48,240 nucleotides of DNA, taken from Bacillota bacterium (GTDB taxonomy: Bacteria > Bacillota > UBA4882 > UBA10575). The notes under the pieces were generated by a model. That model was not told the origin of the DNA. It made no database searches and worked only from the letters and a program-made list of their open reading frames with translations. Each line of letters starts with the position of its first letter. Within the stretch, counting starts at the first letter, position 1. Location: NCBI GenBank assembly GCA_029782135.1, contig JAKOVI010000059.1:1-48240 (forward strand), given 5' to 3'. Below are positions 1-48,240 of the stretch, in pieces. The translations under genes and the position numbers were made by a program.

Positions 1-71
1 AAATTTTACTCAGAAAAACTGCCTAAGTACCCGGTTCTGGCTTGCGTAGATTTACACAGCCCTTTAATAAC

Positions 72-97
72 AAAAAAATCCTGTTGTCCAACAGGAT
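72..97 (-). terminator. Intrinsic terminator after tRNA-Arg(CCT)
   Basis: Read on the minus strand, a stem ATCCTGTTG/CAACAGGAT is followed directly by a run of seven T residues (the plus-strand A run at 72-78). It lies about 14 bases past the CCA end of the minus-strand tRNA, where its terminator is expected. Confidence 0.8.
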
Positions 98-111
98 AAA
101 ATATATAAATC

Positions 112-187
112 TGGCAGCCCCGAGAGGAATCGAACCTCCGACACACGGTTTAGGAAACCGCTGCTCTATCCCCTGAGCTACGGGGCC
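112..187 (-). tRNA. tRNA-Arg(CCT)
   Basis: A full cloverleaf can be drawn on the minus strand. The acceptor is GGCCCCG with CGGGGCT (one G-U pair), the D arm begins TAGCTC, the anticodon loop reads TTCCTAA with anticodon CCT, and the T loop is TTCGATT. The CCA end is encoded. It would read the rare AGG arginine codon. A promoter lies just upstream and a terminator just downstream, so it looks like a single-gene unit. Confidence 0.95.
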
Positions 188-203
188 TTCTCTTAGCTAT
201 AAT

Positions 204-232
204 ATTATAACAAAAACTATAGCTAGATGCAA
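204..232 (-). promoter_or_regulatory. Sigma-A-like promoter for tRNA-Arg(CCT)
   Basis: On the minus strand the -10 box is a perfect TATAAT (204-209). A TTGCAT -35 box (227-232) lies 17 bases upstream. The -10 sits about 17 bases before the first tRNA base. The -35 matches the consensus only in part. Confidence 0.6.
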
Positions 233-528
233 GAAGGGGTTTTCGGACAAGACCTCCACTACCTACTATGTTTTCCATCAAACGGTACAAAAGAAAACTG
301 ATCCTTTTACTGCCGGAAGACAAGTTAATTTCCATAACGTCCACGGATATCAACCGGATTGATTGGGTATAATAACATAAAAGCCCCACCAAAGGTGAGG
401 CGATAGACTTCCTTGTCGTGTGGGGGAAGACTTCCTTGTCAATGTATAATATCGCGCATTTAAGCTAAAACATTAGGATTATTTTGTAACAATTTGTCCT
501 GTATTGCATAGAATACTTAATAAAGAAA
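233..528. other. Intergenic region with a 13-base direct repeat and a hairpin
   Basis: No gene was recognised here. An open frame on the minus strand runs through it but also through the tRNA, so it is a shadow. A hairpin at 383-401 (GCCTCACC/GGTGGGGC on the minus strand) is followed there by TTTTATG and could end a minus-strand transcript. The 13-mer AGACTTCCTTGTC occurs twice, at 405-417 and 428-440, a period of 23 bases. A weak TAGAAT at 509-514 could serve the next gene. Confidence 0.4.
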
Positions 529-543
529 ATGGAGAGAAAGAAG

Positions 544-846
544 GTGGGTCAGGTGGCGGAGATCAAATACTCCATTTCGGTCCTGAAAAACAATCCACTG
601 GTTAAAATAAAAGTAACTGGAATTTACAATCAAAATTTTGCACAGTTTTATTACCGGAATCCGGTTACCGGAAGATGGTGTCAGGTCCAGGGCGAACTAG
701 ATGCGGATAAGAACCAGGAGCAATCCTTGCTGGCCTTGTTTAAAAAAATCACCTGTACGGTTAAAAATCTGGCGGACCGCTTCTATGAAGACAGTAAGGA
801 ACTCTTTGACGACCGGCAGCCCTATTTAACAAGAAGCCGGATTTAA
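544..846 (+). CDS. Hypothetical protein, 100 aa
   Basis: I do not recognise this family. The frame is open from an ATG at 529, but GTG 544 fits better: GGAGAG (530-535) lies eight bases before it, and an ATG at 529 would have no SD. The protein is soluble and charged, with no signal peptide or membrane segment. The first half is strand-like (around VKIKVTGIYNQNFAQFYY) and the second half (around LLALFKKITCTVKNLADRFY) looks helical. It stands alone between two minus-strand tRNA genes and ends at a strong terminator, so it is probably transcribed as a single gene. Function unknown. Confidence 0.6.
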   Translation: MGQVAEIKYSISVLKNNPLVKIKVTGIYNQNFAQFYYRNPVTGRWCQVQGELDADKNQEQSLLALFKKITCTVKNLADRFYEDSKELFDDRQPYLTRSRI

Positions 847-887
847 TGAGTGGCCTCGAGTTTTAATCAAACGATTCGGTGAAAATG

Positions 888-918
888 AAAAATGACCGGA
901 TTTACCGGTCATTTTTTT
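888..918 (+). terminator. Intrinsic terminator (also able to act on the minus strand)
   Basis: The stem AAAAATGACCGG/CCGGTCATTTTT with loop ATTTA runs into seven T residues. The symmetric A and T runs mean it could also stop the tRNA transcript that comes from the other side. Confidence 0.85.
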
Positions 919-941
919 GTTTTAAGTAAAATTATGAAAAA

Positions 942-1018
942 TGGTGCGCCCGGCAGGATTCGAACCTGCGACCTTTTGATTCGTAGTCAAACACTCTATC
1001 CAACTGAGCTACGGGCGC
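942..1018 (-). tRNA. tRNA-Arg(ACG)
   Basis: Minus-strand cloverleaf: acceptor GCGCCCG/CGGGCGC, D arm TAGCTCAGTTGGA, anticodon stem TTTGA/TCAAA with loop CTACGAA (anticodon ACG), T loop TTCGAAT, encoded CCA. The A34 of this anticodon is the substrate of TadA, whose gene begins about 230 bases away on the other strand. That neighbourhood may be chance. Confidence 0.96.
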
Positions 1019-1034
1019 ATTCAAAGCAAATAAA

Positions 1035-1063
1035 ATGATATCACGAAATTAATAATTAGTCAA
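1035..1063 (-). promoter_or_regulatory. Sigma-A-like promoter for tRNA-Arg(ACG)
   Basis: On the minus strand TTGACT (1058-1063) and TATCAT (1035-1040) are 17 bases apart. The -10 lies 16 bases upstream of the tRNA. Confidence 0.65.
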
Positions 1064-1250
1064 GACAATAGGATCAACCTTCTACGGGAAAATCTGGGGA
1101 CGGGTAAGTGATAAAAAAGGCAGGTTCCGTCGGAGAAAGCCAAGAAAATGGATTTTTTGTTAGCCAAAAGTATAACTTATTGTTATTATAGAGTCAAGCC
1201 AATTATAACTATGGAGACTTAGGATCCGGAAACAAGGAGAATGCGGTTTC

Positions 1251-1703
1251 ATGAATCAGGATGATCTCTATTTTATGCGCGAAGCGCTGGTAGAGGCGGA
1301 GAAAGCGTTGGTCTTGGATGAAGTGCCGATTGGAGCGGTGATTGTCTACGAGGGGGAGATCTATGCCCGTGGGCATAACCTCCGGGAGTGCTTGGCTGAT
1401 CCAACAGCCCATGCTGAGATTATCGTAATGAGGAAGGCTGCTGCCAAGCGGGGAAGCTGGCGGTTGCACGGAATGACCCTCTATGTAACGCTTGAACCTT
1501 GCCCAATGTGTGCGGGGGCAATGGTTAACGCCCGGTTGGACCGGTTGGTTTTTGGGGCTTTTGACCCGAAGGCCGGTGCTGCGGGATCGGTGATGAATCT
1601 GGTCGCCACGGAGCAACTTAACCACAGGCTCACGGTTACGGGTGGCCTCTGTGCTGAAGAGGCCGGAGAGATCCTCAAACGGTTTTTCCAAAGAAAAAGG
1701 TAG
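1251..1703 (+). CDS. tadA: tRNA-specific adenosine deaminase TadA
   Basis: TadA deaminates A34 of tRNA-Arg(ACG) to inosine, so that one tRNA reads CGU, CGC and CGA. The cytidine-deaminase fold is clear: the zinc ligand and proton-shuttle motif HAE at residues 54-56 (in PTAHAEI) and the PCPMC motif with Cys84 and Cys87. At 150 aa it has the normal length. AAGGAG lies about eleven bases before the ATG, a slightly long spacing. Its substrate tRNA-Arg(ACG) is encoded just upstream on the opposite strand. No operon partner follows; the next features are tRNA-Ser genes with their own promoter. Confidence 0.93.
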   Translation: MNQDDLYFMREALVEAEKALVLDEVPIGAVIVYEGEIYARGHNLRECLADPTAHAEIIVMRKAAAKRGSWRLHGMTLYVTLEPCPMCAGAMVNARLDRLVFGAFDPKAGAAGSVMNLVATEQLNHRLTVTGGLCAEEAGEILKRFFQRKR

Positions 1704-1720
1704 TTTCCAATCAAAACTGC

Positions 1721-1749
1721 TTGACCTGCGCGCAAATTATGTGTACAAT
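1721..1749 (+). promoter_or_regulatory. Sigma-A promoter for the tRNA-Ser pair
   Basis: TTGACC (1721-1726), a 17-base spacer and TACAAT (1744-1749). The -10 is about 65 bases upstream of the first tRNA-Ser, so a 5' leader would be processed away. Confidence 0.75.
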
Positions 1750-1813
1750 ACTAAATGGTAATAATCGAAGATTGATTGATTATTTAACCGCTAAATAGTT
1801 GAGTGCGAGATCC

Positions 1814-1903
1814 GGAGAGATGGCTGAGTGGTTGAAGGCGCCCGCCTCGAAAGCGGGTAGGGGTTTACGCCCCTCGCGAGTTCGAATCTCGCTCTCTCCG
1901 CCA
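1814..1903 (+). tRNA. tRNA-Ser(CGA)
   Basis: Class II tRNA with a long variable arm (TAGGGGTTTACGCCCCT). The acceptor is GGAGAGA/TCTCTCC, the anticodon stem CCCGC/GCGGG encloses loop CTCGAAA (anticodon CGA), and the T loop is TTCGAAT. CCA is encoded. It reads UCG. Confidence 0.95.
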
Positions 1904-1936
1904 TTTAAAAGAGATTAGACCAGAGCTGTTCAATGT

Positions 1937-2027
1937 GGAGAGATGGCCGAGTGGTCGAAGGCGCACGCCTGGAGAGCGTGTAGACGTTAAAAGCGTCTCC
2001 TGGGTTCAAATCCCAGTCTCTCCGCCA
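1937..2027 (+). tRNA. tRNA-Ser(GGA)
   Basis: Class II tRNA with the same acceptor stem as its neighbour. Anticodon stem CACGC/GCGTG, loop CTGGAGA (anticodon GGA), long variable arm, T loop TTCAAAT, encoded CCA. It reads UCC and UCU. It is 33 bases downstream of tRNA-Ser(CGA) and is probably cotranscribed with it. Confidence 0.95.
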
Positions 2028-2039
2028 TAGTCATTTTAT

Positions 2040-2062
2040 CCGGTATTAAACCGGTTTTTTTA
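2040..2062 (+). terminator. Terminator of the tRNA-Ser operon
   Basis: A short CCGGT/ACCGG stem with an A/T loop runs into eight T residues. It lies 12 bases after the second tRNA-Ser. Confidence 0.75.
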
Positions 2063-2108
2063 ATAATGAGGGAATGGTCAAGGGTAAATTACGTTTAAAG
2101 TAGTGTTA

Positions 2109-2137
2109 TTGGTATCTCTCTGTGAATATGATATAAT
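2109..2137 (+). promoter_or_regulatory. Promoter for SRP RNA
   Basis: TTGGTA (2109-2114), 17 bases, then a perfect TATAAT (2132-2137). Transcription would begin near 2144, just before the predicted mature 5' end of the SRP RNA. Confidence 0.75.
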
Positions 2138-2155
2138 TATATGAGTATTCATTTT

Positions 2156-2425
2156 GACCGTGCTAGACGGGGAGGTAGCGGTGCCCTGTAACCTGCAACC
2201 CGCTATAGCAGGGTTGAATTCCGGCTTGAGGCGGCTCTTCGTGGCACCGGCTGTGACAAGTGGTGTTGAAGATCAGGTCCTACGCAACGGAGACCGGTGA
2301 ACCCCGCCAGGTCCGGGAGGAAGCAACGGTAAGCCGAGAACTACGTGTGCCGTGGGGCAACCTGGTTGGAGCTAACGATCATGGCACGACCGGGGGGAGT
2401 CCGTCGAGAGACGGTGCACGGTCAA
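2156..2425 (+). ncRNA. ffs: Signal recognition particle RNA, large (Alu-containing) type
   Basis: This RNA is the scaffold of the signal recognition particle that brings ribosomes with nascent secreted or membrane proteins to the membrane. The 5' part holds the conserved Alu-domain string GGTAGCGGTGCCCTGTAACC. The S domain holds GTCCGGGAGGAAGCA, with the GGAA loop bound by Ffh. The ends pair as TTGACCGTGC (2154-2163) with GCACGGTCAA (2416-2425), which sets the boundaries to within a few bases. A length near 270 bases is typical of spore-forming Firmicutes. An open frame inside it (from 2260) is a by-product of the structure and not a gene. Confidence 0.95.
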
Positions 2426-2435
2426 TCTTTATAAA

Positions 2436-2457
2436 CCCGCCTTTCAGGCGGGCTTTT
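2436..2457 (+). terminator. Terminator of SRP RNA
   Basis: A perfect stem CCCGCCT/AGGCGGG with loop TTC, followed by CTTTTA, ten bases after the RNA's 3' end. Confidence 0.85.
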
Positions 2458-2546
2458 ATACATAAGGTTTAAATTGACGAAGTCGGTTGATGAAAAGGAA
2501 GAGTAAAGTTGCCGTCTCCCGAAAAAGGGGTGGCAAGCGAACGAAG

Positions 2547-3422
2547 ATGGGAAAAATCAGCGTTAAAGCTTTTGCCAAGGTTAACTTAAGCTTAGATGTG
2601 CTGGGAAAAAGAGAAGATGGCTATCATGAGGTGGAGATGGTGATGCAGTCGATCAGTCTCCATGATGAACTTCACTTTTTCCCATCACGAATTTTATCGT
2701 TAACGACTAACGAACGGCGCCTCCCCACTGACGGGCGGAATTTAATCATCCGTGCCGCTGAAAAGCTAATCGAATATACAGGCCGGCGGAAGGGTGCGCG
2801 GATTGTCTTACATAAAAGCATACCGGTTGGCGCCGGTTTGGGCGGTGGTAGCGCCGACGCGGCTGCGACTTTAGTGGGCTTAAACCGGTTTTGGGATTTG
2901 AACCTGCCGACCACGACTCTGGTCAAAATCGCCGCCACCCTTGGGGCCGATGTTCCTTTTTTCCTTATCGGAGGCACCGTCCTTGCCAGAGGGATTGGTG
3001 AACAGTTAACTCCGCTCCCGCCGCTTCCTCCGGTACCGGTTTTGTTGACGAAACCGCCTTTTACCGTAAGTACGGCGATGATCTATAAGAATTTGGATTT
3101 GAGGCCGGGGGATCAACACCCGGAGACGGATCAGATTGTTTCCCTTTTGAAAGAAGGAGAATTGCTCTCGATCACTAAGTACTGGGGGAATCTTCTGGAG
3201 AAAGTTACCCTGCGGCTTTATCCTGAGGTAAAAGAAGTGATGGACTGGTTGGCCGGCTTGGGCTTTCCGGTGCGGATGACGGGAAGCGGCCCGACCCTCT
3301 ATCTGTTTCTCCCCGCTCCCGGCCGGAATTTTACCACGATCAATGCCCAATTAAGAGAAAGAGGTTGGTGGACCTACGAAGGGTCTTTCGTGGATAAAGG
3401 TTTAGTGCTTATTGCTGATTAA
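2547..3422 (+). CDS. ispE: 4-diphosphocytidyl-2-C-methyl-D-erythritol kinase IspE
   Basis: IspE phosphorylates the 2-hydroxyl of CDP-methylerythritol in the non-mevalonate (MEP) isoprenoid pathway. The GHMP-kinase fold is shown by AKVNLSLDVLGKREDGYHE near the N-terminus and the glycine-rich ATP loop PVGAGLGGGSADAA near residue 95. A late MTGSGPTLY supplies the third GHMP motif. The frame is open upstream to an ATG at 2487, but the extra 20 residues are Lys/Arg-rich and absent from the family. The ATG at 2547 gives 291 aa and the usual MGKISVKAFAKVNLS start, although its SD (AGGGG) is distant, so the start is not certain. The regulator gene follows after 22 bases. Confidence 0.93.
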   Translation: MGKISVKAFAKVNLSLDVLGKREDGYHEVEMVMQSISLHDELHFFPSRILSLTTNERRLPTDGRNLIIRAAEKLIEYTGRRKGARIVLHKSIPVGAGLGGGSADAAATLVGLNRFWDLNLPTTTLVKIAATLGADVPFFLIGGTVLARGIGEQLTPLPPLPPVPVLLTKPPFTVSTAMIYKNLDLRPGDQHPETDQIVSLLKEGELLSITKYWGNLLEKVTLRLYPEVKEVMDWLAGLGFPVRMTGSGPTLYLFLPAPGRNFTTINAQLRERGWWTYEGSFVDKGLVLIAD

Positions 3423-3444
3423 AAAAACAAAAGGGGGTAAGATT

Positions 3445-4128
3445 ATGGCTAGGAAACCCTTGGTCCCGATAAAACTAGACAGTTATAAGCCCCTAAGAGA
3501 ACTGGTATTTGAAGCTCTCCGCGAAGCGATTCTCAATGGCCAGTTGGAGCCCGGCGAACGTTTGATGGAGATTCAATTGGCAGAAGAACTTGGGGTCAGT
3601 AGAACCCCCGTCCGGGAGGCAATCCGTAAACTTGAACGGGAAGGCCTGGTCCTGATGGTGCCGCGGAAAGGGGCTTATGTGGCCAGTCTTTCAATGAAAG
3701 ACGTGGTTGAAGTCTTTGAAATTCGCGGGGCACTGGAAGGGCTGGCTGCTGCTTTAGCGGCGGAAAGAATCACCAATGAAGAATTGGAAAACCTTGAACG
3801 TCAGTATGTGAAGTCTGTCGAGCAAATGGAGAAGGCCGATTTAAAAGGAATGGTTGAAGTCGATACGGGTTTTCATCAACTTTTGTACCAGGCCAGCAGG
3901 AATGAACGCTTGGCTCAGATTATCAATAATTTAAGGGAACAGATCCAGGTCTTCCGGCAAACTTCGCTCTCTTATCCGGGAAGAATGAAAGTTGCCTTAA
4001 AGGAACACCGGAAGATTGTTGATGCGATTTGGGCCCGGGATCCGGAAACAGCGCGCCGGTTAGCCCAGGAACATATTGAAAATGCCGAGAGCAGTATGAT
4101 GAAAGTCATCCGGGCGGAAAAACAATAG
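3445..4128 (+). CDS. GntR-family (FadR/FCD type) transcriptional regulator
   Basis: A one-component repressor or activator. The N-terminal winged helix includes SRTPVREAIRKLEREGLV as recognition helix and wing (residues about 45-65). The C-terminal all-helical FCD domain carries the spaced Asp/His positions (DTGFHQLLY, KEHRKIVDA, AQEHIENA) that bind metal or a carboxylate ligand in this subfamily. ATG 3445 follows AAGGGGG at a good distance; an upstream ATG at 3412 overlaps ispE and has no SD. It sits between ispE and a nucleotidyltransferase, where Bacillus has purR and yabJ. The ligand cannot be told from the sequence. Confidence 0.88.
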   Translation: MARKPLVPIKLDSYKPLRELVFEALREAILNGQLEPGERLMEIQLAEELGVSRTPVREAIRKLEREGLVLMVPRKGAYVASLSMKDVVEVFEIRGALEGLAAALAAERITNEELENLERQYVKSVEQMEKADLKGMVEVDTGFHQLLYQASRNERLAQIINNLREQIQVFRQTSLSYPGRMKVALKEHRKIVDAIWARDPETARRLAQEHIENAESSMMKVIRAEKQ

Positions 4129-4165
4129 AGACCATCGCGTAATAGTAAGCGAGGGAGGGATTCGC

Positions 4166-4915
4166 GTGGAGGCTATCGTGCTTGGCGGGGCGCCGAATTC
4201 AGGACCGATTCGCGCTATTGATGATACCCCCTACGAAGCAGGTATTAAAATCAACGATCGACCCATGATTGAATTTATCCTTGATGTCCTCGAAGCGATG
4301 GATGAAATTGAGACCACAGCTGTTGTGATTCCAGAGGGGATTATTGAGCAGGGGAAATGGCCGAAAGTTAAACTGTTGCCCCCGGGGGTTACGGTGATCG
4401 ACAGTTTGCTCCAGGCCGTGACCGCTCTCCAGCCAAAGGAGCATGTTTTGGTGCTTGCTTCCGATATTCCATTAATTACAAAAGAGGCCTTACGGGATTT
4501 TTTAGCGAGTTGTTCCCGGCGTCAGGCCGCTATTTATTATTCGTTTGTCCCCAAACCAGTGGTGGAAGAGAAATACCCTGGAGTGAAACGGACATACGTT
4601 CAACTGAAAGACGCAATTGTCACCGGAGGAAATGTCCTTTTAATCGAACCACAGGCGATTATTACCCACCATCAACGGCTTCGCCAAGCCTTTGCCCTGC
4701 GTAAACATCCTGTGAAACTCTGCCAGTTGCTGGGCTTCAGGTTTCTTTTCAAACTTTTATGCGGGCAACTTGAGGTCGGAGAGATTGAAGCCCGCGTCGA
4801 GGAGATCCTCAACCTGAAGGGAGCGGGGATTGTTTCTCTTTATCCAGAGATCGGTGTCGATGTAGACAAACCAAGCGATCTGGAGTTGGTCCGTTCCATC
4901 CTGGCCGCAAACTGA
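4166..4915 (+). CDS. Nucleotidyltransferase family protein (GT-A fold, MobA/GlmU-like)
   Basis: A 249-residue protein with features of an NTP-transferase. The N-terminus MEAIVLGGAPNSGPI stands in place of the usual LAAGxGxRM loop. KINDRPMIEFILDVLEAM matches the substrate-binding segment, and VLVLASDIPLITKEAL corresponds to the metal-binding GDxP region with S-D-I-P. The G-rich loop is diverged, so the nucleotide specificity is unknown. The start is GTG 4166, with GGGAGGG eight bases upstream. It follows the GntR gene by 37 bases and is probably in one operon with ispE. It could act on a phospho-sugar, or on a MEP-pathway compound given its neighbours; both ideas are inference. Confidence 0.75.
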   Translation: MEAIVLGGAPNSGPIRAIDDTPYEAGIKINDRPMIEFILDVLEAMDEIETTAVVIPEGIIEQGKWPKVKLLPPGVTVIDSLLQAVTALQPKEHVLVLASDIPLITKEALRDFLASCSRRQAAIYYSFVPKPVVEEKYPGVKRTYVQLKDAIVTGGNVLLIEPQAIITHHQRLRQAFALRKHPVKLCQLLGFRFLFKLLCGQLEVGEIEARVEEILNLKGAGIVSLYPEIGVDVDKPSDLELVRSILAAN

Positions 4916-4959
4916 GTTATCATTTTTTTCACCTTTTTTTAGCAAAAGTTTAAGATAGG

Positions 4960-4988
4960 AAAGGATTTCAAGATCGAATGTCGAATTG
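4960..4988 (+). promoter_or_regulatory. Sigma-H promoter of spoVG
   Basis: The -35 element AAAGGATTT (4960-4968) fits RnAGGAwww at every position. Eleven bases later GTCGAATTG (4980-4988) fits RnnGAATww except for the last base. The Bacillus subtilis spoVG promoter, a classic sigma-H promoter, has the same AGGATTT and GAATTG cores. The distance to the spoVG start codon is about 40 bases. Confidence 0.85.
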
Positions 4989-5026
4989 TAAATCCACTTA
5001 CTTTATTTTCAAAAAGAGGTGAAATT

Positions 5027-5302
5027 ATGAACATTACGGATGTACGCTTAAAAAAGATTGACAATGGAAGTAAAATGAAGGCAATTGCTTCGATCACATT
5101 TGATGACGCTTTTGTCGTCCGGGAAATCCGGGTAATTGAAGGCCAAAACGGGTTATTTGTGGCGATGCCCAGTCGTAAAACACCATCCGGCGAGTTCAAG
5201 GATATTGCCCACCCAATCAATGCCGATACGCGACAACTGATTCAGGATGCGATTTTGGAAGAGTATGAAAAGGTTTCTTCTTTGTCTGCCGCGACATCTT
5301 AA
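5027..5302 (+). CDS. spoVG: Septation/sporulation regulator SpoVG
   Basis: SpoVG is a small nucleic-acid-binding regulator, needed in Bacillus for normal asymmetric septation and cortex formation. It is widespread in Firmicutes. The signature [11 protein letters not shown], the central [19 protein letters not shown] and the [21 protein letters not shown] segment are all present, and 91 aa is normal. AGAGGTG lies seven bases before the ATG. A sigma-H promoter precedes it, so expression should rise on entry into stationary phase or sporulation. It stands alone; a tRNA gene separates it from glmU. Confidence 0.97.
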
Positions 5303-5354
5303 AAGAGAAGAAAAAGAGAGCGAGAGCGGAAGAACAGAAGACTTACCTTTGCTA

Positions 5355-5384
5355 TTGACAAAGCATTAAACATCGTGCTATAAT
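5355..5384 (+). promoter_or_regulatory. Sigma-A promoter for tRNA-Gln
   Basis: A perfect TTGACA (5355-5360) and a perfect TATAAT (5379-5384), 18 bases apart. The tRNA begins 14 bases after the -10. This is the closest match to consensus in the window. Confidence 0.9.
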
Positions 5385-5397
5385 TAGCTTTGCTTGT

Positions 5398-5472
5398 TGG
5401 GGCGTAGCCAAGCGGTAAGGCACGGGACTTTGACTCCCGCATGCGTTGGTTCGAATCCAGCCGCCCCAGCCA
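5398..5472 (+). tRNA. tRNA-Gln(TTG)
   Basis: Acceptor TGGGGCG/CGCCCCA, anticodon stem CGGGA/TCCCG with loop CTTTGAC (anticodon TTG), T loop TTCGAAT, encoded CCA. It is a single-gene unit inserted between spoVG and glmU, which are neighbours in Bacillus. Confidence 0.96.
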
Positions 5473-5492
5473 TTTATTAAGTCCTTTACTGT

Positions 5493-5516
5493 ACTCTGCT
5501 TCGGCGGAGTTTTTTT
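5493..5516 (+). terminator. Terminator of tRNA-Gln
   Basis: Stem ACTCTGC/GCGGAGT capped by a stable TTCG tetraloop, then seven T residues. Confidence 0.9.
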
Positions 5517-5688
5517 GTCTGGATTCAATATAATTAATATAGAATTGATATAATATGAAGACCTGGGATATATCTATTAATCAGGCTTTTATAATGGATT
5601 TATTTTACGGAATAGGTAATAGTCAGTGGAATGGCTTGGTTGGTCTTTGTTTGGCTGACTTTAGCTTGTTCTTAGGAGGAAGAGTTGA

Positions 5689-7266
5689 GTGGCGGAAGTG
5701 AAAGTACTTATTCTGGCAGCCGGGCAGGGGAAAAGAATGAAATCGAAGTTGCCAAAGGTCCTCTTGCCGGTCTGTGGGGTCCCGATGCTTCAGTATGTGA
5801 TTTGGGAAGCACAAAAGTTAACACCGGACAAACCACTTGTCGTGGTCGGGTACCAGGGAGAAAAGGTTATCGCGCAGATGGGTGATCAGGCGGATTATGT
5901 CTGGCAAAGAGAACAATTGGGCACCGGACACGCCGTGCAAATTGCCTGTGCACAACTGTCTGATTATACAGGAGATCTCCTGGTTTTGTACGGGGATACT
6001 CCCTTTATTTCGGCTTCCAGCTTACAAGAGTTGCTTAATCTCCATCGGACCCAAGGAGCGGCGGCAACCGTCCTCACCGCGGAGCTTGAGGACCCGGCCG
6101 GATATGGGCGGATTTTACGGACACCGGATGGCCGGTTAGCCGGAATAATTGAAGACCGGGATGCTTCCGCTGAGCAAAGGTTAATCCGGGAAGTAAACAC
6201 CGGGATTTATTGTTTTTCCTCTACTGAACTGAGGGAAATTCTTCCGTGCCTCGAACCGCAAAATGCCCAAGGAGAGTATTACCTTACGGATGTGATCACC
6301 ATCCTTGCGCAACGCGGGAAAATTTTGCAGGTGGTAAAGTGTCAAAATCCTAAAGAAATTATGGGGCCCAATGACCGGCAGGCCTTGGCCGAGACCGAAC
6401 GGGTAATGCGGATGATGATTTTGGAGCGTCTGATGGAAGACGGGGTAAGCATTATCGATCCCGCTAATACATATGTCGATCCCCGGGTAAAAGTCGGACA
6501 GGATACCACTCTTTATCCAGGGACCGTCCTCGTGGGCGAGACCGTCATTGGTAGTGATTGCCGGATCGGCCCGTATACGCAAATCACCAATTCACGGATT
6601 GGTGAAGGATGTCACGTTCATTTTAGCATTCTGACCGACGTTTGCTTCGGGAAGCAGGTCGAGTGCGGGCCTTATGCGCATTGCCGTCCGGGAACGGTGG
6701 CAGCTGACGGGGCGAAAATCGGTGGTTTTGTGGAAGTAAAGAACGTGCAAATCGGGGAAGGAAGTAAGGTTCCTCACCTTAGTTATCTGGGCGACACCGA
6801 AGTCGGGGCTGGTGTGAATATTGGCGCCGGGACAATTACCTGTAATTACGATGGAGTACGGAAATGGAGAACGATCATTGAAGACGGGGCGTTTATCGGC
6901 AGTAACACCAATTTGGTTGCTCCTGTCCGGGTCGGGAAAAGGGCGTTAATTGGAGCCGGTTCGACAATAACCAGGGATGTGCCGGCTGATTCGCTGGCGA
7001 TTGCCCGGGCGCGGCAAATCCATAAAGTCGGTACCCCTAAGGTGGAGCTTGCACCGGCCGCCGGTGAGCAGTTTATGGTCACCCTTAACAGTCCCGTCGA
7101 GGGAGCGATCCTCTATTATTCCCTGGATGGGGAGGAGCCGTGCGAAGGGGGAAACCGTTATCACCAGCCGCTTATTTTGCGAGCGGGAACTCTTTTAAAA
7201 GTGAAAGCCTTTAAAGAAGGATGGAATCCGAGCAAAACCGTGGTGGTTAAGATCGGCGAACAGTAA
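5689..7266 (+). CDS. glmU: Bifunctional GlmU with an added C-terminal chitobiase-like domain
   Basis: GlmU acetylates glucosamine-1-phosphate and then couples it to UTP, giving UDP-GlcNAc for peptidoglycan. The uridyltransferase domain starts at once with LILAAGQGKRMKSKLPKVLL. The left-handed beta-helix runs from about residue 250 to 448, with KIGGFVEVKN and GAGTITCNYDG of the acetyltransferase site. The start is GTG 5689 behind AGGAGGA. At 525 aa it is about 70 residues longer than usual. The tail, residues 449-525, contains AILYYSLDGEEP and LLKVKAFKEGWNPSKTV, like the CHB_HEX_C (chitobiase C-terminal, Ig-like) domain normally found on secreted proteins. No frameshift is needed for the fusion. 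In Bacillus prs follows glmU; here ctc follows. Confidence 0.95.
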   Translation: MAEVKVLILAAGQGKRMKSKLPKVLLPVCGVPMLQYVIWEAQKLTPDKPLVVVGYQGEKVIAQMGDQADYVWQREQLGTGHAVQIACAQLSDYTGDLLVLYGDTPFISASSLQELLNLHRTQGAAATVLTAELEDPAGYGRILRTPDGRLAGIIEDRDASAEQRLIREVNTGIYCFSSTELREILPCLEPQNAQGEYYLTDVITILAQRGKILQVVKCQNPKEIMGPNDRQALAETERVMRMMILERLMEDGVSIIDPANTYVDPRVKVGQDTTLYPGTVLVGETVIGSDCRIGPYTQITNSRIGEGCHVHFSILTDVCFGKQVECGPYAHCRPGTVAADGAKIGGFVEVKNVQIGEGSKVPHLSYLGDTEVGAGVNIGAGTITCNYDGVRKWRTIIEDGAFIGSNTNLVAPVRVGKRALIGAGSTITRDVPADSLAIARARQIHKVGTPKVELAPAAGEQFMVTLNSPVEGAILYYSLDGEEPCEGGNRYHQPLILRAGTLLKVKAFKEGWNPSKTVVVKIGEQ

Positions 7267-7278
7267 AGGGCTTGAAAT

Positions 7279-7307
7279 TTGTCCGGATTAAGATCTCGTG
7301 ATATAAT
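7279..7307 (+). promoter_or_regulatory. Sigma-A-like promoter for ctc
   Basis: TTGTCC (7279-7284), 17 bases, then TATAAT (7302-7307). The -10 is about 70 bases upstream of the ctc start. Confidence 0.6.
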
Positions 7308-7376
7308 TGATTGGATGTTTGCAGAGAATGCCATTATCCCCCGGAACGATATTAATATTAAGGAGGTAAATCAATC

Positions 7377-8000
7377 ATGGATGCAGTGCTGAACGCGGAA
7401 GTACGTTCGGAAAAGGGAAAAGGAATAGCGCATCGTCTCCGTCAGCAAGGGCTTCTTCCGGCTGTTCTTTATGGTGAAGAGCAGAAAGATCTGATTTTAA
7501 ACACCAGAGAACTTCAAAAACTTTTAAGCACCCAAGGGAGCAGCCAATTGATTACCCTTAAGGTAAAAGAGGGGAGAAAGAAACAAGAGATACCGGTGTT
7601 GATTAAAGAACTTCAGTATCATCCGGTCAAAGGCAATCTTTTGCACGCTGATTTATACCAGGTTTCAATGGAGCAAGAAGTCGTGGTAAAAGTCCCGGTT
7701 GTTTTGGTCGGCGAAGAGGAAAGAGTAAACGACGGTTCAGTCATCGATCTCCAGCTGTATGAAGTAGAGGTCTCTTGCTTGCCGGCGAACATTCCGGCGA
7801 AGATCGAAGTTAACATCGCGGGGTTGACAATGAATAACTCCATTACCCTGGCTGATTTAACCCCTCCGTCCGGAGTCCAATTTGTGACCCCGCTTTCCGA
7901 AACGGTGGTGGCGGCTTATGCACCGCGCGTTGAAGTAGCTGAGGGCGCCGCCGAAACCAGCGGGGAAACTGGAGAACCGGCTGAAGCACAAGAAGAATAA
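7377..8000 (+). CDS. rplY: Ribosomal protein L25 / general stress protein Ctc
   Basis: The long (TL5/Ctc) form of L25, which binds 5S rRNA in the central protuberance of the 50S subunit. The N-terminal 5S-binding domain begins MDAVLNAEVRSEKGKGIAHRLR; HPVKGNLLHADLYQV marks the end of that domain. The C-terminal beta domain (residues about 95-185) ends in an acidic, Glu/Ala-rich tail. At 207 aa it has the usual Ctc length. AAGGAGG stands in front of the ATG at good spacing. It is followed by pth after 19 bases, as in many Firmicutes. Confidence 0.95.
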   Translation: MDAVLNAEVRSEKGKGIAHRLRQQGLLPAVLYGEEQKDLILNTRELQKLLSTQGSSQLITLKVKEGRKKQEIPVLIKELQYHPVKGNLLHADLYQVSMEQEVVVKVPVVLVGEEERVNDGSVIDLQLYEVEVSCLPANIPAKIEVNIAGLTMNNSITLADLTPPSGVQFVTPLSETVVAAYAPRVEVAEGAAETSGETGEPAEAQEE

Positions 8001-8019
8001 ATTTCAGGTGTGTAATGAA

Positions 8020-8613
8020 ATGGTTCAGATCGATTGTTTGGTTGTCGGCTTGGGGAATCCAGGCAGGAAATATAGTTTAACCCGGCACAATGCCGGGTTT
8101 TTGGTATTGGAGCATTTTGCACGGCAGCAACGGATTAAGTTTACCCGGAAGGAAGAAAGGGTCAGTACCGCGCGGGTTAAAGTAGGAGAAAAGCAGGTCC
8201 TCTTAGCCAAACCTTTAACTTATATGAACCTGAGCGGCGAGGCGGTGAATATTCTGCTTGAGAGGTATCACCTCCCACTGGACAGGGTAATAATAATATC
8301 CGATGATGTCGCCCTCCCCTTTGGCTACCTTAGGCTAAAGCCGAAAGGGAGTTCAGGGGGGCATAAAGGTTTGGCATCGATTATCGCGCAGATTGGTCCT
8401 GATTTTCCCCGCTTGCGAATCGGGGTCGGGTCGCCTCCGCCGGAAGAAGAGATGAAAGAGTATGTCCTCACCCGCTTTACACCGCGCGAAGAAAAGCTGC
8501 TTCCGCCCATCCTTGAGCGGGCTGTGCAGGCGCTGTCGGTGTGGGTGGAAGAGGGAATTGAGAAGGCAATGAGCGTTTATAATGGTCCGGTTCCGGTTGT
8601 TCAAGAAGATTGA
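8020..8613 (+). CDS. pth: Peptidyl-tRNA hydrolase
   Basis: Pth frees tRNA from peptidyl-tRNA that drops off the ribosome. The signature VGLGNPGRKYSLTRHNAGF near the N-terminus includes the catalytic His of RHNAGF. KPLTYMNLSGEAV and SDDVALPFGYLRLKPKGSSGGHKGL are the other conserved blocks. The start is probably ATG 8020, with AGGTG nine bases before it; a GTG at 8008 is the longer alternative. At 197 aa it is of normal length. It is cotranscribed with ctc. The small anti-sigma gene fin, which follows pth in Bacillus, is absent. Confidence 0.95.
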   Translation: MVQIDCLVVGLGNPGRKYSLTRHNAGFLVLEHFARQQRIKFTRKEERVSTARVKVGEKQVLLAKPLTYMNLSGEAVNILLERYHLPLDRVIIISDDVALPFGYLRLKPKGSSGGHKGLASIIAQIGPDFPRLRIGVGSPPPEEEMKEYVLTRFTPREEKLLPPILERAVQALSVWVEEGIEKAMSVYNGPVPVVQED

Positions 8614-8647
8614 AAAATATAATATATAATATACTGTTACATGCGAT

Positions 8648-8676
8648 CCATTGACACCTGAGCGAGGTGTCGATGG
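8648..8676 (+). other. Strong 12-bp hairpin between pth and mfd
   Basis: CCATTGACACCT pairs along its whole length with AGGTGTCGATGG (one G-U pair) around a GAGCG loop. No T run follows, so it is not a normal terminator. Two TATAAT boxes (8690-8695 and 8717-8722) lie downstream, without good -35 boxes. It might be an RNA-processing site or an operator. Confidence 0.55.
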
Positions 8677-8798
8677 AAGAAGTATTGCATATAATATTAC
8701 ATCTATAAGGCGAACATATAATAACTCATTTGAGGTGCAACGCCATCATCGACTGGCCTCCTCACTTGGATCTTTATGCTTATCTAGGGGGTAGTTTT

Positions 8799-11700
8799 TT
8801 GTTTGCTCAACTGGTCAAACCACTGGCGGCTTGGACGGAAATCCAGGCTCTGCTTCGTGTATTACGACACAAAGAAGGAGTAGCCCTGGTCCAAGGGGTT
8901 AGTGGTGCACAGCGCTCTTTTCTCCTGGCTTGTCTATGGGAACAGCTTGATCAACAGATGCTGGTCATTACCAATACTCCTTCCGAAGCTGAACGTTTGG
9001 CTTCGGATCTAGAATTCCTTCTGGGGCCAAATACGACTTTGCTCTTCCCGGCATATGACCTTTTAGCGCACGAAGAAGCGTACGAAAAGGAGGTGGCCGG
9101 GGAGCGCCTGGCCGTCCTCTCCAATTTATTGGAGAACAAGAAGCAACTGGTGATTACTTCCTGGCCGGCGGTGATGAGAAAGGTAGTTCCGCCCCGGAAA
9201 CTAAAAGATTTTATCCTCAAACTTGCCGTCGGGGAAATAGTCGGTAGGGATAAACTGCTCAACAATTTGGTCATGATGGGCTACGAACGGGTTGCGAAAG
9301 TAGAAGCTCCTGGAGAATTCAGCGTGCGCGGGGATATCATCGACCTTTTCCCGCCGGACCGTCCTGAACCTTTAAGGGTCGAACTGTTTGATGAGGAGAT
9401 TGATTCGCTGCGGAGCTTTGATCTGGCCACGCAAAAATCCCTTTCGAAGTTGGAAGAAGTGACGGTGCTTCCCGCCCGGGAAGGACTTTGGACCGGGGAG
9501 GAGTTTGCGGCGGCGAAAGCGCGGATTCAAGCCCTCGTCCGGCAGCAAACAACCAGGTTGTTACAGCGTCAAGACGAAAAGCAAGCCCGTGAAGCCGCCG
9601 AATTTTTGGAGAGGCGGTTTTCCGAACTCTTGGAAAAGCTCGATAATGGTTTTGTCTTTCCGGGGATAGACCGTTTTTTACCCTTAATCCACCAGGAACT
9701 GGTTCCGTTCTGGAGCTATCTGGAGGATGCTTTTCTGATCCTGGACGAACCGGTGCGTGGTAGTGAATATCTTCGTTCCTTGGAGGAAGAAAATGCACGC
9801 ATGCTGGGGGGCTTTTTGGAGCGCGGCTTACTCCTTCCGGAAGAGACTGAGCTCTACATGAGTCAAGCAGTATTACAATCATTGCTGGCGAAGCGGTCCG
9901 CCTTGCAACTTTCAGCATTAAACCGTACCCTGAAAGGAACTTCACTTACAGCCAGTTTTACGCTCCCAATGCGTCCGGCCCCGGAGTTTTCCGGGCAAAT
10001 CAAACGCGTGCTCAAGGAATTGCGCACCAGAAAAGAGGCGCAATGGGCAACCGTTCTCGCGGTCGTCGGAGATGAGCAGCGGAAAAGTCTGGAAGCCACT
10101 CTCCGGGACGAGGATTTCTTGACCGGCAGTTTTCCCACAGACGGTCTCCTGGTCCCGGGGATGATTTATCTCGCGCCTTTTTCATTGATGTCCGGGGTGG
10201 AAATGCCTTTGGACCGGCTGCTCATTTTGACTGAAGCAGAGATCTTTGGCCGGGTGAGGCGGAGGAAAAAGGTCAAAGCGCGCTTTGGGAAAGAAGGGAT
10301 CAGACTCTCCGATTTCGGCGAGTTGACCGTCGGTGATTATGTTGTTCATATAAATCACGGGATTGGCCGCTATTTAGGGATTAAGAAACTGGAGATTGGC
10401 GCTTCCTGCCGTGATTACCTGGAGATTGAGTATGCAGGCCAGGACCGGTTGTATGTGCCGACCGACCAGGTGAACCTGATCCAGAAGTACGTTGGGATCG
10501 AAGATACGCCGCCGAAGATCAACCGGCTGGGCGGTGGCGAATGGCAAAAAGTTAAGAACCGGGTCCAAGAGTCCATCAAAGAGATGGCAGATAACTTACT
10601 GCGGTTATATGCCGATCGTTTTACCGCCAAAGGTTATGTTTATCCTCCGGATACGGTTTGGCAAAAAGAATTTGAAGAAGCTTTTATTTACGAAGAGACT
10701 CCCGACCAGATCCGGGCGACCGAGGAAATAAAGCGGGATATGGAATCAAGCCGGCCGATGGATCGTCTGCTCTGCGGGGATGTCGGTTATGGAAAAACCG
10801 AGGTCGCCATGCGAGCTGCCTTTAAAGCAGTGACCGAGGGTAAGCAGGTTGCCGTGCTGGTCCCGACGACGATCCTTGCGCAGCAACATTTTCAAACTTT
10901 TACGCAGCGGTTTAGCGGTTACCCCGTTGTCATCGGGGTGTTAAGCCGGTTTCAATCACCCGCGGAACAGGAGAGAATTGTAAAAGGTTTAAAGAACGGA
11001 ACCATTGATTTGGTGATCGGAACCCACCGCTTGCTCTCGAAGGATGTGGCTTTTAAGGATTTAGGCTTGCTGATTGTTGATGAAGAACAGAAATTCGGTG
11101 TCCTTCACAAAGAACGGTTAAAAGAACTGAAAAAGAATGTTGATGCCTTAACTTTAACCGCGACCCCGATCCCCCGTACTTTGCACATGTCGTTAATTGG
11201 GATCCGGGACATGAGTGTGATCGAAACCCCGCCGGAAGACCGGTTCCCGGTCAAAACTTATGTGATCGAATTCAACGAAGATGTGATTGCGGAGGCGATC
11301 CGGCGCGAACTGGACCGGGGCGGGCAGGTTTTCTTTGTTTATAACCGGGTACAGACGATTGAACGGATGGCCAGTTACCTTCAACAACTGATCCCGGAGG
11401 CCCGGATCGAGATTGCCCACGGACAGATGAATGAAGATACGCTCGAAGAGGTAATGCTCAGTTTCTATGAAGGGGCTAGTGATATCTTAGTTTGTACGAC
11501 GATTATCGAAAATGGTTTGGATATCCCCAATGTCAATACCTTGATTGTGTATGATGCCGATCGCTTGGGCCTTTCCCAGCTTTACCAGTTACGCGGCCGT
11601 GTCGGCCGGAGCAACCGGGTGGCTTATGCCTATTTTACGTACCGGAAAGATCGGATGCTCGGCGAAATGGCGGAAAAACGCTTGGCCGCGATTCGCGACT

Positions 11701-12332
11701 TTACGGATCTCGGTTCCGGTTTTAAGATCGCTTTACGTGACTTGGAGATTCGAGGCGCCGGGAACCTGCTCGGCCCGGAACAACACGGGCATATCGCAGC
11801 GATCGGTTTTGATCTCTATTGCAAACTTCTGGAAGAGGCGATTAAAGAGCGGCGCGGGGAAAAACGTCCCGACACTCCGGATCCGACGATTGAGGTGGAG
11901 ATCGACGCATATATCGATGAGGGCTACATCAGTGATCCGGCCCAGAAGGTTGAAATCTACAAAAAAATTGCCGCGGTTTCCAGTTTAAGCGAGGCCGACG
12001 AGGTTGAAGAGGAGATTGAAGACCGTTTTGGCGATCTGCCCGAGGCGGTCCGTAATTTGCTGGAAATCTCCAGGTTAAAAGTGCTTGCGAAACAATTGGG
12101 GATTGAGACGATCACCTCGGAGCGGGGGGAGATTGTTGCCCGTTTTTTACCGGGGTTGTCACTTGATGCCGAGCGCATTGCTTCTTTGCTAGTCAATTCA
12201 CGGGCCCAGGTCAGATACCAATCCGGAAGACAGCAAATGCTTAAATGGCGGATGGCCGGCCGCTCGACGGCGGAGTTATGGAAGCTAATTAAAGACTCGC
12301 TGCTTTATCTATTTAATGATGAAACCGCTTGA
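8799..12332 (+). CDS. mfd: Transcription-repair coupling factor Mfd
   Basis: Mfd removes RNA polymerase stalled at DNA lesions and recruits UvrA. The domains are in the usual order: UvrB-like N-terminal half with GVSGAQRSFLLA, the RNA-polymerase-interacting (CarD-like) part VGDYVVHINHGIGRYLGI, the Walker A motif LLCGDVGYGKTEVA, the DEEQ box VDEEQKFGV, the helicase motif QLRGRVGRS and the C-terminal TRCF domain. The frame opens at a TTG at 8730, but TTG 8799 has AGGGGG seven bases upstream and gives a family-like start (1177 aa). The start is the one uncertain point. A strong terminator closes the gene. Confidence 0.95.
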   Translation: MFAQLVKPLAAWTEIQALLRVLRHKEGVALVQGVSGAQRSFLLACLWEQLDQQMLVITNTPSEAERLASDLEFLLGPNTTLLFPAYDLLAHEEAYEKEVAGERLAVLSNLLENKKQLVITSWPAVMRKVVPPRKLKDFILKLAVGEIVGRDKLLNNLVMMGYERVAKVEAPGEFSVRGDIIDLFPPDRPEPLRVELFDEEIDSLRSFDLATQKSLSKLEEVTVLPAREGLWTGEEFAAAKARIQALVRQQTTRLLQRQDEKQAREAAEFLERRFSELLEKLDNGFVFPGIDRFLPLIHQELVPFWSYLEDAFLILDEPVRGSEYLRSLEEENARMLGGFLERGLLLPEETELYMSQAVLQSLLAKRSALQLSALNRTLKGTSLTASFTLPMRPAPEFSGQIKRVLKELRTRKEAQWATVLAVVGDEQRKSLEATLRDEDFLTGSFPTDGLLVPGMIYLAPFSLMSGVEMPLDRLLILTEAEIFGRVRRRKKVKARFGKEGIRLSDFGELTVGDYVVHINHGIGRYLGIKKLEIGASCRDYLEIEYAGQDRLYVPTDQVNLIQKYVGIEDTPPKINRLGGGEWQKVKNRVQESIKEMADNLLRLYADRFTAKGYVYPPDTVWQKEFEEAFIYEETPDQIRATEEIKRDMESSRPMDRLLCGDVGYGKTEVAMRAAFKAVTEGKQVAVLVPTTILAQQHFQTFTQRFSGYPVVIGVLSRFQSPAEQERIVKGLKNGTIDLVIGTHRLLSKDVAFKDLGLLIVDEEQKFGVLHKERLKELKKNVDALTLTATPIPRTLHMSLIGIRDMSVIETPPEDRFPVKTYVIEFNEDVIAEAIRRELDRGGQVFFVYNRVQTIERMASYLQQLIPEARIEIAHGQMNEDTLEEVMLSFYEGASDILVCTTIIENGLDIPNVNTLIVYDADRLGLSQLYQLRGRVGRSNRVAYAYFTYRKDRMLGEMAEKRLAAIRDFTDLGSGFKIALRDLEIRGAGNLLGPEQHGHIAAIGFDLYCKLLEEAIKERRGEKRPDTPDPTIEVEIDAYIDEGYISDPAQKVEIYKKIAAVSSLSEADEVEEEIEDRFGDLPEAVRNLLEISRLKVLAKQLGIETITSERGEIVARFLPGLSLDAERIASLLVNSRAQVRYQSGRQQMLKWRMAGRSTAELWKLIKDSLLYLFNDETA

Positions 12333-12351
12333 TTGTCACTTTTTTTAGCCC

Positions 12352-12383
12352 CCTGCCGCGGCACTGCCGCGGCAGGCTTTTTT
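12352..12383 (+). terminator. Terminator after mfd
   Basis: A perfect ten-pair stem, CCTGCCGCGG/CCGCGGCAGG, with loop CACTG, followed by C and six T residues. It begins 19 bases after the mfd stop codon. Confidence 0.95.
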
Positions 12384-12697
12384 AAACAATCAAGTCTCCG
12401 AGGTTACCATCAGGATCGCTGTGGAGAACGGTTTTCTGCATGGGAACGGACAAGGAAAGGGGTTCCGGAGAAAATCAATTTGCGGGAGTATATTTGCCAA
12501 TTTACCAGGGAAATCTATTCATACCAACCTCCGATCTACTGGAAGCCTGGCAAGGCAGGAAATGAATATTCATGCTAAACAAGGTATATAATATCAGTGT
12601 AAAGCGCTGACCTTGAAGAAGTTTTCTTTCAGAGAACGATCAACGCTGCCAAGGAACGACGGTGGATGGAGGATTCAGAAGAAGGAGGGAAGGAAGG
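12384..12697 (+). other. Intergenic region upstream of spoVT
   Basis: About 314 bases without a gene I can support. A frame from 12333 to 12578 runs through the mfd terminator and has no SD, so I leave it out. A TATAAT stands at 12587-12592 without a -35 box. CATGCTA (12571-12577) resembles a sigma-G -10 element but has no partner -35. In many relatives a peptidyl-prolyl isomerase gene lies here; none is seen. Confidence 0.35.
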
Positions 12698-13261
12698 ATG
12701 AAAGCAACTGGTATCGTCCGGCGAATAGATGACCTTGGTCGTGTGGTTATCCCGAAGGAAATTCGCAGGACCCTCCGGATTAGGGAGGGGGATCCCCTTG
12801 AAATCTTTGTTGACCGTGAAGGCGAAGTAATCCTTAAGAAGTATTCCCCGATTGGTGAACTTGGAGATTTTGCCAAAGAGTATGCCGATTCATTATATGA
12901 ATCGACCGGACACATTTCTCTGATTGCTGACCGGGATATGGTGATTGCCGTTGCGGGGGCACCCAAAAAGGAATTTATTGATAAGCCGATTTCGAAAGCA
13001 GTGGAACAAGCCATAGAAGATCGAAAGGTAGTCTTAATGCCAAACCCGGGTGATCATAGATATTGTGAGGCCTGTCCTACTTTAGAAGAGGATGGTGAGT
13101 GTAAGTTTACTGCCCAGGTGATCGCGCCGATCATTGCGGAAGGCGATCCGATTGGGGCGGTAATTCTGGCTTCCAAAGAACCTGGTGTTACAATGGGTGA
13201 ACTGGAGATCAAAGTGGCGGAAACCGCTGCCGGTTTTCTGGCGAAACAAATGGAACAATAA
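12698..13261 (+). CDS. spoVT: Stage V sporulation transcription factor SpoVT
   Basis: SpoVT is a forespore regulator of the AbrB family that modulates sigma-G-dependent genes. The swapped-hairpin DNA-binding domain is MKATGIVRRIDDLGRVVIPK and on to about residue 50. The C-terminal GAF domain (about 57-180) contains HRYCEACPTLEEDGECKF and ends with AVILASKEPG. ATG 12698 has GGAGGGAAGGA in front; a longer in-frame ATG at 12662 has no support. The length of 187 aa is slightly above the Bacillus protein. It stands downstream of mfd, the usual Firmicute position. Confidence 0.97.
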   Translation: MKATGIVRRIDDLGRVVIPKEIRRTLRIREGDPLEIFVDREGEVILKKYSPIGELGDFAKEYADSLYESTGHISLIADRDMVIAVAGAPKKEFIDKPISKAVEQAIEDRKVVLMPNPGDHRYCEACPTLEEDGECKFTAQVIAPIIAEGDPIGAVILASKEPGVTMGELEIKVAETAAGFLAKQMEQ

Positions 13262-13317
13262 GCAAAGGGAGTTACTTTTCTCCAATAGAGTAAAAGGTGG
13301 TCGTGGCTGTAAAGTAC

Positions 13318-13343
13318 AAACCCCGGGTTTCGACCCGGGGTTT
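13318..13343. terminator. Bidirectional terminator between spoVT and a convergent gene
   Basis: A perfect eleven-pair stem, AAACCCCGGGT/ACCCGGGGTTT, around a TTCG loop. It sits between the stop codons of two convergent genes. The T runs are short on both sides, but the stem is very stable. Confidence 0.75.
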
Positions 13344-13347
13344 AATA

Positions 13348-13761
13348 CTAATCGCGTGTATTGTTGGTCGCGAGCATACTTAATAAACTGGCCAGAACCG
13401 TCGGATTTAGACCCTGGTTGCCAAGGGAGGAAGTGAGCAGAGGCAACATACTAAGGAGCGGTGTCAGATTGTTGGCTTGGCTGCTTTTTTTGGGGCTGCT
13501 CTGGTGGCGGTTGGCGAAATTATTGATCATGCCCAATAATTGATCAGGGTTAAGTTCTCCATGCTCATTAAAGACCTTGATGATCAGCGCGATAATCTCC
13601 TGGCCGGTCGGACTTAATTTCGGGGCCAATTCCCGGAAAGCGGCCAGGTCTTCCGGGGTTAAACCGCCGGTTTGTTTTTGCCCGTTCTGGCTTGGTGGAA
13701 CCGGGCGGCGTCTTCGGTAGACCCGTTTTTTTGGCGCACCGCTAACCTCGCGTTCCGACAT
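13348..13761 (-). CDS. Hypothetical protein, 137 aa
   Basis: I do not recognise this protein. The N-terminal 30 residues are basic and Arg-rich (KKRVYRRRRPVPPSQ). The middle (LTPEDLAAFRELAPKLSPTG to about residue 80) looks helical. The rest is rich in Leu, Asn, Ser and Pro and looks weakly amphipathic or disordered (PLLSMLPLLTSSLGNQG). No signal peptide is visible. The SD is excellent: AAGGAGGAG before ATG 13761. The gene is convergent with spoVT and shares a terminator with it. The start of the TM1266-like gene lies about 50 bases away on the other strand, so the two may share a divergent control region. Confidence 0.7.
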   Translation of the reverse strand: MSEREVSGAPKKRVYRRRRPVPPSQNGQKQTGGLTPEDLAAFRELAPKLSPTGQEIIALIIKVFNEHGELNPDQLLGMINNFANRHQSSPKKSSQANNLTPLLSMLPLLTSSLGNQGLNPTVLASLLSMLATNNTRD

Positions 13762-13814
13762 GATTGCTCCTCCTTGCGCCCAGTTTTACTTTAAATTATG
13801 CGGATGGCAGAAAG

Positions 13815-14087
13815 GTGGTGCCTGTCTTCGAACCGCAAGAAAAAGTAAGGAACAAATTTTATCTCGTTGCTCTGCTGGTGAAAAACCGGCCGGACCTCGC
13901 TCCCGATCTTCAAAAAATAATTACCGGGTACGGAAGTGATGTCATTGGCCGGTTTGGGATCCCAAGCGCGGACAAGCAGGATGGTTTAATCATCCTGGTG
14001 ATGGAGAATGAAGAAGCAGTTCATGGCTTAACCGCAGCGCTGGAAAGATTCCCGGACCTGCAAATCAAGACCCTCCAATTTGATTAA
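13815..14087 (+). CDS. TM1266-like small regulator (iron-only hydrogenase system family)
   Basis: The body of the protein, FYLVALLVKNRPDLAPDLQ, then GSDVIGRFGIP, DGLIILVMENEEAVHGL and ERFPDLQIKTL, fits the ferredoxin-like fold of the TM1266 family, which is thought to regulate [FeFe]-hydrogenase genes. The family has about 80-90 residues. The frame is open from a TTG at 13764, but GTG 13815 gives 90 aa with a weak GGATGG SD, so the start is uncertain. No hydrogenase or maturase gene lies in the window, so the regulatory role is only suggested by the family. A clear terminator follows. Confidence 0.65.
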   Translation: MVPVFEPQEKVRNKFYLVALLVKNRPDLAPDLQKIITGYGSDVIGRFGIPSADKQDGLIILVMENEEAVHGLTAALERFPDLQIKTLQFD

Positions 14088-14111
14088 AAAGCCGGGTTTC
14101 CGGCTTTTTTT
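14086..14111 (+). terminator. Terminator after the TM1266-like gene
   Basis: Stem AAAAAGCCGG/CCGGCTTTTT with loop GTTT, ending in seven T residues. It overlaps the last base pairs of the coding sequence. Confidence 0.9.
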
Positions 14112-14191
14112 CATGGGGAGGGGCGGGCCGATCGAAGGAGGGATTAAGCAGTGGATCACGAAGTAACTTAAAGCGAGGAAGGTGTGATTTC

Positions 14192-15808
14192 ATGAGTCCT
14201 GATGAGTTAAAAATCATCACCTCAAGGTTAAGCGCTTTAGGTTACCAACTGGAAGAACAACCGGCGCCGGATGGCTTTTTCCTTCTCCAAAAGGAGGAAC
14301 CTTTTAAGCAAAAACTGTTGATCATTGGGACGAGCTTTCATACCCTGGAGGATTGGAAGCACTTTATTATCCATAGCATTTTCCGGTGGAAGAAAACCCG
14401 TTCTTCTTTGGCAATCGGGATTCTGATTGACACTGTTGCCGGCTGCCTGGTGGAAGAGAAAACGCTCGACGATCTTGCGGAGATGCCTTGGGTGGAGGCG
14501 ATCTGGGAGAAAAGCAACGGCCAGCTTTTTTTGCGCAAGCGCCATTTCCGCTGGGAGGTTGAGGATAAGATCATGTCCCTCACTGCCCGGCTGGCTTCAG
14601 CGACGGAGGCGGCGGAGAAACCGGCTAAAGAAGAAGCGACAAGCCCGGTACGTTTTCTACGCCCGACCTATCTTTTCTTACTTCTTAACTTCGTAGTGTT
14701 TCTCCTCGAAATCTTCCATGGGGGCAGCAAAAACACCGAAGTTCTAATTAAACTTGGCGCAAAATACAACCCGCGCCTCTGGATGGGAGATTATTGGCGT
14801 CTTGTTACCCCGCTCTTTCTCCATGCGGGCTGGGAACATTTTCTCTTTAATTCTCTTGCTCTTCTGCAGTTGGGATCGCTTGTGGAAATCTTTTTCGGCC
14901 ATCTCAAATTCTGCTTAATCTACATAATCTCCGGGCTCTTTGGCTCCCTGGCCGGGGCGATCTTCCGGCCGGAAATGATCTCCGTGGGAGCTTCCGGGGC
15001 GATCTTTGGTTTGCTCGGTGCTTTGTTGTACTTTAGTATCAGAAAACCGCTAACCGCCCGGAAAATATTCGGCCGTAGCCTCTGGTTGATGTTAGGGGTC
15101 AATCTCTGTTTGGGCTTTCTTATTCCGGGGATTGATTACTATGGACATTTAGGTGGATTAATCGGGGGTCTGCTCAGCGCATATGCTATTGGGCTGGCAC
15201 AAAAGGATCCCCTTCCTGGCCGCTGGGTCTGGATCGTAGTATTACTCGGCATTTTGAGTATAAGTATGAAAACAGCGCTCACCCCGCCGGCGAATAACTG
15301 GCACCTGGCTTTTGACGCCGGCCGGAGCGCATTGACGCAGGGGAACATGGAAGAAGCCCGGCGGAAACTGGAAGAAAGTCTTGCTTTAAACCCGCGGTCC
15401 GGGTTGACGAAGAAAATGTTGGCCGGCCTCTATTTGGACCAAGGGTTCCAGTCCTTGAACCGGGAAGATCTCAACGAGGCTGTCTTCTTCCTGGAAAAGA
15501 GCCGGAGTCTGGACCAGAGTAACCGACAGACCGAACGGTATCTGATCAGGGCTTATCTCTACCGGGGGTTTGCCCGGTATAATGCCGGAGATCTCGCCGG
15601 GACAGAGGAAGACTGTTTAAAGGGTCTCGCTTTGGATGAAGAGATTGAGGGGTTTCATTATATCCTCGGGGCGGTTTACTACCGGCAAAATAAAATCCCG
15701 GAAGCGATCCGGGAAATGGAACGGGTGTTAATGATCAATCCAAACAATCAGAATGCCCAAGTCATCCTCGAAGAATTGTACAGGGTCCAGTCCGGAGAGG
15801 ATGATTGA
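14192..15808 (+). CDS. Rhomboid-family intramembrane serine protease with TPR tail (GluP/YqgP type)
   Basis: Rhomboids cut transmembrane helices inside the membrane. Residues 1-150 form a soluble N-terminal domain like that of Bacillus GluP. About six membrane segments follow (155-380). The catalytic dyad is Ser268 in SVGASGAIFG and His319 in YYGHLGG, with the oxyanion Asn220 in GWEHFLFNSL. The C-terminal 160 residues form TPR repeats (for example RSALTQGNMEEARRKLEESL and GAVYYRQNKIPEAIREME) outside the membrane. The length of 538 aa is close to YqgP (about 500 aa). The SD GAGGAAGG is present. It is convergent with cimA, with three bases between the stops. Confidence 0.9.
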   Translation: MSPDELKIITSRLSALGYQLEEQPAPDGFFLLQKEEPFKQKLLIIGTSFHTLEDWKHFIIHSIFRWKKTRSSLAIGILIDTVAGCLVEEKTLDDLAEMPWVEAIWEKSNGQLFLRKRHFRWEVEDKIMSLTARLASATEAAEKPAKEEATSPVRFLRPTYLFLLLNFVVFLLEIFHGGSKNTEVLIKLGAKYNPRLWMGDYWRLVTPLFLHAGWEHFLFNSLALLQLGSLVEIFFGHLKFCLIYIISGLFGSLAGAIFRPEMISVGASGAIFGLLGALLYFSIRKPLTARKIFGRSLWLMLGVNLCLGFLIPGIDYYGHLGGLIGGLLSAYAIGLAQKDPLPGRWVWIVVLLGILSISMKTALTPPANNWHLAFDAGRSALTQGNMEEARRKLEESLALNPRSGLTKKMLAGLYLDQGFQSLNREDLNEAVFFLEKSRSLDQSNRQTERYLIRAYLYRGFARYNAGDLAGTEEDCLKGLALDEEIEGFHYILGAVYYRQNKIPEAIREMERVLMINPNNQNAQVILEELYRVQSGEDD

Positions 15809-15811
15809 TGA

Positions 15812-17398
15812 TTAGCTTTTTTCCCCGGCGGACTTTTGCATTGATTTATGGATCCCGTACTCTATACTGTCGGCGAGGGCTTGCCAGCTCGCTTCGATAA
15901 TATTGGCCGATGCTCCCACCGTCCCCCAGCTGTCTTGGCCATCGGTCGTTTGGATCAAGACGCGGACCTCGGCTTCCGTCCCTTTATCCTCCTCCAGCAC
16001 CCGCACTTTATAGTCGGAGAGATGGAAGTTGGCGATTTGCGGATAAAAACGGCGTAAGGCTTTCCGGATGGCGCAGTCCAGTGCGTTTACCGGACCGTCT
16101 CCCTCGGCGGTCGTCAGTTCTTCTTCCCCATCAACGGTAACCTTGATGGTTGCTTCAGAAAAGACAGGCTCATCCCCTTTTTTCTCCACGATGATTCTGA
16201 ACCCGCCCAGCGCGAATGCCTTCTTGTAAAGGTTAAAGGCTTTTTTGATCAACAACTCAAAAGAAGCTTCGGCGGCTTCAAATTGAAAGCCCTGGTGTTC
16301 CAGTTGTTTAAGCTGATCGGTTAAGGTTTGGATCCGCGGGTCGTCTTTTGTTAGATCCGGGATATATTTCTGCGCTTTCAAAAGAATAGTACTCCGGCCG
16401 GCCTGATCGGAGAGGAGAAAGCGCCGGTCGTTGCCGACCGCGGCCGGATCAATATGTTCGAAGGTTGCCGAGTGTTTTTTGATAGCATCGATATGCATTC
16501 CGGCTTTATGGGCAAACGCGGATGCACCTACATACGGCTGTCTTTTATCATGGGGTGCATTGGCGAGTTCGGCAATTAAACGGGAGGTCTCCGTTAAGGA
16601 AGCCAGATGTTGCTTTACCGGGGCGTCAAATCCAAGCTTGAGCAGTAAAGAAGGGATAATGGTATTAAGATTGGCATTACCGCATCTTTCGCCATAACCA
16701 TTGAAGGTACCTTGGATTTGATCGGCGCCAAGCTGGGCGGCGATAATCGAGACAGCGGAGGCCATGCCAGAATCATTGTGAATATGGACACCAAGCGGGG
16801 CGGAAATTTCACGCCGGACCGTTTTGAAGATCTCCATGAATTCCAGCGGCAGGGTCCCACCGTTGGTATCGCAGAGCACAACCGTATCAGCGCCGCCGCG
16901 CAGAGCGGCTTTGAGGGTTTCAAGCGCATAAGCGGGGTCTGCTTTGTAGCCGTCAAAAAAATGCTCGGCGTCATAAATTACTTCTTTTTGGTGGCTTTTT
17001 AAGTAACGGACAGAATCTTCAATCAAGGCCAGGTTTTCAACCAGCGGGATCTGGAGAACTTTTTCCACATGAAAAGCCCAACTTTTCCCAAAGATTGTTA
17101 CGACCGGAGTGTTCGCAGAAAGCAGGTTTTGTAAAATCTGGTCTTCTTCCGGCCGGTTCCCGGGCCGGCGGGTACTGCCGAAAGCCGCCAGTTTCGCGTG
17201 GTTGAAACGGACGGATTGAATTTTCTTGAAAAACTCGCGATCCTTTGGGTTGGCCCCAGGCCAACCGCCTTCGATATAATCAAGACCAATCGCATCAAGC
17301 TTTTTTGCGATGGTTATTTTATCTTCCACGGAAAAATTGACACCTTCGCCTTGGGCGCCGTCACGGAGCGTTGTATCGAAAAAAAATACTCTTGACAT
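15812..17398 (-). CDS. cimA: (R)-citramalate synthase
   Basis: CimA condenses pyruvate with acetyl-CoA and opens the threonine-independent route to isoleucine. The TIM-barrel part starts VFFFDTTLRDGAQGEGVNFS, and the metal-binding HIHNDSGMA follows in the barrel. The C-terminal region (VLEEDKGTEAEVRVLIQTTD to GASANIIEASWQAL) is the LeuA-type regulatory dimer domain. It fits the long bacterial/archaeal citramalate synthase class (about 530 aa) better than 2-isopropylmalate synthase. ATG 17398 has AAAGGAGG nine bases upstream; a longer ATG at 17446 would overlap the promoter. It stands alone, with no leu or ilv genes nearby. Confidence 0.9.
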   Translation of the reverse strand: MSRVFFFDTTLRDGAQGEGVNFSVEDKITIAKKLDAIGLDYIEGGWPGANPKDREFFKKIQSVRFNHAKLAAFGSTRRPGNRPEEDQILQNLLSANTPVVTIFGKSWAFHVEKVLQIPLVENLALIEDSVRYLKSHQKEVIYDAEHFFDGYKADPAYALETLKAALRGGADTVVLCDTNGGTLPLEFMEIFKTVRREISAPLGVHIHNDSGMASAVSIIAAQLGADQIQGTFNGYGERCGNANLNTIIPSLLLKLGFDAPVKQHLASLTETSRLIAELANAPHDKRQPYVGASAFAHKAGMHIDAIKKHSATFEHIDPAAVGNDRRFLLSDQAGRSTILLKAQKYIPDLTKDDPRIQTLTDQLKQLEHQGFQFEAAEASFELLIKKAFNLYKKAFALGGFRIIVEKKGDEPVFSEATIKVTVDGEEELTTAEGDGPVNALDCAIRKALRRFYPQIANFHLSDYKVRVLEEDKGTEAEVRVLIQTTDGQDSWGTVGASANIIEASWQALADSIEYGIHKSMQKSAGEKS

Positions 17399-17435
17399 TG
17401 AAGAAAACCTCCTTTGCCAATAGGATATTATCGCT

Positions 17436-17465
17436 ATTTTACCCAAAAGGCTGGATCGGTGTCAA
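17436..17465 (-). promoter_or_regulatory. Sigma-A promoter of cimA
   Basis: On the minus strand a perfect TTGACA (17460-17465), 18 bases, then TAAAAT (17436-17441). The leader to the ATG would be only about 30 bases, so there is no room for a T-box or other riboswitch. Confidence 0.8.
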
Positions 17466-17738
17466 GCAAACTTTTTATGACCGCACCATTCGGCTCCTGT
17501 TGAGATTGCAATGTAGCTTGAATTATTATTCCTTCCATGTATCCCGGTAAGCTATAGTGGATTACTAGCGGTTGAGGGGGCTCTTCTGTCACCCCGCTAT
17601 GGCCTAAAGCATAAGCTATAATTGCTTGTTTCCGCAAGAGAATAACGCTCGTTTGTCAGGTCGAACAAAGATTGACAACATACAATCCGCCTGGGGAACG
17701 AAGGAAGGACAGCCACCTGGGCATAAGGAGCGGGAGAA
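17466..17738. other. Divergent intergenic region, cimA to the peptidoglycan-binding gene
   Basis: No gene is supported. A 67-codon minus-strand frame (17434-17637) starts with TTG, has no SD and runs over the cimA promoter. On the plus strand CATACAAT (17679-17686) matches the -10 element of sigma-E promoters, but I cannot see a good sigma-E -35, so sporulation control of the next gene is only a possibility. Confidence 0.35.
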
Positions 17739-18902
17739 ATGTCTCGTTTGGTGATCTTAAGAAGGGAAGAGCTACCCTTCGGGAAGCGCGTTTTGACCGT
17801 CGGCTGTGAAGGCCGGGATGTAGAATATTTACAGCATGTCTTAAATAAACTGGGGATCTATAACGGGGATTTCTCCGGGCACTATGATTTGCTGACCATG
17901 GAAGCCGTGAAAACCTTTCAAAAAGCGTATTATCTTCCGGTGGACGGGATCGCGGGCCCGGATACTTGTAAATTATTGGTGGATCCATCCATCCACAACC
18001 GCCTTTTACTCCGGTTGTCAAACGGTAAAACGCCGGAGTTGCCCGTTGCAGAGTATGGCGTCAGTCCGCAGGCGCTCAAGCACCCGGCCGACCGCCGAAG
18101 GTTAAGAATCCCGGAAACCCGCACCTCGGTCATGATGATTGAGCAACGGGAGATCATCCTTGGTGTTCGGCAGGAGAGGGAAGAAAAAACCCCGGGAAAA
18201 GGGCAAACGATTGCCGACACCGGCTCGCCGGCCTTACACCTTCTAAAGCTGGAAGAACTTGCAATGCCAAAAGCGAAGAAGATTCAATTAACAACCCCCG
18301 ATCGCCTGGTTTTAAGTGTAACCGGGAAAAGAGCGCTCCGGATGCTCCGGAAAACATCCAGAATATTGCGGAGCAAACAGGAAAACGAGCTTCTTTGGTG
18401 GTTAACCAGCGATAATTTACTTTTTCCCCATCCCAGGGAAGCAGATGGTTTAATCTACACCCCCCGCCAGCAGGAGAACGCCGCCCAAGCCCATGCAGGC
18501 TGGGGGAACGAAGTCCGAAAAATCCTCTCTTCTTATCCTTGTACCCGCATGATCATCCACTTCGACCTGCGGGGCCGGGGAAAAACCGTCGAGGGTGAGG
18601 GGCGTTTTCTTACCGTTGAGGAAAGCAGAATTGCGCGCTTGAACGGGATAAGTTCGCCCAAAAGAATGAAGGAGAATGGATGGGTTTATCACCGGTACCG
18701 GTTTAAGGGGGAAGAAAGAGAGGCCTACCTTCCCGATCGCCGGACAATCCGGGGGATATTGCAACAAATTGACTATTTCAATTTACGGGGGGTGCTTTTT
18801 ACCGGAGTTGAAGAATGGGAAACGGTGATCAAAGAGGAGAGCAACAGATTTTTTCAAGCCAGCCAGCGGATTCTGGTTATGAATAGTCAGGCTTTAGCAT
18901 AA
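17739..18902 (+). CDS. Peptidoglycan-binding protein with partial GH18-like C-terminal region
   Basis: A 387-residue protein without a signal peptide. Residues about 18-85 form a peptidoglycan-binding domain (PG_binding_1), with DVEYLQHVLNKLGIYNGDFS and VKTFQKAYYLPVDGIAGPDT. Residues 90-195 are a basic linker. From about 290 the sequence follows the last third of spore-type GH18 enzymes (SleL/YaaH): EREAYLPDRRTIRGILQQID and YFNLRGVLFTGVEEWE line up with the strand-helix before the final barrel strand. The DxxDxDxE catalytic motif of GH18 is absent, so I expect no hydrolase activity. It lies two genes from spore functions and just upstream of sipL. GH18 kinship is an inference from pattern. 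Confidence 0.6.
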   Translation: MSRLVILRREELPFGKRVLTVGCEGRDVEYLQHVLNKLGIYNGDFSGHYDLLTMEAVKTFQKAYYLPVDGIAGPDTCKLLVDPSIHNRLLLRLSNGKTPELPVAEYGVSPQALKHPADRRRLRIPETRTSVMMIEQREIILGVRQEREEKTPGKGQTIADTGSPALHLLKLEELAMPKAKKIQLTTPDRLVLSVTGKRALRMLRKTSRILRSKQENELLWWLTSDNLLFPHPREADGLIYTPRQQENAAQAHAGWGNEVRKILSSYPCTRMIIHFDLRGRGKTVEGEGRFLTVEESRIARLNGISSPKRMKENGWVYHRYRFKGEEREAYLPDRRTIRGILQQIDYFNLRGVLFTGVEEWETVIKEESNRFFQASQRILVMNSQALA

Positions 18903-19060
18903 TCATTTACTAAAAATTAGGATAACTACCGGCTGTCGGCGGTGCGCCGGTTGTGAGAAGGACGGGAACGGTTTCTTGGGCTGTCCAGTCATCACCGGTA
19001 CCGGCCTTATAGAGGAGGGTAAGGCTGAAAAGCGACGCCGGTAGAGCAAGGAGGGGGAAA

Positions 19061-20674
19061 ATGTTAACCTGTCATTATGAGCAGTTGGCCTTGGAAAAGA
19101 CGCTCTTTGAACACCGTAAGGATCTGAAAGTAACGGGAGAACTCCGGCTTCCGGAAGAATACCCGGAAGTGGAACAAGTCCTTTCCGCCCACGGGTATTT
19201 GGCTGAAGTAAAGGGCGAAATTGCGGAGAACAAGTTGTCCCTATTTGGAATGCTGGAAACACATCTTATTTACCGGGGGAAAGAGGAGTTAGATCGTACA
19301 CCGGTCTATGGTTTGACCTGGAAAGGGCCGGAGGGGGTGAATTTCACCGCCGAAATAGAGTTGCCAGAGCTCAATGCGGAATGGGATTGGCATGCCCGTT
19401 TGGTCAGACTCAGCTTGCAACCGGAGACGGGACACACCCTCACCTACCAGTTGGAATTGGAGGTGATGTACAGGGCGCGTAAACTTAACCGCGTCGAATT
19501 TGTAAAAGGCATCGAGACGGAAGCAAAAGTTGAGGTCCTGGCTGAACATTTCATCAGTGAGGAACCGGTCTGGAGCGCAAAGGTTAACCGGGAAGTGGTC
19601 AATAATTTCGCGCTCTCCTATCCCAAACCGCTGGCCGCCCGGATCCTTGGTTGTCAGGTCGTCCCGGTGGGCGCAACGGCAACCGTAGCGAAGGAGCGGG
19701 TGACGATTGAAGGGAAACTTGAAGTCTATCTGATGTATCTGGCGTTAACGGATGACGGGTTGGAAGGCGGAGTGGAAGTACAGAAATGGACCGAAGAAAA
19801 CGGGGGTGCTGTTCCATTTCAGATTGTTATTGATGCTCCCCAAGCTGCCAAAGATCTTTCACTCAACTACGAATTATGGGTGGAAGGGGCGCAGATGTAC
19901 TCCAGTCTTCCGGAAAACTGCCGGTTACAAGCGACAATTGGGGTAAAAGCGGAATTATACAAGACAAGGCAGATTAGTGCGCTCGTTGATCTCCAACCGG
20001 AGCAGGGTTTGCTGGTTGATGTTAACCGGAGAACAGGGGAACTGGTTGAAGTTCTTGCCGAGACCGAGCGGGTTTTCACCGTGGAAAAGACATTAAGCCT
20101 CCCTGGGGAGAGCAAAAACCTCAGGCGTATTCTGCTGGCGACCGTTGCCAATCCTAAATTGGATTGGCAAGTAGAACAGGATCAACTGGTCCTGACCGGG
20201 GAAACACGGTTCACCTTAGTCTACCAGGCAGGCGGGGATGAAGAACCCGCAGGGATCGAGGCAGTTTCCTGGGGTGATGGGGAAGAGGAGCCGCTTACTT
20301 TCGGCGATTATCTAGAATTACCCGGAGTTGATGAAGGAATGAGCGCCCGGGTTTATCTGAATACCAACCGTTTAAAAGTGGAACAGGTTGATGAGCGGAC
20401 CGTTAAACTTTTGCTCGAATACAATGCGCAAGTGAAGGTGACCCAGGTTAAGACCTTAACATTGGTTAAGGACAGCGCCTTGGTTCTTCCGCCGGAAGGT
20501 CCGCAACCGAGTATGATCTTCTACTTTGTTCAGCCGGGAGATACTTTATGGCGGATTGCCAGGCGGTATAACACGACCATGGCTGCGCTGGCGGGAACAA
20601 ACAAGCTTAGCATGGACGAAGGAGAACTCCCGGTCGGGAAGAAGCTGCTCATTCCGAAAACACCAGTGGTCTGA
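19061..20674 (+). CDS. sipL: SipL-like spore-envelope protein (SPOCS/DUF3794 plus LysM)
   Basis: In Clostridia SipL binds SpoIVA and anchors the spore coat to the forespore. Residues 1-480 hold repeated DUF3794/SPOCS segments (one near KVEVLAEHFISEEPVWSAK, another near LLVDVNRRTGELVEVLAET). The C-terminal LysM is complete: YFVQPGDTLWRIARRYNTT, then LPVGKKLLIPK. The length of 537 aa matches the family. AAGGAGGGGG precedes the ATG. No signal peptide is seen, in line with assembly from the mother-cell cytosol. A hairpin terminator closes the gene. I see no clear sigma-E promoter in the 158 bases upstream. Confidence 0.9.
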   Translation: MLTCHYEQLALEKTLFEHRKDLKVTGELRLPEEYPEVEQVLSAHGYLAEVKGEIAENKLSLFGMLETHLIYRGKEELDRTPVYGLTWKGPEGVNFTAEIELPELNAEWDWHARLVRLSLQPETGHTLTYQLELEVMYRARKLNRVEFVKGIETEAKVEVLAEHFISEEPVWSAKVNREVVNNFALSYPKPLAARILGCQVVPVGATATVAKERVTIEGKLEVYLMYLALTDDGLEGGVEVQKWTEENGGAVPFQIVIDAPQAAKDLSLNYELWVEGAQMYSSLPENCRLQATIGVKAELYKTRQISALVDLQPEQGLLVDVNRRTGELVEVLAETERVFTVEKTLSLPGESKNLRRILLATVANPKLDWQVEQDQLVLTGETRFTLVYQAGGDEEPAGIEAVSWGDGEEEPLTFGDYLELPGVDEGMSARVYLNTNRLKVEQVDERTVKLLLEYNAQVKVTQVKTLTLVKDSALVLPPEGPQPSMIFYFVQPGDTLWRIARRYNTTMAALAGTNKLSMDEGELPVGKKLLIPKTPVV

Positions 20675-20688
20675 GGATAAATTTCTGG

Positions 20689-20710
20689 AGCGCCGCAAGG
20701 CGCTTTTTTT
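20689..20710 (+). terminator. Terminator after sipL
   Basis: Stem AGCGCC/GGCGCT with a GCAA (GNRA) tetraloop and seven T residues. Confidence 0.9.
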
Positions 20711-20791
20711 ATTGGCGATGACCGAAGTAAACAGTTGATTAAGCCTGCATAAACCGGCTTGAACCTTAGCAAAACTAAGAGGTGCGGGAGC

Positions 20792-20820
20792 TTGACAAGA
20801 AAAGATAGTTGTCCTATATT
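20792..20820 (+). promoter_or_regulatory. Sigma-A promoter of the fmdB-like gene
   Basis: A perfect TTGACA (20792-20797), 17 bases, then TATATT (20815-20820). It is about 80 bases upstream of the start codon. Confidence 0.8.
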
Positions 20821-20901
20821 ATAAGAATGTAGGTTCAAAAGGGTATATCACCGCTTAATAATAAACACAGCATTTATGTACTATTTTTCGGAGGTGAGAA
20901 C

Positions 20902-21135
20902 ATGCCGACCTATGACTATGAATGTGAAAAGTGTGGGCAGTTCGAGCTGTTTCAAAAAATTACCGAGGATCCTCTAACCGTTTGTCCGCACTGTGGGGGA
21001 GAGGTTCATCGCAAAATCAGCCGTAACGTAGGGATAATTTTCAAGGGAGCCGGGTTTTACATCACCGATAACCGGAAAGCGGATTCCGGGAGTGAAAATA
21101 CGGCGGCTGCCACCAACGACAAAAAGGTTTCGTAA
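20902..21135 (+). CDS. FmdB-family zinc-ribbon protein
   Basis: A 77-residue protein. The FmdB-type zinc ribbon uses Cys9 and Cys12 (YECEKCG) with two cysteines of CPHCGG near residue 32, followed by HRKISRN and GAGFYITD, which are typical of the family. Members are called putative regulatory proteins, but the molecular role is not known. The C-terminal 20 residues are polar and probably disordered. GGAGGTGAG precedes the ATG. It has its own promoter and terminator. Confidence 0.9.
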   Translation: MPTYDYECEKCGQFELFQKITEDPLTVCPHCGGEVHRKISRNVGIIFKGAGFYITDNRKADSGSENTAAATNDKKVS

Positions 21136-21140
21136 CTTTC

Positions 21141-21175
21141 AAGAAAGGTCACGTTCTTTAAGTGACCTTTCTTTT
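21141..21175 (+). terminator. Terminator after the fmdB-like gene
   Basis: A twelve-pair stem, AAGAAAGGTCAC/GTGACCTTTCTT, with a nine-base loop and a T-rich 3' end. Confidence 0.8.
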
Positions 21176-21216
21176 AATGAAGATAACTTTTGAATATTTT
21201 TAAGGAGGTGAAAGTA

Positions 21217-21987
21217 GTGGCGGAGAAAAGTGCGTACAAGATAAATATCCTGCTGGTACTTAAAGATGCGGTGGTTGATTTATATAATCATATGGGTTAT
21301 ACGATGTTAATCAGCTTTCTCTGGTTTTTTACTGGCTTTATCCTTCCCTTGGCGAGTGCCGGATATCTGACTAACCAGATTTATCAAACCAGTGGGGATA
21401 TCCCTTCCTGGTTGATCACAATCTTGCTTTTATCGGTCGTTCCTTATACCGCTTTGATCGTCGGGCCGGTTAACACTGCGTTGTTTTACCAGATGAGCCG
21501 GGTCATTGAAAACGAAGCTGAATTCAAGGGATTATGGTTTGGACTCCGGAAGTATTACTGGAAGTCGGCCGGAATTTATGCCCTGTATACGGTTACCCTC
21601 TTTTTTACCCTGGCTGATCTTTACATCTGTTTTTCCATTGCCGAACACCTTTTGCTGAGATTTATCGGTTTCTTTTTATTTTATTTACTCTTCTTTCTCC
21701 TCTTGGCCGGTATTTACATACCGGGTTTTATTGTGCTCCAAGAGAATAATACATGGAAAAAGGTTTATAGGAAGACGATCTTATTGACATTGGACAATAC
21801 CTTGGTGACGCTTGGCATGCAACTGATTTTACTCGTACTTGGGCTCGGTTGTACAGTAATTGGCCCCTTGCTGATCTTTTTTTATGGGGGGTTCTTACAG
21901 ATTGCCGGTATTCGATTGTTTCATGCTTTGATGAAAAAATATCCGGATCCGGTGGCGGAGGAGGCCACGGTCTCTGCAGGCGAATAG
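21217..21987 (+). CDS. DUF624 (YesL-like) integral membrane protein
   Basis: A 256-residue membrane protein with about six hydrophobic helices, among them MLISFLWFFTGFILPLA and the very hydrophobic FLFYLLFFLLLAGIYIPGF. DUF624 proteins of this length often accompany sugar ABC transporters; here there is no such neighbour. The frame begins at a TTG (21190), but AAGGAGGTG inside that extension is the SD of GTG 21217, which I take as the start. Function unknown. It precedes pyrG by 96 bases and could be read through with it. Confidence 0.7.
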   Translation: MAEKSAYKINILLVLKDAVVDLYNHMGYTMLISFLWFFTGFILPLASAGYLTNQIYQTSGDIPSWLITILLLSVVPYTALIVGPVNTALFYQMSRVIENEAEFKGLWFGLRKYYWKSAGIYALYTVTLFFTLADLYICFSIAEHLLLRFIGFFLFYLLFFLLLAGIYIPGFIVLQENNTWKKVYRKTILLTLDNTLVTLGMQLILLVLGLGCTVIGPLLIFFYGGFLQIAGIRLFHALMKKYPDPVAEEATVSAGE

Positions 21988-22053
21988 TTACAGGGAATTA
22001 GGAAAAGGGTTTTTGCCCGGTAAAGTACAGGGGAAACTTTTTCCGTACAATAA

Positions 22054-23694
<1,641 letters not shown>

Positions 23695-23778
23695 GAAAGA
23701 AGGAGATTCTCCGGTTATTCAAGAAACTTACAAACATCGTCATCCTCTTTCCGTCTGGTCATCGAGAGGGGGGGTATT

Positions 23779-24639
23779 TTGAGTCCGATTAATCCTGTCC
23801 CAATCCGGATGATTGTCAATAAAGCAAAGTATGCACAGCCAAGAACAAGTTTTTTTCAGTGGCTATTGCTAATCGTTGGCAGTCCATTTTTGTTGCTGAT
23901 TGATTTTTTCCGTCCGGTGGGCGCTAAAAAAATACTCCTGGCCTATCTCTGGTTGATTTTTCTTCTGATTTCACTCTGCGCGCTCTTTTATTATTTGTCA
24001 GAAGGAAAAAGCGGTCATCTTGAGAAGTTGCTGGGTGAGTTTTATTCCATGACCGGTGAGGGGGGTGCGCTTCCGGTCAGCACCGAACTCCAGGAGATTA
24101 TCTACGGAAATGCGATCATGGCGAATATCAGCCCGCAGTTGGTGACGGCGGTCATCCAGGTGGAAAGCAGTTTCCGGCCGAACGCCCGTTCACCGAAGGG
24201 GGCTTGCGGGTTGATGCAGATCACCCCTTTGGTCTGGCGATACTATAACCCTCATTCGCAATGTGATGGTAAACATTTACCGGGGCGGGTAAACCACGGG
24301 AAAGATTGTATTTATGATGTTGAATTAAACATTGCCACCGGCGTAAGGTACCTGAAAGATTTGATTACATATTTCAACGGGGAAGTCGGCCGGGCGTTGG
24401 AAGCTTATAATGCAGGCCTAACAAATGTTGATTTGGAAAGACTGGAACCGAAGTACCGGGAGACGCGAGTCTACTTGCAACGAATCGGCAGCCTGCTGGC
24501 GCCGGATCATCACGAACAGTTTTGGGATGAATACAACAGCTACTCGTTTTATAAAACCACCTTTCGATGGTTGTTTTATATGGTGCTGATTTTGTGGGTA
24601 CTGCTCATCGTCTGGGTTTCGGTTCGTCTAGAGCGTTAA
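23779..24639 (+). CDS. Membrane-anchored lytic transglycosylase (SLT domain)
   Basis: SLT enzymes cut the glycan strand of peptidoglycan and leave 1,6-anhydro ends. The domain at residues 105-235 has the catalytic Glu129 in VIQVESSFRPNA, GLMQITP at 144-150 and the late ALEAYNAG. Two hydrophobic segments precede it (about 25-42 and 52-72) and another ends the protein (about 260-282), which is unusual for this family. An insert with extra cysteines (SQCDGK, GKDCIYD) lies inside the domain. TTG 23779 has a very strong GAGGGGGGG SD. It stands between pyrG and the yabQ cluster, so a role in growth or spore cortex remodelling is possible. Confidence 0.85.
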   Translation: MSPINPVPIRMIVNKAKYAQPRTSFFQWLLLIVGSPFLLLIDFFRPVGAKKILLAYLWLIFLLISLCALFYYLSEGKSGHLEKLLGEFYSMTGEGGALPVSTELQEIIYGNAIMANISPQLVTAVIQVESSFRPNARSPKGACGLMQITPLVWRYYNPHSQCDGKHLPGRVNHGKDCIYDVELNIATGVRYLKDLITYFNGEVGRALEAYNAGLTNVDLERLEPKYRETRVYLQRIGSLLAPDHHEQFWDEYNSYSFYKTTFRWLFYMVLILWVLLIVWVSVRLER

Positions 24640-24813
24640 CCACTCCTTTCTGTTCTTCTCCAGCGGTAGCATAATTTGGGCACGGCGGAATAAAAGTGTT
24701 AAGAGTAAGTGCTTTGGCAATTGTTCGTAGTTATGGATGGCGGTAGACACTTTTTGCGACCGTAGCCTTGGCCGTTTAAAGGTTCCGCTCAGGAGAACAG
24801 GGAGGGAAAAACG

Positions 24814-25134
24814 ATGGCCGGGATTGATTGGCAGCTTAGCACAATTGCGATCTTGTTCCTAACCGGGCTGGGTTGGGGGTTCTTCTACGATTTATTCCTG
24901 TTAATCAAGCCCGCCAGGAGACAAGCGCATTTTTTCGACTTCCTATTCTGGATCATTTCCCTGCTTTTCATCGTGCCGGTAATTTTCTTTACCAACTGGG
25001 GAGAACTCCGGTTTTATCTCTGGATTAGTTTATTGGTAGGTGTCGGTTGTTACCGGGCTGTTTTTCACGCTCCGGTTTACGGCTTTCTGAAAATGAGCAA
25101 GCGAAAACTAAAGCGAAGAAGGGGCTTTTTTTAA
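24814..25134 (+). CDS. yabQ: Spore cortex biosynthesis protein YabQ
   Basis: YabQ is a small forespore membrane protein needed for cortex formation in Bacillus. The 106 residues fit: a first helix with LFLTGLGWGFFYDLF, two further hydrophobic helices (FLFWIISLLFIVPVIFF and FYLWISLLVGVGCYRAV) and a basic tail KMSKRKLKRRRGFF. AGGGAGGG precedes the ATG. divIC follows as usual, but yabP, the normal upstream partner, is missing; the gap of 174 bases before yabQ is too short for it. Confidence 0.88.
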   Translation: MAGIDWQLSTIAILFLTGLGWGFFYDLFLLIKPARRQAHFFDFLFWIISLLFIVPVIFFTNWGELRFYLWISLLVGVGCYRAVFHAPVYGFLKMSKRKLKRRRGFF

Positions 25135-25282
25135 ATGTCGCTCGCGCGGAAAGGAAAAATGATTGTGTTCTGCTCTGTTCGGCCGTCATTCCCCGGGCAT
25201 GCGGGCGGCGCTGCACACTACAGCAGGATTAAGCTAGGGTGGCGGGGGCAGAGGAGGACGACGCAGGGGTGCGGGAAAAGGG

Positions 25283-25561
25283 ATGAAGAAGTCAATTACT
25301 GGGTATAAAATTAATCTTCTCTCCGTCTTCTTGTTGATTGCGGTTTTGTCGTTGGTTTACCAGATCATCACTGGCTTGTACGGTCTCATCTCTTACAAAC
25401 AGCGGATGCGTGAAAGTGAACAACTTCTCAGGGAGAAGATGAGCTTGGTCGAGTCTTTGGAAGCCAAAATTCAGCAGTTTAATTCCCGGGTAAACGAACC
25501 GGTACCGGAAGTTTCGCCCGGCGGGGATGACCGTCTCGACAACCTCCCGGAAGTTGAATAA
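25283..25561 (+). CDS. divIC: Septum formation initiator DivIC-like
   Basis: DivIC/FtsB-type divisome protein. A short cytoplasmic N-terminus and one membrane helix (residues about 10-32, LLSVFLLIAVLSLVYQII) are followed by a coiled coil (about 38-70, with MRESEQLLREKMSLVESLEAK) on the outer side. At 92 aa it is of normal size, with an acidic, proline-containing tail. It lies between yabQ and tex, 33 bases before the latter. In Bacillus yabR follows directly. Confidence 0.85.
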   Translation: MKKSITGYKINLLSVFLLIAVLSLVYQIITGLYGLISYKQRMRESEQLLREKMSLVESLEAKIQQFNSRVNEPVPEVSPGGDDRLDNLPEVE

Positions 25562-25594
25562 AAACGATAACTTGAAAGGATGTAGCTTACAGCT

Positions 25595-27757
25595 TTGGAT
25601 CTCATCAAACAACTGGCAACAGAACTTACCCTCCGTCCCGAACAGGTGGAGCGGACGATTAAATTATTTGACGAAGGTAATACCTTGCCCTTTATTGCCC
25701 GGTACCGGAAAGAAATTACGGGCGGGCTGGATGAAGAGCAATTAAGAACCCTCGAAGAACGCCTGCGGTATCTTCGCAACTTAGAGGCGAGAAAAGAAGA
25801 GGTCTTGCGCCTTATTGGGGAACAAGGAAAACTCACCCCCGAACTGGAAGAGGCTATTAAGCAAGCGACAATCCTCCAAGAAGTCGAAGATTACTACCAG
25901 CCGTTCCGTCCGAAACGGCGGACCAGGGCGACGGTGGCGAAGGAAAAAGGCTTGGAGCCTTTAGCGCTTATGATCTGGCAACAGGAGCAGACGAACGGCG
26001 ATCCTCTCCTCCTTGCGGAAGCGTATGTCAATCCCGAACTGGGTGTCGAGGATGCAAACCAGGCGCTTGCCGGCGCTATGGATATTATTGCGGAACAGAT
26101 CTCCGAACAAGCTGAATGGCGGAGGATGATCCGCGAATACCTGTGGGAGCATGCGCGGATTACTTCCGAATTAAAAACAGATGACCCGGCCGGTGCGGTC
26201 TACCGGCAATACCACAACTTCACCGAACCGGTGAAGAAGATCCCGCCGCACCGCGTTTTAGCCATCAACCGCGGGGAAAAAACCGGTTTTTTGAAGGTCG
26301 GATTGGACGTTGAACTCCAACCGCTGCTCGAAAGATTGTTTGCCTTGGTACAGTCTAATCCCCAAAGCATTTTTACGGATTATCTCAAAGCCGCCACCGA
26401 GGACAGCCTGACCCGCCTTCTGCTCCCAAGTCTGGAACGGGAGATCCGGGCAAGTTTAACCGCTACTGCTGAGGAACAGGCGATTAAGGTCTTTGGCTTG
26501 AATCTGCGCCAGCTTTTACTCCAGCCGCCAGTACGCGGGAAGATCGTCATGGGGATCGACCCTGGTTTTCGCACCGGTTGCAAAGTGGCGGTGGTCGACG
26601 CGATTGGCCGGGTGCAGGAGACGGCAACGATCTATCCTCACCCGCCCCAGAAGGATTGGGAACAGGCGCTTAAAGTTTTGTCGGCTTTAATCCATAAACA
26701 CCAGGTCGATCTGATCGCTGTCGGGAATGGGACCGCCGGGCGGGAAACCGAGGAATTAGTAACCCAGGTGCTGGCGAATTTGGACCGATTGGTTTACTAC
26801 GCGGTGGTCAGTGAAGCCGGGGCCTCCGTTTATTCCGCTTCGAAACTAGCCCGTGAGGAACTACCGGAGTTGGATGTGGCAATGCGGGGGGCGGTTTCGA
26901 TTGCCCGGCGCCTGCAGGACCCCCTGGCCGAACTGGTGAAAATTGAACCAAAAGCGCTTGGTGTTGGACAATACCAACATGATGTGAACCAAAACAACCT
27001 GGCACAGACCTTAAAAGGGGTGGTTGAATCCTGCGTTAACTTTGTCGGGGTTGATTTAAACACTGCCTCTGCTTCCTTACTGGAGAATGTGGCCGGGATT
27101 GGACCAGCGTTGGCCCGCGCAATTGTAGAGTACCGGCAGGAGAACGGTCCTTTCCGCCGCCGGGAAGAACTGCTAAAAGTCAAGAGGTTTGGACAGCACG
27201 CTTATACCCAGGCGGCCGGTTTTCTGCGCTTGCCGGGGGGAGATTACAGCCTGGAGAATACCGGGATTCACCCGGAGTCTTACCATGTGGCGGAAGCGCT
27301 CTTAGCCTCCCTTGGTTATGCCAGCGCCGATCTGAATGATCCGGACAAGCTGGAAGAACTCCGGCAAAAGCTGAAAAAGATCGACCCGCAAACAACAGCG
27401 GCTGAGCTGCAAACCGGACTTCCTACTTTCCAAGATATCGTCGAAGCACTCTGCCGGCCGGGACGTGATCCGCGGGAGGAGATGCCGGGTCCGGTTTTCC
27501 GCCGTGATGTGAAATCAATGGCCGACTTAAGACCGGAGATGGTTTTGGACGGGATCGTGCGCAATGTCGTTGATTTCGGGGCGTTTGTCGATATTGGCGT
27601 TGAACAGGATGGTTTGGTTCATATCTCCGAGCTGGCGGAGAAGTTTGTCCGGGATCCGTTGGCAGTAGTTTCCGTCGGACAAAGAGTCAAGGTGCGGGTC
27701 CTCAGTATTGACACGGAAAGACAACGGATCGCCCTTTCGATGAAAGGGCTGGGTTAA
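25595..27757 (+). CDS. tex: Tex-family S1 RNA-binding protein
   Basis: Tex is a multidomain nucleic-acid-binding protein that affects transcription; its detailed role is unsettled. The order is complete: Tex N-terminal helix-turn-helix (IKLFDEGNTLPFIARYRKE), RNase H-like YqgF domain with MGIDPGFRTGCKVAVVD, helix-hairpin-helix pair (ENVAGIGPALARAIVEYR) and a C-terminal S1 domain (DGIVRNVVDFGAFVDIG). The length of 720 aa is standard. The start is TTG 25595; the SD AAAGGATG is about 12 bases away, but the N-terminal sequence fits the family start. It sits between divIC and the small S1 gene. Confidence 0.95.
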   Translation: MDLIKQLATELTLRPEQVERTIKLFDEGNTLPFIARYRKEITGGLDEEQLRTLEERLRYLRNLEARKEEVLRLIGEQGKLTPELEEAIKQATILQEVEDYYQPFRPKRRTRATVAKEKGLEPLALMIWQQEQTNGDPLLLAEAYVNPELGVEDANQALAGAMDIIAEQISEQAEWRRMIREYLWEHARITSELKTDDPAGAVYRQYHNFTEPVKKIPPHRVLAINRGEKTGFLKVGLDVELQPLLERLFALVQSNPQSIFTDYLKAATEDSLTRLLLPSLEREIRASLTATAEEQAIKVFGLNLRQLLLQPPVRGKIVMGIDPGFRTGCKVAVVDAIGRVQETATIYPHPPQKDWEQALKVLSALIHKHQVDLIAVGNGTAGRETEELVTQVLANLDRLVYYAVVSEAGASVYSASKLAREELPELDVAMRGAVSIARRLQDPLAELVKIEPKALGVGQYQHDVNQNNLAQTLKGVVESCVNFVGVDLNTASASLLENVAGIGPALARAIVEYRQENGPFRRREELLKVKRFGQHAYTQAAGFLRLPGGDYSLENTGIHPESYHVAEALLASLGYASADLNDPDKLEELRQKLKKIDPQTTAAELQTGLPTFQDIVEALCRPGRDPREEMPGPVFRRDVKSMADLRPEMVLDGIVRNVVDFGAFVDIGVEQDGLVHISELAEKFVRDPLAVVSVGQRVKVRVLSIDTERQRIALSMKGLG

Positions 27758-27778
27758 GGCAATCTTAATTTGTGCAAC

Positions 27779-27808
27779 TTGACAACACAATTTTTACTGG
27801 GATATAAT
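27779..27808 (+). promoter_or_regulatory. Sigma-A promoter of the yabR-like gene
   Basis: A perfect TTGACA (27779-27784) and a perfect TATAAT (27803-27808), 18 bases apart, about 55 bases before the start codon. Confidence 0.88.
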
Positions 27809-27863
27809 ATAATATATTGCTTTGATGAGCAGAGCCCAATTAAAGGGGAGGAAAAAACTGAGT

Positions 27864-28238
27864 ATGTCTTTTATGGTGGGCCAGGTAGTGGAAGGGAAGA
27901 TTACCGGGATCACCAATTTTGGGGCATTTGTTGAGATTTCTCCAGGTGTTACCGGATTGGTTCATATTTCGGAAGTCGCCGATGTCTATGTTAAGGATAT
28001 TAAGGATTTTGTCAAAATTAATGATCTGATTAAAGTTAAAATCCTTTCAATGCAGGACGGGAAGATTGGCCTCTCGATCAGGCAAGCCCAACCGAAAATC
28101 AACCGGCAGAGCAAGCAATCGTTCGAGGATAAGCTGGCCAAATTTTTAAAGGATTCTGAGGAGCGTCAGTCCGAATTAAAGCGCAGTTTGGATTCGAAAA
28201 GAGGAGGACGCGGGGGCGGACGTTTAAGCCATTTTTAA
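27864..28238 (+). CDS. yabR: YabR-like S1-domain RNA-binding protein
   Basis: A 124-residue protein with a single S1 domain at residues 5-75 (VEGKITGITNFGAFVEISPG, then GLVHISEVADVYVKDI and KVKILSMQDGKIGLSIRQA). A basic, glycine-rich tail ends GGRGGGRLSHF. This is the small S1 protein found near divIC and spoIIE in Firmicutes. The start ATG 27864 has GGGGAGG 12 bases upstream, a little far; an ATG at 27822 would leave that SD inside the gene. It has its own strong promoter and so is not dependent on tex transcription. Confidence 0.88.
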   Translation: MSFMVGQVVEGKITGITNFGAFVEISPGVTGLVHISEVADVYVKDIKDFVKINDLIKVKILSMQDGKIGLSIRQAQPKINRQSKQSFEDKLAKFLKDSEERQSELKRSLDSKRGGRGGGRLSHF

Positions 28239-28243
28239 GCGCA

Positions 28244-28278
28244 TAAAAGGGTTGTTCACATGGTGAACCGCCTTTTTC
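28244..28278 (+). terminator. Terminator after yabR
   Basis: The imperfect stem AAAAGG...GTTCAC/GTGAAC...CCTTTT ends in a T run six bases after the stop codon. Confidence 0.7.
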
Positions 28279-28322
28279 TTTACCTTCCAAAAATAAGCGA
28301 TCAAATCATCTGTAAATAATTC

Positions 28323-28351
28323 TTGCTTAAGTAAGCGAAATGTATTATAAT
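28323..28351 (+). promoter_or_regulatory. Promoter for the tRNA-Met/tRNA-Lys pair
   Basis: TTGCTT (28323-28328), 17 bases, then a perfect TATAAT (28346-28351). The -10 is 20 bases upstream of tRNA-Met. Confidence 0.75.
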
Positions 28352-28371
28352 TAAGTTTGCAGTTTTCGTTT

Positions 28372-28448
28372 GGCGGTGTAGCTCAGTTGGTCAGAGCATA
28401 CGGTTCATACCCGTAGTGTCACTGGTTCGAATCCAGTCACCGCCACCA
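28372..28448 (+). tRNA. tRNA-Met(CAT), elongator type
   Basis: Acceptor GGCGGTG/CACCGCC, anticodon stem TACGG/CCGTA with loop TTCATAC (anticodon CAT), T loop TTCGAAT, encoded CCA. The anticodon stem lacks the three G-C pairs of an initiator, and the sequence is close to the elongator tRNA-Met of Bacillus. The alternative, an Ile tRNA with modified C34, is less likely. Confidence 0.93.
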
Positions 28449-28452
28449 AGAT

Positions 28453-28528
<76 letters not shown>

Positions 28529-28545
28529 TTATAATGAAACCAAAG

Positions 28546-28571
28546 GCTGTTCTTGATGGAACGGCTTTTTT
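28546..28571 (+). terminator. Terminator of the tRNA-Met/Lys operon
   Basis: Stem GCTGTTC/GAACGGC (one G-U pair) with loop TTGATG and six T residues. Confidence 0.85.
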
Positions 28572-28623
28572 CTTTATTAGGCCGGTTGAAGAACGGAATT
28601 TTACCGAGAAAGGATGATGGAAC

Positions 28624-29739
28624 GTGAAAGATCCCCGGATCCAACAGTTGGCGGCGAACTTAATCAACTATTCGGTTGAACTGAAGCCAGAGGAGAAAAT
28701 TTTAATTGAAGTGACGGGTGAGGCTGATGATCTCGCCCAAGCCTTGGTGCGCGAGGCTTATAAGAGCGGGGGTGTACCCTATATCGCATTGCAGAACCAT
28801 TCCCTCCTCCGGGAATGGTTGAAAAAGGCTGAGGAGAACCAGGTGAAGGCCCAAGCGGACTGGGACCGGAAACGGATGGAGGAGATGGATGCCTATATCG
28901 GCTTAAGAGCCCCCGCTAATGTGAACGAGTGGGCGGATCTGCCGGCGGAAAAACTCCAGATCTACCAGAACCATTATCTAAAGCCAGTTCATCACGGAGT
29001 ACGGGTTGCCCGGACGAAATGGTGTGTCTTGCGTTATCCGAATGCCGCGATGGCGCAACTGGCGAATACCAGCATTGAACATTTTGAGGATTTTTATTTT
29101 GCCGTCTGCAATCTGGATTACGCCAAAATGTCCCGGGCGATGGGCCCCCTGGTTGAACTGATGAACCAGACGGAGCGGGTCAGGATTACCGGACCGGGGA
29201 CTGATCTTACGTTCTCGATCAAGGGAATTCCGGCTATTAAATGCGACGGACACCGCAATATCCCCGATGGGGAAGTCTTTACTGCGCCCGTCAAAGAGTC
29301 GCTCAACGGCAGGATCAGTTTTAATACCCCTTCAATTTATAACGGGTTTACTTTTGAAGGAGTGGTTCTAGAGTTTAAGGAGGGCAAGATTATTAACGCG
29401 ACGGCCAACGACCCGCAGCGGATTGAAGCGCTCCTCGACACCGACCAGGGAGCCAGGTATGTCGGGGAATTTGCCCTGGGCGTCAACCCTTATATTCTGG
29501 CGCCGATGAAGGATACCTTATTTGATGAGAAGATTGCCGGCAGCCTCCATTTAACCCCGGGTTCTTGTTACGATGAATGCAGCAATGGGAATAAATCGGC
29601 GATCCACTGGGATCTGGTCTTAATTCAACGTCCCGAATACGGCGGGGGTGAGATTTATTTTGACGACCGCTTGATCCGGAAGGACGGGCTCTTTACCCTC
29701 CCGGAACTGGCCGGGTTAAATCCGGAAAACCTTAAATAA
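28624..29739 (+). CDS. M29-family (thermophilic) aminopeptidase
   Basis: M29 enzymes (AmpS, aminopeptidase T, AmpII) remove N-terminal residues with a two-metal centre. The N-terminal domain has ALVREAYKSGGVPYIAL. The C-terminal metal domain has GEVFTAPVKESLNGRI, ARYVGEFALGVNP, SLHLTPGSCYDE and the late AIHWDLVL, giving the Glu, Glu, His, Tyr, His and Asp positions of the active site. At 371 aa it is slightly shorter than the usual 400-410. The start is GTG 28624 behind AAAGGATG. It follows the tRNA-Lys terminator by 52 bases and appears to be a single gene. Confidence 0.9.
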   Translation: MKDPRIQQLAANLINYSVELKPEEKILIEVTGEADDLAQALVREAYKSGGVPYIALQNHSLLREWLKKAEENQVKAQADWDRKRMEEMDAYIGLRAPANVNEWADLPAEKLQIYQNHYLKPVHHGVRVARTKWCVLRYPNAAMAQLANTSIEHFEDFYFAVCNLDYAKMSRAMGPLVELMNQTERVRITGPGTDLTFSIKGIPAIKCDGHRNIPDGEVFTAPVKESLNGRISFNTPSIYNGFTFEGVVLEFKEGKIINATANDPQRIEALLDTDQGARYVGEFALGVNPYILAPMKDTLFDEKIAGSLHLTPGSCYDECSNGNKSAIHWDLVLIQRPEYGGGEIYFDDRLIRKDGLFTLPELAGLNPENLK

Positions 29740-29849
29740 CAGATCGTTGACTTGCCCTGTCATTTAAAGGAGTTTCGCACCTACCACCGAAGTATATAGC
29801 AAGATAGAAAATGCTGGGATATTGGTTTGCTGAAGGAGTTGGCGGAGAG

Positions 29850-31853
29850 ATGAAGCAACGATGGTGGATTGTCTTAGTCGGAGTAACGGCTTTGCTGGTG
29901 GCCTTGGTTTCAGGAGCAGGAGCGGTGACGGCGGACCAAAACTCTTCAGTGGTGGACGCGAAGATGATGGAAGTGATCGGAACCGCGGCCGGGGCAGAAG
30001 CATCTCCCTCTGTATTAAGTGCATCTTCAGACCGGACGGCAAAGTATCCGACCTTTGTCTTACCGGCCAGCCCGGAACTTTGGTATGGTTGCGCCGAGGA
30101 AGACGGTTTTTTTGTCTCCTATGACGCCGGAAAAAGTTGGGTGCAAAGGAACAACGGTTTACCCCGGAAGTTAGTCTACCCCTTCCAACAGGAACAAGTC
30201 CGTTCCATTACCGCCCTGGGTGTGGATCCGGCGGCCCCGGACCGGGTGATCGTTTCCACCATTGACCGCCTTTATTTTTCGGAAAACCAGGGCGAATCTT
30301 GGAACCAGGTTCCAATCCATACCAAACCGATCACCGCGGTTGCCTTATCTTCGCACGATCCGGAAGCAATTTTGGTGGGCACGGCTTTTTATGGTATTTA
30401 TGAAACCAGGGATTTTGGGAAGAGCTGGACTGCGATCACGCCGGATTTGAATTTTCTTAAGCTGAACAGGACCTATTACGAAACGATTTCCGCCCTTACG
30501 TATCATCCGGAGAACCCGGACAAGATCCTGTTTGCCTGCGAGTTCGGGAATGGTTTATACTTATATCACAAAGCTCTAAAGATCTGGGAAGAGTTGGACC
30601 TTGGTAAAGAACGGCCGCTCATCGACAACCTCTATTTCCGCCCGGTAAACCCGATCCAAGAGAGATCCGACTGGTTTTTACAGATTACCCAACGGGATGT
30701 GGTAGAGCTCTATTCCTGGCCTGCGTTCCAATTAGTAGCGATTGAAGAACCGCAACCACGACCGAGCTATCAACCTAACCGAACAGCAAGAAAGGTTCGG
30801 GCTGCGGAAAAATTCGGCATCTATCTAAGAGCGAATAATGCCTCCGGGAAAAAGCTGGATGGCCACCTAAAATTCATGAAGCAAAACGGTTTAAACGCTT
30901 TGGTTGTGGACTTCAAAGATGACTCCGGTTATGTGACTTATCATACAAAAGTGCCTCTGGCACACTCGATCGGTGCCGTCAGGCCGGAAATCAATCTTCA
31001 GGAACTTGTTAAAAAGGCAAAAGCGGAAGACCTCTACATAATTGGGCGGCTGGTCGTCTTTAAAGACAGTTGCCTTTACCGTTATAATAATTATCAATAT
31101 GCCGCTTGGGATGAAAAACAGAATCAGCCCTGGCGGTATTTGGTCAGGGAAAAGAACAGTGACGGTGGTATAACTTACGTCCAGAGAGAACACTGGCTTG
31201 ATCCTTTCTCCCGGGAGGTGTGGGAGTATAATTTGGCGTTGGCCGAAGAATTACAAGCTCTGGGGATCGATGAGATCCAGTTCGACTATATCAGGTTCCC
31301 GACCGACGGGGATCTGGCGCGCTGCTCCTATCGTTACCAACCGCCGGGCGCCGAGAAGATCGATGCCTTGGAGTCCTTCCTCGCGATGGCGCGGGAACGC
31401 CTCACGGTTCCGATCAGTACAGACCTTTATGGTTTTAACTGTTGGTACCTGATGGAAGGTTTGACCGGTCAAAATATCCGGTTGTTCTCAAAGTATGTTG
31501 ATGTAATCTGCCCGATGTATTATCCTTCGCACTTTCCTGACGATTTTCTGTGTGAAGATTATCTAGAAAGGGCGGAGCTGATCTACCGGGAAGGAGCTTT
31601 CCGGGCGGAGACGCTGGTGGCGGAGGGATGTCTGATCCGCCCGTATGTCCAGGCCTTTCGTTTAACCGGGCGGGAGCTGCGCATGACGCCCCCGGTTTAT
31701 ACTGATTACCTGTTAAGGCAAGTCCAGGGTGTGCTCTCCTCCCCCGCGCCGGGCTTCACCCTCTGGAATAATTCCAACAATTATTATATGGTGACGCCGT
31801 CTTTGAAAAGTTTGTTGGAAAACTACTCTGCGGGCGCCGGAAACAGGGAATAA
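29850..31853 (+). CDS. Secreted protein: BNR-type beta-propeller fused to a DUF4015 hydrolase-like domain
   Basis: A 667-residue exported protein. Residues 1-30 form a signal peptide or anchor (WWIVLVGVTALLVALVSGAG). Residues about 60-290 hold sortilin/BNR-like repeats with Asp-box-like turns: SYDAGKSWVQRNNGL, SENQGESWNQVP, TRDFGKSWTAITPD. From about 315 a DUF4015 domain follows, a TIM-barrel family classed as putative glycoside hydrolase: FGIYLRANNASGKKLDGHLK, then NALVVDFKDDSGYVTY, IDEIQFDYIRFPTDG and VDVICPMYYPSHFP. The Asp residues in VDFKDD and QFDYIRFPTD are the likely active site. ATG 29850 follows AAGGAG and GGAGAG; a longer ATG 29811 would put residues before the signal peptide. Substrate unknown. 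Confidence 0.82.
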   Translation: MKQRWWIVLVGVTALLVALVSGAGAVTADQNSSVVDAKMMEVIGTAAGAEASPSVLSASSDRTAKYPTFVLPASPELWYGCAEEDGFFVSYDAGKSWVQRNNGLPRKLVYPFQQEQVRSITALGVDPAAPDRVIVSTIDRLYFSENQGESWNQVPIHTKPITAVALSSHDPEAILVGTAFYGIYETRDFGKSWTAITPDLNFLKLNRTYYETISALTYHPENPDKILFACEFGNGLYLYHKALKIWEELDLGKERPLIDNLYFRPVNPIQERSDWFLQITQRDVVELYSWPAFQLVAIEEPQPRPSYQPNRTARKVRAAEKFGIYLRANNASGKKLDGHLKFMKQNGLNALVVDFKDDSGYVTYHTKVPLAHSIGAVRPEINLQELVKKAKAEDLYIIGRLVVFKDSCLYRYNNYQYAAWDEKQNQPWRYLVREKNSDGGITYVQREHWLDPFSREVWEYNLALAEELQALGIDEIQFDYIRFPTDGDLARCSYRYQPPGAEKIDALESFLAMARERLTVPISTDLYGFNCWYLMEGLTGQNIRLFSKYVDVICPMYYPSHFPDDFLCEDYLERAELIYREGAFRAETLVAEGCLIRPYVQAFRLTGRELRMTPPVYTDYLLRQVQGVLSSPAPGFTLWNNSNNYYMVTPSLKSLLENYSAGAGNRE

Positions 31854-32034
31854 TTCCCTTGCCGGCCGGAAGAGGTTTCCGCACGGGGGAGCGCGAATTT
31901 TGTCTTAAACGGTTCAAGCAGGAAGAAAGGGTGAAAAAGAAAGGGAAGAGCCTGGGAGCCATACATAAAAAGTGTTCCGTTTTACAATGCGAAATTCTTA
32001 CCGGATGACGGGTCGAGTCTAAGGAGGCGTAACG

Positions 32035-32529
32035 ATGAAAAAAATAATGCTTATTTCTTTGATGATCTGCTGTTTGCTCCTGATCCCCGGGGCTGCTTTG
32101 GGGTTAAACACCGCCGAGGTACAGGAGAAAGGTGGGGAAATTACTCTCTTGTTCATTGGTGAACAGGGATTGCAAATGGGAGTCGAGTATGGCTTGACCC
32201 CGGAGATCGCGGCATATGTACAAATTCACGAAGCGGCAACGCTCGTGAGCGCCAAATACGAATTTGATTCTAATCTTGCGATTATGCTGGGAGTGGTAAA
32301 TGAAGCTCCTTTTATCGGGATTAACACCTCCATGCCTTTAGATGAGAATATTAAGTTAATGGGTGATTTCAGCCTTTCCTTGGCCAACAATCGACTGAGC
32401 GCTTTACTGGAGATGGGAATCGGATTTAAATTCGCGGATAACATGGATCTCCGTGGCGGCTTGCTGGCCGAGGCAAGTAACAACGGAAAAACCTTCAATT
32501 TCCAAATGGGGATTGGGATCCACTATTAA
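32035..32529 (+). CDS. Small exported protein resembling an outer-membrane beta-barrel
   Basis: A 164-residue protein with a clear signal peptide (MKKIMLISLMICCLLLIPGA, cleavage near Ala-Leu-Gly). The mature part is a series of alternating strands with short polar turns (LTPEIAAYVQIHE, YEFDSNLAIMLGVV, LDENIKLMGDFSLSL, FADNMDLRGGLLAEA), about eight strands, a pattern usual for small porin-like barrels. The last residues, QMGIGIHY, fit the beta-signal (polar-x-Gly-x-x-hydrophobic-x-aromatic) that BAM reads in outer-membrane proteins. I cannot assign a family. If true, the host has an outer membrane. AAGGAGGCG precedes the ATG and a terminator follows. Confidence 0.6.
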   Translation: MKKIMLISLMICCLLLIPGAALGLNTAEVQEKGGEITLLFIGEQGLQMGVEYGLTPEIAAYVQIHEAATLVSAKYEFDSNLAIMLGVVNEAPFIGINTSMPLDENIKLMGDFSLSLANNRLSALLEMGIGFKFADNMDLRGGLLAEASNNGKTFNFQMGIGIHY

Positions 32530-32568
32530 AAAATTCGCTGCAAACGTAACCGTTTGTCGCAAGTTTAC

Positions 32569-32596
32569 AGAGCCCCGTTGGGGGCTCTTCTCTTTT
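32569..32596 (+). terminator. Terminator after the barrel-like gene
   Basis: A perfect eight-pair stem, AGAGCCCC/GGGGCTCT, with loop GTTG and the T-rich tail TCTCTTTT. Confidence 0.85.
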
Positions 32597-32777
32597 GGTA
32601 TGAATTATCTTTGGAATTGGCAGACTGGAAACGGGGTTAACAGAATAATTAATCAACCGGAGGAACCAATAGATGCGGAGAGCGTTTTAAAGTGAAGAGA
32701 TCATCTAGGTAGACTTGAGGCTGAAGGCCAACGGAGTAATCCCTCAAGATTTCCGAGTTTATTTAAGGGGGATGAGG

Positions 32778-34067
32778 ATGAATATTTTAATTGCGATTCT
32801 CGCTTTAAACTTAATTGTCATCGTCCATGAACTAGGACATTATTTAGTGGCGAAAGGCTTTAATATTAAGGTGTTGGAGTTTTCTCTGTTTTTTGGCCCA
32901 AAGCTCTTTTCGGTCAAAAAAGGGGAAACGATCTATTCGCTCCGGCTTTTTCCGGTTGGGGCCTTTGTGCAACTGGAGGGGGAAGAAGAAGCTTCCCTCA
33001 GTGCGCGGGCTTTTAGTAACAAGCCGCTGGCCGCCAGAGCGGCCGTAGTCGCCGCCGGTCCCCTGATGAATTTCTTGACGGCGATGCTCTTTCTCGCGAT
33101 TGCCTTTTTAATCGGCGGGTACAGTTCCAACCTTCTGGAGACCGTCCCCCCTGGGTCACCCGCCGCCCAAGCCGGTTTGCAACGGGGGGATCGTATCATC
33201 AGTTACGACGGGAAAAGGGTTTATCAGCCGGCGGATTTCTTTACTTTGTTGATGATTAACCAGGGTAAACCAAGTATTGTCGAGTATCAACGGGGAAAAG
33301 AGAAAAGGCAGACCCTCCTTGCCCCCTACGTGGTCACGGAGGAACGCTATATATTAGGTTTTGGTGCGCGCGAACCTTATGGCGAAGACTCAACGATTAT
33401 TGAGTATATTTTGCCCGGTTCGCCCGCCGAGCAAGCCGGTCTCCTGCCGGGCGACCGGATCATCTCTTTAGATCAAGACCCGGTCCGCAACAAGCAAGAG
33501 CTCACGGCATATCTCCACCGGAGAAACGGCGAACCGGTGACGGTTACTTTCCGCCGCGCGGGCGAGGAGCGGCAAGTCACGATCCAGCCACGGCTGGAGA
33601 AAGGGGCTGCTTATTACGATACCGGACTTTCGTTCCAGGTTGTGCGCGGAGACTTCTGGGGAACAATTCTGCAACCCCCAGTTTATATGTATTCCACCCT
33701 CCGGAGCGTTCTCTATACCCTTGGGTGGTTGTTTACCGGCAAGGTGTCAATCACTGAACTGGCCGGCCCGGTCCGGATTGTCAGCATTATGAGCGAAGCG
33801 GTCAGTCAAAGTCCGACGGTTGGCCTGATCTTGCTTAATCTCCTGAATATTTCCGCTTTGATCGGGATGGCGATCGGAGCGACGAACCTCCTTCCTTTAC
33901 CGGCACTGGACGGCGGGCGGTTGCTCCTCTTGGGCCTGGAAGGGCTGCGGGGGAAACCGCTTCCTCCGGAAAAAGAAGCGGCCATATCCATGCTGGGTTT
34001 TGTGCTGCTGATGTCACTCGGGATTTTTGTCTTGTTCAACGATCTCATTCAGTTAATCCGGGGGTAA
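32778..34067 (+). CDS. rseP: Site-2-type RIP metalloprotease RseP with two PDZ domains
   Basis: RseP/RasP cuts anti-sigma factors and other membrane proteins inside the membrane. Zinc binding is by HELGH at residues 17-21 and the C-terminal NLLPLPALDGGR. Four membrane segments are visible. Two PDZ domains lie between them: PPGSPAAQAGLQRGDRIISY (first) and LPGSPAEQAGLLPGDRIISL (second). Two PDZ domains are the E. coli arrangement; Bacillus RasP has one. ATG 32778 has AAGGGGG six bases upstream; ORF starts at 32715 and 32772 lack spacing. The length is 429 aa. In many genomes dxr or bamA flank it; here the neighbours are the barrel-like protein and an HD-GYP gene. Confidence 0.93.
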   Translation: MNILIAILALNLIVIVHELGHYLVAKGFNIKVLEFSLFFGPKLFSVKKGETIYSLRLFPVGAFVQLEGEEEASLSARAFSNKPLAARAAVVAAGPLMNFLTAMLFLAIAFLIGGYSSNLLETVPPGSPAAQAGLQRGDRIISYDGKRVYQPADFFTLLMINQGKPSIVEYQRGKEKRQTLLAPYVVTEERYILGFGAREPYGEDSTIIEYILPGSPAEQAGLLPGDRIISLDQDPVRNKQELTAYLHRRNGEPVTVTFRRAGEERQVTIQPRLEKGAAYYDTGLSFQVVRGDFWGTILQPPVYMYSTLRSVLYTLGWLFTGKVSITELAGPVRIVSIMSEAVSQSPTVGLILLNLLNISALIGMAIGATNLLPLPALDGGRLLLLGLEGLRGKPLPPEKEAAISMLGFVLLMSLGIFVLFNDLIQLIRG

Positions 34068-34213
34068 AGGGCGGGTTTTATGAACATTTTGTTAGGTTTG
34101 GGAAAAGGTCGATTTTAAGCAGGAAAAAAGGTGAATGGACAAGAAGTTATCAATTTGGAAGAATTCATTATGAACATTACTAGAAAGTTCAGGAAAAGGG
34201 TGAGGTGAGGCAT

Positions 34214-35242
34214 ATGCGGTTCCTGCCAATCGGAGAGATTACGGAGAAAATGTTCCTTGCCCACTCAATCTTTAGTAATAATGGCAAAATTCTCTTAAAA
34301 AAGGGAACCAGATTAATTCCGTCCTATGTAAGCAGATTACAGGAGCTAAAATACAGCCATCTTTACGTATACGAATCGGAGGACGAGCAATGGAATTGTA
34401 CCGGTTTAATCAGTGACCGGATACGCTCGCAAGCAATGCAAATCCTCTGGGATAGCTTGATCCGGGCAATTGAACGCAAACCGCTAGACCCGCAACAGAT
34501 TACTTTTGTGGTGGAAGATATTATCCGTGAGATTCACCATAAAGACGACTGTCTGTTTGCCCTGATTGACCTGAAAACACCAGATAATTACTTGTACAAT
34601 CATTCACTGAATGTTTGCATCCTTTCCATCCTGATCGCTAAAGAGCTACAGCTTGAGTGGGAAGATCTGAAGGACCTGGCGATTGGGGCTTATCTGCATG
34701 ATATCGGTAAAGTTTACATGAAATCGTCACTGAAACAAATCCAGGTATTGTCCTCCAGTGATACGGCCTTGGTTAAACAGTACCCGAAGAAGGGGTTCGA
34801 AATCCTCCGGGCGGTGCCCGGCTTCAGTTCCAAAATCGCTACCATCGCCTACCAACACCAAGAGCGGGAAGACGGTTCGGGGTATCCTTTGGGTTTAATC
34901 AGTAGAGACATTATCCTGCTTTCGAAGATTGTCGCGGTTACGGACTCTTTTGATGCGATGGTTTCTGAACGGGGCTATAAGGAGCCCGTCTGGCCTGATC
35001 AAGCCTTACGTGAGTTGCAGGAGTTGAGTCCGGCCAAATATGACCGGCAGGTTGTGAAGGCGCTCCAGCGATCGGTGGCTACGTATCCGGTGGGGAGCGT
35101 TGTCCAGCTCAGTGATCGCCAGTCGGCGGTTGTCGTGGATGTGACCAGGACCAAAACGGTTGTTGAGTATTTATCCTCCCGTGGTAATTTTCAGGAGATT
35201 GACAAAGATTCGTCCCTGAAGATTGAAAAGCGCCTGGCCTAG
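34214..35242 (+). CDS. HD-GYP domain protein, putative cyclic-di-GMP phosphodiesterase
   Basis: HD-GYP enzymes hydrolyse cyclic-di-GMP. The domain occupies residues about 100-300: His130, the HD pair at 162-163 (AYLHDIGKVYM), YQHQEREDGSGYPLGL with GYP at 223-225, and IVAVTDSFDAMVSERGYKEP. Residues 1-95 form a small N-terminal region (IGEITEKMFLAHSIFSNNGK) like the DUF3391-type start of many HD-GYP proteins; there is no membrane segment. ATG 34214 follows GGTGAGG repeats. No GGDEF gene is in the window. A short T-rich stretch at 35345-35354 might end the transcript. Confidence 0.88.
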   Translation: MRFLPIGEITEKMFLAHSIFSNNGKILLKKGTRLIPSYVSRLQELKYSHLYVYESEDEQWNCTGLISDRIRSQAMQILWDSLIRAIERKPLDPQQITFVVEDIIREIHHKDDCLFALIDLKTPDNYLYNHSLNVCILSILIAKELQLEWEDLKDLAIGAYLHDIGKVYMKSSLKQIQVLSSSDTALVKQYPKKGFEILRAVPGFSSKIATIAYQHQEREDGSGYPLGLISRDIILLSKIVAVTDSFDAMVSERGYKEPVWPDQALRELQELSPAKYDRQVVKALQRSVATYPVGSVVQLSDRQSAVVVDVTRTKTVVEYLSSRGNFQEIDKDSSLKIEKRLA

Positions 35243-35386
35243 CGGCTAATTGTTGCCAGGAAAAAACTTGTGATTGGATAAGGTAATTCTTAGCTGAAGA
35301 AAAGGAATTTTTACCTTAGTAAAGAATATTCTACAATCTAGGTTCTTTTTTTTTATATTGCTTGGACGACGATAGGAGGACACTTG

Positions 35387-36409
35387 ATGACAACAGCGCC
35401 CTACTCGATAATCATAACGAAAGGGTATCAATCATACCTAGGACTCAAAGAAACGCAGATTGCTATTAAGTTGCTGAAAGACTATTTTGAAAAAGCCTTG
35501 GCGCAGGAGTTGGGCTTGATTCGCGTCTCTGCCCCTCTGTTTGTCAGGCCCAAATCAGGCTTAAATGACAATCTGACCGGGACGGAACGGCCGGTTAGCT
35601 TTGACGTTAAAGGGCTCATGGGGGAGCAATGTGAGATCGTCCAGTCGCTGGCAAAGTGGAAACGGATGGCTTTAAAAAATTACGGTTTTGCCGACGGCGA
35701 AGGTTTGTATACGGATATGAACGCCATTCGCCGGGATGAAGAATTGGATAACTTGCATTCCATCTATGTCGACCAATGGGACTGGGAGAAAGTCATCCGC
35801 CCGGAGGAACGGACGGTGGCAACTTTACAGCAGACGGTCAGACAAATATACCGGGTATTGCTCGCGACCGAGGAATTTATCAGGGGTTATTTTCCCAACC
35901 TTCCCCGGGAACTGCCCCCGGAGATCAAGTTCATTTCTTCTCAGGAACTGGAAGAGCGTTTTCCCCACCTGACCCCGAAAGAGCGGGAGGATGTGATCGC
36001 ACAGGAGTGGGGTGCGGTATTTATTATGAAGATTGGGGGAATTATGAAGTCAGGAATGCGCCATGACGGGCGGGCGCCGGATTATGACGACTGGGAGTTA
36101 AATGGCGATCTTATCCTCTGGTATAGCCCCCTCCAGAAAGCGCTGGAGATCTCCTCGATGGGGATCCGGGTCAATGCGGAAAGCCTGCTCCGGCAGATCA
36201 AGGAAGCAGGGTGTGAAGGACGGTTGACCCTCGAATACCACCGTGCGCTCTTGAACGGGGAACTTCCGCAGACAATCGGGGGAGGGATCGGACAGTCCAG
36301 GCTGTGTATGTATTTCCTGAAGAAAGTACATATTGGCGAGGTGCAGGCTTCTGTTTGGCCGGAGGAAATGATTGAGGAATGCCGGCGCGCGGGCATCATG
36401 CTCCTATAA
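35387..36409 (+). CDS. asnA: Aspartate-ammonia ligase
   Basis: AsnA makes asparagine from aspartate, ammonia and ATP, releasing AMP. The fold is that of a class II synthetase core. Visible family blocks are FVRPKSGLNDNLTGTERPVS, VQSLAKWKRMAL, YTDMNAIRRDEELDNLHSIYVDQWDWE, MRHDGRAPDYDDW and the final GGGIGQSRLCMYFL. At 340 aa it is of standard length. ATG 35387 has AGGAGG seven bases upstream. The leader of 144 bases contains a weak AAGGTAA/TTACCTT stem and a nine-T run; I see no T-box sequence in it. asnS follows in the same direction after 57 bases, giving synthesis and charging of Asn in one unit. Confidence 0.96.
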   Translation: MTTAPYSIIITKGYQSYLGLKETQIAIKLLKDYFEKALAQELGLIRVSAPLFVRPKSGLNDNLTGTERPVSFDVKGLMGEQCEIVQSLAKWKRMALKNYGFADGEGLYTDMNAIRRDEELDNLHSIYVDQWDWEKVIRPEERTVATLQQTVRQIYRVLLATEEFIRGYFPNLPRELPPEIKFISSQELEERFPHLTPKEREDVIAQEWGAVFIMKIGGIMKSGMRHDGRAPDYDDWELNGDLILWYSPLQKALEISSMGIRVNAESLLRQIKEAGCEGRLTLEYHRALLNGELPQTIGGGIGQSRLCMYFLKKVHIGEVQASVWPEEMIEECRRAGIMLL

Positions 36410-36466
36410 ACTTTATTGTCTTGAACGCAAAGGAAAGATTTTAATCTCATATTGGGGGAGTTAGTG

Positions 36467-37858
36467 ATGGATGGAGTACTGATTAGGCAGATTTACCGCA
36501 ATCCTGATGCTTTTCTTCAGCAATCGGTGAAAGTGAGCGGTTGGGTACGAACGGTCAGGGTTTCCAAGGCATTTGGTTTTATTGAACTCAATGATGGTTC
36601 TTTTTTTAAGAATTTGCAGATCGTTTTTGATGAGATGCTCGACAATTTTGCGGAAATCGCTAAATTGCCGGTGAGTACGGCGCTGACGGTCGAGGGGGTA
36701 CTGGTGGAGAGCCCGGGCGCCAAGCAACCTTTTGAACTGAAAGCCCACCGGATTGTGATTGAAGGATCATCCACCCCGGATTATCCACTGCAGAAGAAAA
36801 GACATTCCCTGGAGTTCTTGCGGACGATCGCCCATCTCCGTCCGCGTTCGAATACTTTTTCGGCCGTCTTCCGGATCCGTTCCGTGGCCGCCTATGCGAT
36901 CCACCGCTTTTTCCAGGAACGGAATTTTGTCTATGTCCATACACCAATCATCACGGCAAGTGACTGCGAAGGCGCCGGCGCGATGTTTCAGGTAACGACC
37001 CTGGATTTGAATGATCTCCCGCGTAACCAGGAGGGGAAGGTCGATTATTCCCAGGATTTCTTCGGGAAAGAAACGAATCTGACTGTGAGCGGGCAATTGG
37101 AGGCTGAAACCTTTTGCCTGGCCTTCCGGAATGTTTATACCTTCGGACCGACCTTCCGGGCGGAGAACTCCAATACCCCCCGGCATGCCGCTGAATTTTG
37201 GATGGTCGAACCGGAGATCGCTTTTGCGGACTTACAGGATGATATGGTCTTGGCGGAAGAGATGCTTAAATACATCTTCCGTTACTGCCTGGAAAATGCC
37301 CCCGAGGAGATGGAATTCTGTAACCAATTTATCGATCAGGGATTGATTGAACGCCTCGAACACATTATAAATTCCGATTTTGTACGCCTTCCCTATACGG
37401 AAGCGATCGAGCTCTTGCAGAAATCAGGTCAAGCTTTCTCCTATCCGGTGGCGTGGGGGTGCGACCTCCAGACAGAACATGAAAGGTTCCTGACGGAACA
37501 GGTCTTTAAAAAACCGGTCTTTGTCACCGACTATCCGAAAGAGATTAAGGCCTTTTATATGCGGCTCAATGATGACCGGCGTACGGTTGCCGCGATGGAT
37601 CTGTTGGTCCCCGGTGTAGGGGAGATCATCGGCGGGAGCCAAAGGGAAGAGCGGCTGGAGATTTTAGAGCAACGGATGCGTGATTTCGGCCTCGATTTTG
37701 AGGATTACTGGTGGTACCTTGATTTACGGAAGTACGGAGGGGTCAAACACGCCGGATTTGGTCTTGGTTTTGAAAGATTAATTATGTATCTTACCGGGAT
37801 CAGCAATATCAGGGATGTTATCCCCTTCCCCCGCACGGTGAACTCCGCGGAGTTTTAG
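36467..37858 (+). CDS. asnS: Asparaginyl-tRNA synthetase
   Basis: AsnRS charges tRNA-Asn. The N-terminal OB fold binds the anticodon ([20 protein letters not shown]). The class II core has motif 2 [26 protein letters not shown] and motif 3 [15 protein letters not shown]. Segment [18 protein letters not shown] and the late [11 protein letters not shown] are typical of AsnRS. At 463 aa it has the E. coli-like length with the insertion [18 protein letters not shown] 36467 has GGGGGAG before it. It is cotranscribed with asnA, and a strong terminator follows. Confidence 0.96.
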
Positions 37859-37870
37859 CTGCGGTTAAAT

Positions 37871-37911
37871 CCCCCCTTTCCATGGCCGGTACGGGAGAGG
37901 GGGGTAATTTT
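37871..37911 (+). terminator. Terminator after asnS
   Basis: The stem CCCCCCTTTCC/GGGAGAGGGGGG (eleven pairs) is followed by TAATTTTT, 12 bases after the asnS stop. Confidence 0.85.
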
Positions 37912-37990
37912 TGGTTACATCATGTAAAAGAGGAATATTTTTTATTACAAATGACGAAACTATTATTACAGGGGAAGGGAGGGGAGAGTA

Positions 37991-38869
37991 ATGAAAATCC
38001 AGGCTGAGCTAGTGATTGATGCCAAATCCATCCTTGGTGGAAACCCGTATTGGGATGAGCAAACCCAGACTTTATGCTGGGTTGATCTCATGGATAGTAA
38101 AGTCTATACTTACTCCCCGGAAACGCATACCAATCGTTGGCTTGAGGTCAACCAATACGTCGGGGCTTACCTCCCGCGCCGGAATGGAGGAGCGGTGATT
38201 GCGCTCCAGACAGGGGTCTATCTGTTACAGCCTCATACCAAGGAAGTCGTTCCCGTTTTTTCTTCTGATCCAAACCAGGCGGAGAACCGGTTCATTTGTG
38301 GGAAGTGCGATCCGGCCGGCCGTTTTTGGGCGGGGACTTCCGATCTGGAGGGAAAAAGACCCTGGGGAACCCTTTATTGTATGAACCATGACCACACCCT
38401 CCGCCCCGTACTGGTCAATGCGACTCTCCCCTGGGGAATGGCTTGGAGCCCGGATGGCCGTATGATGTATTTTATAGATTCTCCGACGAGGGAGATTGTC
38501 GCCTTCGATTTTTGCCTGGAGACCGGTTCCTTGGATCGCAAGCGGGTCGTGGCGGAATTTCCGGAAGGAGCCGGTTGGCCGGCCGGGATGACGGTTGATG
38601 AAGAGGGAAAACTCTGGGTTGCCCACTGGGGTGGTGCCCGGGTTTCCCGGTGGGACCCGGTAACCGGACGGCTTTTAGCAACGGTTAATCTTCCGGTTTC
38701 GCAGGTTACTGCCTGTGTTTTTGGCGGGGCACAGCTTGATGAGTTATACATTACGACTGGCCGTTATCTCCTCAATGAAAAGGAGCTTGTCCGGCAACCA
38801 CAGGCCGGGGGGGTTTTTAAGGTAAAACCGGGCTTTAAGGGTTTGCCGGCGCCAAAATTTGCCGGATGA
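37991..38869 (+). CDS. SMP-30/regucalcin-family protein without the metal ligands
   Basis: A 292-residue six-bladed propeller of the SMP-30/gluconolactonase family; the body aligns well with regucalcin, including GKCDPAGRFWAGT, AWSPDG, TVDEEGKLWVA and a LVRQPQAGGVFKV end. All metal and substrate positions are changed: Glu18 to Gly17 (ILGGNPYW), Asn103-Asp104 to Ile102-Cys103 (NRFICGKCD), Asn154 to Trp148 (LPWGMAW) and Asp204 to Ala198 (WPAGMTVD). The usual lactonase reaction is therefore unlikely. The structural residues are kept, so it looks selected and not decayed. AGGGAGGGGAG is the SD. It is convergent with the patatin gene with four bases between stops. Confidence 0.88.
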   Translation: MKIQAELVIDAKSILGGNPYWDEQTQTLCWVDLMDSKVYTYSPETHTNRWLEVNQYVGAYLPRRNGGAVIALQTGVYLLQPHTKEVVPVFSSDPNQAENRFICGKCDPAGRFWAGTSDLEGKRPWGTLYCMNHDHTLRPVLVNATLPWGMAWSPDGRMMYFIDSPTREIVAFDFCLETGSLDRKRVVAEFPEGAGWPAGMTVDEEGKLWVAHWGGARVSRWDPVTGRLLATVNLPVSQVTACVFGGAQLDELYITTGRYLLNEKELVRQPQAGGVFKVKPGFKGLPAPKFAG

Positions 38870-38873
38870 GCGG

Positions 38874-39803
38874 TTACTGTTCAACGCTTAAAGGGTCCGA
38901 AAGTTTTTTCACCGCCAGGAGCCGGGTCTGTTGGGCTGCTTCGTAACCGGCACGGATATTTTCCCGGATCCAGCGGGGATTGAACGATAATGTGTCACCA
39001 AACAATTGGGTTTGCGGGGCAATAATCCGGATCGGGACCGGTTTTTTCTTTGGAAAGCGCCAGCGGGTTTGATTGATCTTCTGTGCAATCTGCAAGTCAT
39101 TGACGGCAATCTCGCTCAGGATGATTTCAATGGTGCGGAGGATGGCCTTGAGGGCGCCGCCTGCTTTCACTGGGGGGATGATTGCCTGCAGATTGGGGCC
39201 AAGCGGGAAGGTGGTGACGACGATGATTTCGTCGGGATCCTCTTCCATCGCCGCCGTCAAGGGGGTCAGATCCCTTAAACCGCCGTCATACCAGTGCTGG
39301 CCGTCGATCCGGACGGCCGGAAAGAATAAGGGCATACTGGCGCTGGCAAGCACATACCGGCGGAAATCCTCTCCCAGTTCCCGGCGGCGGCTGTCGGCGC
39401 AGAATAGTTCACCGTTCTCCAGAGCAACAGCGGTGACTTTCACGACCGTGGCCGGGTGAAAGATCCGTTCGAGATCGAGTTTGGCGGCAAGCAATGAGCG
39501 TAATCCGGCCGGGTTGTAAAGTGAATCACCGAAGAGCAGACGAAAGAAGCTCCGGATGAATCCGGAACGGTAAATCGATCGGTTCCCCCTTACTCCCAAC
39601 CATAATGCTTTTAACTCCTCCACCAATTCACCGAGTTCCCGCCGGTTACGGGCCTGGCCGAGGAAAGCGGCGTTTAAGGCTCCGACACTGGTTCCCGTGA
39701 ATACGTGGAAGTTTAACCTTTCCCTCTTTACCAGATACTCGATGGCACCTACTTCAAAAGCGCCTTTACTACCCCCTCCCGACAGGACTAAGGCCCGTTT
39801 CAT
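38874..39803 (-). CDS. Patatin-like phospholipase
   Basis: Bacterial patatins are acyl hydrolases of the RssA/YchK type. The oxyanion loop GGGSKGAFEVGA (residues 9-20), nucleophile Ser39 in TGTSVGALNAAF and the dyad Asp173 in YDGGLRDLTP are all present. No signal peptide is seen, so it acts in the cytosol or at the inner face of the membrane. The C-terminal part (about 215-309) is a less conserved helical extension. The length of 309 aa is usual. AAGGGGGA precedes the ATG. The physiological lipid is unknown. Confidence 0.9.
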   Translation of the reverse strand: MKRALVLSGGGSKGAFEVGAIEYLVKRERLNFHVFTGTSVGALNAAFLGQARNRRELGELVEELKALWLGVRGNRSIYRSGFIRSFFRLLFGDSLYNPAGLRSLLAAKLDLERIFHPATVVKVTAVALENGELFCADSRRRELGEDFRRYVLASASMPLFFPAVRIDGQHWYDGGLRDLTPLTAAMEEDPDEIIVVTTFPLGPNLQAIIPPVKAGGALKAILRTIEIILSEIAVNDLQIAQKINQTRWRFPKKKPVPIRIIAPQTQLFGDTLSFNPRWIRENIRAGYEAAQQTRLLAVKKLSDPLSVEQ

Positions 39804-39948
39804 GAGGATCCCCCTTTATCAAAGCAAATCTAAATCTATACTATGAAAGGCGGGAGGAGATTGGTTCCCCTGCTAGGGAGAAACGGCCTCTTTTTTGTCG
39901 TTTCGGTTCGCGAACGTGACAAGTTTTACGAGTTAATTTTTCGATACA

Positions 39949-39986
39949 TAAAGAAAGCCGGTTATCCGGATTGAGTAACCGGCTTT
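39949..39986 (-). terminator. Terminator of the ABC exporter operon
   Basis: On the minus strand an eleven-pair stem, AAAGCCGGTTA/TAACCGGCTTT, is followed by CTTTATG. The stem overlaps the stop codon and the last codons of the second ABC gene. Confidence 0.75.
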
Positions 39987-41770
39987 TCTTTTGCGGCCAG
40001 AAAGCGGAACTGGGCCATAAATAACCTGTAATAGTGGCCTTTTTTCTTGATTAATTCCTGGTGAGTACCCATCTCAACGATGCGCCCCTGGTCAATCAGG
40101 ATAATCCGGTCGGCATTGACAATTGTCGATAAACGGTGGGCAATGATGAAGGAGGTCCGGCCGGCGAGTAGCCGCGTGATTCCCTGTTGTAACAGACGTT
40201 CCGTATAGGTATCAATCCCGGCGGTTGCTTCATCAAGGATCAGAATCCGGGGATCAGCCACCAGGGCGCGGGCAAAGGCGATCTGTTGCCGTTGGCCGAA
40301 GGAAAGCCGCGCCCCGCGTTCTTGCACTTCCGTGTCATACCCTCTCTCCAGTTTGGTAATGAATTCATGGGCATGCACCGCTTTCGCGGCGGCGATACAC
40401 TCCTCATCGGTGGCGGTTAACCGTCCGTACCTGATATTGTCGATAATCTTGCCGGAGAAGAGAAAAGTATCCTGCGGCACCCATCCCATTTGGCGGCGGA
40501 GGCTTTCGATGGTAACTTTCTGCAGATCAAAACCATCAATTAAGATCTGTCCGCTTTGGGGCTCAAAGAAACGGCCAATTAAATTAACAATACTGGTTTT
40601 CCCGGCGCCGGTCGGACCGACCAGGGCGACAGTCTCCCCCGGAGCCACCTTAAAACTGATCCGGTCGAGAACAATTTGCCCGTCTTGATAACCAAAGTTG
40701 ACATCTTTAAATTCAACCTCACCCCGGATTGGCGGGAGGGGTACCGCATCTTCGGCCTCCTGGATTGAGGGCTTGACGTCCATCAACTCAAAGATACGTT
40801 CCGCGCCGGAGAGATTGGCGACCAGTGTATTATAGAAATTACTTATATTCATCACCGGACGCCAGAACATCGAAACATATCCGGAGAAGGCAACGAGGAG
40901 GCCGATGGTGACCGTCCCGGTATTTAAGAGGCGGGTCCCGTACCAGAAGACAATGATCGTGCCGATTCCCCAAGAGAACTCCACCGACGGCCAGAAGAGG
41001 TCATTCAAACGGACGGCGCGGATAAAGGCATCAAAATATTCCCGGAGCAGGAGGTGAAAGTCCTTCCTGGTCTTCTCTTCAGCGGTGAAACTCTGCACCA
41101 CTCGGATGCCGGAGAAATGTTCATGGGTGAAGGCGTTCAAGTTCGAACTCTTTTGGCGGTAAATCTGCCAGCGCCGGTGGGAGATGATCTCAATCGCACC
41201 CATAAAGACGATTAGGACTGGGAGCATCAGAAAGGAGGCTAAAGCTAGACGGTAATTCATGGCCAACATAATGCTGATCACAGCGATGATCGTCGCCAGG
41301 TCCGGGATGAGATTCGTGACACTGGTATTAAAGAGATTGTTCAACGAATTGACATCACCGATCACCCGGGCCAGGATCTTACCGGCCGGACGCTGGTCAA
41401 AAAAGGAGAGGGAAAGTTTTTGCAGGTGCGCATAAAGTTCCTGCCGGATGGTCAGGTGAATCTGGTTGGTGATCGTGGCCATCAGACTGATCCGTTTTCT
41501 GGTACAAAACATCGACACCAGGATAGTGATGATCATGACCAGTCCCAAGCAGAGCAGGCCGGTCAGGTTTTTTGTCGCGATATAGCGGTCAATCGCCACT
41601 TTTAAGAGATAAGGGTTGAGCAGATCCACACCAGTGACGATCCCCATTAACAACAGCGTCAAGGCAACCTGTAACTTATATGGTTTAAGGTAGGAGAAGA
41701 GTCTGGTCAAAAGTTTAATTTTAAAAGCAGGGCGGAGGAGTTCGTCTTCCTCAATCCGGTTAATAGGCAT
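39962..41770 (-). CDS. ABC exporter half-transporter, catalytic-site subunit (BmrD-like)
   Basis: An ABC exporter of 602 aa with six membrane helices (residues about 30-320) and an ATPase domain (about 350-590). Walker A GPTGAGKTS is at 385-393 and Walker B ILILDEATAGID carries the catalytic Glu514. The signature is LSFGQ (489-493), not LSGGQ. With the partner gene upstream this is the pattern of heterodimeric exporters such as BmrCD or TM287/288, where one of the two nucleotide sites is degenerate. ATG 41770 has GGAGGTG seven bases before it, inside the end of the upstream gene; the two overlap by 11 bases and are certainly cotranscribed. The substrate is probably a drug or lipid-like compound. 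Confidence 0.9.
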   Translation of the reverse strand: MPINRIEEDELLRPAFKIKLLTRLFSYLKPYKLQVALTLLLMGIVTGVDLLNPYLLKVAIDRYIATKNLTGLLCLGLVMIITILVSMFCTRKRISLMATITNQIHLTIRQELYAHLQKLSLSFFDQRPAGKILARVIGDVNSLNNLFNTSVTNLIPDLATIIAVISIMLAMNYRLALASFLMLPVLIVFMGAIEIISHRRWQIYRQKSSNLNAFTHEHFSGIRVVQSFTAEEKTRKDFHLLLREYFDAFIRAVRLNDLFWPSVEFSWGIGTIIVFWYGTRLLNTGTVTIGLLVAFSGYVSMFWRPVMNISNFYNTLVANLSGAERIFELMDVKPSIQEAEDAVPLPPIRGEVEFKDVNFGYQDGQIVLDRISFKVAPGETVALVGPTGAGKTSIVNLIGRFFEPQSGQILIDGFDLQKVTIESLRRQMGWVPQDTFLFSGKIIDNIRYGRLTATDEECIAAAKAVHAHEFITKLERGYDTEVQERGARLSFGQRQQIAFARALVADPRILILDEATAGIDTYTERLLQQGITRLLAGRTSFIIAHRLSTIVNADRIILIDQGRIVEMGTHQELIKKKGHYYRLFMAQFRFLAAKEKPVTQSG

Positions 41771-43532
41771 AGGGCTTCACCTCCGGTGTCTTAATTCCCT
41801 GGAACTGGTCGCGGTAAATAGTAGCGTACCTTTTCCCGAAGGCTAACAACTGTTGATGGGTCCCGCGTTCCACAATTCTCCCCTGTTCCAGAATGAGAAT
41901 CTCATCGGCATTTTTCACCGCGGAGATCCGGTGCGCGATAATAATTTTGGTCCGCCCGCGTAGCATCTCCAGGGCTTGTTGGATCCGGTATTCGGTCTCC
42001 AGATCCAAATTGGAGGTCGCATCATCCAGGATCAAGATCGGGCTTTTTTTCACCAGGGCGCGGGCTAGGGCCAAGCGTTGCTTCTGCCCGCCGGAGAGGC
42101 CGATCCCCCGTTCACCGATGACGGTAGCCAATCCCTGTGGCAGTTCGGCGATAAACTCGGCCAGGGCGGCTTGTTCTAAGGCCTCTTCCAATTCTTCCCG
42201 GGTAAGGGTGTCGTCCCCGCCAAACCGGATATTCTCTTCGATCGTTGCCGAAAAAAGAAAGGTATCTTGCATCACCATGGCGACCTGCCGCCGAAGCAGT
42301 TGAAGCGGGAGTTTACGGATCTCCACCCCGTCAAGGTAGATCGCCCCGGAAGTATAATCATAATAACGGCCAATCAGATTGACTAAGGAAGTCTTCCCGG
42401 CACCGGTGACGCCCATGATCGCAATTGTTGAGCCGGGAGGAGCCTCAAAAGAAATATCCTCCAGAATCACCTGCCCATCCCGGAGATAGGAAACATGGTC
42501 AAAGACCAAATGCCCCTTAAAGTCATGAAGAATGGTTGGGACCGCCGGTTCTTGAACGGTCGGGACGGCGGCAAATAATTGGTTAATTTTTGTGACCGAC
42601 GCCAGTCCTTCGGCCAGATCATTCATCAACCAGCCGCTCATCCGCATCGGCCAGATTAGCATCGTCACATAGTTGCTGAAAGCGACCAGGGTTCCGACCG
42701 AGAGATCGTCGCCAATCACCAATGCTCCACCCACAACCGTGACGAGGATGACGGAGAGATTGGTCAGGAATTCGATTTGGGGAAAGTACCTCCCCCATAT
42801 CCGGGCACGTTTTAGTTTGTAACCGTAGTTTTCCTGGTTTTGCTGTAGAAACTTGCGGTATTCATATTGTTCGCGCCCGAAAGCCTTCACTACCCGTACG
42901 CCGGCAATATTCTCCTGCGCCGTTGTGTTAATCTTGGCGCCCTGGTCGCTGATGCGTTCACAAATCTCACCGACCTCTTTTTCCAGCCGGAGGGCAATCC
43001 GGGCGATGAACGGCATGAGCAGCAGGGCGACCAGCGACAGTTTCCAATTGAGAGCAAAGAGGATCGCGGTGGTGCTCACAAAGTAAATGACGTTTTCCAC
43101 CGAAAGCATGATTACATAGGTGAAAGCCGCTCTAATCTGGTCGACATCATCTTTCAGACGGGACATTAGTTCTCCCGTATTCGTCCGGTCAAAGAAATCA
43201 AAAGAGAGCCCCTGTAAGTGGGCGAAGAGGTCTGCTTGCAAGTGTACGGCAACTTTTTGCCCGCCATAATCAAAGCCATATTCTTTTAAATAACCGAGGA
43301 TTACCCGGCCGAAAGTAACAGCCAGAAACCCCGCGAGTGCCTTGGTTAACAAAGCGGATTCTCCCGCAATGATTACCCGGTCAATGATTAGTTTTAAAAA
43401 GTACGGATTAAACATATCCAGGAAGATTCCGAGCAACAAGGCGCCCATTGCCGGGATAAAATAGCGTTTTTCCTTGTTCACATAGGATAGGATCCGATGC
43501 ACCGTTTCACATCCTTCAGCGCTTGCCCTCAT
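41760..43532 (-). CDS. ABC exporter half-transporter, degenerate-site subunit (BmrC-like)
   Basis: The 590-residue partner of the exporter. Six membrane helices occupy about 25-310 and the ATPase about 335-580. Walker A GVTGAGKTS is at 374-382, the signature LSGGQ is canonical (479-483), but Walker B reads ILILDDATSNLD, with Asp504 where the catalytic Glu should be. This subunit thus supplies the degenerate ATP site together with the LSFGQ signature of the other. The start may be ATG 43532 (AGGT before it) or GTG 43502 (AAGGATGTG before it); the second has the better SD. A long leader with a small ORF and hairpins precedes it. Confidence 0.9.
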   Translation of the reverse strand: MRASAEGCETVHRILSYVNKEKRYFIPAMGALLLGIFLDMFNPYFLKLIIDRVIIAGESALLTKALAGFLAVTFGRVILGYLKEYGFDYGGQKVAVHLQADLFAHLQGLSFDFFDRTNTGELMSRLKDDVDQIRAAFTYVIMLSVENVIYFVSTTAILFALNWKLSLVALLLMPFIARIALRLEKEVGEICERISDQGAKINTTAQENIAGVRVVKAFGREQYEYRKFLQQNQENYGYKLKRARIWGRYFPQIEFLTNLSVILVTVVGGALVIGDDLSVGTLVAFSNYVTMLIWPMRMSGWLMNDLAEGLASVTKINQLFAAVPTVQEPAVPTILHDFKGHLVFDHVSYLRDGQVILEDISFEAPPGSTIAIMGVTGAGKTSLVNLIGRYYDYTSGAIYLDGVEIRKLPLQLLRRQVAMVMQDTFLFSATIEENIRFGGDDTLTREELEEALEQAALAEFIAELPQGLATVIGERGIGLSGGQKQRLALARALVKKSPILILDDATSNLDLETEYRIQQALEMLRGRTKIIIAHRISAVKNADEILILEQGRIVERGTHQQLLAFGKRYATIYRDQFQGIKTPEVKPYAY

Positions 43533-43603
43533 GTTTGTACCTGCCGGGCCATTTTTGATTTATCTTTGCGCAAATATTTCCGTTTATTTATTAGCTTGGA
43601 ACA

Positions 43604-43637
43604 GACAAAGGTCACGGCTTTCTCCATGACCTTTGTC
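43604..43637 (-). other. Long inverted repeat in the exporter leader
   Basis: GACAAAGGTCA and TGACCTTTGTC form a perfect eleven-pair stem around a 12-base loop. There is no T run after it on the minus strand. It lies about 70 bases before the exporter's start codon. Its loop region contains AAAGCCG, which is complementary to CGGCTTT of the terminator just upstream. Confidence 0.75.
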
Positions 43638-43643
43638 AAGATT

Positions 43644-43673
43644 AAAAAAGCCGTGGAAAAATATCTCCACGAC
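43644..43673 (-). terminator. Intrinsic terminator in the exporter leader (second)
   Basis: On the minus strand the stem GTCGTGGA/TCCACGGC (eight pairs, one G-U) is followed at once by six T residues. It is downstream of the leader ORF and upstream of the ABC genes, as expected of an attenuator. Confidence 0.75.
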
Positions 43674-43683
43674 TCAATTTAAC

Positions 43684-43735
43684 AAAAAACCGATCACAAG
43701 TAGTCAATAAATCAATTGACCTTGTTTGGAGGCGG
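43684..43735 (-). terminator. Terminator-like hairpin overlapping the leader ORF (first)
   Basis: On the minus strand ACAAG-GTCAAT pairs with ATTGAC-TA-CTTGT (eleven pairs with a two-base bulge, loop TGATTT). GATCGG and six T residues (43684-43689) follow; CGG may pair with CCG at 43733-43735. The 5' arm is made of the last codons of the leader ORF, so a ribosome there would prevent the fold. Confidence 0.55.
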
Positions 43736-43798
43736 GGAGACCATTTTCTTTCGGAGGTGATTGCTATGAAGTTTTTCCGCGAGCATCAAATGATTCAT
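43712..43798 (-). CDS. Leader peptide ORF of the ABC exporter, 28 codons
   Basis: A short frame not found by usual length cut-offs. The SD is a perfect AAAGGAGGT (43806-43814), seven bases before ATG 43798, and a consensus-like promoter lies about 25 bases further up. The peptide begins MNHLMLAEKL, has Arg-Lys-Lys at 16-18, and Ser-Pro-Pro-Pro at 21-24 before ending Asn-Lys-Val-Asn. Basic-x-basic motifs stall macrolide-bound ribosomes in other leader peptides, and polyproline stalls ribosomes in general; whether this one does is inference. Two terminator-like hairpins and a further inverted repeat separate it from the exporter. CACCTCC inside the ORF could also pair with its own SD. It parallels bmrB, the leader of bmrCD in Bacillus. 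Confidence 0.65.
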   Translation of the reverse strand: MNHLMLAEKLHSNHLRKKMVSPPPNKVN

Positions 43799-43837
43799 CT
43801 TCCCTACCTCCTTTCCTTTGGTGAAAACACTGTTAAA

Positions 43838-43867
43838 ATTATACAATCGTCCCGAAGGAACTGTCAA
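43838..43867 (-). promoter_or_regulatory. Sigma-A promoter of the exporter leader
   Basis: On the minus strand a perfect TTGACA (43862-43867) and a perfect TATAAT (43838-43843), 18 bases apart. Transcription would begin near 43831, giving a leader of about 300 bases before the first ABC gene. Confidence 0.88.
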
Positions 43868-43873
43868 GTAGAA

Positions 43874-44322
43874 TTATGGTTTGGATTTTGACGCCAGATA
43901 TTCCTCTTGGATAATCACGCCTTGGATTTCCGGGGGCAAGAGGCTGACAAACCGTTCCGCGTCCAAGTGGCTGCCGGCGACGTACCCAAAATGAATCGGT
44001 ACCGCAACGGCTGGTTTGATAATCTTTGCGGCATCGGCGGCTTCGGCGGCCGTCATGGTATATCGCCCGTCGACCGGCAGAAAAGCTACATCAGAAAATG
44101 ATCCCAATGCGGGTGGGAGATTAAAACCAGATCGGCGTCGTGAACCTCTTCCCGGACGTCATAGGGGTCAAAATAGACCGTTTTTTCTCCTTCAATCCGG
44201 ATGGTGGAGTTAACCATATGTTTAACTCCGGCGAGATATTCACTGGTCATCCCGGCCGTGAATGACCAGCCCATTAAGAATACGCTCACGAGTAAAATAA
44301 CGAAAAAGGCTTCTCTCTTCAT
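43874..44322 (-). pseudogene. Metallo-beta-lactamase-fold hydrolase, internally deleted
   Basis: Two frames together make the ends of one MBL-fold protein of the UPF0173/YtkL type. The first (from ATG 44322, SD AAGGAGG) has a signal or anchor segment (FFVILLVSVFLMGWSF), then YFDPYD and the metal motif LISHPHWDHF, and stops just after. The second frame picks up at once with DVAFLPVDGRYTMTAAEAAD and AVAVPIHFGY and runs to a natural end at 43874. The middle 80 or so residues of the family, with the GD motif, are missing and the frame shifts at about 44090. So this is a gene broken by an internal deletion, not a simple frameshift. A sequencing error cannot explain the missing part. Confidence 0.8.
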
Positions 44323-44350
44323 CGCATCCCCCTCCTTATTAGTGTTTGAT

Positions 44351-44366
44351 AAGGAAACGTTTCCTT
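44351..44366. promoter_or_regulatory. 16-base perfect palindrome, LacI/CcpA-type operator
   Basis: AAGGAAACGTTTCCTT is a perfect palindrome with the central CG typical of LacI-family operators. It differs by one base from the cre consensus TGnAAnCGnwnnCw. It lies 29 bases before the start of the decayed hydrolase gene; a TTGACA (minus strand, 44390-44395) is close upstream but has no good -10 partner. Confidence 0.6.
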
Positions 44367-44477
44367 GGAGTTAATCATAAATTACTTCCTGTCAATTTGA
44401 TAAGAAAATATTCCGCTCTTTTATGTTTAAAAACCCAAGAAAGTTAGAAGAGGGGGAGGGAGGAAGAAGGCTGGCCC

Positions 44478-44996
44478 TTAAAAAGCGTCTTCCGAAAGAT
44501 GTTTTTCTTCAAAAGCGATCAAAAGTTGTTTGCGTTCTAAACCACCGGCATACCCGGTCAGCTGGCCGTTACTACCGACCACCCGGTGGCAGGGGATAAT
44601 GATTCCCAGTTTGTTCCGGTGACAAGCGCCGCCGACCGCGCGGCAGGCCAGCGGGTGCTTGATCGCGACTGCCACCTCGCGGTAAGAAACGGTCTTCCCA
44701 TAGGGGATTGTGAGGAGCTTAGACCAGACTTTTTTTTGAAACGTGGTTCCCGTAACGACCAGCGGTAAATCAAACTGCCGCCGTTTGCCCTGGAAATACT
44801 CATCCAGCTGGCGGCAGCACTCGTCAAGGTGAGCCTGGGCAGGGCAGGAGAAGTGAGGCCTTGTACCGGTTGGGAGAGGGGACTCCGGAGCCGCTTCCGG
44901 CTTGTCCACAAAACCTACTGTCAAAAGACCGGCATCACAAGCAGAGATCGCGATCAGCCCGAAGGGGGATTGGTAATAGATCATTGCGGGATCCAT
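44478..44996 (-). CDS. ogt: Methylated-DNA-protein-cysteine methyltransferase
   Basis: Ogt takes the methyl group from O6-methylguanine onto its own cysteine. The active site is Cys136 in IIIPCHRVVGS, followed by NGQLTGYAGGLERKQ. The helix-turn-helix arginine finger lies in HPLACRAVGGACHRNKLG. The N-terminal half is the usual small ribonuclease-like domain. At 172 aa it is of normal length without the Ada regulatory domain. AAAGGAG precedes the ATG by ten bases. It stands alone; the gap to tldE is about 190 bases. Confidence 0.95.
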   Translation of the reverse strand: MDPAMIYYQSPFGLIAISACDAGLLTVGFVDKPEAAPESPLPTGTRPHFSCPAQAHLDECCRQLDEYFQGKRRQFDLPLVVTGTTFQKKVWSKLLTIPYGKTVSYREVAVAIKHPLACRAVGGACHRNKLGIIIPCHRVVGSNGQLTGYAGGLERKQLLIAFEEKHLSEDAF

Positions 44997-45185
44997 CTGT
45001 CTTCAGCTCCTTTTACCGGCTTTGCTTGTTTACTATAATTGCGTATGGGCGGTTGAAACCCGTGATTTTAATAAACACCAGTGTTACTAACAGTGAGAAA
45101 TAGTCTCTTTCTTGCTTTACCGAGCCGGGGCAGAATGGTGTTCTCCTGTTCCGGTAAAAATTATAAATCGAACTTGTTTTCCTCT

Positions 45186-46481
45186 TTATTGACCGGAGAT
45201 TGTCACCCCGGCCGACGCCACCCAGGGATAGATTGCATAGCCAAAATTGACCCGTTCACGGGAGACTGCGGTAATGTTCCGGAAGAGCGCTGCCAAATTC
45301 CCGGCAATCATCGTTTCGGTCAGCGCGTGTTTGATCTCCCCATCTTCAAGATAAAAACTGTTCTTCGCCACCCCGGAGAAATCACCATTACGGTTGGGAT
45401 GCCCTCCGGAGAACCGGGTCAGCAGAATTCCCCTTTTGACCCCTTTAATCATGGCGTCCAGTGATTGCTTGCCGGGGGCGACCACATAGGCCCCACCGTC
45501 GTTGACCGCCTTCGGCAAGCCGGTTTTGCGCGAACCGTAGAGGCTTAGTAAATAGGTTTTTAAGACCCCTTGTTCAATGATGGTTGAGTTTTGGGCCGCA
45601 TAACCGTCGCCGGTGATAAAATAACCGTCGGCGATCTCCGGGGAGACCGGCCGGGAATAGAGCGTCAACAGCGGGCTGGTTACCTGCCGGTTAAGCTGGT
45701 CTTTAAAAATACTGGTGCCGGTGATTAATGGAGAATCGGTGATACTGATTTCCAGTAAAGAATCGATAAAACTCCCAAGGCAATCCGGGGTAAGAATGAC
45801 CTCCCCGGTAAACTTGCCGCTTAACGGTTTCGGGTTAAGTTCTTGCTTGGCATTTTGGAGTAGACGGCGGAGCGAGCCCCCTTCCAGCAACTCCTGACTA
45901 AGATCAAGCATGGAGTAACCGGAAAAATTAAACGAAGATGTAGTCTCCCCATCCTGGGCCGAAAAGGAGACGGAAATATAGTAAATTCCTTTTTCTTCGG
46001 TGAAGTCTACCCCGTTGGAATTGCGGAAAGTACGATTCTGCTTAATGAACTGGAGATAAATGTTGCGCAGATAGGTCCGGGAAAACTCTGCAGCCACCGC
46101 TTGCGTAAAGGTTTTCAGGCGTTGATACATCAGGTCCAAGTCAGGGGTTGCTGCTCCTTTGCGGAAGTGCTGAGCCGGTTGGGCTTCGGCGAACGCGTGC
46201 GCCGGATCGGGTTTAGCCCCTTCGGCGATGGTCATTACTTCCTCGACGGCTTGGTTGATGGCCTGGGGATTAACCTGATTTAACAGGATTGCTCCCTGTT
46301 TTTGGTGTTTGATGACGGCAAGATGAAGTTTGGTATCAACTGTGGTGCGGATTAAGCTGATTTCGCCGTTTTCGTAATTCAATTCAGTCCGCTCCGTGTT
46401 ATAAAGGGCTGTTTCCGCTTGTTCGGCGCCGGCTTGGAGCAGAGCATCCAGACAATAGGCGGTAGTGTCGCGCTTCTTCAT
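45186..46481 (-). CDS. tldE: TldE/PmbA-family metalloprotease subunit
   Basis: TldE (PmbA) forms a heterodimer with TldD that degrades unfolded peptides and matures microcin B17-type peptides in E. coli. This 431-residue protein has the family blocks FRNSNGVDFTEEKGIYY, GEVILTPDCLGSFIDSLL, DGYAAQNSTIIEQGVLKTYL and GDFSGVAKNSFYLEDGEI. It lacks the HExxxH motif, as expected for the E subunit. The SD GGAGGT lies in the end of tldD, and the stop of tldD and the start of tldE are one base apart, so they are translationally linked. No peptide precursor gene is seen close by. Confidence 0.93.
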   Translation of the reverse strand: MKKRDTTAYCLDALLQAGAEQAETALYNTERTELNYENGEISLIRTTVDTKLHLAVIKHQKQGAILLNQVNPQAINQAVEEVMTIAEGAKPDPAHAFAEAQPAQHFRKGAATPDLDLMYQRLKTFTQAVAAEFSRTYLRNIYLQFIKQNRTFRNSNGVDFTEEKGIYYISVSFSAQDGETTSSFNFSGYSMLDLSQELLEGGSLRRLLQNAKQELNPKPLSGKFTGEVILTPDCLGSFIDSLLEISITDSPLITGTSIFKDQLNRQVTSPLLTLYSRPVSPEIADGYFITGDGYAAQNSTIIEQGVLKTYLLSLYGSRKTGLPKAVNDGGAYVVAPGKQSLDAMIKGVKRGILLTRFSGGHPNRNGDFSGVAKNSFYLEDGEIKHALTETMIAGNLAALFRNITAVSRERVNFGYAIYPWVASAGVTISGQ

Positions 46482-46482
46482 C

Positions 46483-47859
46483 TTATCGACCTCCGATTTT
46501 CAGTTCACACTTCAGGGCGGGTCCGCCCAACCCGACGGAAATGGACTGTTTTTTCCCGCACTTGCCACTTGATAACCACTTAAACTCCTTCGAAATCATG
46601 CTGACGGTTTTCAGCATCGTATATGCAACACCGGAGACGGTTGTATCCTTAATTGCCCGCCCCAATTTCCCTTGTTTGATCTCATATCCGAGGGTGATCC
46701 CGAACATAAACTCACTGGTCGCATCAGCCTGTCCGTTGCTGGTCCGGAGAAGATAATACCCGTCATCTACGGAAGCAATCATCTCAGCCAAGTCGTCTTT
46801 TCCGGGGAGAATTGCCGTATTCCGCATTCTGATCAGTGGTTCGTCCATAAAGTTGTTTGCCCGGGCATTGCCGGTCGGGGAAACCCCGAAACGACGGGCG
46901 CTTTCTTTGTTATGCATGAAACCTTTTAAGATCCCCTCTTCAATCAGGGTGCAATCCTCGGCTTTGGTTCCTTCATCATCGACCAGGACCGGGACCGGAC
47001 AGGTTTCACCAAAGGCGGTGTGGGCAAAATCGACCATGGTCACCAAAGAACTGGCTACTTCCTTATTAAGATACGGTCCGGCAACGGAGCCGGCGAGGAC
47101 CAGATCGGCTTCGGCCGTATGGCCGATTGCTTCATGGGCTAGGATTCCGGCGATTTCCGGAGCAAGGATACATGTTTTCCAACCCGCAGCGGGGTGAATG
47201 CCATCCCGTTTCTGCATCAGGTGCTCAACAAGTTGGTCAATCTCGGGGAAAAGCGCTTCCGGATGCGTGAAGAGATCCTCAAAATGGCCACGCCCGCCAT
47301 AAGTCTCGCCCAAGCTGACCGGTTCCCCGTCCTTTTCGACGGTTAAGCTGACCCGGATAAAACTATGGGGAAGGAGCGAGTAAGCGGAAGAACCGTCGGC
47401 GGTGATCAGACTCTTTTTCTGCTCGGAACAGTTTAAGCTTACCAAACGGCTGGCGAGTTGCGGATAACGGCCGGCGATATACCGGTCGAGTTCCTTCATG
47501 AATTCCACTAACTGGTTTTGGGTTAGCCGGGGTTTTGTGGTAGAATAATCCTGTCTAGTCTGATCAACGCTGCTAGGCAGCTGCCCGCTGGCTTTTTGCT
47601 CTTTTTGGTCCAAGAAGGCGGCGTTCTTGGTTGCCGTGGCGATCACAAAGCGTATTCCCTCGGACGTTAAAGCGGGGCAAGAAGCAAATCCCCAAGAACC
47701 GCTCTGGTAGACGCGGGCGCAAACGCCGCCGGAGGAGGTTTTGGTATTGGTTATGTTATCGCCCTGCAAAAAGGCGATGGTTAAGCCGGTATTTTCCTGA
47801 CACCGCAATTCGGTATAGCCGGAAAACAAACCGGTATAGGGAGACAAGTCGGTAAGCAT
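46483..47859 (-). CDS. tldD: TldD-family metalloprotease subunit
   Basis: The catalytic partner of TldE. The zinc motif is HEAIGH in GILAHEAIGHTAEAD, with a following Cys/Glu region FGETCPVPVLVDDEGTKAED and the block GARANNFMDEPLIRMRNT. The length of 458 aa is normal. ATG 47859 has GGAGGG six bases before it; an in-frame TTG at 47865 has none. It begins the tldD-tldE operon, whose promoter should lie in the 186 bases before the transposase end; I do not see a consensus pair there. Confidence 0.93.
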   Translation of the reverse strand: MLTDLSPYTGLFSGYTELRCQENTGLTIAFLQGDNITNTKTSSGGVCARVYQSGSWGFASCPALTSEGIRFVIATATKNAAFLDQKEQKASGQLPSSVDQTRQDYSTTKPRLTQNQLVEFMKELDRYIAGRYPQLASRLVSLNCSEQKKSLITADGSSAYSLLPHSFIRVSLTVEKDGEPVSLGETYGGRGHFEDLFTHPEALFPEIDQLVEHLMQKRDGIHPAAGWKTCILAPEIAGILAHEAIGHTAEADLVLAGSVAGPYLNKEVASSLVTMVDFAHTAFGETCPVPVLVDDEGTKAEDCTLIEEGILKGFMHNKESARRFGVSPTGNARANNFMDEPLIRMRNTAILPGKDDLAEMIASVDDGYYLLRTSNGQADATSEFMFGITLGYEIKQGKLGRAIKDTTVSGVAYTMLKTVSMISKEFKWLSSGKCGKKQSISVGLGGPALKCELKIGGR

Positions 47860-48045
47860 GATCAACCCTCCATTCTTCTTTCAACCAACAGTGGCCGCTT
47901 AATTGGCGATCAGTCTGCCCCGTGAGAAAAACCATATAAAACTGCGGCCGTATGCTCACCTTTTTTCCTTTCATTTAAAACCATTAAAGAACAACTTCTA
48001 CAGCCGATTAATAGATCGATTTTAGATCTAAATATAAGGTAGGGC
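47860..48045. other. Intergenic region between tldD and the transposase end
   Basis: Nothing coding is supported. The palindrome TTTAGATCTAAA lies near 48021-48032. The right part (about 48035-48045, GTAGGGCTTACTGAAAA) may be the end of the insertion sequence, but the other end is outside the window, so the inverted repeat cannot be checked. Confidence 0.35.
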
Positions 48046-48240
48046 TTACTGAAAAACGCAAGCAGGAACAGAAAAGAAGAACTTTGACAACCGAAAAGGC
48101 GACCGCCAAAAATGGGTAAAAAGAAGCCGGAGCTTTCGTTCTAAGTTCATTACCAAGAATTGTAGATGGATCACAGTTTCGCTGGTTACCTGAAGCCTAG
48201 CCATAATACGGCCCAACCCATACCGGCGTTTTCCTACGCC
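48046..48240 (-). CDS. Transposase, C-terminal part, cut by the window edge
   Basis: A minus-strand frame is open from the window edge to a TAA at 48046-48048, 64 codons. It reads GKRRYGLGRIMARLQVTSET, then VIHLQFLVMNLERKLRLLF. A Y-G-L-x-R-I segment followed by a hydrophobic L-x-F-L-V-x-N-L-E helix is the usual end of IS5/ISNCY-type DDE transposases. A Phe-rich tail closes it. The catalytic residues would be outside the window. The insertion sequence stands just upstream of tldD and may affect its promoter. The family is a judgement from memory of the pattern. Confidence 0.6.
   Translation of the reverse strand, partial: GVGKRRYGLGRIMARLQVTSETVIHLQFLVMNLERKLRLLFTHFWRSPFRLSKFFFSVPACVFQ

Follow-up and report, generated by a model that had tools for sequence, protein, structure and literature searches.

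The DNA analysed here, called the window, is a stretch of 48,240 nucleotides that makes up one entire contig of a genome assembly from an uncultured Bacillota bacterium (2.38 Mb in 163 contigs). On its minus strand, a leader region lies 3' of an ogt-like gene (44996-44478) and a broken metallo-beta-lactamase-fold open reading frame (ORF), and 5' of a pair of ABC-exporter genes. A preliminary description, made from the letters alone, had reported a leader peptide and tandem hairpins at this place and had proposed ribosome-mediated attenuation of the exporter. The anatomy it gave is confirmed overall: a promoter, an ORF with its Shine-Dalgarno sequence (SD), a U-tailed terminator and an extra hairpin are followed by the overlapping exporter genes. 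The features, all on the minus strand, are:

43838 to 43867, minus: sigma-70-type promoter TTGACA-18-TATAAT, 12/12 consensus matches
43802 to 43813, minus: segment 1, the leader ORF's SD (AAGGAGGTAGGG), with almost no variation across 11 exporter leaders
43712 to 43798, minus: leader ORF of 28 codons, MNHLMLAEKLHSNHLRKKMVSPPPNKVN, with an ORF in the same place in 11/11 exporter leaders
43753 to 43761, minus: second anti-SD-like stretch in the ORF, ATCACCTCC, window-specific and not kept in relatives
43728 to 43742, minus: segment 2, internal anti-SD near the ORF end (GGTCTCCCCGCCTCC), pairing with segment 1 or segment 3
43696 to 43725, minus: 'first hairpin' of the preliminary description, in the window and partly in the sister genome G001 only, not called as a terminator
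43660 to 43673, minus: segment 3, 5' arm of the terminator (GTCGTGGAGATATT), alternative partner for segment 2
43644 to 43658, minus: segment 4, 3' arm of the terminator with U tract (TTCCACGGCTTTTTT), from terminator scan and folding
43604 to 43637, minus: second conserved hairpin of 14 pairs, from folding, its U tract weak in the window
41760 to 43532, minus: ABC exporter subunit 1, degenerate Walker B (ILILDD), canonical signature (LSGGQ)
39962 to 41770, minus: ABC exporter subunit 2, canonical Walker B (ILILDE), degenerate signature (LSFGQ)

The two ABC ORFs (43532-41760 and 41770-39962) overlap by 11 nt, and the asymmetry of their catalytic sites, read from the sequence and from family and structure matches, is that of heterodimeric exporters, as had been claimed. 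Relatives of the two proteins with solved structures include TmrAB, TM287/288, BmrCD and Sav1866; BmrCD is not specifically the closest, since the TmrAB and TM287/288 chains score equally well or better. Orthologues of subunit 1 are 48-87% identical, with 58-87% within the class of the window and 48-51% in a second group. The first ATG of subunit 1 (43532) has no good SD, and an in-frame GTG at 43502 sits 9 nt past GAAGGA; this GTG is a likelier start, in agreement with where alignments to homologues begin. Upstream of the leader, between 44322 and 43874 on the minus strand, two ORF fragments match the start and the end of a metallo-beta-lactamase-fold domain (PF13483) and apparently represent a decayed gene that has lost its middle. 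The sister genome G001 has its exporter leader directly after the ogt-like gene.

Leader anatomy and alternative helices in the window

The promoter reported earlier, TTGACA (43867-43862) and TATAAT (43843-43838) with an 18-nt spacer, matches the consensus at 12 of 12 positions, and equivalent elements are present in the leaders of G001 and G006. Between the terminator and the exporter, the promoter scan called no gene-directed promoter. The 28-codon ORF (43798-43712) does follow a strong SD, AAAGGAGGT at 43814-43806, and what had been described as the second terminator is real: it consists of GTCGTGGAGATATTTTTCCACGGC plus TTTTTT, lies inside 43677-43642 and begins about 35 nt past the leader stop codon. 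Beyond it, the inverted repeat given as eleven pairs exists as a hairpin (43637-43604), but with 14 pairs; in relatives it is followed by a U tract and forms a tandem terminator, in leaders of both types defined below.

The hairpin formed by the last codons of the ORF, which had been put forward as the attenuator, is present in the window (43725-43696), but it is not a canonical terminator because several bases separate its stem from the six-T run (43689-43684), and it is not kept beyond the genus. It recurs only in G001, is absent from the other type A relatives and was not called by the scan. For want of conservation and of an adjoining U tract, it was rejected as a regulatory element. The nearby ATCACCTCC stretch (43761-43753) resembles the 3' end of 16S rRNA.

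As a whole, the 300-nt leader folds much better than its shuffled versions (z -4.5, 0/200). Pairing of segment 1 with segment 2 in the window has a predicted energy of -19.3 kcal/mol (shuffle p 0.004) and pairing of segment 2 with segment 3 one of -14.7 kcal/mol. The two helices, 1:2 and 2:3, overlap, that is, bases of segment 2 belong to both.

Conservation of the pairing and divergence of the peptide

Six genomes of the window's class and five of another family have the three-segment layout upstream of orthologous exporters. We refer to the former as type A (n=6: the window, G001, G006 (UBA5388), G005 (UBA5486), G025 (Reactor_metabat.58) and G010) and to the latter as type B (n=5, one family with orthologues 48-51% identical: G255, G154, G278, G121 and G083). 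When five type A leaders are aligned (the window, G001, G006, G005 and G025), the conserved blocks are the SD AAGGAGGTnGGG, the ORF end TCCCCrCCTC and the terminator CGyGGnGATAT...CCrCGGCTTTT; the consensus of segment 1 in relatives is GGAGGTnGGG.

Two covariance models link the types. R1, built from five type A leaders with only the SD/ORF-end and terminator helices included, recovered G010, where the element precedes a different exporter gene of the group, found G083 in the phylum and recovers all five type B leaders. R2, built from the five type B leaders only, has the window element as its sole match on the window's genome (E 6e-4) and recovers 6/6 type A leaders, five at E<=0.11 and one at 0.22, with no other match at E<=1 in 49 sources, of which 36 are paralogous exporter loci. 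Searches of Rfam yielded no match at the gathering score. The plasmids searched contained no match.

Several candidates were set aside. Weak class and phylum matches (L037, L039, L041 and L043-L046) were inspected and treated as chance terminators, and L007/L008 and L055/L056, which carry tandem terminators without a clear fit to the model, were not counted. Likewise not counted were L057-L060, exporter orthologues from one genus with an unrelated long and highly structured leader; it carries a seven-codon mini-ORF, MIKGVLK, whose codons GTGTTCTTAAA can pair with the downstream TTTAAGAACAC.

The 2:3 helix provides a separate line of evidence, as R1 and R2, through which the sequences were gathered, do not contain it. 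Its type A consensus form joins GAUAUCCCCAC to GUGGAGAUAUC with a single fixed mismatch; the type B form is AUAGCCC with GGGCUAU, and that of G010 is UAUCUCCAC with GUGGGGAUA. Over nine leaders, 92.6% of the cells of this helix are paired, against 20-58% when the segments are slid, and two pairs have changed on both sides (U-A/G-C and A-U/G-C). The 1:2 and 3:4 helices are jointly 96.3% paired over nine leaders and the 3:4 helix by itself 98.6%, with two compensatory pairs; all these compensatory counts rest on few independent changes because the segments vary little among related leaders. In a set of 18 leaders (11 exporter, three GNAT, G374, two CD3324 and one MutS2 paralogue), both helices occur at overlapping positions in every one; when the ORF region is dinucleotide-shuffled, the combination appears in no more than 1.1% of cases and mostly in 0-0.1%. 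The C-run and G-run flanks match their own partner better than any of 2000 between-subtype permutations, which is supporting rather than decisive because the flanks were anchored by hand; the comparison of own with foreign segment 1 is uninformative because the SDs are alike.

The leader peptide behaves differently from the RNA. An ORF of 26-42 codons stands at the same place in 11/11 exporter leaders, and the peptides share almost nothing. The C-run of segment 2 occupies all three reading frames over the whole set and two within the exporter leaders: it is read as TCC-CCG-CCT (S-P-P) in the window, ATC-CCC-GCC-TCC (I-P-A-S) in G025 and ATC-TCC-ACC (I-S-T) in G010, and as CCC-TGC (P-C) in the GNAT leader of G121. 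S-P-(P/A) recurs in exporter leaders, G010 being without it, and comparison of the exporter leaders revealed no conserved arrest motif of the kind found in ermC and tlrB. The earlier impression that nothing similar was known thus applies to the peptide but not to the RNA, which has relatives in ten other exporter leaders. Alignment, which had been suggested as a check, finds the ORF, the terminator and the 14-pair hairpin kept and compensatory changes present, with the peptide codons not conserved; judged from these comparisons, species have the RNA pairing in common and not the leader peptide.

Ribosome position and the predicted switch

We folded the leaders at equilibrium with an assumed ribosome footprint of -14/+15. 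In the nascent RNA up to the terminator loop, 1:2 mostly dominates without a ribosome (0.92 in the window), the exceptions being G083, G128 and G017, which fold 2:3 over 1:2 even then. A ribosome at the start codon raises 2:3 to 0.34 in the window, which is among the weaker cases, and to 0.47-0.96 in most others; in G001 the value is 0.06 under the helix scored there. With the ribosome at the stop codon, 2:3 is mostly low, and a ribosome over segment 2 abolishes it. The permissive positions are codons 1-4, fading by codons 5-7, in the window and eight relatives (9/9 exporter leaders); beyond the early codons, 2:3 is mostly lost unless a second ribosome occupies the start. In the full-length RNA at equilibrium the terminator is favoured nearly always, so that the switch needs co-transcriptional timing.

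Comparative evidence strongly supports the general proposal that the exporter is under ribosome-mediated transcription attenuation. A short, translated-looking ORF with an SD lies upstream of an intrinsic terminator in 11/11 exporter leaders, and by computation the antiterminator and the terminator are mutually exclusive and tied to the position of the ribosome. The segments, their conservation, the compensatory changes and the permissive codon window emerge directly from the alignments and folding models; transcription itself, a response to drugs and co-transcriptional timing are inferred. The leader is probably an attenuator with 1:2 as anti-antiterminator, 2:3 as antiterminator and 3:4 as terminator, in which a ribosome held at the start would turn the exporter on. 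With no ribosome, segment 2 would hold the SD and the terminator would form; with a ribosome translating freely to the ORF end, segment 2 would be covered while the terminator is made, and transcription would stop. A ribosome held at the start or the first few codons (about 1-5) would instead cover segment 1 and leave segment 2 free as segment 3 emerges; segment 2 would then trap segment 3, forming the antiterminator, and the exporter would be transcribed. The likely inducers would be drugs or conditions preventing an initiated ribosome from moving into elongation.

This differs from the mechanism first suggested, in which ribosomes stalled by antibiotics near Arg-Lys-Lys or Pro-Pro-Pro would block the first hairpin and cause read-through; we considered it as a nascent-peptide arrest of the kind seen in tlrB and ermC leaders. 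Such codons do exist in the window, R/K-X-R/K is a known macrolide arrest motif (PMC6851288), and S-P-P or P-A is recurrent in exporter leaders. Peptide-specific arrest is nonetheless improbable because the peptides diverge and the reading frame of segment 2 varies, G025 and G010 using another than the window; Arg-Lys-Lys is not found outside the genus, nor is the first hairpin conserved. Folding points the same way: a ribosome stalled at Arg-Lys-Lys (codons 16-18) or Pro-Pro-Pro (codons 22-24) would sit on or beside segment 2 and cover or crowd it, with little or no antiterminator formed, and codons over segment 2, Pro-Pro-Pro included, never permit 2:3.

The same anatomy might respond to initiation capacity instead of a drug: the helix of the SD with segment 2 and slow exit from the start would tie the exporter to the condition of the translation machinery (nutrients, (p)ppGpp, free ribosomes). 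We regard this as rather unlikely, although the sensing segment is the SD itself, the layout is also found before non-exporter genes, and translation defects other than drugs induce vmlR as well (PMC9226507); against it, a multidrug-type exporter is the commonest downstream gene found, and induction of BmrD in B. subtilis is independent of (p)ppGpp (PMC9226507). A ligand-binding riboswitch or protein-controlled attenuator overlapping a chance ORF would account for the tandem terminators kept in orthologue leaders that have no clear ORF (L055, L056), but is very hard to reconcile with a conserved SD, ORFs of 26-42 codons with variable sequence and variable spacers, and with the lack of an Rfam family or of any conserved domain beyond the three segments. 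Ordinary strong terminators that end the upstream gene, without regulation, could by themselves insulate the exporter; this is the least credible reading, given a consensus promoter and an SD-ORF between the upstream gene and the terminator, and a terminator arm that is conserved and covaries with the ORF end.

The proposed start-stall attenuator has several partial counterparts. In the leader of vmlR, which encodes an ABCF resistance factor of B. subtilis, drugs that stall initiation prevent the anti-antiterminator and the peptide matters little, as shown experimentally (PMC9226507). There, as in our folding predictions, a ribosome halted as it begins a short upstream ORF decides between anti-antiterminator, antiterminator and terminator, and the peptide is not critical: natural variants work in vmlR (PMC9226507), while here the comparative evidence consists of divergent peptides and frames. 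The vmlR ORF, however, comprises three codons inside stem-loop 1 and its SD is single-stranded (PMC9226507), whereas here the SD is a strand of the anti-antiterminator and pairs with the last part of an ORF that has 26-42 codons, and the downstream gene is an exporter instead of an ABCF gene. The bmrB leader of bmrCD in B. subtilis likewise has a leader ORF and predicted terminator, antiterminator and anti-antiterminator upstream of a heterodimeric multidrug-type ABC exporter (PMC4191407), but its terminator lies within the ORF, while here it lies past the stop codon, and the SD serves as segment 1. The macrolide-arrest leaders of the tlrB (yxjB)/ermC type share a short leader ORF and attenuation (PMC6851288) and differ in needing a conserved arrest peptide. 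Before patAB of Streptococcus pneumoniae, also a heterodimeric ABC exporter, the same three structures are predicted; in the parts of that report available to us no leader ORF is described, and the inducers differ (PMC4319486). The closest in logic are vmlR, with its initiation stall, and bmrBCD; what sets the leader apart is that the SD itself would be the sensing segment, an arrangement of which we found no description in the literature searched, most subscription papers being outside its scope.

The same layout before other genes

Model matches upstream of genes other than exporters show the same pairing relation with different bases, which suggests that the element is one of a whole class of attenuators. 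We put forward, with the prospects evenly balanced, a class in Bacillota that is diverse in sequence and conserved in architecture, in which the terminator 5' arm and the leader SD compete for an anti-SD at the ORF end and which controls a hidden translation-stress regulon. By this competition the RNA would read whether the ribosome has left the start codon, a peptide-independent sensing of ribosomes stuck at translation start. If so, the regulon would include exporters, a GNAT-domain protein, CD3324-family proteins and a MutS2 paralogue. The corresponding sequence rule is simple, namely that the end of the ORF can pair with the SD as well as with the terminator arm. Any genome can be searched with it, and the genes it flags would probably be ones that translation inhibitors induce, among them the uncharacterised MutS2 paralogue and the CD3324-family proteins.

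The layout lies upstream of a large protein with a GNAT-like N-terminal domain in L082 (G121), L083 (G083) and L084 (G255), at about 1501-1672, and in the G255 case the SD GGTAAGG and segment 2 CCTTGCC have changed together. It is also present upstream of CD3324-family genes in L040 (G017) and L047 (G128), at about 1501-1681, the family being assigned through a match to NF040785 for the G017 protein and by reading for that of G128; in G128, segment 2 GATCTACCCAC pairs perfectly with the terminator arm GTGGGTAGATC.

In three genera, the layout occurs in the 420 nt upstream of a short MutS2 paralogue that covers positions 1-518 of the 790-position mutS2 model (L113 in G021, L114 in G020 and L115 in G017, with a model match in G020 and matching layouts in G021 and G017). 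Full-length mutS2 has no such leader within 200 nt upstream in G001, G005, G006, G022 and G025. MutS2 is a ribosome-rescue factor in B. subtilis, so that a drug-inducible role of the paralogue is conceivable. In the G021 leader of this paralogue, CAGCTCTGCC stands against GGGCAGAGCTG.
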